64,000 bases of DNA, taken from the NCBI RefSeq assembly GCF_030503675.1, contig NZ_CP129964.1:2542001-2606000 (forward strand). Reading direction: 5' to 3'. The DNA is from Lutimonas zeaxanthinifaciens (GTDB taxonomy: Bacteria; Bacteroidota; Bacteroidia; Flavobacteriales; Flavobacteriaceae). A program made the translations under genes and the position numbers. The notes beneath the pieces were generated by a model. The model was given only the letters and a program-made list of their open reading frames with translations. It searched no databases and was not told the DNA's origin. Below, piece by piece: positions 1 to 64,000 of the stretch. The number at the start of each line of letters is the position of its first letter. Within the stretch, counting starts at the first letter, position 1.

Positions 1-1375
1 TAAAATACAAATTTTTTAGTTTTTTACTCTTAAGCTTGGGTCTTAAAAATGCAGTTTGTAATAAAGTATTGGCCATTCCATAGGCATTTCCTTTAAAAGA
101 ATTGTAATCATTTTTAAAATCCTCTACACAATAAGACTCTTTAAAAAGGATTGAAGATCTGATATCCTGCTCGGTCAGTTTTTCAAGTCTGGTCATTACT
201 ATATCAAAATATTGTTCCCTTAATTCCTCAGTATCTTCAAGATCCGGAGCCAACGGAATCAGAAAGATTGCTGCCTCTTTTCCGTTAGGGGCAATCGTAT
301 CATCTGTCATCGACGGGAAACTTGCATAAAACAGAGGCTCCCTGGGCCACTTAGGTTCATCATATATGGCTTTGGCATGTTCATCAAAAGGGACATCAAA
401 AAAGAGTGTATGATGTAAGACGTTTTTTACCTTCCTGTCCAGACCCACATAAAAAAGAAGCGATGAAGGTGCCATGACTCGTTTCTGCCAATAACTTTTG
501 CTGTACCTCCTGAACTTCTCGGGCAACAACGATTCAGTATGTACATAATCGGCCCCGGAAACAAGAAGTTCCACAGTTAGATCTTCTCCATTTACCTTAA
601 TTTTTTTCACCTCATTATACTTCCCTGTAATGATTTCATTGACATTAGCATCCGTAATGAAATTAACTCCCAATTCTTCTGCCAAAGTGATCAATCCGTC
701 TACCACTGATTTCATTCCTCCCTTCGGATACCAGGTCCCGAGGCTGAGATCAGCAAAATTCATAAAACTGTAAAAAGCAGGAGTCATTGAAGGTTTTGCT
801 CCTAAAAAAAGGACTGGAAACTCAATAATCTGCCTGAGTTTTGGGCTTTTAAATTTCCGTTTAGCAACGTCATGAATAGTACCGATAAACTGAGGGATTT
901 CGAACATAGTGCTTTTATTGACCAATTCAAATGGACTCAGTCCGGGCTTATAAACCAGATCTTTAATCGCGACTTCATAGTTGGACTCTGCCTTTTTTAG
1001 AAATTCGGTCAAGGCAACTGATGCATCCGGTTCTTCCTTATCAAAAGCAGATTTTATTTCCTCCAGATCATCAGAAATATCAATAAAATCCCGTTCACCA
1101 AAATAAACACGATAGGCAGGACCAAGTCTTTCTAGATGGTAATAGTCTGATGGTTTCTTTCCAAAGTCAGCAAAGAATCTTTCGAATACATCCGGCATCC
1201 AGTACCATGTTGGTCCCATATCAAATTTGAAACCATCTTTTTCAAATTGCCTGGCTCTTCCTCCTAATTGAGAATTCTTCTCGTAGACATGAACATTATA
1301 TCCTTCTTTGGCCAAATAACATGCCGCTGATATAGAGGCAAACCCAGATCCTATAATCGTTATATTTTTCTTCAT
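1..1375 (-). CDS. crtI: Phytoene desaturase (CrtI-type), 3' end outside window
   Basis: Translating the minus strand from the ATG at 1375 gives 458 residues that run off the window edge with no stop; CrtI proteins are about 490 residues, so roughly 30 are missing. The N-terminus has the FAD-binding dinucleotide fold (IIGSGFAS, then YEKNSQLGGRAR near residue 35) and the family segment DMGPTWYWMPD. The enzyme desaturates phytoene to lycopene or neurosporene at the membrane. It is transcribed away from the B12-domain MerR regulator gene, in the same direction, with 266 bases of box-rich DNA between. It is probably the first gene of a carotenoid operon that continues to the left. A CrtD-like desaturase is the main alternative. 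Confidence 0.9.
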   Translation of the reverse strand, partial: MKKNITIIGSGFASISAACYLAKEGYNVHVYEKNSQLGGRARQFEKDGFKFDMGPTWYWMPDVFERFFADFGKKPSDYYHLERLGPAYRVYFGERDFIDISDDLEEIKSAFDKEEPDASVALTEFLKKAESNYEVAIKDLVYKPGLSPFELVNKSTMFEIPQFIGTIHDVAKRKFKSPKLRQIIEFPVLFLGAKPSMTPAFYSFMNFADLSLGTWYPKGGMKSVVDGLITLAEELGVNFITDANVNEIITGKYNEVKKIKVNGEDLTVELLVSGADYVHTESLLPEKFRRYSKSYWQKRVMAPSSLLFYVGLDRKVKNVLHHTLFFDVPFDEHAKAIYDEPKWPREPLFYASFPSMTDDTIAPNGKEAAIFLIPLAPDLEDTEELREQYFDIVMTRLEKLTEQDIRSSILFKESYCVEDFKNDYNSFKGNAYGMANTLLQTAFLRPKLKSKKLKNLYF

Positions 1376-1382
1376 TGTGATA

Positions 1383-1390
1383 CAAAACTA
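1383..1390 (-). promoter_or_regulatory. Candidate -7 element of crtI promoter
   Basis: The minus strand reads TAGTTTTG, matching the Bacteroidota -7 consensus TAnnTTTG, seven bases before the crtI ATG. This would give a very short or absent 5' leader. No good TTG element is visible at the usual distance upstream; the region there is occupied by the operator-like boxes at 1408-1476, which would suit regulation at this promoter. Confidence 0.4.
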
Positions 1391-1407
1391 ACTTAATTTT
1401 CTAATAA

Positions 1408-1476
1408 ATTAACTTTTTTGTCTAACTTTTTTTTATTTTATTTAAACTTTTTTGTTTAAGTTAAAATTTGTCTAAC
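1408..1476. promoter_or_regulatory. Cluster of operator-like boxes between crtI and merR/carH
   Basis: Two copies of a 14-base motif AC-TTTTTT-GTYTAA occur at 1412-1425 and 1446-1459, and a third half-box TTTGTCTAAC at 1467-1476 (the first copy also ends as TTTGTCTAAC, 1417-1426). The middle copy is an inverted repeat, TTAAAC-T6-GTTTAA (1442-1459). A related copy, ACTTTTTTGTTCAA, lies at 2608-2621 on the other side of the regulator gene. The shared motif on both flanks of a MerR-family gene suggests that it is that regulator's binding site. Confidence 0.55.
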
Positions 1477-1641
1477 CAATACAGAAAAAGTGATTTTTTT
1501 TAAAAAAAATTTAATTATATAAAACAATTGGATAATTTGGTAATCAACAGACTTCCATCCCCGAAAAAATAAAAAAAATGAGAAAAATTGAAATCTCAAA
1601 AGAAATAATAATCTGCTTTTAATAAACAAATATCACCTGAA

Positions 1642-2529
1642 TCAAAGATTCTTCTGAATCCTATACAACTCATCCTTAAAATCATGAGGTGAAGAAATTC
1701 TAATTACCAAATCATGATCATCAACTGCGTCCAGGTTCTCCTGACTCCCGGAGATTGCAAACGGCACCTCGCAATCCTCCAAAATAGAGCTTATAAAACC
1801 ATTTATTTTTTGCATTTTTGGAGTGACAAACATAGTCATCAACAGATTAGGCTCAGCAATCTCCACAACTTTTTTAATATTCATTATTGGAACGCCATAA
1901 CCTAAATAATAAACATTCCATCCCATTTCTTTCGCCATAAAGCTGGCCAAAAGCAAACCGATCTCATGCTCCTCTCCTTCAAGAAGAAAAAGCACTATTG
2001 ACGGAGCGCCCTTAGGAGGGATTGCCAATTTTTCTATGGCGGCAATTATTTTCTGACGTATAAGATTCGACATGTAGTGTTCCTGAGCGATCATAGCTTT
2101 GTTGGTAGTCCATAAAACACCCACGTACTGAAGAAAAGGATAAATTGACTCAATTATTGTTCTGAAAAACCCTTTACGAATTACTTGCCTTTCAAAAATC
2201 TCGTCAAAATCCGCCTCGTTCATCTCTAACATACTCAGAGTCAACCCTTTCATTTCATCACTACCCTCAGAATCAGGACTCGCCAGAACCTTATTCACCT
2301 CTTCATACACCTGATCGTCCGTCATTTTATTTAGTTTTGAAACGCGGTACCCGTTTCTTACAAGGATACCGAAATTCAAAAGCTTCTTCAATTGTTCATC
2401 GGAATAGTAACGAATATTTGTCGGAGTTCTCATGGGGGTAAGAAAATCATATCTCCTCTCCCATATTCTGAGAGTATGTGCTTTAATTCCTGTCAAAGCC
2501 TCTACCTGAGCAACCGAATATGTAATCAT
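1642..2529 (-). CDS. MerR-family regulator with cobalamin-binding domain (CarH/LitR-like photoreceptor)
   Basis: The 295-residue protein has an N-terminal MerR winged helix (residues 1-75, with RIWERRYDFL), a helical B12-binding bundle (about 90-170) and a Rossmann-type cobalamin domain (about 175-295). The CarH signature is intact: W140-x9-E150-H151, which in Thermus CarH caps the adenosyl group, and E-x-H188-x-x-G, whose His is the lower cobalt ligand. By analogy it would repress carotenoid genes in the dark with adenosylcobalamin bound and release them on illumination. It lies next to crtI and divergent from a fasciclin gene, and operator-like boxes flank it. The light and B12 response here is inferred, not shown; a B12-only sensor is possible. 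Confidence 0.85.
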   Translation of the reverse strand: MITYSVAQVEALTGIKAHTLRIWERRYDFLTPMRTPTNIRYYSDEQLKKLLNFGILVRNGYRVSKLNKMTDDQVYEEVNKVLASPDSEGSDEMKGLTLSMLEMNEADFDEIFERQVIRKGFFRTIIESIYPFLQYVGVLWTTNKAMIAQEHYMSNLIRQKIIAAIEKLAIPPKGAPSIVLFLLEGEEHEIGLLLASFMAKEMGWNVYYLGYGVPIMNIKKVVEIAEPNLLMTMFVTPKMQKINGFISSILEDCEVPFAISGSQENLDAVDDHDLVIRISSPHDFKDELYRIQKNL

Positions 2530-2557
2530 GTTTAATATTTATTTAATAATACTTGGA

Positions 2558-2589
2558 CAAATATAGCATAATTTATAGGATATACCCAA
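2558..2589 (-). promoter_or_regulatory. Promoter of the MerR/B12 regulator gene with overlapping box
   Basis: On the minus strand TTG (2587-2589), a 21-base spacer and TATATTTG (2558-2565) match the flavobacterial -33/-7 pattern. The -7 element runs directly into TCCAAG, so the box TTTGTCCAAG (2552-2561) overlaps the polymerase contact. This suggests autoregulation. Confidence 0.55.
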
Positions 2590-2607
2590 GGAAAAACAAT
2601 TATTTTC

Positions 2608-2621
2608 ACTTTTTTGTTCAA
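2608..2621 (+). promoter_or_regulatory. Third copy of the AC-T6-GTYYAA box
   Basis: The sequence ACTTTTTTGTTCAA is nearly the same as the two boxes upstream of crtI (1412-1425 and 1446-1459). It sits between the two divergent promoters of the regulator gene and the fasciclin gene, where one bound protein could affect both. Confidence 0.5.
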
Positions 2622-2637
2622 TTTTTTTATTTTTTTC

Positions 2638-2675
2638 TTGGACGATATATTTTTTTTTATATATATTTGTCGAAC
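2638..2675 (+). promoter_or_regulatory. Promoter of the fasciclin lipoprotein gene with overlapping boxes
   Basis: TTG (2638-2640), a 21-base spacer and TATATTTG (2662-2669) form a good flavobacterial promoter about 30 bases before the ATG at 2699. The -7 element continues as TTTGTCGAAC (2666-2675), matching the TTTGTCTAAC boxes near crtI, and the -33 TTG lies in CTTGGACGAT, which resembles the reverse complement of the box. Spacing and sequence mirror the divergent regulator promoter. Confidence 0.55.
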
Positions 2676-2698
2676 TTTTATAACTAAATTATTAAACG

Positions 2699-4522
2699 AT
2701 GAAAAATTTAATCCAACACTTAAACTATTTACCAAAAGCAATGATGCTTGTATTAGTATTATCTTTTGCATTTACAACCCAATCATGTGATGACGATGAT
2801 GATGACATGATAGACCCGGGAGATCAGAATATCGTGGAAGTTGTTTCCGGAAGACCTGATCTTTCAACCTTAACTGGTGCAGTTGTTGCCGCAGGACTTG
2901 ATGAAGCTCTTGCCGGCCCCGGACCATTCACGGTTTTCGCACCAACAAACGCAGCTTTTAATTCTATGGATCAAGACATATTAAATAATGTGATCGCCAA
3001 TCCATCATTATTAACTGCTTTATTACAATATCATGTGGTTTCAGGTGAAGTAGAATCCGGTGACCTTAGCAATGGCCCGGTTCAGACCTTGCTTTCAGGA
3101 CAGACAATTGATGTTGATCTTTCTGACGGGGTGGTATTGAATGGATCCGCAGATGTTACAACAGCTGATGTTCCAGCATCTAATGGAGTTATTCATATTA
3201 TAAATGAAGTTTTGATTCCAGAAGATTTTGTGACAAATACGCTTGCTCAGATTGTTGCAGGAAGTCCGGATCATACCATTTTATTGAGTGCTCTTGGAAA
3301 ACCAGAATTAGGCGATCTTTTAGCTGCTGCAAACGATCCTACTCAGGACCTTACTGTTTTCGCACCTACTGATGCTGCTTTCGAGGCTGTTTTAGGAGCT
3401 TTAGAGAAAGAAAGTATTGATGAGATTCCTGTAGGCTTGCTTAAAGAAATCGTTACATATCATATTCTAGGTGGTGCCGTAACCTCAGATCAACTTTCAA
3501 ATGGTGATGTGAACACACTTTTACCAGGTATTCCTGGAGGACCAGAATTTGAATTTGTAACTGTAGACATTACGGATGGTGTAAAAATTAACAGTGCTAA
3601 TGTAACAGCAGCCGATATAAAAGCTGTAAATGGTGTGGCACATGTTGTCGATGCGGTTTTACTACCAAGTTATGTAGCCTATTCCGTAGGAACAATTGCT
3701 GAACCCGTATTATTTGAAAATGACTTTACTGTTTTATCTGCAGCTTTAAGAAAGGCTGAATTACTTGAGACAGTAGCGACAACAGCAGATTTGACTGTAT
3801 TTGCCCCAACCAATGCAGGCTTTGTAGCAGCAGGAATAACGTCCCTAGACGGATTAGAAAAAGAAGATTTGACACCGGTACTAACATACCATGTTTTAGG
3901 TGCAGTAGTTAAAGCAGCAGATCTTCCTGAGAGCGGAATAGCAGCCACATTGAACGGTGAAAACATATATCTTGGATACTCAGCAAATGTATTGATCAAT
4001 GGTTTGACTACCATTACAGCTGTAGATATTGAAAAGAGTAATGGTGTTGTACACGTAATTGATAGAACATTGATTCCTCCGGCTCCGAACGTAGTAGAGA
4101 TTGCCCTGGCACTTGCAGATAATGGTGATGCTTCAGAATTTACGATATTGACAAGTTTGTTGGCCAATGAGGCTTATGCAGATATCACACAAGCAATTAT
4201 CGATGCCGAAAACATCACAATATTTGCTCCAACAGATGCAGCCTTTGAGGATATTGCAGACATAATACCAACACTGAGCGAGGATCAAATCCGCACGATA
4301 CTTACTTATCATGCCGCTGGCGCAAGAGTCTTCAGTTACAATCTTGTGGACGGACAGGAAGTGATTATGCTGAATACCCAAACATTGAAAGTTAATATTA
4401 ATAATGATGGTGTTTTCTTAGAGGATAAATCTGCTGTTGATGCCGAAGTTATTATAGTAAATGTGCATGGAAGCAATGGTGTTATTCATGCAGTTGATAA
4501 AGTATTAATCCCTGAGTTGTAG
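2699..4522 (+). CDS. Surface lipoprotein with four fasciclin (FAS1) domains
   Basis: The 607-residue protein starts with a lipoprotein signal peptide ending TTQSC (Cys30). Cys30 is followed at once by a run of six Asp, which resembles the acidic lipoprotein export signal of Bacteroidota and suggests surface display. Four FAS1 repeats follow, at about 44-175, 180-325, 330-462 and 463-607, each with the TVFAPTNAAF-type first motif and the NGVIHxID/VD-type second motif. FAS1 domains mediate adhesion or ligand binding; some algal and flavobacterial relatives bind carotenoids or matrix polysaccharides. The gene is divergent from the B12 regulator and its promoter carries the same boxes, so it may belong to the same regulon. 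Confidence 0.9.
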   Translation: MKNLIQHLNYLPKAMMLVLVLSFAFTTQSCDDDDDDMIDPGDQNIVEVVSGRPDLSTLTGAVVAAGLDEALAGPGPFTVFAPTNAAFNSMDQDILNNVIANPSLLTALLQYHVVSGEVESGDLSNGPVQTLLSGQTIDVDLSDGVVLNGSADVTTADVPASNGVIHIINEVLIPEDFVTNTLAQIVAGSPDHTILLSALGKPELGDLLAAANDPTQDLTVFAPTDAAFEAVLGALEKESIDEIPVGLLKEIVTYHILGGAVTSDQLSNGDVNTLLPGIPGGPEFEFVTVDITDGVKINSANVTAADIKAVNGVAHVVDAVLLPSYVAYSVGTIAEPVLFENDFTVLSAALRKAELLETVATTADLTVFAPTNAGFVAAGITSLDGLEKEDLTPVLTYHVLGAVVKAADLPESGIAATLNGENIYLGYSANVLINGLTTITAVDIEKSNGVVHVIDRTLIPPAPNVVEIALALADNGDASEFTILTSLLANEAYADITQAIIDAENITIFAPTDAAFEDIADIIPTLSEDQIRTILTYHAAGARVFSYNLVDGQEVIMLNTQTLKVNINNDGVFLEDKSAVDAEVIIVNVHGSNGVIHAVDKVLIPEL

Positions 4523-4585
4523 ACCTGGGAACGCTTTCCCCGAGTTTATAATCTTATTTTTGATAGTTTGATTTATTTTGGATGC

Positions 4586-4618
4586 GTGGATCGATGGTTA
4601 TTGCAATCATCGGTCCAT
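4586..4618 (+). terminator. Hairpin downstream of the fasciclin gene
   Basis: GGATCGATG (4588-4596) pairs with CATCGGTCC (4608-4616) across an 11-base loop with one G-T pair, and the stem extends by one or two pairs on each side. It is followed by a modest T-rich run (ATTCTTCTT). It may end the fasciclin transcript, but the T tract is weak, so a leader structure for the TonB receptor gene is possible. Confidence 0.4.
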
Positions 4619-4680
4619 TCTTCTTACATAATGTTACTGATTAATATCTTTTCTGATTACCTTTAATTAAACTTTTGCCC

Positions 4681-7089
4681 GTGTTACATAAAAAACTTTA
4701 TTTTCTTGCATTTGCCCTGCTTGTTTGCGCAAATATTATTGCACAGACCGGATCCGTTAAAGGGAGGGTTTACAACGAAATTAACAATGAAAGCATTCCG
4801 TTTGCCAATATTATTTTAGAAGGCACCCAAATTGGAGGCACTTCAGATGAAAACGGAAACTATGAATTAAATAATATCCAACCTGGCACCTACAATCTTG
4901 TTTGCAGTTTTGTAGGATTCAAGACCGTCTATATTTATGAAATCATTATAGGATCAACTGCCACCACTGACATTAACATTGCCTTAACGGAAGAGAGTTC
5001 GCTTCTTGATCAGGTTGTTATACAAACCAACAGAATTGAAAAGTCTCAGGTTAGCCCTTTGAGTAAACAAACCATTGGAGCCACTGAAATATACAGAAAT
5101 CCCGGATCAAACAGAGATATTTCCAAAGTGATACAAATTTTACCCGGGGTGGCCACCACGGTATCGTTCAGAAATGACATTATTGTTAGAGGAGGTGCTC
5201 CCAATGAAAACAGATTTTACCTTGACGGAATAGAAATTCCAAATATAAACCATTTTGCTACCCAGGGATCTTCCGGAGGCCCCGTTGGGATGATCAATGT
5301 AAATTTTATACGAGACGTTGATTTTTACTCAGGTGCATTTCCCGCTAATAGAGGAAACACCATGAGCTCTGTGATGGAGTTTCAGCAGATCACGGGAAAC
5401 AGAGAAAAATTCGGAGGCAGCTTTATGGTGGGTTCCAGTGACATAGGATTAACCTTAAATGGCCCTACAGGAGAGAATTCCTCATTTATTTTATCCGCCC
5501 GAAGATCTTATTTACAATTTTTGTTTCAGGCTCTAAAGCTTCCTTTTTTGCCTACATATAACGATTTTCAGTACAAACATTTTTTTGAACTTGACGAAAA
5601 GAACCAGCTTACCCTGGTTGGAATAGGCGCCATTGATGATTTTGAATTGAATGAAGATGTAAATGACGGTGAAACTGATCAGGAAACCATTGATCGAAAT
5701 AATTATATTCTCGGAAACCTTCCGGTCAACAGTCAGTGGAACTATGCGATCGGAGCCAATTGGAAGCATTTTTCAAAAAACAGCTTTCAGAACGTTGTGA
5801 TTAGCCGTAATCACTTAAACAACAAAGCTATTAAATACAGGGACAATATAGAGATACCTGAGGAATTGCTTTACGATTACAGTTCAGAAGAAATTGAAAA
5901 TAAATTGAGAGTTGAAAGCACAAAAAGAAAAAACGGATGGGAATGGAACATTGGAGCAGGATTCCAGCACGTAGTTTATAAGAATTCCACTTTTAACAAA
6001 AGGGCAATCAACGGAGAAGTAGAGATCATCGATTTTGAATCTGAATTCACCATGCAAAAATATGAACTCTTTACTCAGATAAGCAAGGCATTTTTCAGTG
6101 AAAGACTTTCACTGTCTTTTGGTATAAGGACAGATGCGAACAGCTATTCAGATGAAATGTCAAACTTTTTTGATCAGCTATCTCCACGATTTTCAGCTTC
6201 TTATCAATTTACAGAAAAATTTTCAGCCAGTTTCAATCTGGGACGCTTCTATCAATTACCTGCCTATACGGTAATGGGATATCGCGATAATGATGGCAAT
6301 CTGGTCAACAGGGAAAACGGTATCACCTATATCCAGAGTGATCATTTTGTTGCCGGTGTGGAATACAACCCAACCAAATACTCAAAGATCACTGTTGAAG
6401 GATTTTATAAAGAATATGATAATTACCCTTTCTTAACCAATGACAGTATATCTCTCGCCAATCTGGGTGGAGACTTTGGTGTTATCGGAAATGAACCAGC
6501 CACCTCAACTTCAGTAGGAAGAAGTTATGGGCTGGAGTTTTTTCTGCAACAAAAACTGAGCTCCTCAGTATATGGATTGATTTCCTACACGTTTGTCAGA
6601 AGCGAATTTGAAGACAAAAACGGAGATTATGTGGCCTCATCCTGGGACAACAGACACATTCTCAATATCACGGCAGGTAAAAAATTGAGGAAAAACTGGG
6701 AACTTGGTGCAAAATTCAGGTTTTTGGGGGGCTCCCCCTATACACCTTATGATATTGAGCAATCTTCGAGAAAAGAAATTTGGGATGTTACTCAGCGAGG
6801 AATTAATGACTGGGATCTTTTGAACACGGAAAGAAATGGTAATTCTCACGGCCTTGATCTGAGGGTAGATAAAAGGTGGTATTTTAAAAAATGGGCATTA
6901 AATGCATATCTGGATATTCAGAACATTTACAACTTTAAAACAGAAACTCAGTCTTTTCTTGATGTCGTAAGGGATGAAAACGGAGATCCTATTGAAGATC
7001 CTTCCGACCCGGAGCGTTATCTTGTAAGAGAAATAGAAAACACTACTGGCACAGTATTACCTTCAATAGGAATTATGATTGAATTCTAG
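4681..7089 (+). CDS. TonB-dependent receptor with N-terminal carboxypeptidase-regulatory-like domain
   Basis: The protein has about 802 residues: a signal peptide (MLHKKLYFLAFALLVCANIIA), a beta-sandwich CarboxypepD_reg-like domain (about 25-110), a plug with the motifs RGGAPNENRFYLDGIEIPN (about 165-185) and a C-terminal beta-barrel ending in the short hydrophobic strand GIMIEF. Such receptors import large or scarce ligands across the outer membrane with TonB energy. No SusD partner lies alongside, so a SusC-type glycan importer is unlikely; the substrate is unknown. There is no ATG at the front. I chose GTG at 4681 because it begins a clean signal peptide; TTG at 4675 is possible. The gene ends two bases before the convergent asnB. 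Confidence 0.88.
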   Translation: MLHKKLYFLAFALLVCANIIAQTGSVKGRVYNEINNESIPFANIILEGTQIGGTSDENGNYELNNIQPGTYNLVCSFVGFKTVYIYEIIIGSTATTDINIALTEESSLLDQVVIQTNRIEKSQVSPLSKQTIGATEIYRNPGSNRDISKVIQILPGVATTVSFRNDIIVRGGAPNENRFYLDGIEIPNINHFATQGSSGGPVGMINVNFIRDVDFYSGAFPANRGNTMSSVMEFQQITGNREKFGGSFMVGSSDIGLTLNGPTGENSSFILSARRSYLQFLFQALKLPFLPTYNDFQYKHFFELDEKNQLTLVGIGAIDDFELNEDVNDGETDQETIDRNNYILGNLPVNSQWNYAIGANWKHFSKNSFQNVVISRNHLNNKAIKYRDNIEIPEELLYDYSSEEIENKLRVESTKRKNGWEWNIGAGFQHVVYKNSTFNKRAINGEVEIIDFESEFTMQKYELFTQISKAFFSERLSLSFGIRTDANSYSDEMSNFFDQLSPRFSASYQFTEKFSASFNLGRFYQLPAYTVMGYRDNDGNLVNRENGITYIQSDHFVAGVEYNPTKYSKITVEGFYKEYDNYPFLTNDSISLANLGGDFGVIGNEPATSTSVGRSYGLEFFLQQKLSSSVYGLISYTFVRSEFEDKNGDYVASSWDNRHILNITAGKKLRKNWELGAKFRFLGGSPYTPYDIEQSSRKEIWDVTQRGINDWDLLNTERNGNSHGLDLRVDKRWYFKKWALNAYLDIQNIYNFKTETQSFLDVVRDENGDPIEDPSDPERYLVREIENTTGTVLPSIGIMIEF

Positions 7090-7091
7090 GA

Positions 7092-8780
7092 TTATTCAGA
7101 TACTACTTTTTCATTTTCATAGGCTTCTTCGTGAACATTTGCAACGGCTCTTCCTGAAGGGTCGTTCATGTTTTTAAAGCTCTCGTCCCATTCCAGGGCG
7201 ATCTTTGTACTACAGGCAACAGAGGCTTCCTGAGGCACACATAGCGCTGCTGTATCAGAAGGGAAATGCTCAGCAAAGATACTTCTGTAATAAAATTCTT
7301 CTTTACTAGTAGGTGTCTGAATCGGGAACTTATATTTGGCATTGGCCAATTGTTCATCCGAAACTTCCTGCTCCACAATTTCCTTTAAGGTGTCAATCCA
7401 GCTATACCCTACTCCATCAGAAAACTGCTCTTTCTGCCTCCAGGCTACACTTTCCGGAAGGTATTTTTCAAAAGCCTTTCTGACCACCCATTTTTCCATT
7501 CGCTCTCCGTTGATCATTTTATCTTCAGGATTCAATCGCATAGCCACATCCATAAATTCCTTGTCTAAAAATGGAACACGACCTTCAATTCCCCATGCTG
7601 CCAGAGATTTATTTGCCCTTAAACAGTCATACATATGAAGTTTATCCAGCTTTCTTACCGTTTCTTTATGGAACTCTTCTGCACTTGGCGCCTTATGAAA
7701 ATATAAATATCCTCCAAATAACTCATCTGCACCCTCTCCCGATAATACCATTTTTACACCCATGGATTTGATCACTCTCGCCATCAGGTACATTGGGGTT
7801 GAGGCACGAATCGTAGTTATATCATAGGTTTCCAGGTTATAGATCACATCTCTTACGGCGTCCAGTCCCTCCTGAATTGTAAATTTGATTTCATGATGTA
7901 CCGTTCCGATATGATCTGCTACCTTCTGAGCCGCAGCCAGATCAGGCGAACCTTCCAATCCCACTGAAAAGGAATGCAATCTTGGCCACCAGGCTTCCTG
8001 AGTATCACCGGATTCGACTCTTTTGTCAGCATACTTTTTTGCCAGTGCCGATGTTACAGAAGAATCTAGACCCCCGGATAACAGAACGCCATAAGGAACG
8101 TCACTCATTAATTGTCTGTGAACTGCCGCCTCCAAAGCATCATGAAGTTCATCAATACTCGTCTGATTTTCCTTTACGGCTTCAAATTCTGTCCAGTCGC
8201 GGTCATACCATCTGGTCAATTCACCGTCTTTGCTTGAGAGATAATGTCCCGGAGGAAATAATTCAATTTTGGTACACACCCCTTCAAGTGCCTTTAATTC
8301 AGAGGCCACATAGAAAGTTCCGTTTGCATCCCATCCAATATATAAAGGAATAATTCCAATATGATCACGGGCAATAAAATACTCATCCTTCTCTACATCA
8401 TAAAGCGCAAATCCGAAGATACCATTCAAATCGTCAATAAAATCTACACCTTTTTTCTGATACAAAGCCAGGATGATCTCACAATCTGACTCCGTCTGAA
8501 AACTATAATCCTGTGCAAACTTCTCGCGCAACTCCCTATGATTATAAATCTCTCCGTTTGCCGCTAAAACCAATTTTTTATCTTCACTGTATAAAGGTTG
8601 TTTCCCTGAAGCCGGATCAACGATCGCAAGTCTTTCATGAGCAAGAATGGCCTTATCATTACTATATATCCCACTCCAGTCCGGACCTCTGTGACGAATC
8701 CTCTTCGACATTTCCAACAATTGAGGCCTTAAAACCTCTGCCTTTTCCTTTAAATCAAATGCACAAACTATTCCACACAT
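7092..8780 (-). CDS. asnB: Asparagine synthetase B (glutamine-hydrolysing)
   Basis: The 562-residue enzyme makes asparagine from aspartate, ATP and glutamine in the cytosol. It starts MCGIVCAFD, so after Met removal Cys2 is the amidotransferase nucleophile, followed by RHRGPDWSG. The C-terminal synthetase domain has the PP-loop LLSGGLDSS and the LSGEGADELFGGY motif. The length matches the family (about 555). It faces away from the polysaccharide genes and is probably a single-gene unit; its upstream region (8781-9013) contains a TATTTG but no full promoter match. Confidence 0.96.
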   Translation of the reverse strand: MCGIVCAFDLKEKAEVLRPQLLEMSKRIRHRGPDWSGIYSNDKAILAHERLAIVDPASGKQPLYSEDKKLVLAANGEIYNHRELREKFAQDYSFQTESDCEIILALYQKKGVDFIDDLNGIFGFALYDVEKDEYFIARDHIGIIPLYIGWDANGTFYVASELKALEGVCTKIELFPPGHYLSSKDGELTRWYDRDWTEFEAVKENQTSIDELHDALEAAVHRQLMSDVPYGVLLSGGLDSSVTSALAKKYADKRVESGDTQEAWWPRLHSFSVGLEGSPDLAAAQKVADHIGTVHHEIKFTIQEGLDAVRDVIYNLETYDITTIRASTPMYLMARVIKSMGVKMVLSGEGADELFGGYLYFHKAPSAEEFHKETVRKLDKLHMYDCLRANKSLAAWGIEGRVPFLDKEFMDVAMRLNPEDKMINGERMEKWVVRKAFEKYLPESVAWRQKEQFSDGVGYSWIDTLKEIVEQEVSDEQLANAKYKFPIQTPTSKEEFYYRSIFAEHFPSDTAALCVPQEASVACSTKIALEWDESFKNMNDPSGRAVANVHEEAYENEKVVSE

Positions 8781-9013
8781 CGTTTCTTCTATTTTTAATT
8801 ATTAATTAGGTTGCAAATATGTGCTAAATATTTCAATACGTAAACATATTTATTATATTAATTACTATATGTAACTTTTTGGACTATTTTGATGTAATTA
8901 TGAAACCTTAAAAACGGCAAACCCTTTCAATACTTTATATATGAAATAAGAGGTGCTTAAATGAATTTTATTCGTTCCTCAAAAAAGTAATTACACGGAT
9001 CGAATAATTTTTA

Positions 9014-10093
9014 TCAGATTATTCTCCAGATTATCTGATATATAGTTTCTCCAATATTTTTCCCGTACAGATCTTTATCAAAGACTGGTTTATGCTCCTC
9101 AAATTTACGATAAGCCTCTTTAATTCTCTCTGAATCTGCTCCGGTGATTACAGCATAATGATGATCTACTAATTCTACCCATTCGGTTTCTTCTCGAACG
9201 ATAACACATGGCTTTTGATTAAAATAAGCCTCCTTCTGGAGCCCTCCACTGTCGGTAATTACCATTTGGCAATGCTTTAACAACTCAAGCATGTCAAAAT
9301 AACCCAACGGTTCAGTAATCAAGCCTGCAAAATTGATTCCGGTTTTTTTTATGGCGGCCCGGGTTCTGGGATGCATCGGTAAGACCACTGTCGTAGATTT
9401 TGAAATCTCATTGAGGCTATTAATAATCGACTCCAGATTTCCGGCGTCATCCGTATTTTCCTGTCTGTGGACTGTTGCTAAAACAAAATTTTTGTCTTTC
9501 AGGGATAATTGATGGATCAAAGACGATTTTTCAGAAGATAATCGACCGTAATACTCTACAGAGTCTTTCATGATATCACCAGATAAAATGACTTCCGCAT
9601 CAAAATGATCAAAACCCTCCGTTTTTAAGTTGGCGACGGCTGATGGCGTTGGGCAAAACAGAAAATCAGAAATTCGATCGGTAAGAATCCTGTTAACCTC
9701 CTCCGGCATTCCCATATTAAAAGATCTAAGGCCGGCCTCAACATGAGCGACCCTTATACCGAGTTTCTTTGCAGCAAGTGCCCCGGCAAGTGTCGAATTT
9801 GTATCGCCGTATACCACAACTAAATCGGGCTTTTCATTTAAGAGTATTTCTTCAATGCCCTCAAGCATTCTTCCTGTCATTGCTCCATGACCAAGATTAT
9901 TGATTTCAAGATTGTATTGAGGCTTTGGAATCTTCATTTCATCAAAAAAGACGGCACTCATATTTTTATCAAAATGCTGGCCCGTATGAATAATTACCTC
10001 CTTCAATTCCCCACGTTCCCGTATGATCCGACTCAGTACAGCCCCCTTTATAAACTGAGGCCTGGCTCCTAAAACACTTACTACTTTTTTCAT
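9014..10093 (-). CDS. wecB: UDP-N-acetylglucosamine 2-epimerase (non-hydrolysing)
   Basis: The 359-residue cytosolic enzyme interconverts UDP-GlcNAc and UDP-ManNAc, supplying precursors for surface polysaccharide. Family features include the start VVSVLGARPQFIKGA, the HTGQHFDKNMS segment, VYGDTNSTLAGALAA, HVEAGLRSF and the late TDSGGLQKEA motif; the length is typical. It is the last gene of a minus-strand run of glycosyltransferase and membrane-protein genes, 54 bases after its neighbour. That gap holds a tandem nine-base repeat, so it may be less tightly coupled to the operon. Confidence 0.93.
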   Translation of the reverse strand: MKKVVSVLGARPQFIKGAVLSRIIRERGELKEVIIHTGQHFDKNMSAVFFDEMKIPKPQYNLEINNLGHGAMTGRMLEGIEEILLNEKPDLVVVYGDTNSTLAGALAAKKLGIRVAHVEAGLRSFNMGMPEEVNRILTDRISDFLFCPTPSAVANLKTEGFDHFDAEVILSGDIMKDSVEYYGRLSSEKSSLIHQLSLKDKNFVLATVHRQENTDDAGNLESIINSLNEISKSTTVVLPMHPRTRAAIKKTGINFAGLITEPLGYFDMLELLKHCQMVITDSGGLQKEAYFNQKPCVIVREETEWVELVDHHYAVITGADSERIKEAYRKFEEHKPVFDKDLYGKNIGETIYQIIWRII

Positions 10094-10110
10094 CTTTGAT
10101 CTGAACTTAC

Positions 10111-10128
10111 TGTTCGCTCTGTTCGCTC
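10111..10128. repeat. Tandem duplication of a 9-base unit
   Basis: TGTTCGCTC occurs twice back to back in the 54-base gap between wecB and the glycosyltransferase gene upstream of it. No function is apparent; it looks like a small slippage product. Confidence 0.6.
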
Positions 10129-10147
10129 TGCTATTTTACAGAAATTC

Positions 10148-11419
10148 TTAAATTGATTTTATCAGACTTGCCAATTTCTCGGAAAGGTTTCTCCTGTGAT
10201 ACCGGTCTATATTTTTAGATCTAACCTTCAATTGATCTGATTTATACTTATTGTAACAAGCCAGAATAGATTCTTTCAAGCCTTTTGAGTCCTCAAAATC
10301 AATCATTATACCATTTCCTGAATCTTTCATGATACTCGCCAGATCCCCATCAAGCGGACCTATGCCAATAATAGGCCTGTTACTTTGAAGATATTCAAAA
10401 ACCTTACCAGTGATTATTGATTTGGCCGAGGGAACCCTGTTTACGGATAGCAACAATATTTGTGACGTACTCTGGTATTGCATCACTTCTTTATGCGGCA
10501 AATATGAAATAAAATTCACAAAATCCGTCAGCCCTTCCTTTTGGATGCTTTCAAATATAGACTTATCACATTTTCCGATGAGTTTTACCTGCAGATCTTT
10601 CTCAAATTCAGAAGATTCTTGTATCAGTTCTTTTAAAACCCTCCACAATATCAACGGGTTTCTATCCGCATTCATCATTCCGATATGTGAGATACTGAAT
10701 CTCTTATCAAGCATATTGTTATCATTAACAATTTCCCCGTCATAACCATTAGTAATTACATGAACATTTTTATTTCGATCGTCAAATTCCTTTTTCATGG
10801 AAGCTCCCACAACGACAACAGCATCTGCTTTTTTTAAGACCTCATTTTCGAGTTCATAATGCTTCTTTTTAGACTTTTTGGTCATTGGAAGGGTATGGAA
10901 ATAATCAATGTTCGTCCAGGGATCCCTGAAATCAGCAATCCATTTTACACCTGTTTTTTCCTTAAGCTCCTTTCCTATCAGATGCAGACTATGGGGAGGG
11001 CCGGATGTTACTACAACATCAATGGATTGTTCCTCCATATAACGAAGTAATCTTTTCACCGATGGTCTTACCCAGTATTTACGAGCATCAGGAATAAAAT
11101 AATTTGCTCTGATATACTGGAGTTGCCTACCAATAAAAGATGGCTTACTACTTAGGAATCCTGCGGAAACCTGCTTTTCTTTATTACTAAACTTAGAAAG
11201 GAAATCATTAGGTTCCCATATAGGTTCTTTTAAAACCTCAATTTCCGATGGAACCTCCTCGTTCAAACTCTCATCAGTAAGAGCGTAATTAGCATTCTGG
11301 ACTGTGTAAACAACCGGGTCAATACCAAATTCCGGAAGGTATTTGACAAATTTCAGCCATCGCTGAACTCCGCTTCCTCCGGCAGGAGGCCAATAATATG
11401 TGATCAAGAGTGCTTTCAA
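10148..11419 (-). CDS. Glycosyltransferase, GT4-like
   Basis: The 423-residue protein has the two-domain GT-B layout. Its N-terminal acceptor domain opens with a GGSGVQRWLKFVKYLP loop typical of GT4-like enzymes. The middle carries DFRDPWTN, and the C-terminal nucleotide-sugar domain includes KLIGKCD, GKVFEYLQSNRPIIGIGP and EDSKGLKESI. It probably adds a sugar to a lipid-linked glycan at the inner face of the membrane; donor and acceptor cannot be read from sequence. Its start overlaps the end of the next glycosyltransferase gene by four bases (ATGA), so the two are probably translationally coupled. Confidence 0.85.
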   Translation of the reverse strand: MKALLITYYWPPAGGSGVQRWLKFVKYLPEFGIDPVVYTVQNANYALTDESLNEEVPSEIEVLKEPIWEPNDFLSKFSNKEKQVSAGFLSSKPSFIGRQLQYIRANYFIPDARKYWVRPSVKRLLRYMEEQSIDVVVTSGPPHSLHLIGKELKEKTGVKWIADFRDPWTNIDYFHTLPMTKKSKKKHYELENEVLKKADAVVVVGASMKKEFDDRNKNVHVITNGYDGEIVNDNNMLDKRFSISHIGMMNADRNPLILWRVLKELIQESSEFEKDLQVKLIGKCDKSIFESIQKEGLTDFVNFISYLPHKEVMQYQSTSQILLLSVNRVPSAKSIITGKVFEYLQSNRPIIGIGPLDGDLASIMKDSGNGIMIDFEDSKGLKESILACYNKYKSDQLKVRSKNIDRYHRRNLSEKLASLIKSI

Positions 11420-12618
11420 GATGATTCAAATTCCAAATATAAGTTCTTCAATTCACTCGAAACTATTTCCCATGAAAATTTGTCCTCGATGAATCTCTTT
11501 CCATTTCTTCCCAATTCTTCCGCGAGCCGATCATTGTTATAAAGCTGTAAAATTCTTGTTTCTATATCTTTTACATCCTTTTCTTTATGGATAAGACCGC
11601 TATTTGCTTTTTTTATAATTTGTTTCTGGGCTTTTGCATCGCTTGCAACAAGCGGAACTTCAAAACTCATATACTGAAACAACTTATTGGCATAAGTTGT
11701 ATCATGATGAGGGTTTCTATGCAAAGGTGAGACTCCAATACAGGCTGTTTTTAAATAACTTTGAAAAGACTTAGGGTCCTGCCATCCTTCAAAATCAACG
11801 TAATCCTGTATACCAAGCTCCTTTACCTTGTTTTTTAAAATGTGATCCGAGGAATTACTCCCTACGATAACCAGCTTAAGGTTTTGCTTTAGATCTTGGC
11901 CATTTATGATATTAGCCACCGCCTTTATAACCGACAATAACCCTCTTCGCAAACCTGTGTCCCCTAAATAGAGAATCACAAAAGTACCTTTATACCTTTT
12001 TAAAATTAAATCATCCAGTTCATAATCCTGATAGAAGGATTTCTTTACCGTATTGGGAACCACTACGATGCGGTCAGCAGCAATTCCCAACCGCTGGATC
12101 AACTCCTTTTTGGACTCATTTGTAACAACTACGGTCTTTGAAACCTTTTTCACCAACTCTCCTTCTTTCTTTTTCCATCTTTCAGGCGATATGAGCAGGT
12201 TTCCGGGAAACTTCTTCAAATGAGGATAGTATTTCATGATTTCAGGGCGGTTCTCATGCAGATCGAGAATCACAGGAAGATTTAATTTCTTATTTGCCAG
12301 TAATGTGGCGTCTCCTGCCACCATATCATGAATGTGAATCACATCAATTTGATTCAACTCCAGAAAACTCCTGATCTTTTTTGAAAGGCCTATTCGATAA
12401 AAAGGAAGTGTATAAGAAAGGGCTGATAATTTATATTCGATCTTACCGCTCGAATACCTTCTTAATTGAATTCCCTTGTAAGTCTCACTTGTCTTCTCGT
12501 TCTTATAAGATAGACAAAACAAAAAGACTTCATATCCTGCCTCGATCAAGGTCAAAGCCTCATTCTCTACCCGGGGGTCGGGAGGAAAGGGCTTGTCTAA
12601 AATCATTCCAATTTTCAT
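11416..12618 (-). CDS. Glycosyltransferase family 4 protein
   Basis: The 400-residue GT-B enzyme opens MKIGMILDKPFPPDPRVENEA, the common start of GT4 proteins in exopolysaccharide clusters. The C-terminal domain has ILYLGDTGLRRGLLSVIKA, FEGW, GVSPLHRN and the family region NKLFQYMSFEVPLVASDAKAQ. It is likely to work with its neighbours on the same glycan. It lies 11 bases after the methyltransferase gene and overlaps the following glycosyltransferase gene by four bases, indicating an operon. Its donor and acceptor sugars are not predictable here. Confidence 0.87.
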   Translation of the reverse strand: MKIGMILDKPFPPDPRVENEALTLIEAGYEVFLFCLSYKNEKTSETYKGIQLRRYSSGKIEYKLSALSYTLPFYRIGLSKKIRSFLELNQIDVIHIHDMVAGDATLLANKKLNLPVILDLHENRPEIMKYYPHLKKFPGNLLISPERWKKKEGELVKKVSKTVVVTNESKKELIQRLGIAADRIVVVPNTVKKSFYQDYELDDLILKRYKGTFVILYLGDTGLRRGLLSVIKAVANIINGQDLKQNLKLVIVGSNSSDHILKNKVKELGIQDYVDFEGWQDPKSFQSYLKTACIGVSPLHRNPHHDTTYANKLFQYMSFEVPLVASDAKAQKQIIKKANSGLIHKEKDVKDIETRILQLYNNDRLAEELGRNGKRFIEDKFSWEIVSSELKNLYLEFESS

Positions 12619-12629
12619 TTTTAAATCAA

Positions 12630-13160
12630 CTATCTTTCAGCATAAACTGCGTAGTATCGGGGAGTAAATCTTCTTAAAATGGGCCTGAATCCGATCTTAT
12701 TGACAGGACTCGACCATTTTTCACACTTTTTAATCTGCCATCCGGACTTCTCCAGAAGCCAGTCAAACTGCCAATCTTCAAATTCATGGTAATGCCTGTC
12801 CCATTTATCGGTTTTACTTCTGTAAGCCGAGGCAAACCATAACTTCAATGGAACTGTGGTAATTAGTTTCGAGGCCTTGATTGTATTCAAGACATTAAAG
12901 GGCGCTATAAGGTGCTCAAATATTTCAAATGCAGTAACAGCATCCACCTCGTAGTTGTTTACATTGGCATAATCAAAATCAAGATCCTCTCCTTGCGTAT
13001 TGTACACCTTATAACCATGAGCTTCAAGAATCTCGCTTAACTCATTTCTAATACCAAGATCAAGAATTGTGGCAGGTGCCGGAAGAACAGATTGCAAAAA
13101 TTTTAAGGTATGTTCATACCTTTTTTTCGGCATCGTTTTATATGACTTGAATTGACTCAT
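12630..13160 (-). CDS. SAM-dependent class I methyltransferase
   Basis: The 176-residue protein has a Rossmann methyltransferase core: motif I ILDLGIRN (about residue 35), an acidic position in EDLDFDYAN, and motif IV-like VTAFEIFEHL. The substrate is unknown. Its place between YfhO-like and glycosyltransferase genes suggests a role in glycan or lipid-carrier modification. Its start lies inside the last 23 bases of the preceding gene, which supports coupled translation. The glycine-rich SAM loop is less regular than usual (DLGIRNE), so the fold is surer than the activity. Confidence 0.75.
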   Translation of the reverse strand: MSQFKSYKTMPKKRYEHTLKFLQSVLPAPATILDLGIRNELSEILEAHGYKVYNTQGEDLDFDYANVNNYEVDAVTAFEIFEHLIAPFNVLNTIKASKLITTVPLKLWFASAYRSKTDKWDRHYHEFEDWQFDWLLEKSGWQIKKCEKWSSPVNKIGFRPILRRFTPRYYAVYAER

Positions 13161-15606
13161 TTTTATCTGTTGGTCCTTTTTTATCTGTTGGACTATTATT
13201 TGATTTCCTTTTTCGTAAATACCATCCCATTGGAATCAGCAATAACAATCCGTAAGAAATGAGCGAAATTACGCTACCGGTCTGAATTACCTTTGGTTCA
13301 AATTTAAACACAAGTTCGTGATTTCCTTCCGGGATCATAGCCGCGCGTAACACATAATTCGCTCTCATATGCGGAATAAGCTCACCATCCAGGTAGGCAT
13401 TCCATCCATCTTTGTAGTATATTTCAGAAAATACGGCAAGCTGATCAGAGGATGTATTTGTTTGATATATCATTTCATTTGCTTTATACGAGGTCAGGAC
13501 GATCGTATCTGTGCTGTCTTTCATAAAACTTCTTCCCTCCAGCAAGGATTCATAATCTCTGGTCAGGATTACTCTTTTCTCTGTATCCAGACTATCCAGT
13601 GCTCTAATTTCTTCGTTGGCCGTATCTACAAATTCGATCTGTTCCACAAACCAGGCATTACCATTAGCTTCCTGGTTCAACTGAACATTCTCAACATTAT
13701 TCTCCCCCGGAAAAACAAAATATTTGGTATTGAGCATATTTAAAACCTCAATATTATTTCTAGCTATCTGAAACTCGTAAAGCTCCTGAAACCTTCTGGG
13801 TTTTGCCGCATGATAACCCCCGACTGAATTGTGAAAAAATGAGGTACTGCCATCATTCAAAGGATCCACCATAAAATTGAGCACTCTATAATGACCTTTA
13901 TCCTTTAAAATCTCCGATTGCATCGGACTTAAATCAAAAGGCTTCTCAAGCCTTGATTTTGATATAAAATCATCTTTGTTGACATAGCGCTGATCCACAA
14001 CAACCAGGTCAACGACAACCAGTATTAAAACCCCTCCAATGACAATATTCCGTTTAATTTTATTTGTTAAAAACAACCATAATAAACAAGCCGTAATGAC
14101 CACATAGATCAGAGATCGCAAACTGTCCTGAAAGAAAATGGTTCTTCTGTCTTCGATCAAAATATCCGACAACCCGGCCAGCATATTTTCATAACCGGCA
14201 TCGCGAAAACTCTCAAACGAGAACAAATTGGCTCCAAAAGCGGTAAAGAACAAAGCCAGCCCAGCCACTGAAATCCCAGCCCATTTAATGGCCTGTAATC
14301 GCTCTTCTTTTTTTGTCTTCTCGCTTAAAAACTTCTGTAGCCCCAATATGGCAAGAACAGGAACAGCAAGTTCAGCGATGACCTGAATTGACGACACTGC
14401 TCTGAATTTATTATATAACGGGACATAATCGATAAAGAAATTTGTTATCAAATTAAAATTCTTTCCCCAACTTAAAACCACCGAAAACACCGTAGCAGCG
14501 ATTAACCATTTCTTCATCGGGCCCTTTATCAATATTGCACCGAGCACAAAAAGAAAAATCAAAACTGAACCGATATAGGGTGGTGCCGCAACGATGGGCT
14601 GGTCACCCCAGTACATAGGCGCATTTTCCGCAAAATTAAGGGCTTGTTTTCTCCCTGCCTTATCCTTTAAGAACCGGTAAGTATAACTTTCTTTATCTAA
14701 CTTTTCATTATTGGACCCTCCCATAAAACGAGGAATAAAAAGGTCAAAAGTCTCAAGAATTCCAAAGCTGTATTGTGTAATATATTCTTTTGAAAGCCCC
14801 GAACTGATCTCCTTTGGGCTTCCATCAGGGTTGATCGTTAGTTCACTCTGACTTCGAGTACTATGATCCGCGTATTCCTTGGTTGCCAGCAAACTTGTCG
14901 CATTCACTCCAACGGCAAGTATAACCGCAATAAGAAGCAACCCAATTTGTTTGGCAAATTCGGGCAATCTTCTCTCTTTGAATGCTTCAATCAAATAAAT
15001 GATACCAAAGATCAATACGGCAAATAGCAAATAATAGGTCATTTGAGGATGACTGGCATTAATTTCCAATGCCATTGCCACGGCAGTAAGGACAAATCCC
15101 GGTAAATACTTTTTGTCAAAAACCAGAATTAATCCTGCCAAGACCATTGGCATGTATGATATGGCATGAGCCTTTGCATTATGTCCCACTCCGAGTATAA
15201 TAATCAGGTACGTTGAAAAACCGAATCCCAATGCTCCTATAAAGGCCAGTTTCCATTCTACTTTAAGAACAGACAACAAAACAAAAAACCCAAGGAAATA
15301 CAAAAACAAATAGTCTGCAGGCCTCGGCAAAAAGCGAAGCAAGCTGTCTACTTTTTTGATATAATCGTGCGGATAGTAGGTACTTAACTGATAAGTAGGC
15401 ATTCCTCCAAATGCCCTGTTGGTCCAATATGGCTCTTCTTGAAACTCAGCTCTGTGCTCTTTAACTTCCTTTGACATCCCCCTGAATTGGGCAATATCTG
15501 ACTGAAACAGTTCCTTCCCTTCCAGAACCGGGGAAAAATACGCCAGGGCGATCACCACAAAACTCAAAATCGGGATAAGAAATGGCAGGAATTTCTTGAT
15601 ATTCAT
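13138..15606 (-). CDS. YfhO-family polytopic membrane protein
   Basis: The 822-residue protein begins with a hydrophobic segment followed by a periplasmic FQSDIAQFRGMSKEVKEHR loop, typical of YfhO proteins. It then has about a dozen membrane helices, a soluble region (about 560-770), and a final helix near LISYGLLLLIPMGWYL with a basic tail. In Bacillus YfhO acts in glycosylation of teichoic acid, as a GT-C-type flippase or transferase partner. A similar role in cell-surface glycan modification is inferred here. The extreme C-terminus holds a small duplication (PTDKKG-PTDKNE) over the start of the methyltransferase gene. Confidence 0.82.
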   Translation of the reverse strand: MNIKKFLPFLIPILSFVVIALAYFSPVLEGKELFQSDIAQFRGMSKEVKEHRAEFQEEPYWTNRAFGGMPTYQLSTYYPHDYIKKVDSLLRFLPRPADYLFLYFLGFFVLLSVLKVEWKLAFIGALGFGFSTYLIIILGVGHNAKAHAISYMPMVLAGLILVFDKKYLPGFVLTAVAMALEINASHPQMTYYLLFAVLIFGIIYLIEAFKERRLPEFAKQIGLLLIAVILAVGVNATSLLATKEYADHSTRSQSELTINPDGSPKEISSGLSKEYITQYSFGILETFDLFIPRFMGGSNNEKLDKESYTYRFLKDKAGRKQALNFAENAPMYWGDQPIVAAPPYIGSVLIFLFVLGAILIKGPMKKWLIAATVFSVVLSWGKNFNLITNFFIDYVPLYNKFRAVSSIQVIAELAVPVLAILGLQKFLSEKTKKEERLQAIKWAGISVAGLALFFTAFGANLFSFESFRDAGYENMLAGLSDILIEDRRTIFFQDSLRSLIYVVITACLLWLFLTNKIKRNIVIGGVLILVVVDLVVVDQRYVNKDDFISKSRLEKPFDLSPMQSEILKDKGHYRVLNFMVDPLNDGSTSFFHNSVGGYHAAKPRRFQELYEFQIARNNIEVLNMLNTKYFVFPGENNVENVQLNQEANGNAWFVEQIEFVDTANEEIRALDSLDTEKRVILTRDYESLLEGRSFMKDSTDTIVLTSYKANEMIYQTNTSSDQLAVFSEIYYKDGWNAYLDGELIPHMRANYVLRAAMIPEGNHELVFKFEPKVIQTGSVISLISYGLLLLIPMGWYLRKRKSNNSPTDKKGPTDKNESIQVI

Positions 15607-15646
15607 AAATTAAGCTTATTTCTATTTAAAACTGACAACAAACCTG

Positions 15647-15919
15647 TCAATCATCAACCTCCTCGAAATCAACATATTCACCCACATCTTTATTGCTTTC
15701 TCTCTGTTTGACGGGTTGTTTATCAATGATCGTCTCACCTTCTCGTACGTTATCATTCTGCTGTGAATACCCTTGTTGTTCTCTCGCTTTTTTCTCAAAA
15801 TTCCGTACCGCTTTCTGCATCAAAACGGGCAGTAAAACCCGTGCCAGCCATTTGAAAGCATAATACCCAAGAATCAGGAACAAAATGAACCACAAACCCT
15901 GAATTGAAGCCTCCTGCAT
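15647..15919 (-). CDS. DUF4834-like small membrane protein
   Basis: The 90-residue protein has one N-terminal membrane helix (about 8-30, GLWFILFLILGYYAFKWLA), a basic stretch and an acidic C-terminal tail ending EYVDFEEVDD. This matches the DUF4834 family found only in Bacteroidota, whose function is unknown. The -7 candidate TATTTTTG on the minus strand (15939-15946) lies 19 bases before the ATG. It precedes the YfhO-like gene by 40 bases and may be co-transcribed with it. Confidence 0.65.
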   Translation of the reverse strand: MQEASIQGLWFILFLILGYYAFKWLARVLLPVLMQKAVRNFEKKAREQQGYSQQNDNVREGETIIDKQPVKQRESNKDVGEYVDFEEVDD

Positions 15920-15986
15920 AATTATAAAATTTAATTTTCAAAAATAACAATTTGCAGGCAACTTAAGCGTTTATATAATGAAAACT

Positions 15987-15994
15987 TACTTTTG
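15987..15994 (+). promoter_or_regulatory. -7 element before the outer-membrane-type gene
   Basis: TACTTTTG matches TAnnTTTG, 19 bases before the ATG at 16014. No TTG lies at the usual spacing, so support is moderate. Confidence 0.4.
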
Positions 15995-16013
15995 ATCATA
16001 TATTAAGTTGAAC

Positions 16014-17162
16014 ATGAAATCTTTTCTTAGCTCCCTACTTGTCATACTTTTGACACAAATCTGCCATGCGCAATACACTGAAGTCATCAATTCCCGTCGG
16101 CCCGGGTTTTCCGACAGCCCTTATAGCGTCGGAACCAAGGTCTATCAGGTAGAAGGTGGTTTATTTTATAAAAATGTGGGTCGATTTGAGTACTGGGACC
16201 CAATTCTGGAGCAAACTATTACTTATGGTGCGTCAAGTTTTGGAACAGATATTATGTTGAGAACAGGGCAGTTTTTTGAAAAACTGGAATTCAACCTGGA
16301 TATGGCTGTAGTAAGTGAAAACAGAGACTATACAAGGCCCGCCGTTTATACAGATTCAGGATTCGGTTTCAGCAAAATGACGCTGGGGGCAAAATACCTT
16401 GTTTATAAACCTGAATACGCGGATAAGTCGAAAGAGATCAGAAGCTGGAAGGCACGACATAGTTTTGACAAAAAGAGGCTTATACCTGCCGTGGGTGTTT
16501 ACGCAGGGCTCAATACCAATTTACTAACGGACCTGCACAAGAACCCTGAAGGGATCAGTCCCAGGTTTGCCATTTATACCCAAAACGACCTTTCCGAGCG
16601 ATTGATTGTTCTGCTCAACCTTATAGCTGATAAGGCTTTTACCAACGAAGCCGAAAATTCTTATATCATTACCGTAACCTATACCTTATTTGAAAACTGG
16701 TCCATATTTGGTGAAAATCAAGGATTTTTTAGAAAAAATGTTCCCAATGACTTTCAGTTCGGTGCGGGAGGTGCTTACCTGATCAATCCGAATATGCAGG
16801 CGGATTTTTCTGCTCGTATGATAGTAGACTCTCGCGGGGACAATACTTATTTAGTAGGAGGCGGCGTTTCATGGAGGCTGGATAAACATAAAGACCAGGT
16901 CATTGTTACCACGCCGGAGAATGACGAAATCAATGTACCACAGCAAAAGAAAAGTTTCTTTGACACCATCACTTTTGGCCTGTTTGCCGGGAATAAATCG
17001 TCGAATAGTGGTAAGATGAGAGAGGTTAAAACCTCGAAAGTAAAACCTAGAGAACTTCAGGCTCCCGTTAACAAAAAGGCCCAGAAAGCAAGAAAAAAAG
17101 CGAGTAAACAAGCCGAAAAGGAGAGAAAACAAAGAGAAAAAGCTCAAAAAAAACAGAAATAA
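16014..17162 (+). CDS. Outer-membrane beta-barrel-like protein (MetA-pathway transporter type) with basic tail
   Basis: The protein has about 382 residues from the ATG at 16014; a TTG six bases earlier is less likely. It starts with a signal peptide (MKSFLSSLLVILLTQICHAQ). The body resembles the Phenol_MetA_deg family of putative outer-membrane barrels: RPGFSDSPYSVG near the start, alternating amphipathic strands and GGAYLINPNMQADFSAR. The last 35 or so residues are an extraordinary Lys/Arg/Gln-rich tail (KKAQKARKKASKQAEKERK) that is not part of a barrel. The substrate is unknown. The GNAT-like gene follows 26 bases later but has its own candidate promoter. Confidence 0.65.
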   Translation: MKSFLSSLLVILLTQICHAQYTEVINSRRPGFSDSPYSVGTKVYQVEGGLFYKNVGRFEYWDPILEQTITYGASSFGTDIMLRTGQFFEKLEFNLDMAVVSENRDYTRPAVYTDSGFGFSKMTLGAKYLVYKPEYADKSKEIRSWKARHSFDKKRLIPAVGVYAGLNTNLLTDLHKNPEGISPRFAIYTQNDLSERLIVLLNLIADKAFTNEAENSYIITVTYTLFENWSIFGENQGFFRKNVPNDFQFGAGGAYLINPNMQADFSARMIVDSRGDNTYLVGGGVSWRLDKHKDQVIVTTPENDEINVPQQKKSFFDTITFGLFAGNKSSNSGKMREVKTSKVKPRELQAPVNKKAQKARKKASKQAEKERKQREKAQKKQK

Positions 17163-17176
17163 AATTAGAAATCCAC

Positions 17177-17184
17177 TAATTTTG
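17177..17184 (+). promoter_or_regulatory. -7 element placed four bases before an ATG
   Basis: TAATTTTG matches TAnnTTTG and is followed by CCGA and the ATG at 17189. The same four-base spacing occurs at three other genes in the window, consistent with a leaderless transcript. No clear -33 TTG is present. Confidence 0.45.
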
Positions 17185-17188
17185 CCGA

Positions 17189-18316
17189 ATGATTCAAATT
17201 AAGGAGATTTCGACTAAGAAGGAGCTTGAGGAATTTGTAAAATTCCCTTTTAAATTATACAAAGGAAACCCCTATTGGGTTCCCCCTATCATCAATCAGG
17301 AAGTAGCAGGCTTTGACAAAGAAACCAACCCTGTTTTTGAACATGCCGATGCACGTTTCTTTTTGGCCATAAAAGGCAAAGAAATTGTTGGAAGAGTGGC
17401 CGCGATCATTAATAATATTGAAGTAAAGCACCAAAATGTTAGCCGAATGCGTTTCGGATGGATTGATTTTATTGATGACCTGGAGGTAAGTAAAGCCTTA
17501 ATAGATAAAGTTGAGGAAATTGGAAGAAAGGCGGGTCTTGATTTTATTGAAGGTCCTCTTGGCTTCTCCAATTTAGATAAGGTCGGAGTATTGACTGAAG
17601 GATTCGAAATCATGAGCACCATGGTAACCTGGTACAATTACCCTTATTATGCTCAACATTTTAAAAAACTCGGCCTTGTTCCCGGACAAAAATTTATAGA
17701 GACCAATTTCAAACTGGAGGATGTGGACATTGCTAAATACCAGAAATATGCCTCATTGATTAAAAGGAGGTATAAACTGAAAGCGATAAATTTTAAATCT
17801 TCCAGGGAGGTACTGCCTTATGTTGAAGAAATGTTCCACCTTTTTAATACTTCATACGCAAAATTATCTTCATTTGTACCTGTAAGTGATAAACAAATAG
17901 CCTATTTAAAGAAGAAATTTATCAGTTTTGTCAATCCTGAATACATAAAGTTTATCGTTGACGAAAAAGGAAAACTGGTTACCTTTTCCATAACTATGCC
18001 TTCTTTTGCCAGAGCCCTGCAAAAGGCCAATGGAAAGTTGTTTCCAACCGGATTTCTTCACCTTCTTTACGCCAAAAAATACGCTAAGGCCTCGGTATTT
18101 TTTTTGATAGGGATCGCTCCGGAATACCAGAAAAAAGGAGTAACTGCCATTGTGTTTGACGAGTTCTTTAAAACCTACAGCTCCAAGGGCGTTACAAAAA
18201 TGATTATTACTCCCGAACTTGAAGAGAATAAGGATATTCAACTGATCTGGAAAAATTTTAAACCTCAAGTTCATAAAAGAAGATGCACCATGAGAATGGA
18301 CATCACTAAAAAATGA
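17189..18316 (+). CDS. GNAT-like N-acetyltransferase family protein
   Basis: The 375-residue protein is conserved in Bacteroidota. It starts with a GNAT-like region (KGNPYWVPPIINQE, FFLAIKGKEIVGRVAAIINN) and has a second half with a GNAT-like acetyl-CoA segment IGIAPEYQKKGVTAIVFDEF, resembling the Q/RxxGxG/A loop. It may be a tandem GNAT fold. The substrate is unknown. It lies upstream of rsmE with 55 bases between them that hold a perfect inverted repeat. Confidence 0.65.
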   Translation: MIQIKEISTKKELEEFVKFPFKLYKGNPYWVPPIINQEVAGFDKETNPVFEHADARFFLAIKGKEIVGRVAAIINNIEVKHQNVSRMRFGWIDFIDDLEVSKALIDKVEEIGRKAGLDFIEGPLGFSNLDKVGVLTEGFEIMSTMVTWYNYPYYAQHFKKLGLVPGQKFIETNFKLEDVDIAKYQKYASLIKRRYKLKAINFKSSREVLPYVEEMFHLFNTSYAKLSSFVPVSDKQIAYLKKKFISFVNPEYIKFIVDEKGKLVTFSITMPSFARALQKANGKLFPTGFLHLLYAKKYAKASVFFLIGIAPEYQKKGVTAIVFDEFFKTYSSKGVTKMIITPELEENKDIQLIWKNFKPQVHKRRCTMRMDITKK

Positions 18317-18319
18317 TCT

Positions 18320-18354
18320 TTAAATGTAAAGTGCGGGGAAATAATTACATTTAA
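18320..18354. repeat. Perfect 10-base inverted repeat before rsmE
   Basis: TTAAATGTAA (18320-18329) and TTACATTTAA (18345-18354) are exact reverse complements across a 15-base spacer, between the GNAT-like gene and rsmE. The arms are AT-rich and no T run follows, so a terminator is unlikely; an operator is possible but no regulator is evident. Confidence 0.55.
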
Positions 18355-18371
18355 CCTTTACTAGAAACTTT

Positions 18372-19079
18372 ATGCAATTATTTTTCAATCCTGACATATC
18401 AAGTTCCGAGGAATTTATCTCCTTTACAAAGGAAGAGAGCCGACATATTGTAAAAGTATTGCGTAAAAAACCCGGGGATCTGCTTAAGATCACCAATGGA
18501 AAAGGAGGGTTGTTTTCGGTTGAAATTGAACAGGCTTATGATAAAAAATGTACCGGTCGAATTTTGAATTATGAAGAAAAACCGAAAGAATGGCCGTATT
18601 ACCTTCATATTGCCATTGCCCCAACAAAGCTCAATGACCGCATGGAGTGGTTTCTTGAAAAGGCCACTGAAATAGGAATTGACGAGATAACTCCTGTAAT
18701 ATGTGACCGTTCAGAGCGAAAACAGGTAAAGCAGGAACGTATGGAAAAAGTGATCATTTCAGCGATGAAGCAATCACTTAAATTCCGGATGCCCTTTTTA
18801 AATCCTGTAATTGGATTTAGTGAATTTTTAAAAAGCGCTGACTGGGATCTGGGTTTGATCGCCCACTGTGAAGATGGAGACAAAACAAGTCTCAAGAATT
18901 TCTTACCTTTTAAAAAAAGAATTCTGATAATGATAGGCCCCGAAGGAGATTTCTCTACAAGAGAAATTGAAGAAGCCATGAAGACTAACTTAAAACCTGT
19001 CAGTCTGGGGAAAAGCAGATTAAGAACAGAAACTGCAGGGATCGTTGCCTGTCATACTGTTTCAGTTTTAAATGAATAA
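18372..19079 (+). CDS. rsmE: 16S rRNA (uracil1498-N3)-methyltransferase
   Basis: The 235-residue SPOUT methyltransferase modifies U1498 of 16S rRNA in the assembled small subunit. It has the N-terminal PUA-like domain (SRHIVKVLRKKPGD), the middle EKATEIGIDEITPV segment and the knot region with LIMIGPEGDFSTREIEEA and SLGKSRLRTETAG, all typical of RsmE. Length is normal. The next gene begins eight bases before its stop, so the two are co-translated. Confidence 0.95.
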   Translation: MQLFFNPDISSSEEFISFTKEESRHIVKVLRKKPGDLLKITNGKGGLFSVEIEQAYDKKCTGRILNYEEKPKEWPYYLHIAIAPTKLNDRMEWFLEKATEIGIDEITPVICDRSERKQVKQERMEKVIISAMKQSLKFRMPFLNPVIGFSEFLKSADWDLGLIAHCEDGDKTSLKNFLPFKKRILIMIGPEGDFSTREIEEAMKTNLKPVSLGKSRLRTETAGIVACHTVSVLNE

Positions 19080-19764
19080 GTATAAAATCATGAAGTTCAA
19101 ACTCAGGAATATCCTGGAATCGAAACCTCTTCTGTTGAAGATATTTCTTATGTTGGTAATTGGCCAGTTCAGTTATGCTCAGGAAGTTGGAATTTTGAAA
19201 TATGACGGTGGTGGAGACTGGTATGCAAACCCTACTGCGGTCCCTAATTTAATTCGATTCTGTAACGAAAACATACGAACTAATATCGATGAAAAACCAG
19301 ATAATATTGAACCTCAAAGTAAAGAACTCTTCAGTTATCCGATTGTTTTTCTGACGGGGCATGGAAATGTATATTTTTCAGATGATGCTATCAATAACAT
19401 CAGGAATTATCTCATTTCAGGAGGTTTCCTGCATATTTCCGACAATTATGGTCTTGACACTTATATTCGGAGGGAAATGAAAAAAGTTTTTCCCGAAATT
19501 GAATTCGTCGAAATCCCTTTTGATCATGCTATTTATCATCAGTCCTATGATTTTGACGGCCTCCCAAAGATCCATGAACACGATAAAAAACCAGCAAGTG
19601 GGTATGGATTGTTTTATGAAGGAAGACTAATTTGTTTTTATGATTATGAAAGCGATCTAAGCGATGGCTGGGAAGATGAATTTGTTCATAATGATCCGCC
19701 TGAGGTCCGGTTAAAAGCCCTTCAGATGGGTGCCAATATTATTTCTTACGCTTTCAAAAACTAG
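19072..19764 (+). CDS. DUF4159 family exported protein
   Basis: The 230-residue protein has a signal peptide ending in GQFSYAQ and then the DUF4159 region: ILKYDGGGDWYANPTAVPNLIRF, PIVFLTGHGNVYFS and RNYLISGGFLHISDNYG. The fold resembles glutamine-amidotransferase-like or GldG-like extracellular domains. Function is unknown; in other Bacteroidota it often sits near MoxR and von Willebrand genes, but not here. I kept the ATG at 19072; a second ATG at 19090 would remove a six-residue tail. It overlaps the end of rsmE. Confidence 0.72.
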   Translation: MNKYKIMKFKLRNILESKPLLLKIFLMLVIGQFSYAQEVGILKYDGGGDWYANPTAVPNLIRFCNENIRTNIDEKPDNIEPQSKELFSYPIVFLTGHGNVYFSDDAINNIRNYLISGGFLHISDNYGLDTYIRREMKKVFPEIEFVEIPFDHAIYHQSYDFDGLPKIHEHDKKPASGYGLFYEGRLICFYDYESDLSDGWEDEFVHNDPPEVRLKALQMGANIISYAFKN

Positions 19765-19782
19765 TTCCTTAAAAATAGTTAC

Positions 19783-20691
19783 ATGACAGACATTGACAGT
19801 ATCCATATTCATTTTAATTCCGATAATTTATGGGTGGTAAACCTGACGCTTTCTCTGGTAATGTTTGGAGTGGCACTGGATATTAAAGTTTCGGATTTTA
19901 CCAACCTTTTAAAATCGCCCAGGCCCGTCATCGTAGGAATTGTTTCACAGTTTATCCTTATTCCTCTGGTTACGTTTTTGATGATCATTATGATAAACCC
20001 GTATCCAAGTGTTGCCTTGGGAATGATCATGGTTGCAGCATGTCCGGGAGGAAATATTTCAAACTTTATGACTAAACTCGCTGGAGGTAATACCGCGTTA
20101 TCAGTAAGCCTTACGGCTTTCGCCTCGCTGGCTGCCCTTGTCATGACTCCTTTGAATTTTGCCATTTGGGGAAGCTTTTACACGCCTACAAAGGAGATCT
20201 TAAAATCTGTTCAGGTATCACCTACTGAGGTGGCCCGCTTTGTACTCCTCATACTTGGAATTCCGTTGATTCTTGGTATGGTCATCAAAAATTATCATCC
20301 AAATTTTGCAACCAAGGCATCTCGATTTCTCAAACCCATTTCCATTTTAATATTCCTGTCTTTTATAGTTGTGGCCTTTTACAATAATTTGGATATTTTT
20401 ATGGATCATATCCATTATGTATTCTTTTTGGTGATAGCTCACAATACCCTGTTGCTTCTTACGGGGTTTTATTTCGCCAGGATGAACAAACTTTCTTATC
20501 TTGATCAGAAGACTTTAAGCATCGAAACAGGAATACAAAATTCGGGATTGGGGCTGCTGCTGGTATTTAGTTTTTTTGACGGACTCGGAGGAATGGCGCT
20601 TCTGGTGGCTTTCTGGGCAATATGGGATATTGCGTCAGGACTTTTGATTGCTTATTTTTGGTCCGAAAAAACGGTTAAGGAAAATAAATGA
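19783..20691 (+). CDS. Bile acid:sodium symporter (BASS) family transporter
   Basis: The 302-residue integral membrane protein has about nine or ten helices and the BASS motifs LVMFGVALDIKVSDF, IMVAACPGGNISNFMTKLAGGN (the discontinuous sodium-binding helix) and SIETGIQNSGLGLLLV (the second crossover helix). Bacterial members import organic anions with sodium. Substrates include taurocholate-like molecules or 2-keto acids; none can be assigned. It overlaps the following acyltransferase gene by four bases. Confidence 0.88.
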   Translation: MTDIDSIHIHFNSDNLWVVNLTLSLVMFGVALDIKVSDFTNLLKSPRPVIVGIVSQFILIPLVTFLMIIMINPYPSVALGMIMVAACPGGNISNFMTKLAGGNTALSVSLTAFASLAALVMTPLNFAIWGSFYTPTKEILKSVQVSPTEVARFVLLILGIPLILGMVIKNYHPNFATKASRFLKPISILIFLSFIVVAFYNNLDIFMDHIHYVFFLVIAHNTLLLLTGFYFARMNKLSYLDQKTLSIETGIQNSGLGLLLVFSFFDGLGGMALLVAFWAIWDIASGLLIAYFWSEKTVKENK

Positions 20692-21713
20692 AGAAACTCT
20701 GGTACCTTTTTGTGAAGTTTTACATTCGAACGGGATTCGCTTTTTATTTCAAAAGAGTGCTTGTCTCGGGTAAAGAGAATGTACCAAAAGGGAAAGCTAT
20801 ATTATTTGTTGCAAATCATCAAAATGCCTTGATTGACCCTCTACTTATTGGGTCGGTTTCTCCACGGGAACTAAACTTTTTGACCCGGGCAGACGTATTT
20901 AACAAAAGACTGGTCAGGTGGCTCCTGTCCACCGTGAACATGCTTCCTATTTACAGGATAAAAGACGGGATCAACAGTCTTTCGAGGAATGAAGAAGTTT
21001 TTGAGAAATGTTATAAAATTTTAAACAATAAAGGCACAGTACTCATTTTTCCGGAAGGAAATCACAATATTCAAAGAAGGCTTAGAATTTTGAGCAAGGG
21101 GTTTACCCGAATTATTTTCGGTACCTTAAAAATCAATCCGGATCTGGAAATTGTTGTTGTACCTATTGGGATCAATTATTCCAACGCCAAGAAATACGCC
21201 AGCAGTGTTCATCTTATTTTTGGTGAACCCATTATTGTCAACGATCACCATAAAGAATCTGCCTTAAACGGGGCATCCTCTCAACTGAAAACCGACGTTA
21301 GTAATGCCATGAAAAAGCTCATTACTCATATTGAAAATGCCGAACATCACGATACGATCACGGCTAAATTCCATGAGGAGGAATTTCTACACCCCAACAA
21401 AGTAAATCAAAGGATCAGCGAACTAGGTCATGAGGAGGAATTTGAAAAAACCGTCGAGAGTGAATTTCATTTGTTAAAACCATTGATCCACATGAACAGT
21501 TTTTTCCCGTTGCTTATCTGGCGAAAGTTTTATCCTAAAATAGTTGAAGAAGAATTTATCGCGACCTATCGATTTTCAATGGGTATTTCAATTTTCCCGC
21601 TATTTTATCTGCTGCAGTCCTTTATTGTATATCTGCTTCTTGGAAGCACTGCTTCGTATTTTTACCTGGCATTCAGCTTTTTGATCGTTTTCCTTTACGT
21701 AAAATCAAAGTGA
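20688..21713 (+). CDS. 1-acyl-sn-glycerol-3-phosphate acyltransferase-like (PlsC) protein
   Basis: The 341-residue membrane-associated protein has the glycerophosphate acyltransferase block HQNALID (the NHx4D motif), FLTRADVF, VLIFPEGNHNIQRR as the glycerophosphate-binding block, and VVPIGINYSNAKKYASS. A C-terminal pair of hydrophobic helices (SIFPLFYLLQSFIVYLLL) anchors it. It would acylate lysophosphatidate or another lipid acceptor at the inner membrane. The overlap with the transporter gene indicates a shared transcript. Confidence 0.85.
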   Translation: MKKLWYLFVKFYIRTGFAFYFKRVLVSGKENVPKGKAILFVANHQNALIDPLLIGSVSPRELNFLTRADVFNKRLVRWLLSTVNMLPIYRIKDGINSLSRNEEVFEKCYKILNNKGTVLIFPEGNHNIQRRLRILSKGFTRIIFGTLKINPDLEIVVVPIGINYSNAKKYASSVHLIFGEPIIVNDHHKESALNGASSQLKTDVSNAMKKLITHIENAEHHDTITAKFHEEEFLHPNKVNQRISELGHEEEFEKTVESEFHLLKPLIHMNSFFPLLIWRKFYPKIVEEEFIATYRFSMGISIFPLFYLLQSFIVYLLLGSTASYFYLAFSFLIVFLYVKSK

Positions 21714-21722
21714 TCGGCACTT

Positions 21723-24629
21723 TTAATCCATGATGGATTCCTGAATTAACCCCTGAACCACCGTTCTAATATCGGCATCCCCCAGCTTGTTGTTTTCGCG
21801 GGTCGGATAAACGCGATTCGAAAGGAACACATAAACAATTTCCGTCTCAGGATCTGCAAAAGTGTAGGTGCCGGTGTAACCGCTATGGCCAAAACTTTTA
21901 AACGAAATACAGCCACAGGTAGCCATTGATTCATCTAATTGAGGCTTATCAAAACCTAAGCCCCTTCTTACTCCGTTTTCCTCAAAATATCTTTTATTGA
22001 ACTTATCAAAAGACTCTGGTTTGAAGTAACTTTTCCCACCATAGTAACCCTTTTGAAGATACATCTGCATCATTTTCGCCACATCATTAGCGTTGCCAAA
22101 CAATCCGGCGTTTCCACTGACACCACCCATCATGGCTGCACCTTCATCGTGGACGTTCCCATGAAGCAGCTGGTGCCGGAAAAAGGAATCATCTTCAGTG
22201 GGCACAATGGTTGATTTAGGAATCTTATTCAAGGGATTGTAAACCAAGGTTGTTGCCCCAAGAGGTTTATAAAAATAGTTGGCATTTAATTCATCCAGAG
22301 ACTGGCCATAAGCCTTTTCCAGGTAATCCTTAAAAAGATAAAAGGGTAAACCACTGTACTTGTATTCCAATTCCTCCCTTTGTGGAGCCTCTGCTATCAA
22401 CTTGTAAATGGTGTCTTGATAATCCGTCCTTAAATAAAGATTTTCTGCAACTTTGATGCTGTATTTCGATGAAGATTTTTGACTAAAATATTTTTCCATT
22501 GGAGTACTATCCTCCCCTTCAACCATGGTCTCGTAATACGGGATATAAGGCTTGAGTTTTGCATAATGCGACAATGCCTCCCGAACCGTCACGGTATCCT
22601 TGTTACTTCCCTTTAATACCGGCATCAATTCACCCAATGGAGAATCAAGATCAAATTTGCCATCCTCTTCTGCCTTAATGATCATGGGCAGGCCTCCAAG
22701 AATCTTTGTAACGGAAGCTAAATCATACACACTGTTATTGTCTACCTTTTTTTTTTGATCATAAGTATAGTAACCGTAGCTTTCTCTAAAAACTACCTTA
22801 CCATGACGCGCCACCAACACGTGAAGCCCGGGAGCCATGGCAGAATCAATGACTAAAGCAGCAACGGAATCAATTTTCTTCAATTTTGACCTGTCAAGGC
22901 CTACGTCCTCAGGAATAGAATATCCCAGGCGATTTATAGAAGATAATTGAAGGCCATAGCCAGACTTAAAATCATCCTTAATATTTACGGGGAGCATTCC
23001 TTTGATGTCCAGGGCCCCAAAAATCATCTGGGCCGATATATCCTGAGCCAGGGCCGTATTTTGATAGGATACGATGATTCCATCAATATTCTCAAAGGAA
23101 TTAATCTTCAACAAACTGTAGGGACTTGCGAACAGGTTCAAAATGACCTTGTGTTTTTTGGCTATACCTTCAAGAAGGGCCAGTTCATCGTCTGCTATCT
23201 TATAATTGGCATAAGCTCCTAAACTCGTATGAAAACCAACAATGACCGTCTCATAGTTTTTCAACTTATTCAAATACTCCGAAAGAGTTCTCGCCGAAAT
23301 CAGATCAACTTTTGCGTAATCATTTAATCTTTTAACAAAAGTCCGGTTGTTGTGTTTGCCAATCTTGATATAGGCCACTCTGTTTTTTTCCAGATCCTTG
23401 ATCGGCAGCACTTCATTTTTATTCTGCACCAGGGTTATGGAACTTTCGACCAGCCTCCTATTCATCAAATCATCTTCAATGGAATTGAGGTCCTTCATCA
23501 GGTTGTCCGTCACGAGGGGCTGATAATTATTCAATCCCGCCCAGTATTTGGTTTTAAGAATCTTTCTTACGGACTCATCCAGTCTTTCTTTTGTCAGTGT
23601 GCCTTTTGAATAGGCTTTTTTAAAGAGTTCTATCGATTTTGCAACTTCAAGTGGCACGTCAAGGAGATCATTTCCGGCAAGAATCGCCTGCAGGTTAATT
23701 TCTTCTGAGGATGCGAAGTTTGTCGAACCTTTCATATTCAATGCATCCGTAACGATTAACCCCTTAAATCCCATTTCTTCTTTCAACAATCCTGCAATGA
23801 TGTTGTGAGACAAAGAAGAGGGCAGCGATTCATTTGGTTCCAGGGCAGGTACGCTAAGGTGCCCTACCATGGCTGCTCCAATTCCTTCTTTAAAAATTTC
23901 GCGGTAGGGATAGAGCTCAACAGAATCCAGTCTGGCTCTGTCATGATTGACGGAAGGTAATGTTTTGTGTGAGTCCTGTGAGGTATCTCCATGCCCCGGA
24001 AAATGCTTGGCACATGCCATAATGTTCTCGCTTTGTATCCCTTTTGTAAAGGCAATGGCTTTCCTAGTTACATTATGAACGTCTTCTCCATAGGATCTGT
24101 TTCCGATAACAGGATTTAGCGGATTGGTATTTACATCAACTACAGGAGCAAAATTAATATGCACGCCCTCTCGTTTCATATGTTTCCCCATTTGCTTTCC
24201 CATATCATAGAGCAGGCTATTGTCTCTGATAGCGCCCAAAGCCATATTATAAGGAAAAGATACTGTATTCTTCAGCCGCATCCTGAGCCCCCATTCTCCG
24301 TCAATTCCAATCAAAAGAGGAACTTTTGAAAGACTTTGATATCTGTTCGTAAGTTCCATCTGCTTTACCGCCTGATCCTGAAAGAAAATCAAGGCGCCAA
24401 TATGGTGCCTGGTGATGAGGTCACTTATGAATTTTTCGTGGGCAGCATCCTTATTGCTGTAGGCAGCCACCATGAATAACTGTCCTATTTTCTCCTCAAC
24501 ACTCATGGTTCTCATGATACTATCCACCCATTTATCCTGAGCTATACTATCTTTCGTTTTTAAAGGATCTGTCTGAGACTGGAGCGTCAGACCAACAATC
24601 AAAGCCAGGAACAGCATGATCTTATTCAT
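21723..24629 (-). CDS. GH3 (NagZ-like) glycosidase fused to a serine hydrolase (beta-lactamase family)
   Basis: The long protein (about 968 residues from ATG 24629, 971 from ATG 24638) starts with a signal peptide (MNKIMLFLALIVGLTLQSQ). Residues about 40-370 form a GH3 TIM-barrel with KHFPGHGDTSQDSH (211-224, the NagZ Asp-His acid/base dyad) and IVTD298 as nucleophile, followed by a GH3 C-terminal domain. From about 580 a class C beta-lactamase-like domain follows with S642-V-T-K645 and a late FGHSGYTG. It probably acts on muropeptides in the periplasm: beta-N-acetylglucosaminidase plus an esterase or peptidase. This fusion occurs in other Bacteroidota. Its expected middle motif YxN reads YSG, so the hydrolase activity is uncertain. 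Coordinates use the second start. Confidence 0.85.
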   Translation of the reverse strand: MNKIMLFLALIVGLTLQSQTDPLKTKDSIAQDKWVDSIMRTMSVEEKIGQLFMVAAYSNKDAAHEKFISDLITRHHIGALIFFQDQAVKQMELTNRYQSLSKVPLLIGIDGEWGLRMRLKNTVSFPYNMALGAIRDNSLLYDMGKQMGKHMKREGVHINFAPVVDVNTNPLNPVIGNRSYGEDVHNVTRKAIAFTKGIQSENIMACAKHFPGHGDTSQDSHKTLPSVNHDRARLDSVELYPYREIFKEGIGAAMVGHLSVPALEPNESLPSSLSHNIIAGLLKEEMGFKGLIVTDALNMKGSTNFASSEEINLQAILAGNDLLDVPLEVAKSIELFKKAYSKGTLTKERLDESVRKILKTKYWAGLNNYQPLVTDNLMKDLNSIEDDLMNRRLVESSITLVQNKNEVLPIKDLEKNRVAYIKIGKHNNRTFVKRLNDYAKVDLISARTLSEYLNKLKNYETVIVGFHTSLGAYANYKIADDELALLEGIAKKHKVILNLFASPYSLLKINSFENIDGIIVSYQNTALAQDISAQMIFGALDIKGMLPVNIKDDFKSGYGLQLSSINRLGYSIPEDVGLDRSKLKKIDSVAALVIDSAMAPGLHVLVARHGKVVFRESYGYYTYDQKKKVDNNSVYDLASVTKILGGLPMIIKAEEDGKFDLDSPLGELMPVLKGSNKDTVTVREALSHYAKLKPYIPYYETMVEGEDSTPMEKYFSQKSSSKYSIKVAENLYLRTDYQDTIYKLIAEAPQREELEYKYSGLPFYLFKDYLEKAYGQSLDELNANYFYKPLGATTLVYNPLNKIPKSTIVPTEDDSFFRHQLLHGNVHDEGAAMMGGVSGNAGLFGNANDVAKMMQMYLQKGYYGGKSYFKPESFDKFNKRYFEENGVRRGLGFDKPQLDESMATCGCISFKSFGHSGYTGTYTFADPETEIVYVFLSNRVYPTRENNKLGDADIRTVVQGLIQESIMD

Positions 24630-24696
24630 AAAGTACATTTTAAGATGAGATATTCGTAGTTAACTTATAAAATAAGCCTTCGCAAATTAAAAAAGA

Positions 24697-25182
24697 TTAG
24701 TTAAAATATCGGTTATGCCAACTTTTATTTGCAGGCACCTCCCAGGATTCTTCTAATTCTCCTTTATTTTGAACCATGTTGTTAAATACCAACGTATCTG
24801 GCTTTATCTTATCTTCCTTAACAAAACGCTGAAAATCAGAAAGAGAAACAATATTGATATGCTCTCCATTTCTGAATGCCGTGTTTAGTTTATTCAACAA
24901 TTCCACCTGGAATTCTTGTTCGAAGTTCTTAAAAACATGGGTAGAAGCATCAATGGAACAACCCGAAACCTGAGCAAAGTTTTCATCAACTGCAAGAATG
25001 ATAAAATGGTCATACCGAATATCAAATGAAGCCTTGAGGTCATCACCATGTCTGGTCCATTCCTCAACAAAAGATCTCAACTTACTCGAAACAGAATTGA
25101 TTTCGTTATCGGTTAAAGCCCTGTTGGACTGATAGATCCATATTCTTGCATCCGGCCCCAGCGTGTCAAAATCTACAAACAT
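24697..25182 (-). CDS. Conserved Bacteroidota protein of unknown function
   Basis: The 161-residue soluble protein (MFVDFDTLGPDARIWIYQSNR) matches a conserved family from Bacteroidota. I recall relatives being called ABC transporter ATPase, but there is no Walker A or ABC signature, so that name is not supported. It begins two bases after the exonuclease gene, so the pair are probably co-transcribed and could share a nucleic-acid-related job. No catalytic motif is visible. Confidence 0.7.
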   Translation of the reverse strand: MFVDFDTLGPDARIWIYQSNRALTDNEINSVSSKLRSFVEEWTRHGDDLKASFDIRYDHFIILAVDENFAQVSGCSIDASTHVFKNFEQEFQVELLNKLNTAFRNGEHINIVSLSDFQRFVKEDKIKPDTLVFNNMVQNKGELEESWEVPANKSWHNRYFN

Positions 25183-25184
25183 GA

Positions 25185-26003
25185 TTATATTTTTTTATTG
25201 AATTTATTTTGAAGGTCCTCCAGCGTATTGATCTGCTTTTTTAAGGACATTCGCTCTTTAACATCTGTTAAAATCTTTTTGGTGTAAAGCGGAAAATCCG
25301 CATTTTGCATCCAGTTGTAATAGCCTGGATTTTCTCTAAAAACATCCTTCACCTTCCTTCCCTTATATTTTCCAAAAGAAAATATTTCTTCTGATTCCTG
25401 ATCTAATAAAATAAATCCTGCAAAATCAGCTCTCTTCTGATGTGAGGAGTATTGACTTAAAAAATCAACATCAGCCTCAATATCTTCATATTTTTCAATC
25501 TGAGCCTCTAAAATTTCGAAGGTTGCCAAAGTATCAGCTTCAGCAGAGTGCGCATTATCAAGGGTTTTACCACAGTAAAATTCATATCCGGCACTCAGGT
25601 TACGCTGCTCCTTTTTATGAAATATGACCTGTACATCAATCGCCTTTCTGTCTTCCATATCGAAATTTACATTCGCCCTGAGCATTTCCTCGGCAAGTAG
25701 TGGTATATCGAACCTGTTCGAATTAAACCCGGCAAGGTCACAGCCCTCAATCATTGTACTAATTTTTGGAGCCAGTTCAGAAAATTTTGGTTCGGTAACG
25801 ACCTTTTCATTGGTAATTCCATGTATATCAGAAGCCTCCTTGGGAATTTCAATTTCCGGATTTACCAGCTTTGTCCAACTCTCTTTATTACCGTTAGGAT
25901 AGACCTTTAAAACCGAAATCTCAACGATTCGATCTGTTGCAATTTGAATTCCAGTCGTCTCAAGATCAAAAAAAACAATCGGTCTTTCTAATTTAATGTT
26001 CAT
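25185..26003 (-). CDS. DEDDh 3'-5' exonuclease (DnaQ-like)
   Basis: The 272-residue protein carries the DnaQ exonuclease fold: FFDLETTGI with catalytic D13 and E15, EIPKEASDIHGITNEKV, DLAGFNSNRFDIPLL and the Exo III segment AHSAEADTLATFEIL with His and Asp. It would degrade single-stranded DNA or RNA or act as a proofreading partner; no polymerase gene is near. A C-terminal region of about 90 residues (ESEEIFSFGKYKGRKVKDVF) resembles a putative quorum-sensing/exonuclease C-terminal domain seen in some family members. Confidence 0.87.
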   Translation of the reverse strand: MNIKLERPIVFFDLETTGIQIATDRIVEISVLKVYPNGNKESWTKLVNPEIEIPKEASDIHGITNEKVVTEPKFSELAPKISTMIEGCDLAGFNSNRFDIPLLAEEMLRANVNFDMEDRKAIDVQVIFHKKEQRNLSAGYEFYCGKTLDNAHSAEADTLATFEILEAQIEKYEDIEADVDFLSQYSSHQKRADFAGFILLDQESEEIFSFGKYKGRKVKDVFRENPGYYNWMQNADFPLYTKKILTDVKERMSLKKQINTLEDLQNKFNKKI

Positions 26004-26040
26004 CTGAATGATGTAAAATTGATACTAATTTTAAGGATGG

Positions 26041-27372
26041 TTAGAATCCTGCGTTTTGATCCCAGGCTTCAAGGTAGTCTCCTACTCTTTTCGCAAACAT
26101 GCTACCCAATGCCCCGTTAACCACCCTATGGTCATAGGAGTGTGACAGGATCATTTTATGTCTTATACCGATCAAATCTCCTTCGGATGTTTCAATAACT
26201 GCCGGAATCTTTCGAATCGAACCCAGTGCAAGAATACCTACCTGTGGTTGATTTATTATTGGAGTTCCCATGATACTTCCAAAAGAACCAACATTTGTCA
26301 CGGTAAATGTTCCTCCTTGAATATCATCCGGGTTGAGCTTACCTCCCCGTGCTCTGACTGCAAGGTCATTTACAACCTTAGTCATGCCTACAAGATTCAA
26401 TTGATCTGCCTTTTTAATTACGGGAACGATCAGGTTACCATCCGGTAAAGCTGCAGCCATTCCAAGATTGATATCCTTATGTTTTATCACCTTGTCTCCG
26501 TCTACCGAGATATTCATCAAAGGAAAATCTCTGATAGCTTTTGCGACAGCCTCCATAAAAATCGGCGTGTAGGTAATTTTTTCTCCTTCTCGTTTAAAAA
26601 ATTCATCCTTAATACGCTCCCTCCACTTCACAATGTTGGTTACGTCTACCTCCACAAAACTTTGAACATGAGCTGAAGTTCTCAAAGAATCCACCATGTG
26701 CTTGGAAATAAGTTTCCCCATTCGTGTCATTTCTATTACTTCATCTCCCACGACAGGCGGAACAGGAGACTGAGGTATCGTACTCGCTTTCGCCGGTTCG
26801 GGTGCAGGAGTTTTAATGCCTGACTCTTCAGTTTCAGGAGCCAGCTGTTTTCCATTTTTCAGATAAGCCAGAATATCATTCTTTGTTACTCGGTTATCCT
26901 TACCGCTTCCCTGGATAGATTCGAGCTCTTGCAGACTTATGCCTTCCTTTTTTGCTATATTACGTACCAGTGGAGAATAAAATTTTCCAGAAGGAGAATT
27001 CAGATCAGCTGAAACTGCTGAAACTGCTGAAGGAACTTCTATTTTTTCTTTTACTTTCTCAACAGTAGGCAGATCTTCCGGAAGATCACTCTCCTCTTCC
27101 TGAGAAACTTCTTCATTTACAGAAACATCTCCTTCTGTTTCTATCACCGCAATCACCTGACCAACACCTACTACATCATCCACCTCAAAAAATCGCTCCA
27201 ACAAAACGCCTTCTACTTCGCTGGGAACTTCAGAATCAACCTTGTCTGTAGCAATTTCAACAATTGGCTCATCCATTTCAATCGTATCTCCTACCTCTTT
27301 GAGCCAAGAAGTAATCGTTGCTTCCGCGACACTTTCGCCCATTTTTGGTAATTTCAACTCAAATTTTGACAT
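26041..27372 (-). CDS. Dihydrolipoamide acyltransferase (E2) of a 2-oxoacid dehydrogenase complex
   Basis: The 443-residue protein has an N-terminal lipoyl domain with the modified Lys at EIATDK44, a Glu/Ala/Pro-rich linker, a peripheral-subunit-binding domain (about 133-170, PLVRNIAKKEG) and a catalytic domain ending in HSYDHRVVNGALG, the active-site His motif. It transfers acyl groups to CoA. The architecture with one lipoyl domain suits branched-chain or 2-oxoglutarate complexes; the branched-chain type is likely but not certain. No E1 or E3 gene lies alongside. The -7 candidate TAAATTTG on the minus strand (27392-27399) lies 19 bases upstream. The linker has a 9-base DNA repeat (27008-27025). 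Confidence 0.9.
   Translation of the reverse strand: MSKFELKLPKMGESVAEATITSWLKEVGDTIEMDEPIVEIATDKVDSEVPSEVEGVLLERFFEVDDVVGVGQVIAVIETEGDVSVNEEVSQEEESDLPEDLPTVEKVKEKIEVPSAVSAVSADLNSPSGKFYSPLVRNIAKKEGISLQELESIQGSGKDNRVTKNDILAYLKNGKQLAPETEESGIKTPAPEPAKASTIPQSPVPPVVGDEVIEMTRMGKLISKHMVDSLRTSAHVQSFVEVDVTNIVKWRERIKDEFFKREGEKITYTPIFMEAVAKAIRDFPLMNISVDGDKVIKHKDINLGMAAALPDGNLIVPVIKKADQLNLVGMTKVVNDLAVRARGGKLNPDDIQGGTFTVTNVGSFGSIMGTPIINQPQVGILALGSIRKIPAVIETSEGDLIGIRHKMILSHSYDHRVVNGALGSMFAKRVGDYLEAWDQNAGF
27008..27025. repeat. Tandem 9-base repeat inside the E2 linker
   Basis: GCTGAAACT occurs twice in tandem and a third degenerate copy follows, encoding the SAVSAVSA segment of the flexible linker. It may vary in copy number between strains. 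Confidence 0.6.
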
Positions 27373-27520
27373 TTACTGGTAATTTTTGAGGCAAATTTAG
27401 TAAATAAAAAAGATAAAATTTAGGAGTTTTTAACTAGATAAATATTTTCTAAATTAAATTCAACTAAAACCTCAAAATTTTGCGAATTCCGCATCAAGTT
27501 CAGGCAGCACAGTAAGTTCA

Positions 27521-28105
27521 CTAATCCTTCTTCATTTTGATCATTTCTTTGGTCAACTCATTTAGTTTTGTCACCTTGTCTTCAAAATCGCCTTTAATTG
27601 TTTTTCTGTAAGTATTTAAATTCTCTACCAGTTCATTCATATTTTCAGGAAGTATTTCTTCAAAGAACTGCCTTAACCTCTTGGCAGCTGTAGGAGATTT
27701 TCCATTGGTTGAAATGGCAATTTTTACATTCCCTTTGGTAACGATTCCTCCCATATAAAAATCACAATACTTCGGATTATCTGCCAGGTTTACCAAAATA
27801 TTGGCATCCTTACAATCTTTATGGACCTGCAAATTTACCTCGAGATCATCTGTGGTGGCAATGGCGATCTGCTTATCCTTTAGATAAGACTTATTATAAG
27901 GTGACCTTATCAACTCAACCTCATATCCTTCTGCCAGCGCAATTACTTCGGGAATATAATCCATGGAGACCATCGTCACCCTGGCACTTGGACTGGATTT
28001 CAGTAAAAAAGTCAATTTCTCCAAGCCAACATTCCCTCCGCCTACTATTAATACCCGCAAGGAGGCAACTTTTAAAAAGACAGGATAAAGTTCATTTTTC
28101 TCCAA
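27521..28105 (-). CDS. Precorrin-2 dehydrogenase / sirohydrochlorin ferrochelatase (Met8-like)
   Basis: The 194-residue enzyme has the NAD-binding start VLIVGGGNVGLEKL and the later segment VKIAISTNGKSPTAAKRLRQFFEE, as in the N-terminal part of CysG. It oxidises precorrin-2 and inserts iron to make siroheme for the sulfite reductase encoded at 55465-57573. Its gene is about 30 kb away from the sulfite reductase and SUMT genes, whereas related genomes often keep them together. The start appears to be TTG at 28105, which matches the family N-terminus; no in-frame ATG is near. Confidence 0.85.
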   Translation of the reverse strand: MEKNELYPVFLKVASLRVLIVGGGNVGLEKLTFLLKSSPSARVTMVSMDYIPEVIALAEGYEVELIRSPYNKSYLKDKQIAIATTDDLEVNLQVHKDCKDANILVNLADNPKYCDFYMGGIVTKGNVKIAISTNGKSPTAAKRLRQFFEEILPENMNELVENLNTYRKTIKGDFEDKVTKLNELTKEMIKMKKD

Positions 28106-28296
28106 AACTGTTTATTTTATTTCAAAAATTATTTGATAAAAATCCAATCAAGGAACAAAAATACTTGATTTTCCTAAATGCTTATTAACCCATTTTCATT
28201 TTTAATTAAGATTTTCAAAGAACCATGATGAAAATCATAAAATTTAGCACACTTAACTTTTACATTTACTTTTAGAAAGATTTATATCAAAAATCA

Positions 28297-29910
28297 ATGA
28301 AAAATTTAGTTCTTGGCAATGAAGCGCTGGCTCAAGGTGCTATAGATGCTGGTATTTCCGGGGTATACGCCTATCCGGGCACACCTTCTACAGAAATAAC
28401 AGAATATATTCAAAATTCAAAAATTGCAAAAGAACTTGGTTTACATGCTACCTGGTCGGTAAATGAAAAAACAGCTATGGAAGCTGCGCTTGGAATGTCT
28501 TATTGTGGCAAAAGGGCACTTACCGTTATGAAACATGTTGGGCTGAATGTCGCGTCAGATGTATTCATGAATATGGCGGTTTCAGGAATTAATGGAGGCT
28601 TGGTTGTTGTTGTGGCGGATGACCCGTCTATGCATTCCTCACAGAACGAACAGGATTCAAGATTCTATGGAAAGTTTGCAAAAGTACCGATACTGGAACC
28701 CTCAAATCAGCAGGAAGCCTACAACATGATGCATTATGCATTCGATCTTTCAGAAGAACTTCAGCTTCCGGTACTCTTGCGCTTAGTAACGAGATTATCT
28801 CACTCTAAATCAGGCGTGGTCTTTAAGGAAAGAAGATGCCAGAACGGAATTCAGTTACCGGTGAATACGGACCGTTTTGCTTTGATTCCTTCAAATGCCA
28901 AAAAGCAATATAAAAAACTTGTAGGCAAAAGAGAGCTCTTGCTACAGGCATCAGAAAAATCTTCCTGGAACAAACTCGGCCAGCATAAAGACAGATCTCT
29001 TGGAATAGTCGCCTGTGGTATTGGCTATAATTATGTCATGGAAAATCTTGCCGATGATCTCGAATTTTTCTCTTTGCTAAAAATCTCGCAGTACCCTATT
29101 CCAAAGAAAAAACTAAAAAAATTGTATAAAGAATCCGACGAGGTACTCGTTGTGGAAGAAGGTTATCCGCTTGTCGAAGAAATCCTTAATGATTATTTTG
29201 ATGATACCAGAAAAATTACCGGCAAACTTACCGGACACCTTCCGGAAACCGGGGAACTGACACCGAATCTGGTAGCCAAGGCCATAGGTCTTTACAGAAA
29301 AGAGCCAAAGCCGGTATCTGACCTTGTTGTTGCCCGCCCGCCTCAACTCTGTGAAGGATGCGGACATATTGACCTATTCAAGGTTATTCAGGAAGTGATC
29401 CCGTCAATTGGTCAAAAAAAAGTTTTTGGAGATATTGGCTGCTACGCCCTCGGAGCACTGGCTCCAATGAATACGATCAATACACTTATTGATATGGGAG
29501 CATCCATAACCATGGCCAAAGGGGCTGCTGATGCAGGATTAGACAATGCTATTGCCATTATTGGTGATTCAACTTTTACCCATTCCGGGATGACAGGACT
29601 TTTAGAAGCCGTCAATGAAAATTCTCCGATCACTGTAGTTATCTCAGATAATTCCGCGGTAGCCATGACAGGTGCTCAGGAGTCCCTGGCAACGGGAAGA
29701 CTCAAAGAAATTTGTCTTGGATTGGGTGTCCCTGCCGATCACCTCAAACAAATCGTTCCACTAAAGAAGAACTTTAAATTGAACGTAGAGATCCTTAAAA
29801 AAGAAATAAACCATAAAGGTGTCTCCGTTATCATATCGGAAAGGCCCTGCGTTAGATTAACCAGGGAAAGCAAAGAACAGATTAAACAAAAATTAGCCTC
29901 TCTTAACTAA
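28297..29910 (+). CDS. iorA: Indolepyruvate:ferredoxin oxidoreductase alpha subunit, no ferredoxin tail
   Basis: The 537-residue thiamine-pyrophosphate enzyme oxidatively decarboxylates aryl pyruvates (indolepyruvate, phenylpyruvate, hydroxyphenylpyruvate) to aryl-acetyl-CoA, reducing ferredoxin. It opens with the pyrimidine-binding region (GNEALAQGAIDAGI, AYPGTPSTEI), and the C-terminal TPP-binding domain has LCEGCGHIDLF and GDIGCYALGAL. The usual IorA of about 600-650 residues ends in a ferredoxin-like domain with two Cys clusters; here the protein stops at RESKEQIKQKLASLN and has none. A separate electron carrier is therefore needed. iorB follows nine bases later. Confidence 0.9.
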   Translation: MKNLVLGNEALAQGAIDAGISGVYAYPGTPSTEITEYIQNSKIAKELGLHATWSVNEKTAMEAALGMSYCGKRALTVMKHVGLNVASDVFMNMAVSGINGGLVVVVADDPSMHSSQNEQDSRFYGKFAKVPILEPSNQQEAYNMMHYAFDLSEELQLPVLLRLVTRLSHSKSGVVFKERRCQNGIQLPVNTDRFALIPSNAKKQYKKLVGKRELLLQASEKSSWNKLGQHKDRSLGIVACGIGYNYVMENLADDLEFFSLLKISQYPIPKKKLKKLYKESDEVLVVEEGYPLVEEILNDYFDDTRKITGKLTGHLPETGELTPNLVAKAIGLYRKEPKPVSDLVVARPPQLCEGCGHIDLFKVIQEVIPSIGQKKVFGDIGCYALGALAPMNTINTLIDMGASITMAKGAADAGLDNAIAIIGDSTFTHSGMTGLLEAVNENSPITVVISDNSAVAMTGAQESLATGRLKEICLGLGVPADHLKQIVPLKKNFKLNVEILKKEINHKGVSVIISERPCVRLTRESKEQIKQKLASLN

Positions 29911-29919
29911 AACCTAATT

Positions 29920-30513
29920 ATGACCTTCAATATTATCTTATCAGGAGTAGGAGGACAAGGGATCCTCACCCTGGCTTCAATTATCGACATCGCCGCTCTT
30001 AATGACAATTTGTTCGTTAAACAGTCTGAGGTTCACGGAATGAGCCAGCGCGGTGGCGCTGTACAATGTCACATCAGAATAGCGGATAAACAGATCTATT
30101 CTGATATTATACCGGAAGGTGAAACAGACCTTATATTATCTGCTGAGCCGATGGAATTATTGAGACACATCCCCTCTTTAAAGAAAAAAGGCTGGATCAT
30201 TACCGACTCGAGTACTTTTGAGAACATTGTGAACTATCCTGACAGACACGAACTGTACAAGCAAATCAAAACACATTGGCATCACATGATCATCAATGCA
30301 AAAAGCTGCGCAAAAGATCTGGGTAATTCCAAAATCTGCAATATGGTACTTCTTGGAGCCGCTTCATCAAAATTACCTATACGGGAAGAAAAAATCGAAG
30401 CAGCCATTAATTATTATTTCAGGGAAAAAAGCGATAAAGTTCGCCAAAAGAATATCGAAGCGTTCAGGCTTGGCCAGAAAAAAGCCAAAGATTTTACCGA
30501 ATTTGTTTACTGA
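29920..30513 (+). CDS. iorB: Indolepyruvate:ferredoxin oxidoreductase beta subunit
   Basis: The 197-residue gamma-type oxidoreductase domain begins FNIILSGVGGQGILTLASII and has VKQSEVHGMSQRGGAVQCHIR, both diagnostic. It forms the complex with IorA and contributes the CoA and TPP interface. Its last seven bases overlap the end of the convergent aminotransferase gene, so the cluster is compact. Confidence 0.93.
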   Translation: MTFNIILSGVGGQGILTLASIIDIAALNDNLFVKQSEVHGMSQRGGAVQCHIRIADKQIYSDIIPEGETDLILSAEPMELLRHIPSLKKKGWIITDSSTFENIVNYPDRHELYKQIKTHWHHMIINAKSCAKDLGNSKICNMVLLGAASSKLPIREEKIEAAINYYFREKSDKVRQKNIEAFRLGQKKAKDFTEFVY

Positions 30514-31724
30514 TTCTGAACTGGATTCAATTCCATATGTTTTTTAATCACTTCTGAGAGCAATTTAATTCCTTTTCCAATATCACTTTTTGGCATATTG
30601 GAGAAGGAAAGCCTCAGATGATCATCTCTTGTATTATCCGGATCAAAGGTTCTTCCCGTTACGAATACCACACCATTTTTCAGACAATCTCTAAAAACAG
30701 GAGTTGCTTTTAAAGGCGCAGGTAATTTGAGCCACACATAGAAACCTCCTTTTGGCTCTATCCAGCTGATCTTGTCCGGCATGTATTGTTTTAAGTTTCT
30801 TTGGAGAATTTCTTTTCTCTCAGCATATTCTTTTCTTAAAAATACCAAATAGTCATCCAGATATCCTTTTGAAACAAATTCATTTGCAAGTATCTGAGTG
30901 AAATTCGAGGTGCAGGCATCCTGGGCCTGTTTGATGGATTCAGCTTTTTCAAAAATTTCAGGTGATGCCACCATGTACCCCAGCCTGAATCCGGGGCCAA
31001 GAATCTTAGAAAATGAACCCGTATAAATTACCTCAATATCCGATCTGCCTGATGCTTTTATTGATCGGGTCAAAGGGATGTCATCGTCGTTAAAATAAAG
31101 ATCTCCGTAAGCATCATCTTCAATTAAAATAATATCCGTTCCTGACAATACGTCTAGAAGCTGTTTGCGTCTTTCCTGAGAATAAATGATTCCGGCAGGA
31201 TTGTGAAAATTCGGAGTTGTATATAAAAATTTAGGTTTCGTTTTCTGTCGTGAAATGACTTCTTTAAGTTTATCGATAAGAATTCCGTTTTCATCAATAG
31301 GAACACTGATCATTTTTGCTCCAAAGGTTTCAAAAACCGATATGGCCCCCACAAAACAGGGATTCTCTGTTAAAATAAGGTCTCCTTCATTTACAAATTC
31401 CTGTGTAATAATACTTATGGCCTGTAAGGAGCCGGTAGTAATTAGAATTTTATCTTTTCCTGATTGCATCCCTTTCCTTTGCATCATTTTATGAAGAGAG
31501 CTCACCAATGGAGGATACCCTGTTGTTGGGCCGTATTGAAAACAAAGTTTCTTTATGTCATCGCTTAAATTACTGTATATCTCATCAATTTCCCTAATTG
31601 GAAAAAGATCGTTATTCGGCATTCCTCCTGCAAAAGAAATCAATCCGCTGCGAGAAGATTGTTTCATCAATTGCTTAATATCTTCGGAATGCATTGAATT
31701 GACCGATCTTGAGAATTCATACAT
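30507..31724 (-). CDS. PLP-dependent class I/II aminotransferase (aromatic or 2-aminoadipate type)
   Basis: The 405-residue enzyme lacks the GntR DNA-binding domain but resembles the aminotransferase part of MocR proteins and archaeal aromatic aminotransferases. The PLP lysine lies in IYTGSFSKILGPGFRLGY; LIEDDAYGDLYF, YTTPNFHNPAGI and HLRLSFSNM are also present. It likely transfers the amino group from Phe, Tyr or Trp, giving the substrate of IorAB. Its gene converges on iorB and is back to back with the acyl-CoA synthetase gene. A 2-aminoadipate or general role is an alternative. Confidence 0.83.
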   Translation of the reverse strand: MYEFSRSVNSMHSEDIKQLMKQSSRSGLISFAGGMPNNDLFPIREIDEIYSNLSDDIKKLCFQYGPTTGYPPLVSSLHKMMQRKGMQSGKDKILITTGSLQAISIITQEFVNEGDLILTENPCFVGAISVFETFGAKMISVPIDENGILIDKLKEVISRQKTKPKFLYTTPNFHNPAGIIYSQERRKQLLDVLSGTDIILIEDDAYGDLYFNDDDIPLTRSIKASGRSDIEVIYTGSFSKILGPGFRLGYMVASPEIFEKAESIKQAQDACTSNFTQILANEFVSKGYLDDYLVFLRKEYAERKEILQRNLKQYMPDKISWIEPKGGFYVWLKLPAPLKATPVFRDCLKNGVVFVTGRTFDPDNTRDDHLRLSFSNMPKSDIGKGIKLLSEVIKKHMELNPVQNQ

Positions 31725-31844
31725 TGCTTAGAACTTACGTTACGCATTTCAAAGTAAGGACTTTTTACAACTAAAAGAATTGATAAATGTCAGTTAATGC
31801 CTACTTTTTTATACGTATTTTACATAAAACTTTTTGGCCAACCC

Positions 31845-33899
31845 ATGTTGCATTCAAAACTTATTAATCCATCAAGTATAGCTGTCATCGGAGGCTCTGA
31901 TCACGTTGATCATATTGGAGGAAGTGTGCTTAAAAACCTTATAGATCAACCTTTCACAGGCGACTTGTTTGTAGTGAACCCAAAAAGAGAAATCGTACAG
32001 GGGATCAAATCCTTCCCAGACGTCACGGAATTACCCAAAACTGATCTGGCAATTTTTGCTATACCTGCATCAGAAATATTGCCGGCAGTGAAGGAGCTGG
32101 TAATGGATAAAGGAACTAAAGGGTTCATGATCTACTCAGCCGGATTCGGAGAACTCAACGAAGCCGGAAAAAAAATGGAACTGGAAATCACAAAAGTGAT
32201 CAGTGAAGCAGGCGGTAGCCTTCTTGGGCCAAACAATATCGGTATGATCAACAAAAATTTCGCCGGAATATTTACCCGACCCCTTCCAAAAATCACAAAA
32301 TTTGGAGCCGATTTTATATCAGCCTCGGGTGCAACAGCGGTTTTTACCGTTGAAGCGGCACAACAGATCGGGTTGTCCTTTTCAGGCTTATATACGGTAG
32401 GTAACAGTGCGCAAATCGGAGTGGAAGAAATTCTGGAATATCTCGATCGATCTTACATTAAAAATCAGAGCAGCCGAATTAAATTATTATACATAGAAGG
32501 ATTGAAGCATCCGAGAAAACTTCTTAAACATGCTATTTCCTTGAAAAAGAAAGGATGCACAATTGTGGCTTTAAAAGCAGGACGGACGGATAAAGGCCAG
32601 CATGCGGCTGCTTCACACACGGGAGCCATGGCAAATCCAGAAGTTTTTATCCAGGCTCTCTTTAAAAAAGCCGGTATCATAGTTTGTGAAAGCAGGTATG
32701 AGTTGGTGACTATTGCGGCGATTCTTCAAACTTTAAAATCTGTTCCTAAAAATATTGGCATCATTACTCATGCAGGCGGGCCAGCTGTAATTTTAACGGA
32801 TGTATTGAGTCAAAACAACCTTTTTGTCCCTGATCTTTCTGAGGATCACAGGAACAAGTTGGCTTCCATGCTTTATCCCGGTGCAGCTACCAGTAATCCG
32901 ATAGACCTTTTGGCTACGGGTAATGCCGAACAGCTGAAGGCCGTATTGGAATACTGTGAAAATGAGATCCATGAAATCGATACAATTGCTGTCATCTTTG
33001 GAAGCCCGGGTCTGGGAAGTGTAAAAGAACCCTATGAAGTTATTCATGAAATGAGGTCTAAATGTAAAAAACCCATTTTTGCCATTATGCCTTCCGTTGT
33101 CAACGTAAAAAAAGAAATCAAATCATTTATTGACAAAGGAAACATTGCATTATATGATGAGTATTTGTTTGGATCCTGTCTTTCTATGATTGCCGCAGTT
33201 GATTTCGTAGATTCTGAGAAATCGGCTGTTATAAAAAATGAATTCAGTGCTGTTTCTACTCAGATCGCCTCAGAAAAAAAAGGATTTCTCTCTCCGGAGG
33301 TATGTTTTAAGATTATGTCAGTTGCAGGAATAACTATGGCCAGGCAATATACAGCACGCTCAAAACCAGAACTCCAGGCATGTTGTGACTTACTGAATTT
33401 TCCGGTTGTGCAGAAAGTCATAGGCCCGGTTCATAAAACGGAACAGAAGGGTGTGATTCTTAATGTCAAAACAAAACAAGCTCTTTTTGACAACTTTTCG
33501 GCTCTCATGAAAATCGAAGGGGCCGAAGGTATCCTTATCCAGGAAATGATGGATGGAAAAGAGGTTTTTATAGGTGCAAAAAGAGAACCGGGATTTCCTC
33601 CTCTGATCATGTGTGGTGCAGGTGGGGTTTACATAGAAGCCTTAAACGACCGTACCCAATCCCTGGCCCCAATCAATAATACTGAAGCCCGGAAAATGAT
33701 TGAATCCTTGCGAATCCACCCTATTCTCAATGGACTACGTGGGGAACTGCCTTGCAATTTGGAAGCATTTTGCCAATCGATTGAACGGGTTTCACAGTTG
33801 ATGCTTCAAAACCCTGAAATCATCGAACTCGATTTAAATCCTCTGATTCTTAATAATGACGGGATAACGGCTGTTGATGCAAGGATTTTGAAAAAATAA
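31845..33899 (+). CDS. ADP-forming acyl-CoA synthetase (fused alpha and beta subunits)
   Basis: The protein has about 684 residues from the ATG at 31845, which fits the family start HSKLINPSSIAVIGGSD; an ATG 48 bases earlier would add a hydrophobic stretch of doubtful meaning. The order is a CoA-binding domain (about 1-130), succinyl-CoA ligase-like flavodoxin domains with the phosphohistidine site AASHTGAMAN, and a C-terminal ATP-grasp domain (about 470 to the end, with EGILIQEMMDGKEVFIGAKRE). It converts acyl- or aryl-acetyl-CoA plus ADP and phosphate to the acid plus ATP. Next to IorAB and an aminotransferase, aryl-acetyl-CoA is the natural substrate. Confidence 0.9.
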   Translation: MLHSKLINPSSIAVIGGSDHVDHIGGSVLKNLIDQPFTGDLFVVNPKREIVQGIKSFPDVTELPKTDLAIFAIPASEILPAVKELVMDKGTKGFMIYSAGFGELNEAGKKMELEITKVISEAGGSLLGPNNIGMINKNFAGIFTRPLPKITKFGADFISASGATAVFTVEAAQQIGLSFSGLYTVGNSAQIGVEEILEYLDRSYIKNQSSRIKLLYIEGLKHPRKLLKHAISLKKKGCTIVALKAGRTDKGQHAAASHTGAMANPEVFIQALFKKAGIIVCESRYELVTIAAILQTLKSVPKNIGIITHAGGPAVILTDVLSQNNLFVPDLSEDHRNKLASMLYPGAATSNPIDLLATGNAEQLKAVLEYCENEIHEIDTIAVIFGSPGLGSVKEPYEVIHEMRSKCKKPIFAIMPSVVNVKKEIKSFIDKGNIALYDEYLFGSCLSMIAAVDFVDSEKSAVIKNEFSAVSTQIASEKKGFLSPEVCFKIMSVAGITMARQYTARSKPELQACCDLLNFPVVQKVIGPVHKTEQKGVILNVKTKQALFDNFSALMKIEGAEGILIQEMMDGKEVFIGAKREPGFPPLIMCGAGGVYIEALNDRTQSLAPINNTEARKMIESLRIHPILNGLRGELPCNLEAFCQSIERVSQLMLQNPEIIELDLNPLILNNDGITAVDARILKK

Positions 33900-33907
33900 A
33901 TGAGCCG

Positions 33908-35029
33908 CTAGAATTCTACGACCTCTCCCCTTCTGTCAGAATAATCACTGCCTAAATAAAAACTTCGATCCTTCGAGAGCAATCTTTTTTTTACGCCAAA
34001 AAACTCAGGTTTTCCTATATTTTCAATAATTTCTGAATAACCTAAACTCTTGGAATCAAAAAAAACATAATCATAACCCTCCGCATACAAATCCGGAGTT
34101 TTAATGATTTTACTCTTTACAGGTTTTAATTTATTTTCCAGAGCTGCATAACATTCCTGAGCTTCTCCGATAAGCACAAAAGATTTGATTTCAGCGGCTT
34201 GCTCAGTTTTCTTTGGAAGCCCAATCGAATTCACAGTGATGATTCCTTTGATCAAAAGGTCAATGGGTGTGTAAAGCCATTTTTTTTCTGGAAAATGCTT
34301 TTTATAAAAAATGCCCAGGGCACCATAAAAGTTCTTCAGATAAAACTGATCCTTTACGGTACTTTCTCCCTTAAAATGGAGAACTCTGTTGTTACCCAGA
34401 TAAAAATTTCTATAACCCGCTTTAAGAATCCTGTAACTCAAATCGATGTCTTCACCGTACATAAAAAATTCCTCATCAAAACCTCCAACCTTATCATAAA
34501 CACTTTTTCTGATAAACATAAAGGCTCCGGTGAGGATATCAATTTCAGCAATTTGATCTCGTTCAATATGATTGGAATAATACAATTTTGAGTATCCCAG
34601 TAATTTGGTGCCTGCAACTTTTAAGGTCGGAAAATTTCGCTTACTTTCCGGAAGGTACTTCCCTGATCCATCGATAAACTGTGCTCCGGCGGCTCCAAAA
34701 TCTTCATGTTTTTCTGCAAAAGAATAAAACTCAGAAAGTGTATTGGATCTGAGAAGTGTATCCGGATTCAAAATCAGGATATATTTTCCTTTGGCGATTC
34801 CAACTCCGATATTATTTGCCTTCGAAAATCCAATATTTTCTTTATTCGCGATGCAGGAAACCGTTGGAAATTGCTCCCTCAGCATGTCACAACTTCCATC
34901 CGTCGATTTATTATCCACAACTATGATCTCAATCTGATCCTTTATAACGGATTCAAACAGGCTCTCGATACAATTACTCAAGAAGTATCGGGCATTATAA
35001 TTGACAATGATAACTGAGATGCTGACCAA
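33908..35029 (-). CDS. Glycosyltransferase family 2 (rhamnosyltransferase-like)
   Basis: The 373-residue GT-A protein begins SVIIVNYNARYFLSNCIESL and has IIVVDNKSTDGS, the DXD-region YILILNPDT and GEDIDLSYRILKAGYR, matching GT2 enzymes of cell-wall and O-antigen synthesis. A C-terminal extension of about 90 residues is poorly conserved. The start appears to be TTG at 35029, since no ATG lies in frame upstream before the first conserved residues. It stands alone, on the opposite strand to its neighbours. Confidence 0.85.
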   Translation of the reverse strand: MVSISVIIVNYNARYFLSNCIESLFESVIKDQIEIIVVDNKSTDGSCDMLREQFPTVSCIANKENIGFSKANNIGVGIAKGKYILILNPDTLLRSNTLSEFYSFAEKHEDFGAAGAQFIDGSGKYLPESKRNFPTLKVAGTKLLGYSKLYYSNHIERDQIAEIDILTGAFMFIRKSVYDKVGGFDEEFFMYGEDIDLSYRILKAGYRNFYLGNNRVLHFKGESTVKDQFYLKNFYGALGIFYKKHFPEKKWLYTPIDLLIKGIITVNSIGLPKKTEQAAEIKSFVLIGEAQECYAALENKLKPVKSKIIKTPDLYAEGYDYVFFDSKSLGYSEIIENIGKPEFFGVKKRLLSKDRSFYLGSDYSDRRGEVVEF

Positions 35030-35087
35030 GGATGGCGATTTTTGCGGTAAAAATAGGACAAATTCTCATTTACTCAAGACATAGCTT

Positions 35088-35095
35088 TATATTTG
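35088..35095 (+). promoter_or_regulatory. -7 element before the small unknown gene
   Basis: TATATTTG matches TAnnTTTG and lies 16 bases before the ATG at 35112. No TTG at the usual distance is visible. Confidence 0.4.
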
Positions 35096-35111
35096 TTATA
35101 TATTCGACGCA

Positions 35112-35582
35112 ATGAAATCAGCTACGGTAAGAGAATTAAAAAAGGAATTACAAGAGAGGTCTCCAAAGGAAATTCTTGACCTGTGTTTAAGACTTTCCCG
35201 ATTTAAGAAAGAAAATAAAGAGTTGCTCACGTACTTACTGTTCGAAATTGAAGACGAGGAAGGGTATATTGAAAGCGTTAAAGAGGAAATTGATGAAAAA
35301 TTCGAACTCGTTAACCGAAGGAGCCCTTATTTCGTTAAAAAGAGTATTCGTTCTATTTTGAATCTCACCAAAAAATACATCCGTTATTCTCAGAATAAAG
35401 AAACGGAACTCGAATTGCTCTTATATTTTTGCCACAAACTCAAATACTTCCAGCCCTCAATAAAATACAACAGGAAAGTCTTTACCCTTTACCAGAGGTT
35501 AAAGGAAGATTGCAGAAAAAAGATTGGACTGCTGCATGAGGATCTGCAATACGATTTTGAACGTGAACTAGAAAAGCTTTAG
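35112..35582 (+). CDS. Hypothetical protein, mostly helical
   Basis: I do not recognise this 156-residue protein. It is soluble and very charged, with predicted helices rich in Lys and Glu (VRELKKELQERSPKEILDLCLRLSRFKKENKELL). It has no signal peptide or membrane segment. It has its own -7 element and lies between a divergent GT2 gene and the acyl-CoA ligase gene, from which it is separated by 182 bases. Its regular ORF and codon use like the neighbours support a real gene. Confidence 0.6.
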   Translation: MKSATVRELKKELQERSPKEILDLCLRLSRFKKENKELLTYLLFEIEDEEGYIESVKEEIDEKFELVNRRSPYFVKKSIRSILNLTKKYIRYSQNKETELELLLYFCHKLKYFQPSIKYNRKVFTLYQRLKEDCRKKIGLLHEDLQYDFERELEKL

Positions 35583-35764
35583 ATTGATACGCATCAAAGT
35601 ATTTAATGACGTTCATCATTGACGACAAAATGTTCATAATTTATCTTTATTGCTACAATATGACCTTTACTGATTCATTGGATACTTAAATTTAAATATC
35701 AGGAATTAAAAGAATTATTAATCTTAAAGGATTATAAATCGTAACAGGGCAACAAGAACAAATC

Positions 35765-37408
35765 ATGACAATCTTAGATTATTTTCTATCCTGGGAAAAA
35801 CAAATACCAAACAATGCGTTCCTGAGACAGCCAAAAGATGAAGGCTGGCAGAATTATTCCTGGAAATACTGTGGTATTAAGGCCCGTAAACTTCTCGCAG
35901 CATTAAAAGCCCAGGGATATAAAAAAAGAGATCGGATTTCAATATTATCGGCTAATTGTGCAGAATGGATTATTTGTGACCTTGCCCTTATGATGGGTGG
36001 TTTTATCTCAGTACCATTATACGCCAATGTTAATGCCACCTCTATGCAAAAAATATTGAAAAATTCAGGTTGTAAAGCTATCATAACCGGAAAGCTGAAT
36101 GCTGATGACTGGTCTAGACAAAAAGAAGTAATAGAAAAAGAAATAAAGGTAATCTCAATGGATGGCTATGAGCGAAAAGGATGTGTAACATGGTCTGAAT
36201 TTTGCGAGAACCAAACCATTGCTGTGCCTGAAAAAATTGGCAATGAGGACATTTTGACAATTATTTATACTTCAGGAACCACAGGTGACCCAAAAGGAGT
36301 TGTTCACACTTATGGCTCTGTAATAACTGCAGTGAAAGTTGCTTCTGATGAGGTGGGATTGAATCAAAAAGGTAATAAATTTGTTTCTTATCTTCCCCTG
36401 AGCCATGCGGCCGAAAGAGGGCTTATTGAATGTGGTGGGATCTATTGCGGAGGAACCATATCCTTTATCGAATCATTGGAATCTTTTTCAAAAAATATTC
36501 AGGAAACTCAACCAACACACTTCTTTGGCGTCCCCAGAATATGGGAAAAGTTTCAAAGTAAAATTTTAGAAAAAATACCACAAAAACGACTTTCGATTTT
36601 ATTAAATATTCCGTTACTCAATAAGTTCCTGATAAAAAAAATAAAATCTGCTCTCGGACTATTGAATGCAGAAATAATTCTTTCTGGCGCAGCACCTCTT
36701 GCTCCTGATATTATAAGATGGTTCATGAAATTAGATATTAATATCCGGGAAGCCTATGGAATGAGTGAAAATTTCAATGTGATTTCAATGAATCCGGCAG
36801 GAGCCATTAAAATTGGATCAGTCGGGACATTATTTCCCGGACAGGAGGTAATTATTGATAAGCAAACAAAAGAGATCAAACAGAAATGCGGCTGGCTGAT
36901 GAAAGGCTACTATAAAAATCCAAAACTAACCAAGGAAACAATTGTAAATGGTTACCTCTGCACTGGAGATATGGGTGAACTTAGTGAAGACGGATACTTG
37001 AAAATTACAGGACGGGTAAAAGATATTTTTAAAACAACAAAGGGAGAATATATTTCTCCAGCCCTGCTTGAAATTCCTTTTTTAGAATTAAAAATTGTTG
37101 ATCAGGTTTGTATCATGGGAACCTTCTATCCTCACCCCTTTGTGCTGGTTTCCCTGTCTCACCTTGCTGATCAACTTTCAAAAGCAGATATCGTCAAGAG
37201 TCTCGAAAGAGTTTTAAAACAACAAAATGAAGGAGTGATGGAATATCAACGACTAAAAAAGGTCATTGTGTCAAAAAATCCCTGGACGATTGAAAATGGT
37301 CTTCTAACCCCAACCTTAAAACTAAAAAGAAGCCTGATCTCTGAAAAATATGAAATGAAATTAAAGGAGATCTATGGAAAAGATGAATTGGTTTCCTGGG
37401 AAAACTGA
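35765..37408 (+). CDS. AMP-dependent synthetase/ligase (long-chain acyl-CoA synthetase type)
   Basis: The 547-residue adenylate-forming enzyme has the phosphate loop TIIYTSGTTGDPKGVVHT, the substrate-region motif REAYGMSE and the hinge TGDMGELSEDGYLKITGRVKDIFKTTKGEY. It activates a carboxylic acid to acyl-AMP and then acyl-CoA; the LC-FACS-like N-terminal region suggests a fatty acid. The expected catalytic Lys near the C-terminus may be in TPTLKLKR. It is followed 23 bases later by an SDR gene, probably in one operon. Confidence 0.88.
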   Translation: MTILDYFLSWEKQIPNNAFLRQPKDEGWQNYSWKYCGIKARKLLAALKAQGYKKRDRISILSANCAEWIICDLALMMGGFISVPLYANVNATSMQKILKNSGCKAIITGKLNADDWSRQKEVIEKEIKVISMDGYERKGCVTWSEFCENQTIAVPEKIGNEDILTIIYTSGTTGDPKGVVHTYGSVITAVKVASDEVGLNQKGNKFVSYLPLSHAAERGLIECGGIYCGGTISFIESLESFSKNIQETQPTHFFGVPRIWEKFQSKILEKIPQKRLSILLNIPLLNKFLIKKIKSALGLLNAEIILSGAAPLAPDIIRWFMKLDINIREAYGMSENFNVISMNPAGAIKIGSVGTLFPGQEVIIDKQTKEIKQKCGWLMKGYYKNPKLTKETIVNGYLCTGDMGELSEDGYLKITGRVKDIFKTTKGEYISPALLEIPFLELKIVDQVCIMGTFYPHPFVLVSLSHLADQLSKADIVKSLERVLKQQNEGVMEYQRLKKVIVSKNPWTIENGLLTPTLKLKRSLISEKYEMKLKEIYGKDELVSWEN

Positions 37409-37431
37409 ATAATGCTTATATTTCTTGTTAA

Positions 37432-38274
37432 ATGGATAAGAATTTACCACTTGCCAGCAAAATCATTTGGATAACAGGAGCTTCTTCTGGAATTGGAGAG
37501 GCTTTGAGTTACGAGTTTGCAAAAAGAGGCGCACTTCTTATCCTCTCCTCAAGATCAGAACAGAAGCTATTAACGGTAAAAGAAAATTTACCTTTAAATA
37601 GTGATAAAGCGAAGGTTTTGGCTCTCGATTTAGAACAGTTGAATGAATTAAAAAATAAAGTGGAAACAGCACTTTCCTATTTTGGTAAAATAGATTTTTT
37701 TGTTAGTAATGCAGGGCTTGCAGTTAAAGATTTTGTGATAAACACTCCGTTGGAAATTGATCTTAAACTAATGAACATTAATTATTTTTCTTCCATTCTA
37801 ATTACCAAATCCCTGCTCCCTCATTTTATGCAAAGAAATACTGGACATATTGTGGTAACAAGCAGTTTATCAGGAAAATACGGAGTACCCAAAATTGCCT
37901 CTTACGCCGCCTCCAAACATGCCCTTCACGGATTTTACGAAACGCTGAGAAGCGAAATCACAGACTATAATATCGATCTGACCATTGTTATCCCCGGAAT
38001 TATAAAAACTGAAATTACGGCTCATGCTTTGACAGGGACCGGTGACAAATTCGGAAAAATTGATAAAACTTTTCAAACTGCATATCCCGCGGATAAAGCG
38101 GCAACAAAAATTGTAAATGCTGTAATGAAGAAAAAAGAGTCTGTTTTTATTGGCGGATCTGAAGGAATTACACTGTTTCTAAACAGGTTGTCACCATGGC
38201 TGTTTAGAAGGTTTATACGAAATCATCCCATAAAAAAAATGCGGCAATTCAAGCGTACCATAGGCTTGAAGTAA
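37432..38274 (+). CDS. Short-chain dehydrogenase/reductase
   Basis: The 280-residue oxidoreductase has the NAD(P)-binding ITGASSGIGEAL start, VSNAGLAV and the catalytic Ser (VVTSSLSGKYGVP) with YAASK. It is close to DltE/YqjQ-type SDRs with a C-terminal hydrophobic or basic tail. Its substrate is unknown. It shares a transcript with the acyl-CoA ligase gene, so it may reduce a lipid-derived ketone or aldehyde. Confidence 0.87.
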   Translation: MDKNLPLASKIIWITGASSGIGEALSYEFAKRGALLILSSRSEQKLLTVKENLPLNSDKAKVLALDLEQLNELKNKVETALSYFGKIDFFVSNAGLAVKDFVINTPLEIDLKLMNINYFSSILITKSLLPHFMQRNTGHIVVTSSLSGKYGVPKIASYAASKHALHGFYETLRSEITDYNIDLTIVIPGIIKTEITAHALTGTGDKFGKIDKTFQTAYPADKAATKIVNAVMKKKESVFIGGSEGITLFLNRLSPWLFRRFIRNHPIKKMRQFKRTIGLK

Positions 38275-38300
38275 AAATTCTTTCTGTTACAAGTGTATGT

Positions 38301-38921
38301 TTAAAGCCCCTTCAAACTATTTGCAAAAGGAACCCTGTTAATGATGCTTCTTCCCAGGGTAACCTCATCAGCATATTCAATTTCATCCCCTACTGAAATT
38401 CCTCTTGCAATCGTGGTCAGGTTCAAATCGTATTTCTGCAGTTGCCTGTAAATATAAAAATTCGTGGTATCACCCTCCATGGTGGAACTCAAGGCCAGAA
38501 TGATCTCCTTTACCCCACCCTTGTCAACTTTTTCGATCAGATTATCAATCGTAAGATTATGCGGGCCTATGCCCTCAATCGGTGAAATTTTACCACCAAG
38601 AACATGGTATAAACCTTTGAACTGAGAAGTGTTTTCGATCGCCATGACATCTCTGATATCCTCTACGACGCAAATCACCTCCGGATCTCTTCTGCTGTTA
38701 CTACAAATTTCACAAAGTTCAACATCCGAAATATTGTGGCAATTCTGACACAATTTGATCTCTTCTCTAAACTCCAGCAAGGCCTTTGAAAGGTATTGGG
38801 TTTGTTCCTTTGGCTGCTTTAAAAGATGTAAAACAAGTCGGAGTGCGGTCCGTTTACCAATTCCCGGTAACTGTGCCACCTCGTTAACCGCGTTTTGTAA
38901 TAATTTTGAAGAAAAATCCAT
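38301..38921 (-). CDS. recR: Recombination mediator RecR
   Basis: The protein has about 206 residues from the ATG at 38921. It works with RecF and RecO to load RecA at gaps. It has a helix-hairpin-helix ([13 protein letters not shown]-like), a C4 zinc finger ([16 protein letters not shown]) and a Toprim domain ([23 protein letters not shown]). I start it at 38921 rather than at a further upstream ATG (38945), since the family begins near MDFSSKLLQ and a TAnnTTTG element lies four bases before it; the upstream reading would overlap that promoter. Confidence 0.92.
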
Positions 38922-38925
38922 AGGG

Positions 38926-38933
38926 CAAATGTA
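38926..38933 (-). promoter_or_regulatory. -7 element four bases before the recR ATG
   Basis: On the minus strand TACATTTG matches TAnnTTTG and is followed by CCCT and the ATG at 38921. The spacing is the same as at three other genes in this window. A -33 TTG is not evident. Confidence 0.45.
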
Positions 38934-39021
38934 AGCTTTTTTCACTTTTTACGTGCTTTTTTTCATAAGCATAAGGCCCTGATTTTGGATGAATCCGACT
39001 TCTTGTCAATTAAAAATCCGT

Positions 39022-39029
39022 TATTTTTG
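39022..39029 (+). promoter_or_regulatory. -7 element before the sodium:solute symporter gene
   Basis: TATTTTTG matches TAnnTTTG, 17 bases before the ATG at 39047; TTG at 39003-39005 lies 16 bases upstream of it, slightly short of the usual spacing. Confidence 0.45.
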
Positions 39030-39046
39030 CTCCTTAAAATCGTACT

Positions 39047-40513
39047 ATGTCGCCACTTCTTTTGTTGAGTGTCATCCTCCTTTATTTCGGATTGCTATTG
39101 GGAGTCACCTATTTGACTTCTTCTGATGACAGTAACATGACCTTTTTCAAGGCAAACCAGAATTCTCCCTGGTATGTGGTTGCATTTGGTATGATCGGAG
39201 CCTCATTATCAGGGGTTACCTTTATTTCTGTTCCTGGATGGGTAAGCGCTACCCAATTCAGTTATCTGCAAATCGTAATAGGCTATTTTCTGGGCTATCT
39301 CGTTATTGCCTACATCCTTCTTCCACTTTATTATAAAATGAACCTTATTTCAATTTATGAATATCTCAAGGTTCGATTTGGAAAGGGCAGTCATCGAACA
39401 GGAGCATTCTTCTTTTTGCTTTCAAGAATATTAATTGCCTCATTCAGGCTGTTCCTGGTGGCTTCAGTTCTACAGTATTTTGTCCTGGATGCGCTTCATA
39501 TCAGGTTTGAACTGACAGTTATTCTCTCGGTGATGTTTATCTGGTTGTATTCTTTCAGGGGAGGTATAAAAACCATTGTCTGGACAGATACACTTCAAAC
39601 CTTTTTTATGCTGGCCGCAGTTATCGTGGCTGCCTTCGTCATTTTAGATCAACTGTCTTTTTCTATTTCCGACTTAATAGCATCAGACGATTATAAAAAA
39701 TACAGTCAAGCCATTTTTTCTGATGACATACGCCTGAAGAATCATTGGTTCAAATCCTTACTGGGAGGTATGTTCATTGCGATTGCCATGACGGGACTGG
39801 ACCAGGACAACATGCAGAAAAACCTGACCTGCAAAAACCTCAAAGACGCTCAGAAGAACATGGTCTCCCTGGGCTTTATTCTCATTCCGGTAAATTTGGT
39901 TTTTTTGTTTCTGGGAACCCTTTTATTTGCCTATGCGAGTCAGTTCCAGGTTGAAATCCCCAGGGTCAACGGAAGTGTTAAAACAGATCTGCTATTTCCT
40001 GAAATTGCTTTGAACCAGGGACTGGGCACGGGGTTTGGCCTGGTATTTATTCTTGGACTTATTGCCGCAGCCTATTCAAGTGCTGACAGTGCCTTAACCT
40101 CTTTGACCACTTCCTTTAGCATTGATTTTTTAAATATCGAATCCAAAATAAAAAACAAGAAAAAATTAAGGAAATTAATTCACCTGGTTTTTTCGGGAAT
40201 TTTGGTACTGGTCATTATAACTTACGAATATATTCTTGAGGACAATGTGATCAGCAGTCTATTACTTGTGTCCTCTTATACCTACGGGCCTTTATTGGGA
40301 TTGTTTTCCTTCGGCCTGTTTACCAGGTTCATGCTGAGGGAAAACTGGGTATGGGTGGTTTCGGTAACATCCATAATTCTCAGCTATTTTCTTAATAAGT
40401 ATTCGGAAATTATATTAGATGGCTATCAGTTTGGTTATGAAATTTTATTGGTAAACGGCCTCTTGACCTTTATCGGATTGTTCCTTATTCGACAAAAGAA
40501 GGACTCAAAGTAA
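39047..40513 (+). CDS. Sodium:solute symporter family protein
   Basis: The 488-residue protein has about 13 membrane helices and the SSS-family signature region ([46 protein letters not shown]). Members use the sodium gradient to import sugars, amino acids or other organic solutes; the substrate cannot be assigned. It is followed 21 bases later by pdxH, which has its own -7 element, so the two are probably separate units. Confidence 0.87.
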
Positions 40514-40522
40514 AATTTAGCT

Positions 40523-40530
40523 TATTTTTG
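40523..40530 (+). promoter_or_regulatory. -7 element four bases before the pdxH ATG
   Basis: TATTTTTG matches TAnnTTTG and is followed by AAGT and the ATG at 40535. This is the same four-base spacing as at 17189, 38921 and 63906. Confidence 0.45.
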
Positions 40531-40534
40531 AAGT

Positions 40535-41182
40535 ATGGAAAAAGACCTTAGCCATTACAGAAAAAGTTACGAAAGAAATCCGCTCATACGAGATGATGTA
40601 CCGGAAAATCCCATGGAGTTGTTTCAAAAATGGTTTCATGAAGCCGATGATTTTGACGGGCTTGAAGAAGCCAACGCCATGAGTGTTTCGACAATTGGGC
40701 TCGATGGTTATCCAAAAACCAGAATCGTTCTGCTCAAGAAAATTACCTGGGAGGGGTTCATATTTTTCACCAATTATAACAGCGAAAAAGGTAAAGCAAT
40801 TAAGGCTAATCCAAACGTTTGCCTCAATTTCTTCTGGCATAGCCTTGAAAGACAGATCATTATTAAAGGGCAAGCTGAAAAAATCGCCCCGAACCTGTCG
40901 GATGGATATTTCGAATCAAGACCGGATGGAAGTAAGCTGGGTGCCATCGCTTCAGATCAAAGTGAAGAGATCCACTCAAGAGAAGCTTTGGACGCTAAAT
41001 TAAAGGAATTAGAAGAAAGCTATAAGGATAAAGAAATTCTTCGACCCGACTATTGGGGAGGATACATTGTTAGACCGAAATCCATAGAATTTTGGCAGGG
41101 TCGTCCCAACAGGATGCATGACAGAATACTTTATTCCTTGCAAAAAGATTATAGCTGGAAACTAACCCGGCTTCAGCCATAG
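40535..41182 (+). CDS. pdxH: Pyridoxamine 5'-phosphate oxidase
   Basis: The 215-residue flavoenzyme oxidises pyridoxamine or pyridoxine 5'-phosphate to pyridoxal 5'-phosphate, the cofactor of the aminotransferase in this window. Diagnostic segments are RIVLLKKITWEGFIFFTNY, NFFWHSLERQI, the SDQSEEI loop and the C-terminal PKSIEFWQGRPNRMHDR. The length is typical. Confidence 0.95.
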   Translation: MEKDLSHYRKSYERNPLIRDDVPENPMELFQKWFHEADDFDGLEEANAMSVSTIGLDGYPKTRIVLLKKITWEGFIFFTNYNSEKGKAIKANPNVCLNFFWHSLERQIIIKGQAEKIAPNLSDGYFESRPDGSKLGAIASDQSEEIHSREALDAKLKELEESYKDKEILRPDYWGGYIVRPKSIEFWQGRPNRMHDRILYSLQKDYSWKLTRLQP

Positions 41183-41289
41183 TTACGAATTAGTTTATAA
41201 CGGAATGAAAAAAATATTTCAATAATTTGTTCTTTCGTTAATTTGATTATACTTTTATCTCACTAAGACCACCATTGCGACTTGAAAAA

Positions 41290-41778
41290 ATGAAAACACT
41301 GTTCATTGTCCGTCATGCGAAATCTTCATGGAAATATGAAGGAATTAAAGACATCGATCGGCCCCTCAAAAAAAGAGGCATAAATGACGCATACCTCGTT
41401 TCGAAAAATCTTCAGAAAAAGATTCAAACCCCCTCTGTATTTGTCTCAAGCTGTGCCAACAGGGCATTGCATACTGCCATGATATTTAGCTATTCATTTA
41501 ATTATCCTTTAGCGAACCTTAAGATTAGCAAATCCCTTTATAGCTTTAGTGATGGTTATTTGATCAAAACCGTCAAAGCACTTGACGACGGTTTCGACTC
41601 GGCCATTATTTTTAGTCATGATCACGGAATCAGTGATTTTGTCAATAAATTTGGGAGCAAACAGATTGATCACGTACCTACCTGTGGGGTTGTTGCCATT
41701 GAATTCAATACCAAGCACTGGAAAAATATAAAAGACGGCAAGACCTTGTTTACAGAATTTCCCCGTTATTATAAATAG
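41290..41778 (+). CDS. SixA-like histidine phosphatase
   Basis: The protein has about 162 residues from the ATG at 41290. The catalytic RHG-type motif reads IVRHAKSSW, with a second His in IIFSHDHGISDF. SixA removes phosphate from histidine phosphotransfer domains in E. coli; in other bacteria its role is unclear. The start ATG is preferred over TTG at 41275. Confidence 0.82.
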   Translation: MKTLFIVRHAKSSWKYEGIKDIDRPLKKRGINDAYLVSKNLQKKIQTPSVFVSSCANRALHTAMIFSYSFNYPLANLKISKSLYSFSDGYLIKTVKALDDGFDSAIIFSHDHGISDFVNKFGSKQIDHVPTCGVVAIEFNTKHWKNIKDGKTLFTEFPRYYK

Positions 41779-41836
41779 GATCTTTTGATATAAATAGAAT
41801 CTTTAAATTCCGTATCAATTATCAATTTGCCTTTGC

Positions 41837-43459
41837 CTAGTTTAAGGTTTTTTTCATCTCTTTGGCGATATCCTTATCCCTTTTGTATACATCTTTCATA
41901 AACATCAGGTTATTGTCCTGATCTACTGCAGCGGTAAGATAGATCAGATAGATATTGATCGGTTTGGGAAGGGTTATGGTTGTTGTTTCTCCCGACTTTA
42001 AGATCTCACTGATCTTTTCCATGTTCCAGACTTCAGGATCATCCATCAGGCTCATCAAAAGCCCCCATTTATCCTCTGTTCTGATACAACCATGGCTAAA
42101 GGCTCGATCTTGCTGGTTGAACAAACCCCTCGAAGGTGTATCGTGCAGGTATACCGCATATTTGTTGGGAAACATGAATTTAACCTCTCCCAGGGCATTC
42201 CAGGGGCCAGCTTTTTGCCTGATAATAAACGGAAAATTTCCGGCCGAATATTGGCTCCAGTCAATTGTGGAATGGTCTAATATTTTTCCATTTCTGTCCA
42301 TGACTTCCATGTGTTTAGCCATTAAATATCCAGGATCTTTTTTTAATCGAGGGAGGGTCTCGTGGGTGGCTATTGAATAAGGAAGCGTCCATGTAGGGTT
42401 CATGACAATATATTTCATAACCCCTTTAAAAACCGGAGTTTCTTTATGATATTTACCAACAATGACTCTGGAATCGAACACTTCTTCCTTGTTTGTGATC
42501 CTTTTTACATGGAATCCGGCAATATTCACTATTAAAAAATCCTTATCCAGTTCCTGCATGATCCATCTCGTTCTTTCAAGATTCAGAATTATACTCTCAA
42601 TTCGCTTCTCAATTGGTACCTGCATTTGTTCTATGGTACCTTTTCCTATAATTCCATCGCTGGTAAGACGGTGACGCCATTGAAACTTCTTTACAGCCTC
42701 TTCCATTTCATCATCAAAAATCTCAGAATTCTCTGATTCCACATCAATAAGGTCCCCAACCGCAATCAAATACTTTCTGATTTCGGGGATCCTTGATGCC
42801 GTATCACCGGGTTTTAAAGTTTCTCCTTTGCTGACTTTCGGCCAACCCCCTCTTTCCGATTCATTTCTCAGCTTTTTCAAATGAAACTTCATCAGTTTAT
42901 ACATATAATGTTTTGGTTTAAATTCTTCCAAAACAGATTTAATGTTCCTGTTGTGCAGAGTCGCCGTTAAAAGACTATCCGGATTTGAGGGGCCCTCATT
43001 TCTTTCGACATCCCATTCTTTTCGAATTTTAGATTGATCAAGTTTTCCATCCAGAAGATGCGAGGCATAGAGGATCAATGCATCAGTCATCAATAGATCC
43101 ATATCCGCCATTTCCTTCTTTGATAGTTCACCGCTCTCTGATGTCTTCATAAGCGCCTTAATCTTATCCAGATGATAATCCTTTGGCATAAGACCTTCAT
43201 CAATAGATGACTCCAGGCTTTCAATGAGGTCATTCCTATTTTTTAGATCCTGCCAGGCCGGTTCAAAATCTCTGTTACTGTAAAACCTTGGAAGTTCTAC
43301 TTGTGAAAATAATTCGACCCCATCTACTAAGACAATATCATCCTCTTGGGGCTGAACCATGTTTTCGATCCATTGCTCAATGGAGATGTTTTGGGCCTGA
43401 AGGCCAATGAATGACAAAAAAATGAAGTAAAACTGGATTTTCGAGAAAGGATTTTGCAT
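41837..43459 (-). CDS. L,D-transpeptidase (YcbB/LdtD-like) with peptidoglycan-binding domain
   Basis: The 540-residue exported protein has a signal peptide, a Bacteroidota-typical N-terminal region, a peptidoglycan-binding domain (about 250-281, KKFQWRHRLTSDGIIGKGTI) and a YkuD catalytic domain with His438/439-region YLHDTPS and S455HGCIR460, whose Cys458 is the nucleophile. It would form 3-3 cross-links in peptidoglycan or attach proteins to it in the periplasm. On the minus strand TATTTTTG (43482-43489) is a -7 candidate, 22 bases from the ATG. Confidence 0.88.
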   Translation of the reverse strand: MQNPFSKIQFYFIFLSFIGLQAQNISIEQWIENMVQPQEDDIVLVDGVELFSQVELPRFYSNRDFEPAWQDLKNRNDLIESLESSIDEGLMPKDYHLDKIKALMKTSESGELSKKEMADMDLLMTDALILYASHLLDGKLDQSKIRKEWDVERNEGPSNPDSLLTATLHNRNIKSVLEEFKPKHYMYKLMKFHLKKLRNESERGGWPKVSKGETLKPGDTASRIPEIRKYLIAVGDLIDVESENSEIFDDEMEEAVKKFQWRHRLTSDGIIGKGTIEQMQVPIEKRIESIILNLERTRWIMQELDKDFLIVNIAGFHVKRITNKEEVFDSRVIVGKYHKETPVFKGVMKYIVMNPTWTLPYSIATHETLPRLKKDPGYLMAKHMEVMDRNGKILDHSTIDWSQYSAGNFPFIIRQKAGPWNALGEVKFMFPNKYAVYLHDTPSRGLFNQQDRAFSHGCIRTEDKWGLLMSLMDDPEVWNMEKISEILKSGETTTITLPKPINIYLIYLTAAVDQDNNLMFMKDVYKRDKDIAKEMKKTLN

Positions 43460-43624
43460 AGTAAGTTGATTAGGTCTACAACAAAAATATCGAAATAAAA
43501 ATTAAAATCAGGTTTTAATCTTACACCATGGTACAAGTAGGGGCATTCTTCTTATTTTCATTTGAAATGAATTTTTAAGACCTTGATTTTTTCTATATTA
43601 GTTGGCTGACAAATATGATGATCA

Positions 43625-43879
43625 ATGGCTGATAAAGATCTGAAAAAATACTGGAGAACGAATCTTAAATACCTTGGTATCCTTTTGACCTTCTGGTTTT
43701 TGGTGTCCTATGTTATGGGTATTGTTTTGGTAGACGAACTCAATTCATTCAAAATAGGAGGCTTTAAGCTCGGTTTTTGGTTCGCACAACAAGGATCCAT
43801 TTACTTCTTCGTGCTCATTATCATCATTTATATAGCACTGATGAACAGGCTCGATAAAAAATACGGTGTAAACGATTAA
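43625..43879 (+). CDS. DUF4212 small membrane subunit of acetate-type symporter
   Basis: The 84-residue protein has two membrane helices (WFLVSYVMGIVLVDELN and FFVLIIIIYIALMNR). DUF4212 proteins occur beside large sodium:solute symporters of the VC_2705 type. It probably forms a small regulatory subunit. The symporter begins three bases after its stop. Confidence 0.85.
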   Translation: MADKDLKKYWRTNLKYLGILLTFWFLVSYVMGIVLVDELNSFKIGGFKLGFWFAQQGSIYFFVLIIIIYIALMNRLDKKYGVND

Positions 43880-43882
43880 ATA

Positions 43883-45571
43883 ATGACCTTACAAATCTGG
43901 ACCTGGCTGTTAATAGCCATTACCTTTTCACTTTATATAGGGATCGCAATCTGGTCCAGAGCTTCCTCAACCAAAGAGTTTTATGTAGCAGGAGGAGGAG
44001 TTTCTCCTTTGGCAAACGGATTAGCCACAGCTGCTGACTGGATGTCTGCGGCTTCATTTATTTCAATGGCAGGACTGATCTCTTTTAACGGATATGATGC
44101 TTCGGTATATCTGATGGGCTGGACCGGTGGTTATGTTTTACTGGCCTTGCTGCTGGCTCCTTATTTACGAAAATTTGGAAAATTTACGGTTCCTGATTTT
44201 ATCGGTGATCGCTACTATTCTAATATTGCACGGTCCGTGGCTGTTTTTTGCGCGTTGATTGTATCCTTTACGTATGTCGCAGGACAGATGAGAGGAGTAG
44301 GCCTTGTATTTTCACGATTCCTAGAGGTGGATATAACTACAGGGGTACTCATCGGAATGATCATTGTTTTGTTTTATGCGGTTCTGGGAGGAATGAAAGG
44401 AATAACCTACACTCAGGTAGCTCAGTATTGTGTTCTGATTTTTGCATTTATGGTTCCTGCCATTTTTATTTCAATTCAAATGACAGGAAATCTAATTCCG
44501 CAAATAGGATTTGGCAGCACCGGAACAGACGGGGTATATCTCCTGGACAAACTTGATCAACTTCACAGAGACCTCGGATTTCACGAATACACGTCGGGAG
44601 CAAAAGATATACTCGATGTGTTTTTCATCACGGCTGCTTTGATGGTCGGAACTGCCGGATTGCCGCATGTTATCGTACGGTTCTTCACCGTTAAGAAGGT
44701 AAGTGATGCCAGAAAATCGGCAGCCTGGGCCCTTTTATTTATTGCCGTTTTGTATACGACCGCGCCTGCGATTGCCGTTTTCGCACGTACGAACCTGATC
44801 GAAACCGTATCCAACAAACCTTATTCGGAATTGCCACCCTGGGTAAGTAACTGGGAGAAAACAGGGCTTATGAAATTTGTCGACAAAAACGGTGACGGAC
44901 TGGTACAGTATGTAGGCGACCCTATGCTGAATGAATTGACCGTGGACAAGGATATCATGGTATTGGCCAATCCTGAGATAGCCGAATTACCCAACTGGGT
45001 CATAGCACTGGTTGCAGCGGGAGGGCTGGCTGCAGCACTTTCGACGGCCGCAGGCCTTTTACTGGTCATTTCATCCTCAGTATCTCATGATCTCATCAAA
45101 AAGATGATCAATTCGAATATTTCTGAAAAAGGCGAATTGATAGCCGCAAGAATTTCGGCCATCATCGCTGTATCCATCGCCGGATACTTTGGAATCAACC
45201 CTCCCGATTTTGTAGCTGCCACGGTTGCGCTTGCCTTCGGGTTAGCGGCCGCATCGTTTTTCCCTGCGATTATTTTAGGGATATTCGTCAAGCGAATGAA
45301 TAAGGAAGGAGCCATAGCGGGTATGGTGATCGGAATGTTGCTTATGCTCTATTATATGATGCGATTTAAATTTGACTGGTTTGGTGGCGGAACTCAGGAG
45401 GACTGGTGGTTTGGAATCTCCCCGGAAGGATTTGGAACATTGGCGATGCTTGTTAACTTTTGCATTTCTTTACTGATTTCTCTTTTTACTCCTGCCCCAC
45501 CCAAGAATATTCAGGACATGGTCGAAAATATCCGGATTCCATCCGGTTCAGGAAAAGCACACAGTCATTGA
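43883..45571 (+). CDS. Sodium:solute symporter, VC_2705/acetate type
   Basis: The 562-residue protein has 13 to 14 helices and the SSS motifs EFYVAGGGVSPLANGLATAADWMSAASF and GLAAALSTAAGLLLVISSS. It is closely related to ActP-like monocarboxylate transporters. Together with the DUF4212 protein before it and acetyl-CoA synthetase after it, it probably imports acetate or another short monocarboxylate with sodium. An aqueous EF-hand-like insertion, DKNGDGLVQY, is present around residue 330, which is unusual enough to note. Confidence 0.87.
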   Translation: MTLQIWTWLLIAITFSLYIGIAIWSRASSTKEFYVAGGGVSPLANGLATAADWMSAASFISMAGLISFNGYDASVYLMGWTGGYVLLALLLAPYLRKFGKFTVPDFIGDRYYSNIARSVAVFCALIVSFTYVAGQMRGVGLVFSRFLEVDITTGVLIGMIIVLFYAVLGGMKGITYTQVAQYCVLIFAFMVPAIFISIQMTGNLIPQIGFGSTGTDGVYLLDKLDQLHRDLGFHEYTSGAKDILDVFFITAALMVGTAGLPHVIVRFFTVKKVSDARKSAAWALLFIAVLYTTAPAIAVFARTNLIETVSNKPYSELPPWVSNWEKTGLMKFVDKNGDGLVQYVGDPMLNELTVDKDIMVLANPEIAELPNWVIALVAAGGLAAALSTAAGLLLVISSSVSHDLIKKMINSNISEKGELIAARISAIIAVSIAGYFGINPPDFVAATVALAFGLAAASFFPAIILGIFVKRMNKEGAIAGMVIGMLLMLYYMMRFKFDWFGGGTQEDWWFGISPEGFGTLAMLVNFCISLLISLFTPAPPKNIQDMVENIRIPSGSGKAHSH

Positions 45572-45723
45572 TACGATTATTGGGTCGTTCGTCGATTTTT
45601 TTTTAAGAAATTTATAGTTAATTTTATTTTCGTCTAGTTCACTTCGAATAATAAAATGCTTTTTAATCAGCTGACAAGAACTTTTTCTGAGGCTGAATTA
45701 CTGAATAATAAAATAATGAGTTT

Positions 45724-47634
45724 ATGAATCCATTGCAAATCAACACCTTTAAAGAGTATAAAGAAAAGTATGAAAAAAGTGTTTCCGATCCTGAATCGTT
45801 CTGGGCGGAGGTTGCCGAACAATTTCAGTGGAAGAAAAAGTGGGATAGGGTGCTGGAATGGGACTTCACAAAACCTGAAATCAAATGGTTTCAAGGAGGA
45901 AAACTCAATATAACGGAAAACTGCCTGGATCGTCACCTGGAAACCCTTGGCAATAAAACGGCCATCATCTGGGAACCGAATGACCCTGATGAAGAATCAA
46001 GATATATTACCTACAGACAATTGTATGTTAAAGTCTCTCGATTTGCAAATGTCCTGAAGAACAATGGTATCAAAAAAGGAGATCGTGTATGCCTGTATAT
46101 GCCTATGATCCCTGAACTGGCTATTGCCATGCTGGCCTGTGCCCGGATAGGGGCAGTACACTCTATTGTTTTTGCAGGGTTCTCTTCTACGGCTCTTTCC
46201 AGCAGAATCAATGATTCCCAATGTAAAATGCTGATTACAGCCAACGAAGTATACAGAGGTACAAAACCCATCAATCTCAAGAAGGTTTGCGACCAGGCAC
46301 TGGAGCATAGTCCGTCGGTAGAAACTGTAATCGTTTATCGCAGGACCGTTGAACCCACAGAAATGACCGAAGGAAGGGATAAATTCTGGTTTGATGAACT
46401 TCAAAAAGTAGATAACAATTGTGAGGCCGAGTCAATGGATGCAGAAGACATGTTGTTTATACTGTATACCTCGGGATCAACGGGAAGGCCCAAAGGCATG
46501 GTACATACAACCGGAGGTTACATGGTTGGATCAACCTATACCTTCGAGAATGTATTTCAGTGTAAAAAAGATGATATATACTGGTGTACTGCGGATATTG
46601 GATGGATCACAGGACATTCCTATATCATTTATGGCCCGTTAAGTGCGGGTGCTACCACGGTGATGTTTGAAGGAGTTCCTTCGTATCCCGATTACGGCCG
46701 ATTTTGGGAAATTGTTGATAAACTGAATGTGACCCACTTTTACACGGCTCCTACTGCAATCAGAGCATTGGCCAAACATCCGTTGAGCCTGGTTGAGAAA
46801 CATGACCTGAGTTCTCTAAAAGTTTTAGGTTCAGTGGGGGAACCGATTAATGAGGAAGCCTGGCACTGGTACAACGACAACATTGGAAAAACGAAATGTC
46901 CTATTGTCGATACCTGGTGGCAGACGGAGACCGGAGCGATGATGATCTCTCCAATTGCCGGGATAACACCTACGCGACCTACATTTGCGACCCTTCCTTT
47001 ACCGGGAGTTCAGCCCGTTTTGATGGACGAAAACGGACAGGAAATAAAACCAAAGAACATGGAACCGGCTGAAGGCAGGCTAGCCATGAGAGCTCCCTGG
47101 CCGTCAATTGCACGTACCATTTATGGAGATCACCAAAGATACAAGGACACTTATTTTTCCGCCTACGAAAACATGTACTTCACGGGAGACGGAGCCTACA
47201 GGGATGCTTCAGGGAATTACAGAATAACGGGTAGGGTTGATGACGTCGTTATTGTTTCAGGACACAATCTTGGAACCGCCCCCATTGAAAACGCCATTGA
47301 TGAACATACTGATATTGTTGAATGTGCCGTAGTTGGATTCCCGCATGATGTTAAAGGAAACGCTTTATATGCCTTTGTCACAAAATATGATGAATGTAAA
47401 ACTTCCGACGAGGATTTAAAAACTGAGATCAATCAGCTAATAGCTTCTACTATTGGAGCAATCGCAAAACTCGATAAAGTTCAGTTCGTATCAGGTTTAC
47501 CGAAAACCCGTTCGGGGAAAATCATGCGACGTATCCTAAGAAAAATTGCTTCCAATGAAGCCGATAACCTCGGAGATATTTCAACCCTGTTGAATCCCGA
47601 CGTGGTTGAAGAGATCAAAGCTGGGTCCTTGTAG
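45724..47634 (+). CDS. acs: Acetate-CoA ligase (AMP-forming)
   Basis: The 636-residue enzyme activates acetate to acetyl-CoA. It has the A-motifs YTSGSTGRPKGMVHT and DTWWQTETGAMM and the C-terminal acetylatable Lys in KTRSGKIMRRILRKIA. It is 152 bases downstream of the symporter gene. It makes the module for acetate assimilation with the two preceding genes, while the ADP-forming enzyme at 31845-33899 works in the opposite, acid-releasing direction. Confidence 0.95.
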   Translation: MNPLQINTFKEYKEKYEKSVSDPESFWAEVAEQFQWKKKWDRVLEWDFTKPEIKWFQGGKLNITENCLDRHLETLGNKTAIIWEPNDPDEESRYITYRQLYVKVSRFANVLKNNGIKKGDRVCLYMPMIPELAIAMLACARIGAVHSIVFAGFSSTALSSRINDSQCKMLITANEVYRGTKPINLKKVCDQALEHSPSVETVIVYRRTVEPTEMTEGRDKFWFDELQKVDNNCEAESMDAEDMLFILYTSGSTGRPKGMVHTTGGYMVGSTYTFENVFQCKKDDIYWCTADIGWITGHSYIIYGPLSAGATTVMFEGVPSYPDYGRFWEIVDKLNVTHFYTAPTAIRALAKHPLSLVEKHDLSSLKVLGSVGEPINEEAWHWYNDNIGKTKCPIVDTWWQTETGAMMISPIAGITPTRPTFATLPLPGVQPVLMDENGQEIKPKNMEPAEGRLAMRAPWPSIARTIYGDHQRYKDTYFSAYENMYFTGDGAYRDASGNYRITGRVDDVVIVSGHNLGTAPIENAIDEHTDIVECAVVGFPHDVKGNALYAFVTKYDECKTSDEDLKTEINQLIASTIGAIAKLDKVQFVSGLPKTRSGKIMRRILRKIASNEADNLGDISTLLNPDVVEEIKAGSL

Positions 47635-47763
47635 TGCTCATTTAGAGGCGTTCAAACTTTCCCTAAGTGATTTTTACTCGCTTAAAGACAGTTCAAAACC
47701 TCATAACAACAGGTTTCATTTTGTAAAAAGTTTTATGTAACTTAGGTGACAGAAAACCAAACT

Positions 47764-47997
47764 ATGCCCGTCAAAAGTTACCTTGCCCGTCCTCATAATG
47801 GGCGGTTCAGTGAGCTATTACATGAACTTTCGCTGATTGAAGGCTGCGATGTAATTCCGTCCACAAATCAGGAAGTCGCCGTTTTGGTGACAGATACCCA
47901 AACTGAATTAGAAGACAATAAACTTTTATCCCAAATCAATTCCATTGGCAGCTTAAAAATGCTTTCCATGGTTTCCGGGTTTGAGGTTGATTCTTAA
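47764..47997 (+). CDS. napD: NapD chaperone
   Basis: The 77-residue protein begins at the ATG 47764 (a GTG 18 bases upstream is also open). It has the ferredoxin-like NapD fold with SYLARP, GCDVIPSTNQEVAVLVT and ends 15 bases before napA. NapD binds the twin-arginine signal of NapA and controls its export. Its place as first gene of the operon is typical. Confidence 0.8.
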   Translation: MPVKSYLARPHNGRFSELLHELSLIEGCDVIPSTNQEVAVLVTDTQTELEDNKLLSQINSIGSLKMLSMVSGFEVDS

Positions 47998-48012
47998 TAA
48001 CCAAAATCAATT

Positions 48013-50340
48013 ATGATCAAACAAGTAAAAAGCAGAAGAGAATTTTTAAAGAAAATAGCCGCTGTTTCTGCTATGACGGCAGCAGCTTCACTTTTTCCAG
48101 GAATTGTATTTGCAGAAGAACAAATTGCGAATGCAGAATCATTTGGAGACCTTAAATGGAATAAGGCCCCATGCAGGTTCTGTGGTGTAGGGTGCGGTGT
48201 CCTTATTGGAATGGAAAACAACAAAGCCGTTGCGGTCAAAGGAGACCCGAATTCTCCGGTAAACAAAGGTTTATGCTGTGTTAAAGGATACCATCAGACG
48301 ATCTGTATGTATGCAGAAGACCGACTCACCCAACCGCTGGTCAAGAAAAACGGAACCTATGTTGAGACCAGCATGGAAGAAGCTCTGGACCTGGTGGCGT
48401 CAAAAATGAAGGAAACAATTGAAAAACACGGTAAAGATTCCGTTGCCATGTATACTTCAGGCCAGTCGACAATTCCGGAGGGCTATGTAGCATCGAAATT
48501 CATGAAAGGTGCCATAGGAACCAACAACCTGGATTGTAATGCAAGACTTTGTATGGCAAGTGCCGTAACCGGATTTTTATCCTCCTTTGGAGCAGACGAA
48601 CCCATGGGTTGTTATGAGGATATAGATCAGGCGGATGTGTTTATCACCTGGGGAAATAATATGGCCGAAATGCATCCGGTTCTATTTTCAAGAATGCTCG
48701 ATCAGCAACTGAAAAGAGGCGCTGAAATTATCGACTTTGCGACCCGGACAAGCAGATCCAGCACAGCTTCAAACAGATCAATTCTATTTCACCCGCAAAC
48801 TGACCTGGCAGTTGCCAATGCCATCGCTTTTGAAATTATAAAGAACGGATGGGTCAATGAAAAATTTGTTGAAGATCACTGTAATTTCTTTAAAGGACTT
48901 ACCGAGATTGGTTATGGGACCGAGGATAAATTTAATTTTACCGATGAACCGGAAAAAATTGATTTTGAGTCGTACCGAAATTTTTTAAATGATTATACAC
49001 CGGAAAAGGTTTCCAAGATATCCGGCGTTTCTGTAAAGGATATCAAATATCTGGCTAATTTATATGGAGACCCTAACAAAAAGGTCGTTTCTTACTGGTG
49101 CATGGGAGTCAACCAGCACACAAGAGGAACCTGGATGAACAACCTGATCTATAATATTCATCTTCTTACTGGGAAAATTTCTCAGCCTGGTAACGGACCG
49201 TTCTCTTTGACAGGACAACCCAGTGCCTGCGGAACGGCTCGGGAAGTTGGAACTTTTACGCATAAGCTTCCGAAAGGGGTAGTGATGAATGAGAAAAACA
49301 GAGAATTTGCCGCCAAGATCTGGAAAGTTCCTGTAGATAGAATTCCTTCAAAACCAACCTACCATGCTACTGAAATGTTCAGGGCATTGGACAGAGGGGA
49401 TATTAAATTTATCTGGACGCAGGTAACGAATCCATTGGTATCGCTTCCTAATGTTGGGCGTTTTACTGATGGTGCGAAAAAAGAAGACCGGTTTGTTGTG
49501 GTATCTGATGTATTCCCGACGCCAACTTCAGATGTTGCTGATGTGATTCTTCCTGCAGCCTGGCATATTGAAAAAAACGGCATGTACGGAAATTCGGAAA
49601 GAAGGACACAGCACTGGTTCAAAATGGTGGATCCTCCGGGGCAGGCTATGCCAGATGCATGGCAGACGATTGAGGTGGCCCGGCGTATGGGTTATGAAGA
49701 ATTGTTCCCGTATTCCAAGGACAATCACGAAGAAGAAATTTACAATGAATACAGACAGTTTCATGAAGGAAAAAAACATGGAATGGCGCCTTTGGAGCTC
49801 TTGAAAGAAAGATCAGGAGTCATCTGGCCATTTGTGGATGGCAAGGAAACCAAATGGAGGTTCAATGCCACTTATGACCCGGCCTGTGACAATGGAAAAC
49901 AGTTTCATTTTTACGGAAAACCTGATGGAAGAGCAGTGATCTGGCAAAGGCCTTATGAACCTGCTGCAGAATCTCCCGATACGGAATATCCGTTTTGGCT
50001 GAATACCGGACGAGTCATCGAACATTGGCATACGGGTTCCATGACCCGAAGAATTCCTGTTTTACACCAGGCGGTTCCCAATGCTTATGTGGAATTACAC
50101 CCTGAAGATGCAGAAGCTTATGGAATAAGAAACGGGGAACAGGTTAAAGTGATCTCGAGAAGAGGTACCACGGTACTTCCGGCATCGATCAATGAAAGAG
50201 GATTACCGACTAAAGGCCAGGTTTTCGTACCATTCTTTGATGAGAACATGATGATCAATGATGTAACCCTTGATGCTTTCTGCCCCATTTCAAAGGAACC
50301 GGATTTTAAAAAGTGTGCGGTTAAAATAGAAAAAGCCTAG
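48013..50340 (+). CDS. napA: Periplasmic nitrate reductase catalytic subunit
   Basis: The 775-residue molybdopterin enzyme reduces nitrate to nitrite. It has a twin-arginine signal ([13 protein letters not shown]), the [4Fe-4S] ligands C54, C57, C61 and C89 (CRFCGVGC and GLCCVKGY, with 27 residues before C89), and Mo ligand Cys180 in [11 protein letters not shown]. The length lies between the 723-residue Desulfovibrio and 828-residue E. coli enzymes. It is in the middle of the operon of electron-transfer genes. This would allow nitrate respiration or redox balancing in an otherwise aerobic organism. Confidence 0.93.
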
Positions 50341-50347
50341 GTAGATT

Positions 50348-51025
50348 ATGAAAAGATTGTTTATCATATTTTTGTTCGTCATCCTTCTGGCAGCTACCAT
50401 AGGTCTCTGGAGCTACAGTTATTTTGAATCGCTTGAAGAAGCCACGGTGAAGACGACAAGTATTCAGGAATATTCAAGTATTCCGTCTGAATCAGGAGTC
50501 TTTGAGAGGTCTCAGTATGCTCTGGAATACCAGATCATGCCTTTGGACAAGGACTACCAAAGAAACCTTAACAGCTATTATAAGAACAGAGCCTTCTACG
50601 GGGGACCTCCAACAGTTCCTCATCCTATTGAAGAAGGTAGTATCGGAGGCAGTAGTTGTTTGAAATGCCATGAGAACGGTGGATTTGTGCAAAAATTTGA
50701 AGCCTACACCCCGGTCACTCCACATCCGGACAAATTAAACTGTGTACAGTGCCATGTTCGTGTGAAGACACAGTCGAATTTTGTTGCTTCTTCCTGGACG
50801 GGAAACAAAGGATCCTCGCTTGATAACCAAGCGTTACTGAATAGTCCTCCGGTGGTTCCTCATCCTTTACAACTTAGGGAAAACTGTCTTTCGTGTCATG
50901 CCGGGCCAAGTGCAGCAAAGGAAATACGGACAACCCATCCGGAACGTGTGAATTGCCGACAATGCCATGTGATCAATGATAAAAAAACCAAAAATATAGG
51001 AACGTTCAAAAGAGCGACAAAATAG
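50348..51025 (+). CDS. Tetraheme NapB-like cytochrome c (tandem-duplicated)
   Basis: The 225-residue protein has an N-terminal signal or anchor (residues 5-22) and four CxxCH motifs: C104-C107-H, C132-C135-H, C180-C183-H and C203-C206-H. NapB has two. Here two NapB-like halves follow each other, each opening with a PPTVPHPI or PPVVPHPL motif and containing PHP or THP histidines that would be distal ligands. It likely passes electrons to NapA. The duplication is visible from motif order. It follows napA by seven bases. Confidence 0.82.
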   Translation: MKRLFIIFLFVILLAATIGLWSYSYFESLEEATVKTTSIQEYSSIPSESGVFERSQYALEYQIMPLDKDYQRNLNSYYKNRAFYGGPPTVPHPIEEGSIGGSSCLKCHENGGFVQKFEAYTPVTPHPDKLNCVQCHVRVKTQSNFVASSWTGNKGSSLDNQALLNSPPVVPHPLQLRENCLSCHAGPSAAKEIRTTHPERVNCRQCHVINDKKTKNIGTFKRATK

Positions 51026-51034
51026 TTAATTCTT

Positions 51035-51658
51035 ATGCGAAGAAGTATTCCTTTTAAAATAATAGCCATCACCATTGTTCTCCTAGTTGTTTCCTGTCAG
51101 GGAAGAAAAAAAGAGTACCATAATATCATTGATAAAATAAAAGCCCATAGTGCTGAAAACAGCAGGGACAGTATCGAGGAGCAAACCCTTTACAGTATGA
51201 ATGAGCTTGTTTCAATTGATGAAAATGATATTCATTTTTATATTAAAAAGCGTAAAGGAAGCATAAAGTCCTATGCATGCAGCGAGTGCCATAATAAACC
51301 GGTGGAACAACTTCAAAAAGAAGGCCTTGGAAAAAAGGCGCACTGGGATATTGTTATCAATCATGCCGATACCAAAACCATGAAATGTGCCTCATGTCAC
51401 AACGGAGAAGACATGAACAACTTAAAAAGTATCACCGGAGATCCCATAGATTTTGATCACAGCTATAAACTTTGTGGACAGTGTCATATTAAGCAGCAAA
51501 AAGACTGGATTGGCGGGGCCCATGGTAAAAATATCAGTGGCTGGAAAAGTGCCAGAGTTTCAAAACTTTGCGTGGAATGTCACAATCCCCATCAGCCACA
51601 GATTGAAAGCAGATGGCCCTCGAGATATAACACGGTAATGGTAGAAGAGCGAAAATAA
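51035..51658 (+). CDS. Tetraheme cytochrome c lipoprotein
   Basis: The 207-residue protein has a lipobox ending VVSC (Cys21) and four CxxCH motifs at C82, C118, C147 and C179. It lacks the single N-terminal membrane helix and fold typical of NapC/NrfH. It may tether electrons at the membrane between the Fe-S protein and NapB. No close named family is certain; it resembles cytochrome c3/c7-like proteins. It follows the NapB-like gene by nine bases. Confidence 0.75.
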   Translation: MRRSIPFKIIAITIVLLVVSCQGRKKEYHNIIDKIKAHSAENSRDSIEEQTLYSMNELVSIDENDIHFYIKKRKGSIKSYACSECHNKPVEQLQKEGLGKKAHWDIVINHADTKTMKCASCHNGEDMNNLKSITGDPIDFDHSYKLCGQCHIKQQKDWIGGAHGKNISGWKSARVSKLCVECHNPHQPQIESRWPSRYNTVMVEERK

Positions 51659-51686
51659 AACTTGACCTTAAAAAAACTTGACCTTA
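51658..51686. repeat. Tandem repeat before the Fe-S protein gene
   Basis: AAACTTGACCTTA occurs at 51658-51670 and again at 51674-51686, period 16. It lies between the cytochrome stop and the ATG at 51690 and so changes the spacing of that gap; no function is known. Confidence 0.55.
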
Positions 51687-51689
51687 CAT

Positions 51690-52745
51690 ATGATAAACAA
51701 GGATATTAAAAAATGGTTTTCACTGGACCTCGGACAAAAAAAAGAAAAATCATGTGGGTGTTCCGGAGGGCCCTGCTCCGGTGGAAGCAATTCCCGGCCC
51801 AAGGATGGTATTGATCAGGTATTCGATGTCAATATGAACAGAAGACAGGCATTTAGAAAACTTACGGCCGGGCTTTTGATCGGAGCGGGAGCAGCTAATG
51901 CTTCATGCAGCGTCACGGCAAGTGACAGCAGTAAAGAGAAATCTGAAATTGAATGGGAAGAATATTTCAAAGGGAACTATAAACTCATGTCTGAGGAAGA
52001 GAAAAACAAAACGGTCAATAGATTGGTAAGGTCTTATGAACTAAGAACAGGAAAAAAAATAAATATTTCTTCAAAAGATGCTGAACCGGATGTCCTTTTT
52101 GGCTATGCATTCAACATTTCCCAATGTCAGGGATATATGGACTGTGTCAATGCCTGTGTCGAAGAAAACAACCAGGACCGTGATTCGCAGATGCAGTATA
52201 TCAGAATCCATGAAATGAAGGACGGAAAAGGTTTGGATTTTGGGGAGGCCGATGATACATATTATCACGAAGTCCCCGCACAGGGCCATTTTTATCTGGG
52301 AACGCAGTGCTATCACTGTGACAACCCTCCTTGTATTGAAGTATGCCCTGTTGAAGCCACCTGGCGGGAGGAAGACGGGCTCGTTGTTATTGATTATGAC
52401 TGGTGTATCGGATGTCGCTATTGTATGGCTGCCTGCCCTTATGACGGAAGAAGGTTTAACTGGAGCACACCCGAGGTTCCTGAGGAAGAGGTCAATAAGA
52501 ATCAGCATTACCTGGGCAACCGTTTGAGGAAAAAAGGGGTCATGGAAAAATGTACTTTCTGTATTCAACGAAGCAGAAATGGGAAGAATCCCGCATGTGT
52601 TGATGCCTGCCCTACCGGAGCAAGAATATTTGGAAACCTATTAGATCCGGATAGTGAAATAAGATGGGTTCTGGCCAATAAAAAAGTATTCAGACTAAAA
52701 GAAGACCTGGGTACAGAGCCAAAGTTCTGGTATTATATGGATTAA
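51690..52745 (+). CDS. Four-cluster ferredoxin-like Fe-S protein (NrfC/HybA type)
   Basis: The protein has about 351 residues. An N-terminal extension of some 45 residues, with a Cys/Gly-rich patch (KSCGCSGGPCSGGSN), comes before a twin-arginine signal (NRRQAFRKL) that ends in ANASC, a possible lipidation site. Then come four Cys clusters: QCQGYMDCVNAC, QCYHCDNPPCIEVC, WCIGCRYCMAAC and KCTFCIQRSRNGKNPACVDAC. In the first the expected second Cys is Tyr. The protein would accept electrons from the NrfD subunit encoded next and pass them on. An alternative start is at 51834. Confidence 0.85.
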   Translation: MINKDIKKWFSLDLGQKKEKSCGCSGGPCSGGSNSRPKDGIDQVFDVNMNRRQAFRKLTAGLLIGAGAANASCSVTASDSSKEKSEIEWEEYFKGNYKLMSEEEKNKTVNRLVRSYELRTGKKINISSKDAEPDVLFGYAFNISQCQGYMDCVNACVEENNQDRDSQMQYIRIHEMKDGKGLDFGEADDTYYHEVPAQGHFYLGTQCYHCDNPPCIEVCPVEATWREEDGLVVIDYDWCIGCRYCMAACPYDGRRFNWSTPEVPEEEVNKNQHYLGNRLRKKGVMEKCTFCIQRSRNGKNPACVDACPTGARIFGNLLDPDSEIRWVLANKKVFRLKEDLGTEPKFWYYMD

Positions 52746-52763
52746 TCTCAGTAATTAGAAAAT

Positions 52764-53984
52764 ATGAAAGTGTTAAAAAAACTAGTCAAAGACAGTATCG
52801 TATATGTAACGCATGGAGGCATATATTATCATATCTGGATGGCCGTCCTGACGGCACTGATGCTTTTAGGTATGTTCTGCTATTTTCTGCAACTTGATCA
52901 GGGACTAAGTGTAACCGGAATGAATGACAGGGTCAGCTGGGGATTATACATTTCAAATTTTACATTTTTGGTTGGGGTAGCCGCAGCTGCCGTTATGCTG
53001 GTGCTACCAACTTATGTGCTAGAAGATTTTGACTTTAAACAAGCCGTACTGATTGGAGAAGGTATGGCCGTTGCCGCTTTGATCATGTGCCTGGCTTTTG
53101 TAGTGGCTGATATGGGAGGTCCTGCCCGACTGTGGCACATTATTCCATTTATAGGTGTTTTCAACTTTCCCAATTCCATGTTAACCTGGGATGTACTTGT
53201 ACTTAACGGATACCTGTTTATCAATTTATCTATTCCTTTTTATATCCTTTACCAACGGTATCAGGGAAAAACTCCTAATCCAAAAATTTATATTCCAGGG
53301 GTGTTCATTTCTGTTTTCTGGGCTTTTGCCATTCACCTTGTAACAGCATTTCTTTACCAGGGGCTGCAGGCTCGTCCGTTTTGGAACAATGCCCTGCTTG
53401 GACCTAAATTCCTGGCTTCAGCCTTTGCTGCAGGTCCGGCATTAATTATTATCGCTCTGGCAATTATCAGAAAATACACAGCGTTTAAAATTGAAGATAA
53501 AACCATAAAGAAAATTGCCATGGTAGTTACTGTCGCGGCACAGATCAATCTGATCATGCTTATTTCAGAATTATTTAAAGAATTTTATGCGCCAACGCAT
53601 CACAGTGAAAGCGCCTATTACCTATACTTCGGACTTCATGGCAAATCCAAGCTTGTTCCCTGGATCTGGACCGCCATATCGATGAATGTGATCGCCACCA
53701 TAGTGCTGACCTTCCATAAATTGAGGAATAACCTGACTATTTTGTACATCGCTTGTGGCCTTTTATTTCTGGGCATATGGATTGAGAAAGGCTTTGGATT
53801 AATCGTTCCGGGATTTATTCCCGGTCCCTGGGGAAAGATTGCAGAGTACTTCCCTACCCTTGTAGAAATAGGTGTAACTATCGGTATTTGGGCCATGGGT
53901 GCATTTATATTTTCCATTTTGGCAAGAACAGGAATTGCAATAGAAATGGGCCAACTTACTTATAAGGACAAGAAGGATTCTTAA
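52764..53984 (+). CDS. NrfD-family quinol-oxidising membrane subunit
   Basis: The 406-residue protein has about nine to ten membrane helices and NrfD/PsrC features: GLYISNFTFLVGVAAAAVML, ADMGGPARLWHIIPFIG and NSMLTWDVLVLNGYL. It should oxidise menaquinol and hand electrons to the Fe-S protein. In this operon it would replace NapC or NapGH as the link from the quinone pool to NapA. It lies 18 bases after the Fe-S gene. Confidence 0.87.
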   Translation: MKVLKKLVKDSIVYVTHGGIYYHIWMAVLTALMLLGMFCYFLQLDQGLSVTGMNDRVSWGLYISNFTFLVGVAAAAVMLVLPTYVLEDFDFKQAVLIGEGMAVAALIMCLAFVVADMGGPARLWHIIPFIGVFNFPNSMLTWDVLVLNGYLFINLSIPFYILYQRYQGKTPNPKIYIPGVFISVFWAFAIHLVTAFLYQGLQARPFWNNALLGPKFLASAFAAGPALIIIALAIIRKYTAFKIEDKTIKKIAMVVTVAAQINLIMLISELFKEFYAPTHHSESAYYLYFGLHGKSKLVPWIWTAISMNVIATIVLTFHKLRNNLTILYIACGLLFLGIWIEKGFGLIVPGFIPGPWGKIAEYFPTLVEIGVTIGIWAMGAFIFSILARTGIAIEMGQLTYKDKKDS

Positions 53985-54049
53985 GCCTGATAAAGTTGCA
54001 AATTTCAATTATCTTTACCTATCAGGAATAATTAGATTTATTTTTCTTT

Positions 54050-54454
54050 ATGATCTCTAAAAAAACGAAATACGGGCTCAAGGCAATGACCTATATTGCC
54101 AGAAATCAGGATCAAATGGTTCCCATTGCACAAATTGCTGAAGAAGAAAATATCCCTCACAAATTTTTGGAGAGTATTTTACTATTACTGAAAAAATCAG
54201 GATTTCTGGGTTCAAAAAAAGGCAAAGGCGGAGGTTATTATTTGAGAAAGGAAGCCTCTGAAATTTACATGACTGATCTGATGCGAATTCTCGAAGGCCC
54301 CATCGCTCCTGTGGCCTGCGTAAGTTTGAATTACTATGAAAAGTGCGATGACTGCGATGATGAAAAGAGCTGTAGCTTAAATAAACTGATGATTCAAGTC
54401 CGGGATGCCAACCTTAATGTCTTTAGAAATACTACTCTCGAAGATTTAAAATAA
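54050..54454 (+). CDS. Rrf2-family transcription regulator
   Basis: The 134-residue protein has an Rrf2 winged helix (KYGLKAMTYIARNQ, EENIPHKFLESILLLLKKSGFL, SKKGKGGGYYL) and four cysteines at 90, 99, 102 and 108 that may hold a cluster or sense redox. Spacing differs from IscR (C-x5-C-x5-C). It precedes the sulfur genes and probably controls them through the palindrome at 54513-54535. Its own promoter has TATCTTTA, one mismatch from the consensus. Confidence 0.82.
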   Translation: MISKKTKYGLKAMTYIARNQDQMVPIAQIAEEENIPHKFLESILLLLKKSGFLGSKKGKGGGYYLRKEASEIYMTDLMRILEGPIAPVACVSLNYYEKCDDCDDEKSCSLNKLMIQVRDANLNVFRNTTLEDLK

Positions 54455-54476
54455 ATACATTTTAACATTTCAAAAC

Positions 54477-54506
54477 TTGCAACTTTAATTTTTTTCTATA
54501 CATTTG
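54477..54506 (+). promoter_or_regulatory. Promoter of the sulfur-assimilation operon
   Basis: TTG (54477-54479), a 19-base spacer and TACATTTG (54499-54506) match the flavobacterial consensus well. The start of transcription would be near 54512, at the edge of the palindrome that follows. Confidence 0.6.
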
Positions 54507-54512
54507 CATCTT

Positions 54513-54535
54513 TATCCTACTATTCCGATAGGATA
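54513..54535. promoter_or_regulatory. Palindrome over the transcription start, candidate Rrf2 operator
   Basis: TATCCTA (54513-54519) and TAGGATA (54529-54535) are exact inverted arms around a nine-base centre (CTATTCCGA). It lies at about +1 to +23 of the promoter just upstream and 22 bases before the DUF2061 ATG. A bound regulator there would block transcription. The neighbouring Rrf2 gene is the natural candidate. Confidence 0.5.
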
Positions 54536-54557
54536 TATAGTTAAAGTATGTTAAAAT

Positions 54558-54791
54558 ATGTTAGTTGATAAATTTTATACGACGAAATCTTCAGATAGAG
54601 ACTCTCAGGGCAAAAGTTTTGTCAAGGCGATTAGCTGGAGAATCATAGGAACATTAGATACCATTGTTATTTCCTGGATTCTGACAGGTACGCTAACCCT
54701 GGCATTATCTATTGGGTCTATAGAACTTTTTTCAAAGTTTTTTCTCTATTACGGACATGAAAGGATTTGGAATATGATTAAATGGAAATAG
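54558..54791 (+). CDS. DUF2061 small membrane protein
   Basis: The 77-residue protein has two hydrophobic helices (FVKAISWRIIGTLDTIVISWILTG) and the family motif ELFSKFFLYYGHERIWN. DUF2061 proteins commonly head sulfate-assimilation operons in Bacteroidota; function is unknown. cysH begins at or just after its stop. Confidence 0.83.
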   Translation: MLVDKFYTTKSSDRDSQGKSFVKAISWRIIGTLDTIVISWILTGTLTLALSIGSIELFSKFFLYYGHERIWNMIKWK

Positions 54792-54793
54792 TT

Positions 54794-55423
54794 ATGAATG
54801 ATAGCATTTTACAAAAAGAACTAGATAAAGCAAATGCCTATTTACGAGCAAAAGATCCTGTTGAAATCATTCAATGGGCATTGGGTCAGGCAGAACGTCC
54901 AATTCTTACTACAAATTTTGGACCCTATTCGGCAAGTCTCGTGCACGCAGTAAACAAGGTAGTTAAAGATATAAAGGTTATTTGGTGTGATACAGGATAC
55001 AATACACCACATACTTATAGGTTTGCCAACGACCTGATAAAGAGGTTTGATCTGAACATGCATATTTACAGCCCAAAACTGACAGCTGGATTTAGAGATA
55101 TTACCACAGGAATTCCTCAAATAAATACTGAGGAGCACAAACGGTTTACAGAAGAGGTCAAACTCGAGCCCTTTAAACGTGCTCTTAAAGAACATAAGCC
55201 AGATGTCTGGTTTACGAACCTGAGAAAAGATCAAAGCGATTTCAGACGTACACTTGACATTCTGCATTTTGATAAAACCGGGATCTTAAAGGTGAGCCCT
55301 TTCTTTTACCATACGGAATTTGAGATGGAACTATATCTTCAGGAGTTTGGCTTGCCAAATGAGAAGAAGTATTATGATCCTACAAAAGTCCTTGCAAAAA
55401 GAGAATGCGGACTTCACCTTTAA
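54794..55423 (+). CDS. cysH: Phosphoadenylyl-sulfate reductase (CysH, PAPS type)
   Basis: The protein has about 209 residues from the ATG at 54794; an ATG at 54782 overlaps DUF2061 by ten bases and is also possible. It has the PP-loop-like TTNFGPYSASL, VIWCDTGYNTPHTY, NLRKDQSDFRRTL and the catalytic Cys near the C-terminus, RECGLHL. The two Cys pairs that hold the iron-sulfur cluster of APS reductases are missing, so it should use PAPS. It reduces PAPS to sulfite. The cysD and cysN genes expected next in related operons are not here. Confidence 0.87.
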   Translation: MNDSILQKELDKANAYLRAKDPVEIIQWALGQAERPILTTNFGPYSASLVHAVNKVVKDIKVIWCDTGYNTPHTYRFANDLIKRFDLNMHIYSPKLTAGFRDITTGIPQINTEEHKRFTEEVKLEPFKRALKEHKPDVWFTNLRKDQSDFRRTLDILHFDKTGILKVSPFFYHTEFEMELYLQEFGLPNEKKYYDPTKVLAKRECGLHL

Positions 55424-55464
55424 ATATGAATTGCACTTATAATTTAACCTCAGAATAATAAACA

Positions 55465-57573
55465 ATGTTAAGCTTCAGAACTGAAATTGAAAACCCTTTG
55501 GTCCAAAAAGACATCATCGAACTTGATAAAAAAATCCAGTTATATCAAAACGGGAAAATCGATGAAGATGGCTTCAGGTCATTAAGACTCGCACGTGGAA
55601 TTTACGGCCAACGACAGGAAGGTGTTCAAATGATCCGAATAAAACTGCCCTTTGGCAGGTTAAATTCAGAGCAATTACATCGCATAGCTGATGTCTCCGA
55701 TGAATATTCCAAAGGAAGGTTGCACATTACGACAAGGCAGGATATTCAAATCCATTATGTAAGCCTTGACAGAACCCCTGAACTATGGGCTGAACTGGAG
55801 AAAAGTGACATTACCCTACGAGAGGCTTGTGGAAATGCAGTAAGGAATGTAACCGCCTCGGAAATGGCAGGCATTGATCCTGAGGAGCCTTTTGATGTTA
55901 GTCCTTACGCCGATGCCGTATTTAAATTCTTCTTAAGAAATCCAATTTGTCAGGAACTTGGAAGAAAATTCAAGATTTCTTTTTCCTCCAGTGATAAAGA
56001 CTCTGCCTTAAGTTTTATACATGATCTTGGTTTTATTGCAAAAGTCAGATATGAAAATAACAAGGAGATAAGAGGATTCAAGGTGATGATAGCGGGAGGA
56101 CTTGGTGCACAGCCCCGTCAGGCCGACATACTTTATGATTTTCTTGAGACTGATAAGATTATTCCTTTTATTGAAAGTACACTTAGGGTTTTTGATCGGC
56201 ATGGTGAAAGAAACCGAAGGGCAAAAGCCCGGTTAAAACACCTGGTCCTTAAAATTGGATTGGAAAAATTCATAGGGCTTGTAGAAGAGGAAAAAGTTGC
56301 TGTTTCAAACACCTCTGTAAACATTGACACCCATGAATTTGATATTGAAAAGAAAGATGCTAAACTAACAGCTCCTGAAGTACAACTAGAAAGTGAGATT
56401 GAGTTTGAAAATTGGAAAAAAAGCAATGTCATCGCTCAAAAGCAAGAAGGATATTTTGCCATAGGAATCAAGGTAAGGCTTGGAGATTTCTATACGGACA
56501 AGGCCAGAAAACTAGCTGATCTTATCAGAGATTATGCCCAGGATGAATTGCGTTTGACCATCAGCCAGGACATACTGATTCGAGGAGTACAGGATTCTTT
56601 TCTACCCTTTTTCTATGTCAAATTAAAGGAATTAGGATTCACCGATCTTGGTTATGGCAGTATCATGGATGTAACTTCCTGCCCGGGAACTGACACATGT
56701 AATCTGGGTATTGCAAGTAGTACCGGGCTCGCTCTAGAACTTGAGAAAACCCTTTCTGAAGAGTTTCCCATGTATGTGGATCGTAAAGATATATCGATCA
56801 AGATAAGTGGCTGTATGAATGCCTGTGGTCAGCACAGTATCGCTCAGATTGGATTTTATGGCATGTCCATGAAAAAAGGAAATTTGGTTATTCCCGCTTT
56901 CCAGGTTTTGCTCGGCGGTGGAAACCAAGGTGATGGCCAGGGAAGGTTTGCGGATAAAATTATTAAAATTCCGAGTAAAAAAGCTCCCGACGCTTTGCGA
57001 CGTTTAATTTATGATTTTGAAGATCATAAATCAGAGGGGCAAAGTTTTAATGCCTATTATCTTGAACAGGGAAAAAGTTATTTCTATTCTCTTTTAAAAC
57101 CGGTCAGTGAAATCAATGAAGACGATAAAGACCTTTTTATTGATTGGGGACACGATGAGGCATACATCAAAGCCATTGGAGTTGGGGAATGTGCCGGCGT
57201 GGTCATTGATCTGGTCAGTACGCTGTTATTTGAAACAGAAGAAAAGCTGGAGAATGCTTTTTTGGGCATTGACCAGGAAAGATGGGCCGACAGTATTTAT
57301 CATTCTTACGCGGCGATAGTAAATACGGCAAAAGCTGTATTGATCGGAGAGAATATCAAAACCAATACGCAGTCAGGAATCATAAAGGATTTTGATCAGT
57401 ATTTTGTTGAAAGCGGATTAATTCAAATGGACGGAACCCTGAGTGATCTAGCTTATCAAATAAAATCCAACAAACCTGAACCTTCTTTTGCCCAATCGTA
57501 TCTAAAGGAGGCAAAAAGATTTTATGAATTGATAGACAAATTGAGAACAAATGCCTTGAACGATGAATCCTAA
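55465..57573 (+). CDS. Sulfite reductase hemoprotein with C-terminal HEPN-like domain
   Basis: The 702-residue enzyme reduces sulfite to sulfide. It shows the two ferredoxin-like sulfite/nitrite reductase halves and siroheme/[4Fe-4S] ligands C406, C412, C450 and C454 (SCPGTDTC and GCMNAC). Residues from about 550 form an all-helical extra domain (DWGHDEAYIKAIGVGECAG...) with R606-x6-H613, the Rx4-6H pattern of HEPN domains. I recall such fusions as common in flavobacterial homologues. Siroheme would come from the SUMT gene next door and the Met8-like gene at 27521. Confidence 0.85.
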   Translation: MLSFRTEIENPLVQKDIIELDKKIQLYQNGKIDEDGFRSLRLARGIYGQRQEGVQMIRIKLPFGRLNSEQLHRIADVSDEYSKGRLHITTRQDIQIHYVSLDRTPELWAELEKSDITLREACGNAVRNVTASEMAGIDPEEPFDVSPYADAVFKFFLRNPICQELGRKFKISFSSSDKDSALSFIHDLGFIAKVRYENNKEIRGFKVMIAGGLGAQPRQADILYDFLETDKIIPFIESTLRVFDRHGERNRRAKARLKHLVLKIGLEKFIGLVEEEKVAVSNTSVNIDTHEFDIEKKDAKLTAPEVQLESEIEFENWKKSNVIAQKQEGYFAIGIKVRLGDFYTDKARKLADLIRDYAQDELRLTISQDILIRGVQDSFLPFFYVKLKELGFTDLGYGSIMDVTSCPGTDTCNLGIASSTGLALELEKTLSEEFPMYVDRKDISIKISGCMNACGQHSIAQIGFYGMSMKKGNLVIPAFQVLLGGGNQGDGQGRFADKIIKIPSKKAPDALRRLIYDFEDHKSEGQSFNAYYLEQGKSYFYSLLKPVSEINEDDKDLFIDWGHDEAYIKAIGVGECAGVVIDLVSTLLFETEEKLENAFLGIDQERWADSIYHSYAAIVNTAKAVLIGENIKTNTQSGIIKDFDQYFVESGLIQMDGTLSDLAYQIKSNKPEPSFAQSYLKEAKRFYELIDKLRTNALNDES

Positions 57574-58327
57574 AGCGAAATTGACTCTTGTAGGAGCCGG
57601 GCCGGGAGATCCTGACCTTATCACCCTAAAAGGGGTTAAGGCCCTTAAATCAGCAGATGTAATTTTATACGATGCTCTTGTCAACCCCTTAATTCTGGAG
57701 CACGCGCCTCAGGCAAAGAAGATCTTTGTCGGAAAAAGAAAGGGGTTTCATCGTTATACCCAGGACGAGATCAATGATATCATCGTAGAACAAGCTCTTT
57801 CCTTTGGACATGTTATCAGGCTGAAAGGAGGAGATCCCTTTGTTTTTGGAAGGGGATCAGAAGAAATTGACCACGCAGAAAACTTCGGTATACGCACCGA
57901 AATAATATCTGGAATTTCATCCAGTATCGCAGTTCCCTCGAGTATAGGTATTCCACTTACCAAAAGGGGCGTATCCGAAAGTTTCTGGGTCATAACAGGA
58001 TGTAACTCTGAGAGACAGCTTAGCCAGGATCTGGCACTCGCGGCCCAATCATCCGCAACCATCGTTGTCCTTATGGGAATGCATAAACTTCCTGAAATCG
58101 TAAGGGTTTTTAAGAAATTAAATAAAGGCTCACTTCCGGCAGCTGTCATTCAAAACGGGACCCTGGACAATGAAAAATCTGTAGTAGGAAACGTAGACTC
58201 CATTATTGATAAAGTTGAATCAAAAGGACTTTCCTCACCTGCTATTATTCTTTTTGGAGAGGTGGCAAGAAGAGAATCTCAGTTCAATTCAATTATTCAT
58301 AGCTTAAATCTGGAAAAAGCATCTTAA
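57563..58327 (+). CDS. cobA: Uroporphyrinogen-III C-methyltransferase (SUMT)
   Basis: The 254-residue enzyme makes precorrin-2 from uroporphyrinogen III by two SAM-dependent methylations. It has LVGAGPGDPDLITLKG at the start, VIRLKGGDPFVFGRGSEE, and GISSSIAVPSSIGIPLTKRG. It starts 11 bases before the end of the sulfite reductase gene, so the two are translationally coupled. It is the first step to siroheme. The gene ends by four bases over a convergent peptidase gene. Confidence 0.95.
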   Translation: MNPKAKLTLVGAGPGDPDLITLKGVKALKSADVILYDALVNPLILEHAPQAKKIFVGKRKGFHRYTQDEINDIIVEQALSFGHVIRLKGGDPFVFGRGSEEIDHAENFGIRTEIISGISSSIAVPSSIGIPLTKRGVSESFWVITGCNSERQLSQDLALAAQSSATIVVLMGMHKLPEIVRVFKKLNKGSLPAAVIQNGTLDNEKSVVGNVDSIIDKVESKGLSSPAIILFGEVARRESQFNSIIHSLNLEKAS

Positions 58328-59412
58328 TCAAAATAACTAAAACCTTTCTTAGGATCAATTTCCAATAAAGAGTTATAAATAAGGCGTATCACATTTTCTA
58401 CATCTTTTTTATGAACCATTTCAACCGTCGTATGCATATACCGTAATGCCAGAGAAATCAAGGCCGATGGGACCCCTCCGTTTGAATAGGCAAAAGCATC
58501 TGTATCAGTACCTGTAGCTCTCGAAGAAGCCAGTCGCTGAAAAGGTATCTTGTGTTTTTCAGCCGTTTCTATAACCAATTCTCTCACTTTATTTTGAACC
58601 GCGGGTGCATATGAAATTACCGGGCCGTCACCGGATTTTGTCTCTCCTTCTTTCTTTTTATCGATCATAGGAGTTGTTGTATCATGACATACATCCGTAA
58701 TGATCGCCATACTTGGCTGTATTGTATGTGTGATCATCTCAGCCCCTCTTAATCCGATCTCTTCCTGAACAGAATTCGTAATATAGAGTCCAAAAGGCAA
58801 ATCTTTTTTATTTTGTTTCAATAATCTGGCCACCTCAGCGATCATGAATCCTCCAATACGATTGTCAAGGGCTCTGCAAACAAAGTTATTTTCATTCAAA
58901 ATCATAAACTCATCAGGGTAGGTAATCACACATCCAACATGAACGCCCAGGGCCTCAACTTCTTCCTTCTTCTTACATCCAACATCAATAAAAATATTAT
59001 CGAGTTTAGGAGTGGCTTCTTTATCTCTTAATCGGGTATGAATTGCAGGCCATCCAAAAATTCCCTTAACGATTCCCTTTTTCGTGTGAATATTTACGCG
59101 TTTAGAAGGAGCAATCTGATGGTCACTTCCTCCGTTTCTTATCACGTAGATCAATCCGTCGTCAGTAATATAATTTACGTACCAGGAAATCTCATCTGCA
59201 TGCCCTTCGATCACTACCTTGAATTCAGCCTCCGGATTAATTACACCAACAGCTGTCCCGTAATTGTCCGTAATAAAAGTATCTACATAGGGTTTTAAAT
59301 ATTCCATCCATATCTTCTGACCTTCCGATTCATAGCCTGTAGGCGAAGCATTATTTAAGTATTTTTCTAAAAAAGTTATTGATTTCTTGGTGAGAATTTT
59401 CTTTTGAGTCAT
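58324..59412 (-). CDS. M42 family metallopeptidase
   Basis: The 362-residue zinc peptidase has the metal-binding set VVIEGHADEISW, FVCRALDNRIGGF, SVQEEIGLRGAE, IITDVCHDT and SLALRYMHTTVEM. Members cut N-terminal residues from oligopeptides as large self-compartmented oligomers in the cytosol. It converges on the SUMT gene. Confidence 0.93.
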   Translation of the reverse strand: MTQKKILTKKSITFLEKYLNNASPTGYESEGQKIWMEYLKPYVDTFITDNYGTAVGVINPEAEFKVVIEGHADEISWYVNYITDDGLIYVIRNGGSDHQIAPSKRVNIHTKKGIVKGIFGWPAIHTRLRDKEATPKLDNIFIDVGCKKKEEVEALGVHVGCVITYPDEFMILNENNFVCRALDNRIGGFMIAEVARLLKQNKKDLPFGLYITNSVQEEIGLRGAEMITHTIQPSMAIITDVCHDTTTPMIDKKKEGETKSGDGPVISYAPAVQNKVRELVIETAEKHKIPFQRLASSRATGTDTDAFAYSNGGVPSALISLALRYMHTTVEMVHKKDVENVIRLIYNSLLEIDPKKGFSYFD

Positions 59413-59545
59413 TGTAAAATATTTTCTTCTAAATTAAGAAATATCACCTAAAATGAAAGGAATCATCGTACATATTACTAAATTTGTAAAGTCATTTTAA
59501 CCGGGCTCAGATTTTGAAATAATTACTGTGATTTGAGAAGATACT

Positions 59546-60244
59546 ATGGAAAAGAAAATTCTGGTTTTACTCTGTTTGCTTCCGATAATGCTTTTCGCCC
59601 AGAATCCAAAGAAAAAGCAATCCCTGGAGGAATTGTATATCATAAAAAATGACTCCTTAACAATTCCTTTGGATGAGGTCATTGTTTTGGATAAACGCGA
59701 GTTTTCATCTGATACAGAACGGCGCTATTATTACTGGTACTATAAAAAAGTACAAAAAGCATATCCCTTTGCCCGGATTGCTTCGGATACTCTCGTTGAA
59801 ATAAACAATCAACTGGAAGGGATTAAATCAAAGCGAAAAAGGAAAAAGAAGGTCAAGGAAATTCAGGATTTTATGGAAGGTGAATTTTCGGGACAATTAA
59901 AAAAACTGACAAGGACAGAGGGCCGGATCCTCATCAAACTGATACATCGGCAAACTGGGGAAACCATGTATGATCTGATTAAAGAATACAGAAGCGGCTG
60001 GAAAGCTTTCTGGTACAATTCCTCGGCAAATATGTTCCGATTATCCCTAAAAAAAGAATACAAACCCCAGGAAGACCCTCTTGATTTCATTGTTGAAGAT
60101 ATTTTACAAAGATCATTTATCAATGGGACACTTGATAAGAGAGAACCTAAAATACCCATTGATTACTATAAGTTGCTCAACCAATACCATGACATCGACG
60201 TTGAACAGGAATTGACAATCTACATAGATAAATATTTGAAATAA
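59546..60244 (+). CDS. DUF4294 family exported protein
   Basis: The 232-residue protein has a signal peptide (MEKKILVLLCLLPIMLFAQ), then SLTIPLDEVIVLDKREFSSDTERRYYYWYYKKVQKAYPFAR, typical of DUF4294 from Bacteroidota. It is very charged. The function is unknown; it may be a periplasmic or outer-membrane-linked protein. It abuts the convergent mechanosensitive channel gene. Confidence 0.78.
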   Translation: MEKKILVLLCLLPIMLFAQNPKKKQSLEELYIIKNDSLTIPLDEVIVLDKREFSSDTERRYYYWYYKKVQKAYPFARIASDTLVEINNQLEGIKSKRKRKKKVKEIQDFMEGEFSGQLKKLTRTEGRILIKLIHRQTGETMYDLIKEYRSGWKAFWYNSSANMFRLSLKKEYKPQEDPLDFIVEDILQRSFINGTLDKREPKIPIDYYKLLNQYHDIDVEQELTIYIDKYLK

Positions 60245-61915
60245 TCAACCTCCAGGCAAGGAAGAGGCGTTTGGATCCATTTCATGATCTTTTGAATCAA
60301 AAGCATCCATAATCTTTTTGACTTCACTTTCTATTTTAGCTTTGTCCTTCATATAGTTAGGAGCCAGTGATTCCTGACCCGGGAACTGTTCTACCATCAT
60401 TGTCGTTGACGGGAAGGCGAACTCAACTCCTAAAGCCGCCGCCAGCCTAACTATTCCCAGATGAAGAATGTGCTTAGATTCTTGTTCCTGTCCCCAGTCA
60501 AGGCCCTTAAAATAAACATTGACCATAATGTTCAAGGATGAGGCGCCAAAAGAGATAAAACTCACATTATAAGACTGACTTTTTGTTGAAGGATGAAGTG
60601 CAATAATCTCCTTTATTCCATCAACAAAGGTTTCGATCAGATCTGGAGGTGTATCATAGCGAATTCCCAGCTCTAAAGTATATCTTCGAAAAACTCTTAA
60701 TCCTTTGTTGTTAATGTCTGCTTCTGAAATTTTACTGTTGGGTACTTGAAAAAGTGTTGTATCTGCCGCTCGAATCTGTGTTGACCTCAAGCCCACTCTT
60801 TCGACTGATCCCTCTACCCCTGCAAACTGTACCCAATCGTCCAGTTGAAAGGGTTTATCCAAAAAGATGACCATGGTTCCAATTAAGTTTTTAACCGAAT
60901 CCTGAGCTGCAAAAGCCACGGCAACCCCACCGATAGATGCTCCTGCAAGGACCGTCGTTGGATCCACCCCAAAAACCGTCAGGATGTGCAAAAATCCGAT
61001 AAAAATTACGATTCCCTGAACCACCTTGTTCAAAATTGGGGCAAGTTGTTTATCGAGTTTGGTTTTTTTCTCAGGATGATACTCATGGTAGAAATTTAGA
61101 ATTGTTTTCAATAATTTCAATATGACAAAGATCCAGAAAACCGTTTCAGCAATTTTAAGGCCTGTCAAAAACAAGGCATTTAATTTAACCATTTGCAGTG
61201 AAGGAAGCACTTTCTTAATAAACCGTATTATAATAATAAAAACAATCGGCTTAGCCAGTTCGTGCAAAACGGCCATGGTCTTCGAATCAGAAATGTTCTT
61301 AAAGAAAATTCTTTGTAGCAACCTGAGAAGAAAAAACATGATAGGCTCAAGAATGAAAAACAAGATGACTGATAATATCAGTGTTATCAATAATGCCACT
61401 GGTTTCCATATCAGAACATCATTTACCGTTATTGTAAAAAATTCGGGAAATTTCTTATTGAACCATGTAAATTCAAGCGGAAAAGTCTTACTGTATATTT
61501 TTTCAAGATTGTCTATTGTTTCCTGGGAGTAATACCACCTGTTATTATATTTTTCAATATATACTTCAGGAAGCCTCACCGGGAACGGAGCGTATCTATT
61601 CGCATTATGCTTAAGCGTCCTTACACCAAAATCAACAGTGTCTACATAGTTAGCATCTGTAGGTATTTTTGAAAAATCAAGAATCAAACCATTACCATCG
61701 TAGATTTCCTTGATCCTTTTGGCGATAAACTGAGCTTCGGCCCTATTTCTTTCTCTTACCGTAGTTGCTGCTTTGTCGAGATCATAATTTTCGGGTAACA
61801 AAAAATAAATATGCGTGTATAAAGTGGCATTTGGAGAACTTAAGTCAGCTTTTACAGTTTTTTGTCCGTATCCAAAAAAGCTGATAAAAATAAAAAGAAC
61901 AGTTATTTTTTTCAT
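60245..61915 (-). CDS. Mechanosensitive ion channel, MscS family
   Basis: The 556-residue protein has a signal-like N-terminus, a periplasmic domain (about 20-160), several membrane helices and the MscS core GASIGGVAVAFAAQDSVKNLIGTMVIFLDKPFQLDDWV with pore-lining small residues. It should open under membrane tension to release solutes during hypo-osmotic shock. The extended N-terminal periplasmic region resembles larger MscS-like channels. Confidence 0.9.
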   Translation of the reverse strand: MKKITVLFIFISFFGYGQKTVKADLSSPNATLYTHIYFLLPENYDLDKAATTVRERNRAEAQFIAKRIKEIYDGNGLILDFSKIPTDANYVDTVDFGVRTLKHNANRYAPFPVRLPEVYIEKYNNRWYYSQETIDNLEKIYSKTFPLEFTWFNKKFPEFFTITVNDVLIWKPVALLITLILSVILFFILEPIMFFLLRLLQRIFFKNISDSKTMAVLHELAKPIVFIIIIRFIKKVLPSLQMVKLNALFLTGLKIAETVFWIFVILKLLKTILNFYHEYHPEKKTKLDKQLAPILNKVVQGIVIFIGFLHILTVFGVDPTTVLAGASIGGVAVAFAAQDSVKNLIGTMVIFLDKPFQLDDWVQFAGVEGSVERVGLRSTQIRAADTTLFQVPNSKISEADINNKGLRVFRRYTLELGIRYDTPPDLIETFVDGIKEIIALHPSTKSQSYNVSFISFGASSLNIMVNVYFKGLDWGQEQESKHILHLGIVRLAAALGVEFAFPSTTMMVEQFPGQESLAPNYMKDKAKIESEVKKIMDAFDSKDHEMDPNASSLPGG

Positions 61916-61974
61916 GACAGGTCATTTGGTTATCGCTAATTTAATAATTAATAGTTATTAAACGGCTCCTCTGC

Positions 61975-63906
61975 CTATCGTATTGGCTTCCTTTTATTCT
62001 TCCAGACACTTTTAAACTCTGAGGTCTGCTTATTGGTCATTTGTTTATTTCCTTTTTTAAAATTCGCCTTTTTTTCCGGTGGCAACAATCTGGATACAAG
62101 ATCAGATCTTCCAACACGTTGAAGAGTATTTCTTATCCATTGCTGATTTTCCCTTTTGTACCAAAAAAAGAATTTGTGCTGCTCCTGTTTTTCCTTCTTT
62201 GATTTCGGAACATAGGTCTTCTTCAAGGTGTAAGGATGGTATCCACTGTAGTAAATAACCGTCGCTACTGTCATTGGAGTCGGTGTAAAACCCTGTACCT
62301 GTTCCAGTTGAAATCCCATATCCTTGGTTTCAGCCGCCAAATTGGCCATATCTTCAAGTCGACTCTCCGGATGGTTGGAAATGAAATAAGGAATCAACTG
62401 AAGATTGAGATTCTTACGCTTATTGATCTTGTCAAATGTCTTTTTAAATTTATGGAAATACGAGAATGACGGTTTTCTCATCAGCTTTAAAACCGGATCA
62501 GAAGTGTGTTCAGGAGCTACTTTCAACCTTCCTGAAACATGATTTGTGATCACCTCCTCAGTATAATCATCCAGCTCTTTTGGATCGGTATTCTTGTTGA
62601 ATTCAGGAACGAGCATGTCATATCGTATACCACTACCAATAAATGATTTTTTAACTCTTGGGTTTTTATCAATTGCCTGATAGAGATCCGTCATGGGTTT
62701 GTGAGAGGTATCCAGATTATGGCATATGACGGGGGATATACAAGAAGGAGCCACACAACTGTCGCATATGCTCTGGACCTTTCCCTTCATTTGATACATG
62801 TTGGCCGAAGGTCCGCCTACATCAGAAAGATAACCTTTAAAATCCGGCATTTTACTTACGAGATCAACTTCTTTCAATACCGACTCCTGACTGCGGCTCG
62901 CAATAAATTTTCCCTGGTGTGCCGAAATCGTACAAAAGCTACATCCTCCAAAACATCCGCGGTGGGTATTGATGGAAAACTTAATCATTTCATAGGCCGG
63001 GATTGGGCCTCTTTTATCATATTTTGGATGCGGCAATCTCGTAAAAGGCAGGTCATAAGAGGCATCCATTTCCTTCTCGGTCATGGTTGGAAAAACGGGA
63101 TTGATAACGAGCAATCGAGAACCTGTTTTCTGTAAAATCCTTCTACCCTGAATTTTGTTCGACTCCTGCTCTATGATTTTGAAATTCGAGGCAAAGGTTT
63201 TTTTATCCTTTAAACAAGCTTCATGCGAATTAATCTCCACATCTTCCCAATTCTTATTTTTGGGCAAGGTTTCCCATTCCTCCTGTAAAAAGGCCGTTTG
63301 TCTGATGGTTTTTATCGAATCAAAAGGAACTCCTTTTTTGAGCAGGTTTACCAATTCTCTCAGTGGCTGTTCACCCATACCATATACCAGCAGGTCAGCC
63401 TCAGAATCCTCAAGAATATTCGGTTTAAGGGAATCGCTCCAGTAATCGTAATGTGTTACCCGTCTCAGGGAAGCCTCAATTCCTCCGATGACCACAGGCA
63501 CATCCGGAAATTTATCTTTTAAGATTTTACTGTAAACTGTTGTGGCATAATCGGGCCTGAATCCTTTTTCCCCGTTTGGGGTATATGCATCTTTATCCCT
63601 TCTTCTTTTACTGGCCGTATAATTACTGACCATGGAATCCATGGCTCCAGAAGTAACGGCAAAAAACAAGTTAGGTGTACCTAGTTTTTCAAAATCCTGC
63701 AGATTATCATTTACGTTGGGCTGAGGAACGATAGCTACTCTCAATCCGTAACTTTCAAGTATTCTTCCAAGAGCCGCAGGGCCAAATGCCGGATGATCAA
63801 CATATGCATCTCCACTGAATATAATAACATCCAGATCTTCCCATCCCCTTATGTTTACCTCCTTTTTTGTTGTAGGTAACCAATCACTCAACCTGTAATT
63901 TTCCAT
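61975..63906 (-). CDS. YgiQ family radical SAM protein
   Basis: The 643-residue protein has an N-terminal B12-binding-like domain, RGCFGGCSFCTISAHQG (the CxxxCxxC radical SAM cluster motif) near residue 320, and the YgiQ-specific DVGGPSANMYQM with a Cys-rich segment further on (CDSCVAPSCISPVICHNLD). The reaction of YgiQ is not known. Lys- and Arg-rich residues close the protein. The TATCTTTG element four bases before its ATG supports the start. Confidence 0.93.
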   Translation of the reverse strand: MENYRLSDWLPTTKKEVNIRGWEDLDVIIFSGDAYVDHPAFGPAALGRILESYGLRVAIVPQPNVNDNLQDFEKLGTPNLFFAVTSGAMDSMVSNYTASKRRRDKDAYTPNGEKGFRPDYATTVYSKILKDKFPDVPVVIGGIEASLRRVTHYDYWSDSLKPNILEDSEADLLVYGMGEQPLRELVNLLKKGVPFDSIKTIRQTAFLQEEWETLPKNKNWEDVEINSHEACLKDKKTFASNFKIIEQESNKIQGRRILQKTGSRLLVINPVFPTMTEKEMDASYDLPFTRLPHPKYDKRGPIPAYEMIKFSINTHRGCFGGCSFCTISAHQGKFIASRSQESVLKEVDLVSKMPDFKGYLSDVGGPSANMYQMKGKVQSICDSCVAPSCISPVICHNLDTSHKPMTDLYQAIDKNPRVKKSFIGSGIRYDMLVPEFNKNTDPKELDDYTEEVITNHVSGRLKVAPEHTSDPVLKLMRKPSFSYFHKFKKTFDKINKRKNLNLQLIPYFISNHPESRLEDMANLAAETKDMGFQLEQVQGFTPTPMTVATVIYYSGYHPYTLKKTYVPKSKKEKQEQHKFFFWYKRENQQWIRNTLQRVGRSDLVSRLLPPEKKANFKKGNKQMTNKQTSEFKSVWKNKRKPIR

Positions 63907-63910
63907 TTTG

Positions 63911-63918
63911 CAAAGATA
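63911..63918 (-). promoter_or_regulatory. -7 element four bases before the ygiQ ATG
   Basis: On the minus strand TATCTTTG matches TAnnTTTG and is followed by CAAA and the ATG at 63906. No -33 TTG is obvious upstream. Confidence 0.45.
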
Positions 63919-63935
63919 GCGCTAATAAAATAATT

Positions 63936-64000
63936 CTATTGATCACTGTTTTTGATCAGCTGCACATAGAACCTGACAGCGTTTTCAAACTCTTCAACAG
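63936..64000 (-). CDS. C-terminal end of an unidentified gene
   Basis: The minus strand is open from the window edge to a stop at 63936-63938 and reads VEEFENAVRFYVQLIKNSDQ. It looks like the end of a helical protein but is too short to identify. It is probably upstream of the ygiQ gene and on the same strand. Confidence 0.4.
   Translation of the reverse strand, partial: VEEFENAVRFYVQLIKNSDQ

Follow-up and report, generated by a model that had tools for sequence, protein, structure and literature searches.

Six genes at positions 47764–53984 of the window, a 64,000-nucleotide stretch of the genome of Lutimonas zeaxanthinifaciens (Flavobacteriaceae), very probably encode a self-contained menaquinol:nitrate oxidoreductase in which an NrfC/NrfD-type pair replaces NapC and NapGH. 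The genes lie on the plus strand with short intergenic gaps (Table 1). In E. coli and other proteobacteria, the nap genes are ordered napFDAGHBC or napEDABC. The initial annotation had proposed that the unit differs from both of these, with the order napD, napA, NapB-like tetraheme cytochrome, tetraheme lipoprotein, Fe–S protein and NrfD. We found all six open reading frames, family profiles confirmed their identities and order, and an NrfD/Fe–S/tetraheme input stands where NapC, NapG and NapH were not found over cut-off. No description of the unit was found in the open-access literature, subscription reviews lying outside the scope of the search.

Table 1. Genes of the nap unit and associated features, in coordinates of the window
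Feature	Coordinates	Strand	Characteristics
Candidate operator, imperfect palindrome GTAAC-N4-GTGAC	47737..47750	.	27 bases upstream of napD
napD, NapA maturation chaperone	47764..47997	+	PF03927 match in 60/60 relatives
napA, periplasmic nitrate reductase catalytic subunit	48013..50340	+	NF010055 and TIGR01706 over cut-off
Double-NapB, membrane-anchored tetraheme cytochrome with two NapB-type diheme modules	50348..51025	+	PF03892, 4 CxxCH
NapB module 1, residues 78-142	50579..50773	+	Candidate distal His 92 and 126
NapB module 2, residues 158-213	50819..50986	+	Candidate distal His 172 and 197
Tetraheme c-type lipoprotein	51035..51658	+	4 CxxCH, lipobox-like
DsrO/NrfC-type Fe–S electron-transfer subunit	51690..52745	+	N-terminal extension, RR (Tat) motif, lipobox-like Cys
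DsrP-type NrfD, integral membrane, predicted menaquinol-oxidising subunit	52764..53984	+	Ten predicted helices

A search for the same six-gene order in other genomes, the check suggested with the initial annotation, recovered it, all on one strand, in 75 of the 80 related loci compared; contig ends truncate the remaining five. These loci are the best 80 of 108 and were retrieved via the NapB-like protein, and the set is hence biased toward the cassette. Median gaps between successive genes were 4, 3, −8, 18 and 27 bases. As the order is conserved, the arrangement goes beyond chance. Sequences were removed for length or internal stop from the sets of napD (4/77), napA (1/78), the tetraheme lipoprotein (1/80) and nrfD (1/80), and the napB (n = 81) and Fe–S (n = 79) sets were kept entire; the A3 alignment holds 75 of the 79 listed sequences and the A4 alignment 60 of the 68 listed.

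A sample of 397 Flavobacteriaceae genomes, less biased than the 80 loci yet including the window genome and its genus, contained NapA in 68 genomes and the cassette-type NrfD in 70. All 68 NapA genomes have this NrfD (one as a partial copy, one with a stop), and in 67 it lies 2392–3011 bases downstream of NapA on the same contig and strand. The two genomes with NrfD only are G754, where it is a fragment with a stop, and G778, where it begins at base 2438 of the contig and napA may be lost at the contig edge. In a phylum sample, the NapB-like protein was found in 4 of 395 genomes and NapA (TIGR01706, E ≤ 1e-150) in the same four. Named carriers of the cassette include Lutimonas, Polaribacter, Flagellimonas and Aquimarina, and a plasmid of Flammeovirga kamogawensis, which belongs to another order of the Bacteroidota, carries the same six genes; nap, nrf and respiratory genes are absent from their annotated neighbours.

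NapA of the window exceeded both curated NCBIfam cut-offs (NF010055, 989.5 against 904; TIGR01706, 951.7 against 930.55). Its closest solved relatives were the NapA structures 2nya, 3ml1 and 1ogy, with E. coli NapA as the top PDB match (3.4e-244). The two proteins have in common the stretch NARxCMASAV, whose Cys we take to be the Mo ligand, and near query residues 567–575 the window protein is shorter than E. coli NapA by about 43 residues. The N terminus carries a Tat-like motif, SRREFLKK; the strict Tat pattern was found within the first 20 residues of 29 of 77 relatives, a count in which the choice of start site may matter. For napD, we placed the start at ATG 47764, as relatives do not support the upstream in-frame GTG at 47746 given in the ORF list. 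PF03927 gave the window NapD a weak match of 16.4 bits (cut-off 28; E = 0.0099), and at E ≤ 1 all 60 relatives scanned matched the family, the best at 4e-8.

Judged from its sequence, the NapB-like protein carries two copies of a NapB module behind an N-terminal membrane helix; the duplication is a new detail. It scored over the Pfam NapB cut-off (37.1 against 25.1 for PF03892), and all 81 relatives matched the same family at E ≤ 0.001. Four CxxCH motifs are present in the window protein and in 80 of the 81 sequences, and an N-terminal hydrophobic segment in 78, the helix covering residues 2–29 in the AlphaFold model. The two modules agree at 39% over 54 aligned columns. With hhalign, module 2 against module 1 scored 85.6, in comparison with at most 25.2 in four comparisons with the modules of the tetraheme lipoprotein; the profiles in this duplication test were shallow (Neff ~1.9). 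The family profile aligned module 1 with NapB of 1ogy, 3ml1 and 1jni (E = 4.8e-5, 5.3e-4 and 4.6e-3), and the candidate distal His of both modules are invariant in the 81 sequences. In a single-sequence PDB search the top hit was a different cytochrome, and NapB appeared at E = 0.39.

The tetraheme lipoprotein shows four CxxCH motifs in 79 of 80 sequences (one very short fragment included), a lipobox-like match in 66 of 79 and an S20–C21 pair invariant in 75, and in the duplication test its halves were mutually similar (score 40.7 over 44 columns). The PDB held no convincing relatives, and its match to the NapC family, at 23 bits, lies below the cut-off of 24.1. The two cytochromes of the cassette together offer eight c-type heme sites; their AlphaFold models, computed without heme, had mean pLDDT of 47 and 59, too poor for fold comparison.

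The solved relatives of the Fe–S protein are ArrB and PsrB/NrfC. Its start at ATG 51690 agrees with relatives, the ORF list beginning at TTG 51678, and the RR motif is present in all 79 sequences. The initial annotation had called it a four-cluster protein. Four cluster motifs are there, but 15 of the usual 16 ligand Cys are kept, invariant in 79/79, and Tyr153 (numbered from 51678) replaces the second Cys of the first motif in every sequence, likewise a new detail; one cluster is probably short of a Cys ligand. The adjoining membrane protein belongs to the NrfD family (PF03916, 115 bits), and its place next to an Fe–S subunit with four cluster motifs agrees with the NrfD-like complexes. Ten hydrophobic segments were predicted in all 79 NrfD sequences at one threshold, and at a looser one ten in 67 and eleven in the other 12. 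The closest solved relative is ActC. Y62, D116, S138 and D143 are invariant in the 79 sequences and may correspond, matched by spacing alone rather than by alignment, to the quinone-site residues Tyr52, Asp106, Ser124 and Asp129 of DsrP1 (PMC8076601).

The operon contains no NapC, NapG or NapH, as first annotated. At family cut-offs, the whole window genome contained none of the three except one NapC-family protein, the NrfH beside nrfA. We extended the comparison to 41 cassette genomes, consisting of 37 genomes of the 80 loci, G134, G182, G296 and the window genome, with a completeness figure given for four. NapG and NapH were each found over cut-off in 0 of the 41, and the control genomes positive for both included E. 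coli. NapC-family proteins were over cut-off in 20 of the 41 (19 of 40 relatives and the window genome), every one being NrfH beside NrfA. A NapH-like ferredoxin region far under cut-off (best 69.8 bits against 213) occurred in at least one protein in 37 of the 41, and two such proteins, of ~530 aa, had no better name when scanned; the window genome gave none at E ≤ 1e-5. All these genome-wide negatives carry the caveat that profile searches of genomes can overlook weak members: PF03892 found no match in the window genome, though hmmscan of the NapB-like protein matches.

The comparisons support a dedicated donor, given the constant presence of NrfD with NapA and the distribution of NapC-family proteins, NapG and NapH. 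The route would be the one that the initial annotation had outlined, from menaquinol through NrfD, the Fe–S protein and eight hemes to NapA. NrfD would oxidise menaquinol in the membrane and, as in the NrfCD, PsrBC and ActBC pairs, would pass electrons to the periplasmic Fe–S subunit. From there they would move to the tetraheme lipoprotein, the likely relay between the Fe–S protein and the double-NapB, and the membrane-anchored double-NapB would in turn reduce NapA. To judge from their families, NapA would convert nitrate to nitrite outside the cytoplasm and NapD would mature it. In hosts with NrfHA, the pairing would then be the opposite of that in E. coli, with an NrfCD-type module supplying Nap and a NapC-type protein supplying NrfA.

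Among the alternatives, an input from alternative complex III (ACIII), or another cytochrome c reductase, to the double-NapB deserves the most attention, although we consider it unlikely; the NrfD/Fe–S pair would then be accessory, for example in NapA maturation. In Campylobacter jejuni, electrons reach Nap by way of QcrABC even though NapH cannot be dispensed with (PMC6195509). A putative ACIII-like cluster, recognised by the sizes and order of its genes and by a single NrfD-family member, is present in the window genome. On the other hand, the NrfD/Fe–S pair is encoded together with two tetraheme cytochromes and accompanies NapA in 68 of 68 genomes of the family sample. No ACIII genes are annotated next to the Flammeovirga cassette, and, to go by NrfCD, the local pair should already be enough.

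A second alternative has the NrfD, Fe–S and tetraheme genes serving the nitrite reductase NrfA, with Nap drawing electrons from NrfH. E. coli NrfCD does feed NrfA (as tabulated in PMC8076601), and NrfH and NrfA are near neighbours of the cassette in 14 loci. Against this, NrfA was found in the same 20 of 41 genomes as NrfH, and 21 had neither at the limits used; the cassette therefore persists without the nitrite reductase in 21 genomes, and nrfHA of the window genome is ~720 kb distant from it. These distributions strongly disfavour the idea, and we regard it as highly improbable.

We give equally little credence to the possibility that nitrate is not the in vivo substrate of the NapA homologue. 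In Flammeovirga, its annotation reads only 'molybdopterin-dependent oxidoreductase', and the segment of ~43 residues present in E. coli NapA is lacking, but the protein passes two curated NapA cut-offs, keeps NARxCMASAV, has NapD and NapB-type partners, and is found close to nrfHA in 14 loci. The recurrent neighbours of the cassette, with identities from one scanned representative per type, were ModE-like proteins (28 loci), MoeA (24), MobA-like proteins (18), NrfH (14) and NrfA (14), and are consistent with a molybdenum enzyme for nitrate.

Least probable of all, with hardly any chance of being right, are two readings that take the input genes for something else. The last genes might be parts of a sulfur DsrMKJOP system and accidental neighbours of nap, as the NCBI naming could suggest: NrfD exceeded the cut-off of NCBIfam DsrP (412.7 against 350 for NF045798), the Fe–S protein fell just under that of DsrO (193.4 against 200 for NF045797), and the Flammeovirga NrfD is recorded as DsrP. 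However, the six-gene unit contains no DsrM, DsrK or triheme DsrJ, and dsrM, dsrK and dsrJ were neither annotated by the Flammeovirga cassette nor recognised in the 22 commonest neighbour clusters; the cassette tetraheme cytochrome has four hemes and DsrJ three (PMC8076601), and NapA is present in 68 of the 70 genomes with the cassette-type NrfD. Similarly, the double-NapB shares the topology and heme number of NapC, and hits to the NapC family at E ≤ 0.001 occur for 4 of its 81 relatives, but a NapC-like menaquinol dehydrogenase with another role for NrfD is at odds with the NapB match in 81/81, the NapB modules in both halves and the retention of NrfD alongside it in all 68 NapA genomes.

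Upstream of napD, the candidate operator resembles GTAAC-N4-GTTAC, which with at most one mismatch occurred in 10 of 75 napD upstream regions in comparison with 0.4 expected from shuffles; half-site spacings of 2, 3, 5 and 6 gave 0 of 75. The carriers are only the closest relatives of the window and some MAGs. The palindrome was not found between nrfH and the divergent porin, and a shared nap/nrf regulon is therefore unsupported. The classic FNR box TTGA-N6-TCAA showed no clear enrichment upstream of napD, with exact matches in 2 of 76 regions (0.7 expected) and one-mismatch matches in 15 of 76 (19.6 expected).

The cassette shares NapD, NapA, a NapB-type cytochrome and probably periplasmic nitrate reduction with the Nap systems of E. 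coli and other proteobacteria, but its NapB module is duplicated and membrane-anchored, the NrfD/Fe–S/tetraheme input is added, and NapC, NapG and NapH were not found. The Wolinella and Campylobacter systems, which depend on NapGH and Qcr and are independent of NapC, likewise do without NapC, whereas the cassette genomes have no NapGH over cut-off and an NrfD module in its place (PMC6195509). An unusual input with a tetraheme donor to NapA is also found in napMADGH of Thermosulfurimonas and Dissulfuribacter and in the Caldithrix Nap with Rieske/cytochrome b; unlike the cassette, these keep NapGH and have NapM instead of NapB. Thermosulfurimonas and Dissulfuribacter further resemble it in an NrfD, Fe–S and cytochrome locus near nap, described as a unit of four genes in its own right, which the authors link to nitrite or sulfur (PMC5276818, PMC4911364, PMC5317091).

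The succession proposed for the cassette, of quinol, NrfD, NrfC, multiheme cytochrome and terminal reductase, is shared with E. coli NrfABCD, but the cassette ends in a Mo nitrate reductase and its NrfD has the ten predicted helices of the DsrP type, not the eight of the NrfD type (PMC8076601). The NrfD and Fe–S module is common to many complexes (Psr, ACIII, Qrc, Dsr, Arr, Mcc and others), and no nitrate reductase appears among the NrfD-like complexes surveyed in the sections of PMC8076601 consulted. NrfD-containing molybdenum enzymes of Acididesulfobacillus, up ~13-fold with nitrate, combine an NrfD-like subunit with a molybdopterin enzyme but are not Nap, gave no NapA match and have an unassigned function (PMC10949509).

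The NCBI DsrP model labels the cassette NrfD with a sulfate-reduction name, and surveys of DsrP in flavobacteria may therefore overcount. The electron route to Nap and energy conservation by Nap respiration are still debated for Campylobacter (PMC6195509). The apparent input of the cassette is a module of a kind proposed to translocate ions and normally feeding nitrite, sulfur or arsenic enzymes. As a tentative proposal, which we hold at somewhat less than even likelihood, NrfD, the Fe–S protein, the tetraheme lipoprotein, the double-NapB and NapA may form one membrane complex in which a proton-moving, ten-helix NrfD would make menaquinol:nitrate electron transfer electrogenic. It would be a quinol:nitrate member of the NrfD superfamily and a Nap of a type of its own, which marine Bacteroidota carry as a unit and which differs from the non-conserving NapC/NapGH routes. 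With a Nap lacking NapC/NapGH over cut-off in culturable marine bacteria, the question of energy conservation becomes testable.

The six genes of the cassette lie on one strand in the order napD, napA, NapB-like cytochrome, tetraheme cytochrome, Fe–S protein and nrfD; ORFs and family matches bore out this order, first proposed in the initial annotation, and the six-gene observation is real. The NapA exceeds the cut-offs of two curated NapA models and has E. coli NapA as its top solved-structure match (3.4e-244), the NapD gives a weak match to Pfam NapD, a model matched by all 60 of the 60 relatives scanned, and the closest named relative is Lutimonas saemankumensis, whose NapB-like protein shares 95% identity, which places the genome in a Lutimonas-like member of the family Flavobacteriaceae. 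The intergenic gaps, with medians among relatives of 4, 3, -8, 18, and 27 bases in cassette order, fit a single transcript covering all six genes. When the same order was sought in other genomes, it was complete in 75 of 80 loci and interrupted by contig ends in the remaining 5. As these loci were the best 80 of 108 collected with the NapB-like protein and thus biased towards the cassette, we took a family-wide sample of 397 genomes. NapA was found in 68 of them at E <= 1e-150, a threshold that would also let E. coli NapA through (3.4e-244, with a different program), and cassette-type NrfD in 70 at E <= 1e-60. All 68 NapA genomes contained NrfD, the copy being partial in G803 and carrying a stop in G743; in 67, it was located 2392-3011 bases downstream of NapA on the same contig and strand, and in the 68th, the two were on separate contigs. 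Fisher's test on the two-by-two table of NapA and NrfD gave 5e-75, computed over related genomes that are not independent. Some genomes of the family showed in-frame stops in cassette genes (NapA in G512 and G687, NrfD in G743, and an NrfD fragment in G754), as if the cassette were being lost there or the assemblies contained errors. The same set of six genes is carried by Flammeovirga kamogawensis (Cytophagales) on its plasmid p1, with unrelated annotated genes on either side, which fits a unit inherited or transferred as a whole. The identity to the window copy was 69-72% for NapA, the Fe–S protein and NrfD, 41-43% for the cytochromes and 29% for NapD.

The reported absence of NapC, NapG, and NapH held at the cut-offs used, except for a NapC-family protein that is NrfH beside nrfA. 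Among 41 cassette genomes (the window genome and 40 relatives, picked mostly from the 80 loci), none had NapH over the cut-off and none had NapG even at E 1e-10, E. coli being positive among the controls for both. The window genome, a single contig of 3.53 Mb, contains one NapC-family protein over the cut-off, which is NrfH by the curated cut-off and adjoins nrfA; at E <= 1e-5, such a protein was present in 19 of the 40 relatives, with NrfA adjoining in all 19. NrfA was found in the same 20 of the 41 genomes, and the other 21 had neither protein at the limits used. Counting against this absence, a NapH-like region occurred in at least one protein of 37 of the 41 genomes, the best scoring 69.8 bits versus a cut-off of 213, and the two such proteins scanned, of ~530 aa each, received no better name; at E <= 1e-5, the region was absent from the window genome, G395, G396, and G296. 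At these limits, and with completeness stated for only 4 of the 41 genomes, we found no alternative donor.

The third-gene product has four CxxCH motifs in 80 of 81 sequences, preceded by a hydrophobic helix at the N terminus, and all 81 relatives match Pfam NapB. With the family profile, NapB structures rank as the top three at modest E-values (1ogy 4.8e-5, 3ml1 5.3e-4, 1jni 4.6e-3), whereas the single-sequence structure search places a different cytochrome on top. Residues 78-142 align to residues 158-213 with 39% identity over 54 columns (hhalign score 85.6), and comparing these halves with either module of the tetraheme protein encoded next to it gives no score above 25.2 and no alignment longer than 17 columns; the halves of that tetraheme protein align with each other at a score of 40.7 over 44 columns. 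The alignment of the halves and the low cross-scores thus identify the protein, at the sequence level, as a tandem pair of NapB diheme modules (double-NapB), and two invariant histidines per module (92 and 126, 172 and 197) could be distal heme ligands. The fourth-gene product also carries four CxxCH motifs, and its invariant Ser-Cys at residues 20-21 fits a lipoprotein. Its match to the NapC family is below the threshold (23 versus 24.1 bits), and structure searches for solved relatives returned none that was convincing.

The Fe–S protein, with ArrB and PsrB/NrfC as its solved relatives, carries an RR motif in every one of the 79 sequences. In its first cluster motif, Tyr153 takes the usual position of the second Cys in 79/79, and the remaining 15 ligand cysteines are invariant across the 79 sequences. 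Together with the analogy to QrcC, listed with one [3Fe-4S] in the NrfD review (PMC8076601), this suggests that one of the four clusters may be [3Fe-4S]. Two other Fe–S subunits of the same genome retain CxGC in the first motif, and a third, adjoining another DsrP-like protein, likewise lacks that Cys. The cassette NrfD shows ten hydrophobic segments in 79/79 at one threshold and exceeds the cut-off of the NCBI DsrP model. Its residues Y62, D116, S138, and D143 are invariant, and their spacing resembles that of the DsrP1 residues tabulated in PMC8076601, a likeness of spacing that provides a lead rather than an alignment. The DsrP name is likely a misnaming of this nitrate-linked NrfD, both in the window and in the Flammeovirga copy. 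The window genome also encodes other NrfD-type proteins; of these, the DsrO/DsrP-like pair is by its genes another NrfD complex, without a molybdoenzyme of the usual size, as its stretch has no ORF over 438 aa.

Coordinates of the cassette and of features observed in the window, the window genome and relatives
Location	Feature	Observation
Window 47764-53984 (+)	Six-gene cassette	
Window 51690-51920	N-terminal extension of the Fe–S protein, before the RR motif	Conserved Cys (C28 in 79/79)
Window 52764-53984	Cassette nrfD	
L138:13992-15209	nrfD of the Flammeovirga copy	Named 'sulfate reduction electron transfer complex DsrMKJOP subunit DsrP'
Window 55465-57573	Sulfite/nitrite reductase gene downstream	Weak match to HEPN at the C terminus (20.6 bits vs cut-off 22, E 0.0005)
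L124:4417-10309 (own genome 1428417-1434309)	Second DsrO/DsrP-like pair	Both below cut-off; near six-CxxCH protein
L123:1636-7433 (own genome 2299636-2305433)	Phs/Psr-like molybdoenzyme with Fe–S and NrfD genes	Divergent from 12-CxxCH protein
L126:4004-8566	Molybdoenzyme	Adjoins protein combining Fe–S and NrfD parts in a single chain

By analogy with NrfCD, PsrBC, and alternative complex III, menaquinol would be oxidised at NrfD, and NapA would receive the electrons by way of the Fe–S protein and eight c hemes. We infer this route, its order and direction, and the membrane association of the whole assembly; the identity of the genes, their cofactor motifs and their linkage are shown by the sequence comparisons. 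An alternative is that double-NapB, which has a single membrane helix, does the job of NapC, but we give this low odds; the reading with NrfD as the entry point, made in the initial annotation, is well supported by sequence comparison. Ion translocation has been proposed for the NrfD family (PMC8076601) and electrogenic function demonstrated for QrcABCD (PMC6303296); the cassette NrfD may possibly translocate ions.

Recurrent neighbours of the cassette, counted from at most 80 loci and named from one scanned representative per cluster, include ModE-like (28 loci), MoeA (24), alginate-export family porin (23), MobA-like (18), NrfH and NrfA (14 each), cbb3 oxidase (10), and Crp/Fnr regulator (9) genes. 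These neighbours are consistent with a molybdoenzyme that serves anaerobic respiration of nitrate, with ammonium as the probable end product in some species. The Aquimarina longa strain whose genome paper lists napA, nirK, norB, and nosZ as denitrification, and in the excerpt available does not discuss the donor (PMC4603819), has the cassette. We found no description of the cassette in the open-access literature; an earlier mention may exist in the established reviews of Nap, which are behind journal subscriptions and outside this scope. The abstract, figure legend and table of the NrfD review include no nitrate reductase among the complexes (PMC8076601), and other Nap variants, in excerpts of their descriptions, retain NapGH (PMC5276818, PMC11896075, PMC5516251, PMC12780646). 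With this cassette, Nap gains a new variant and the NrfD family a new partner.
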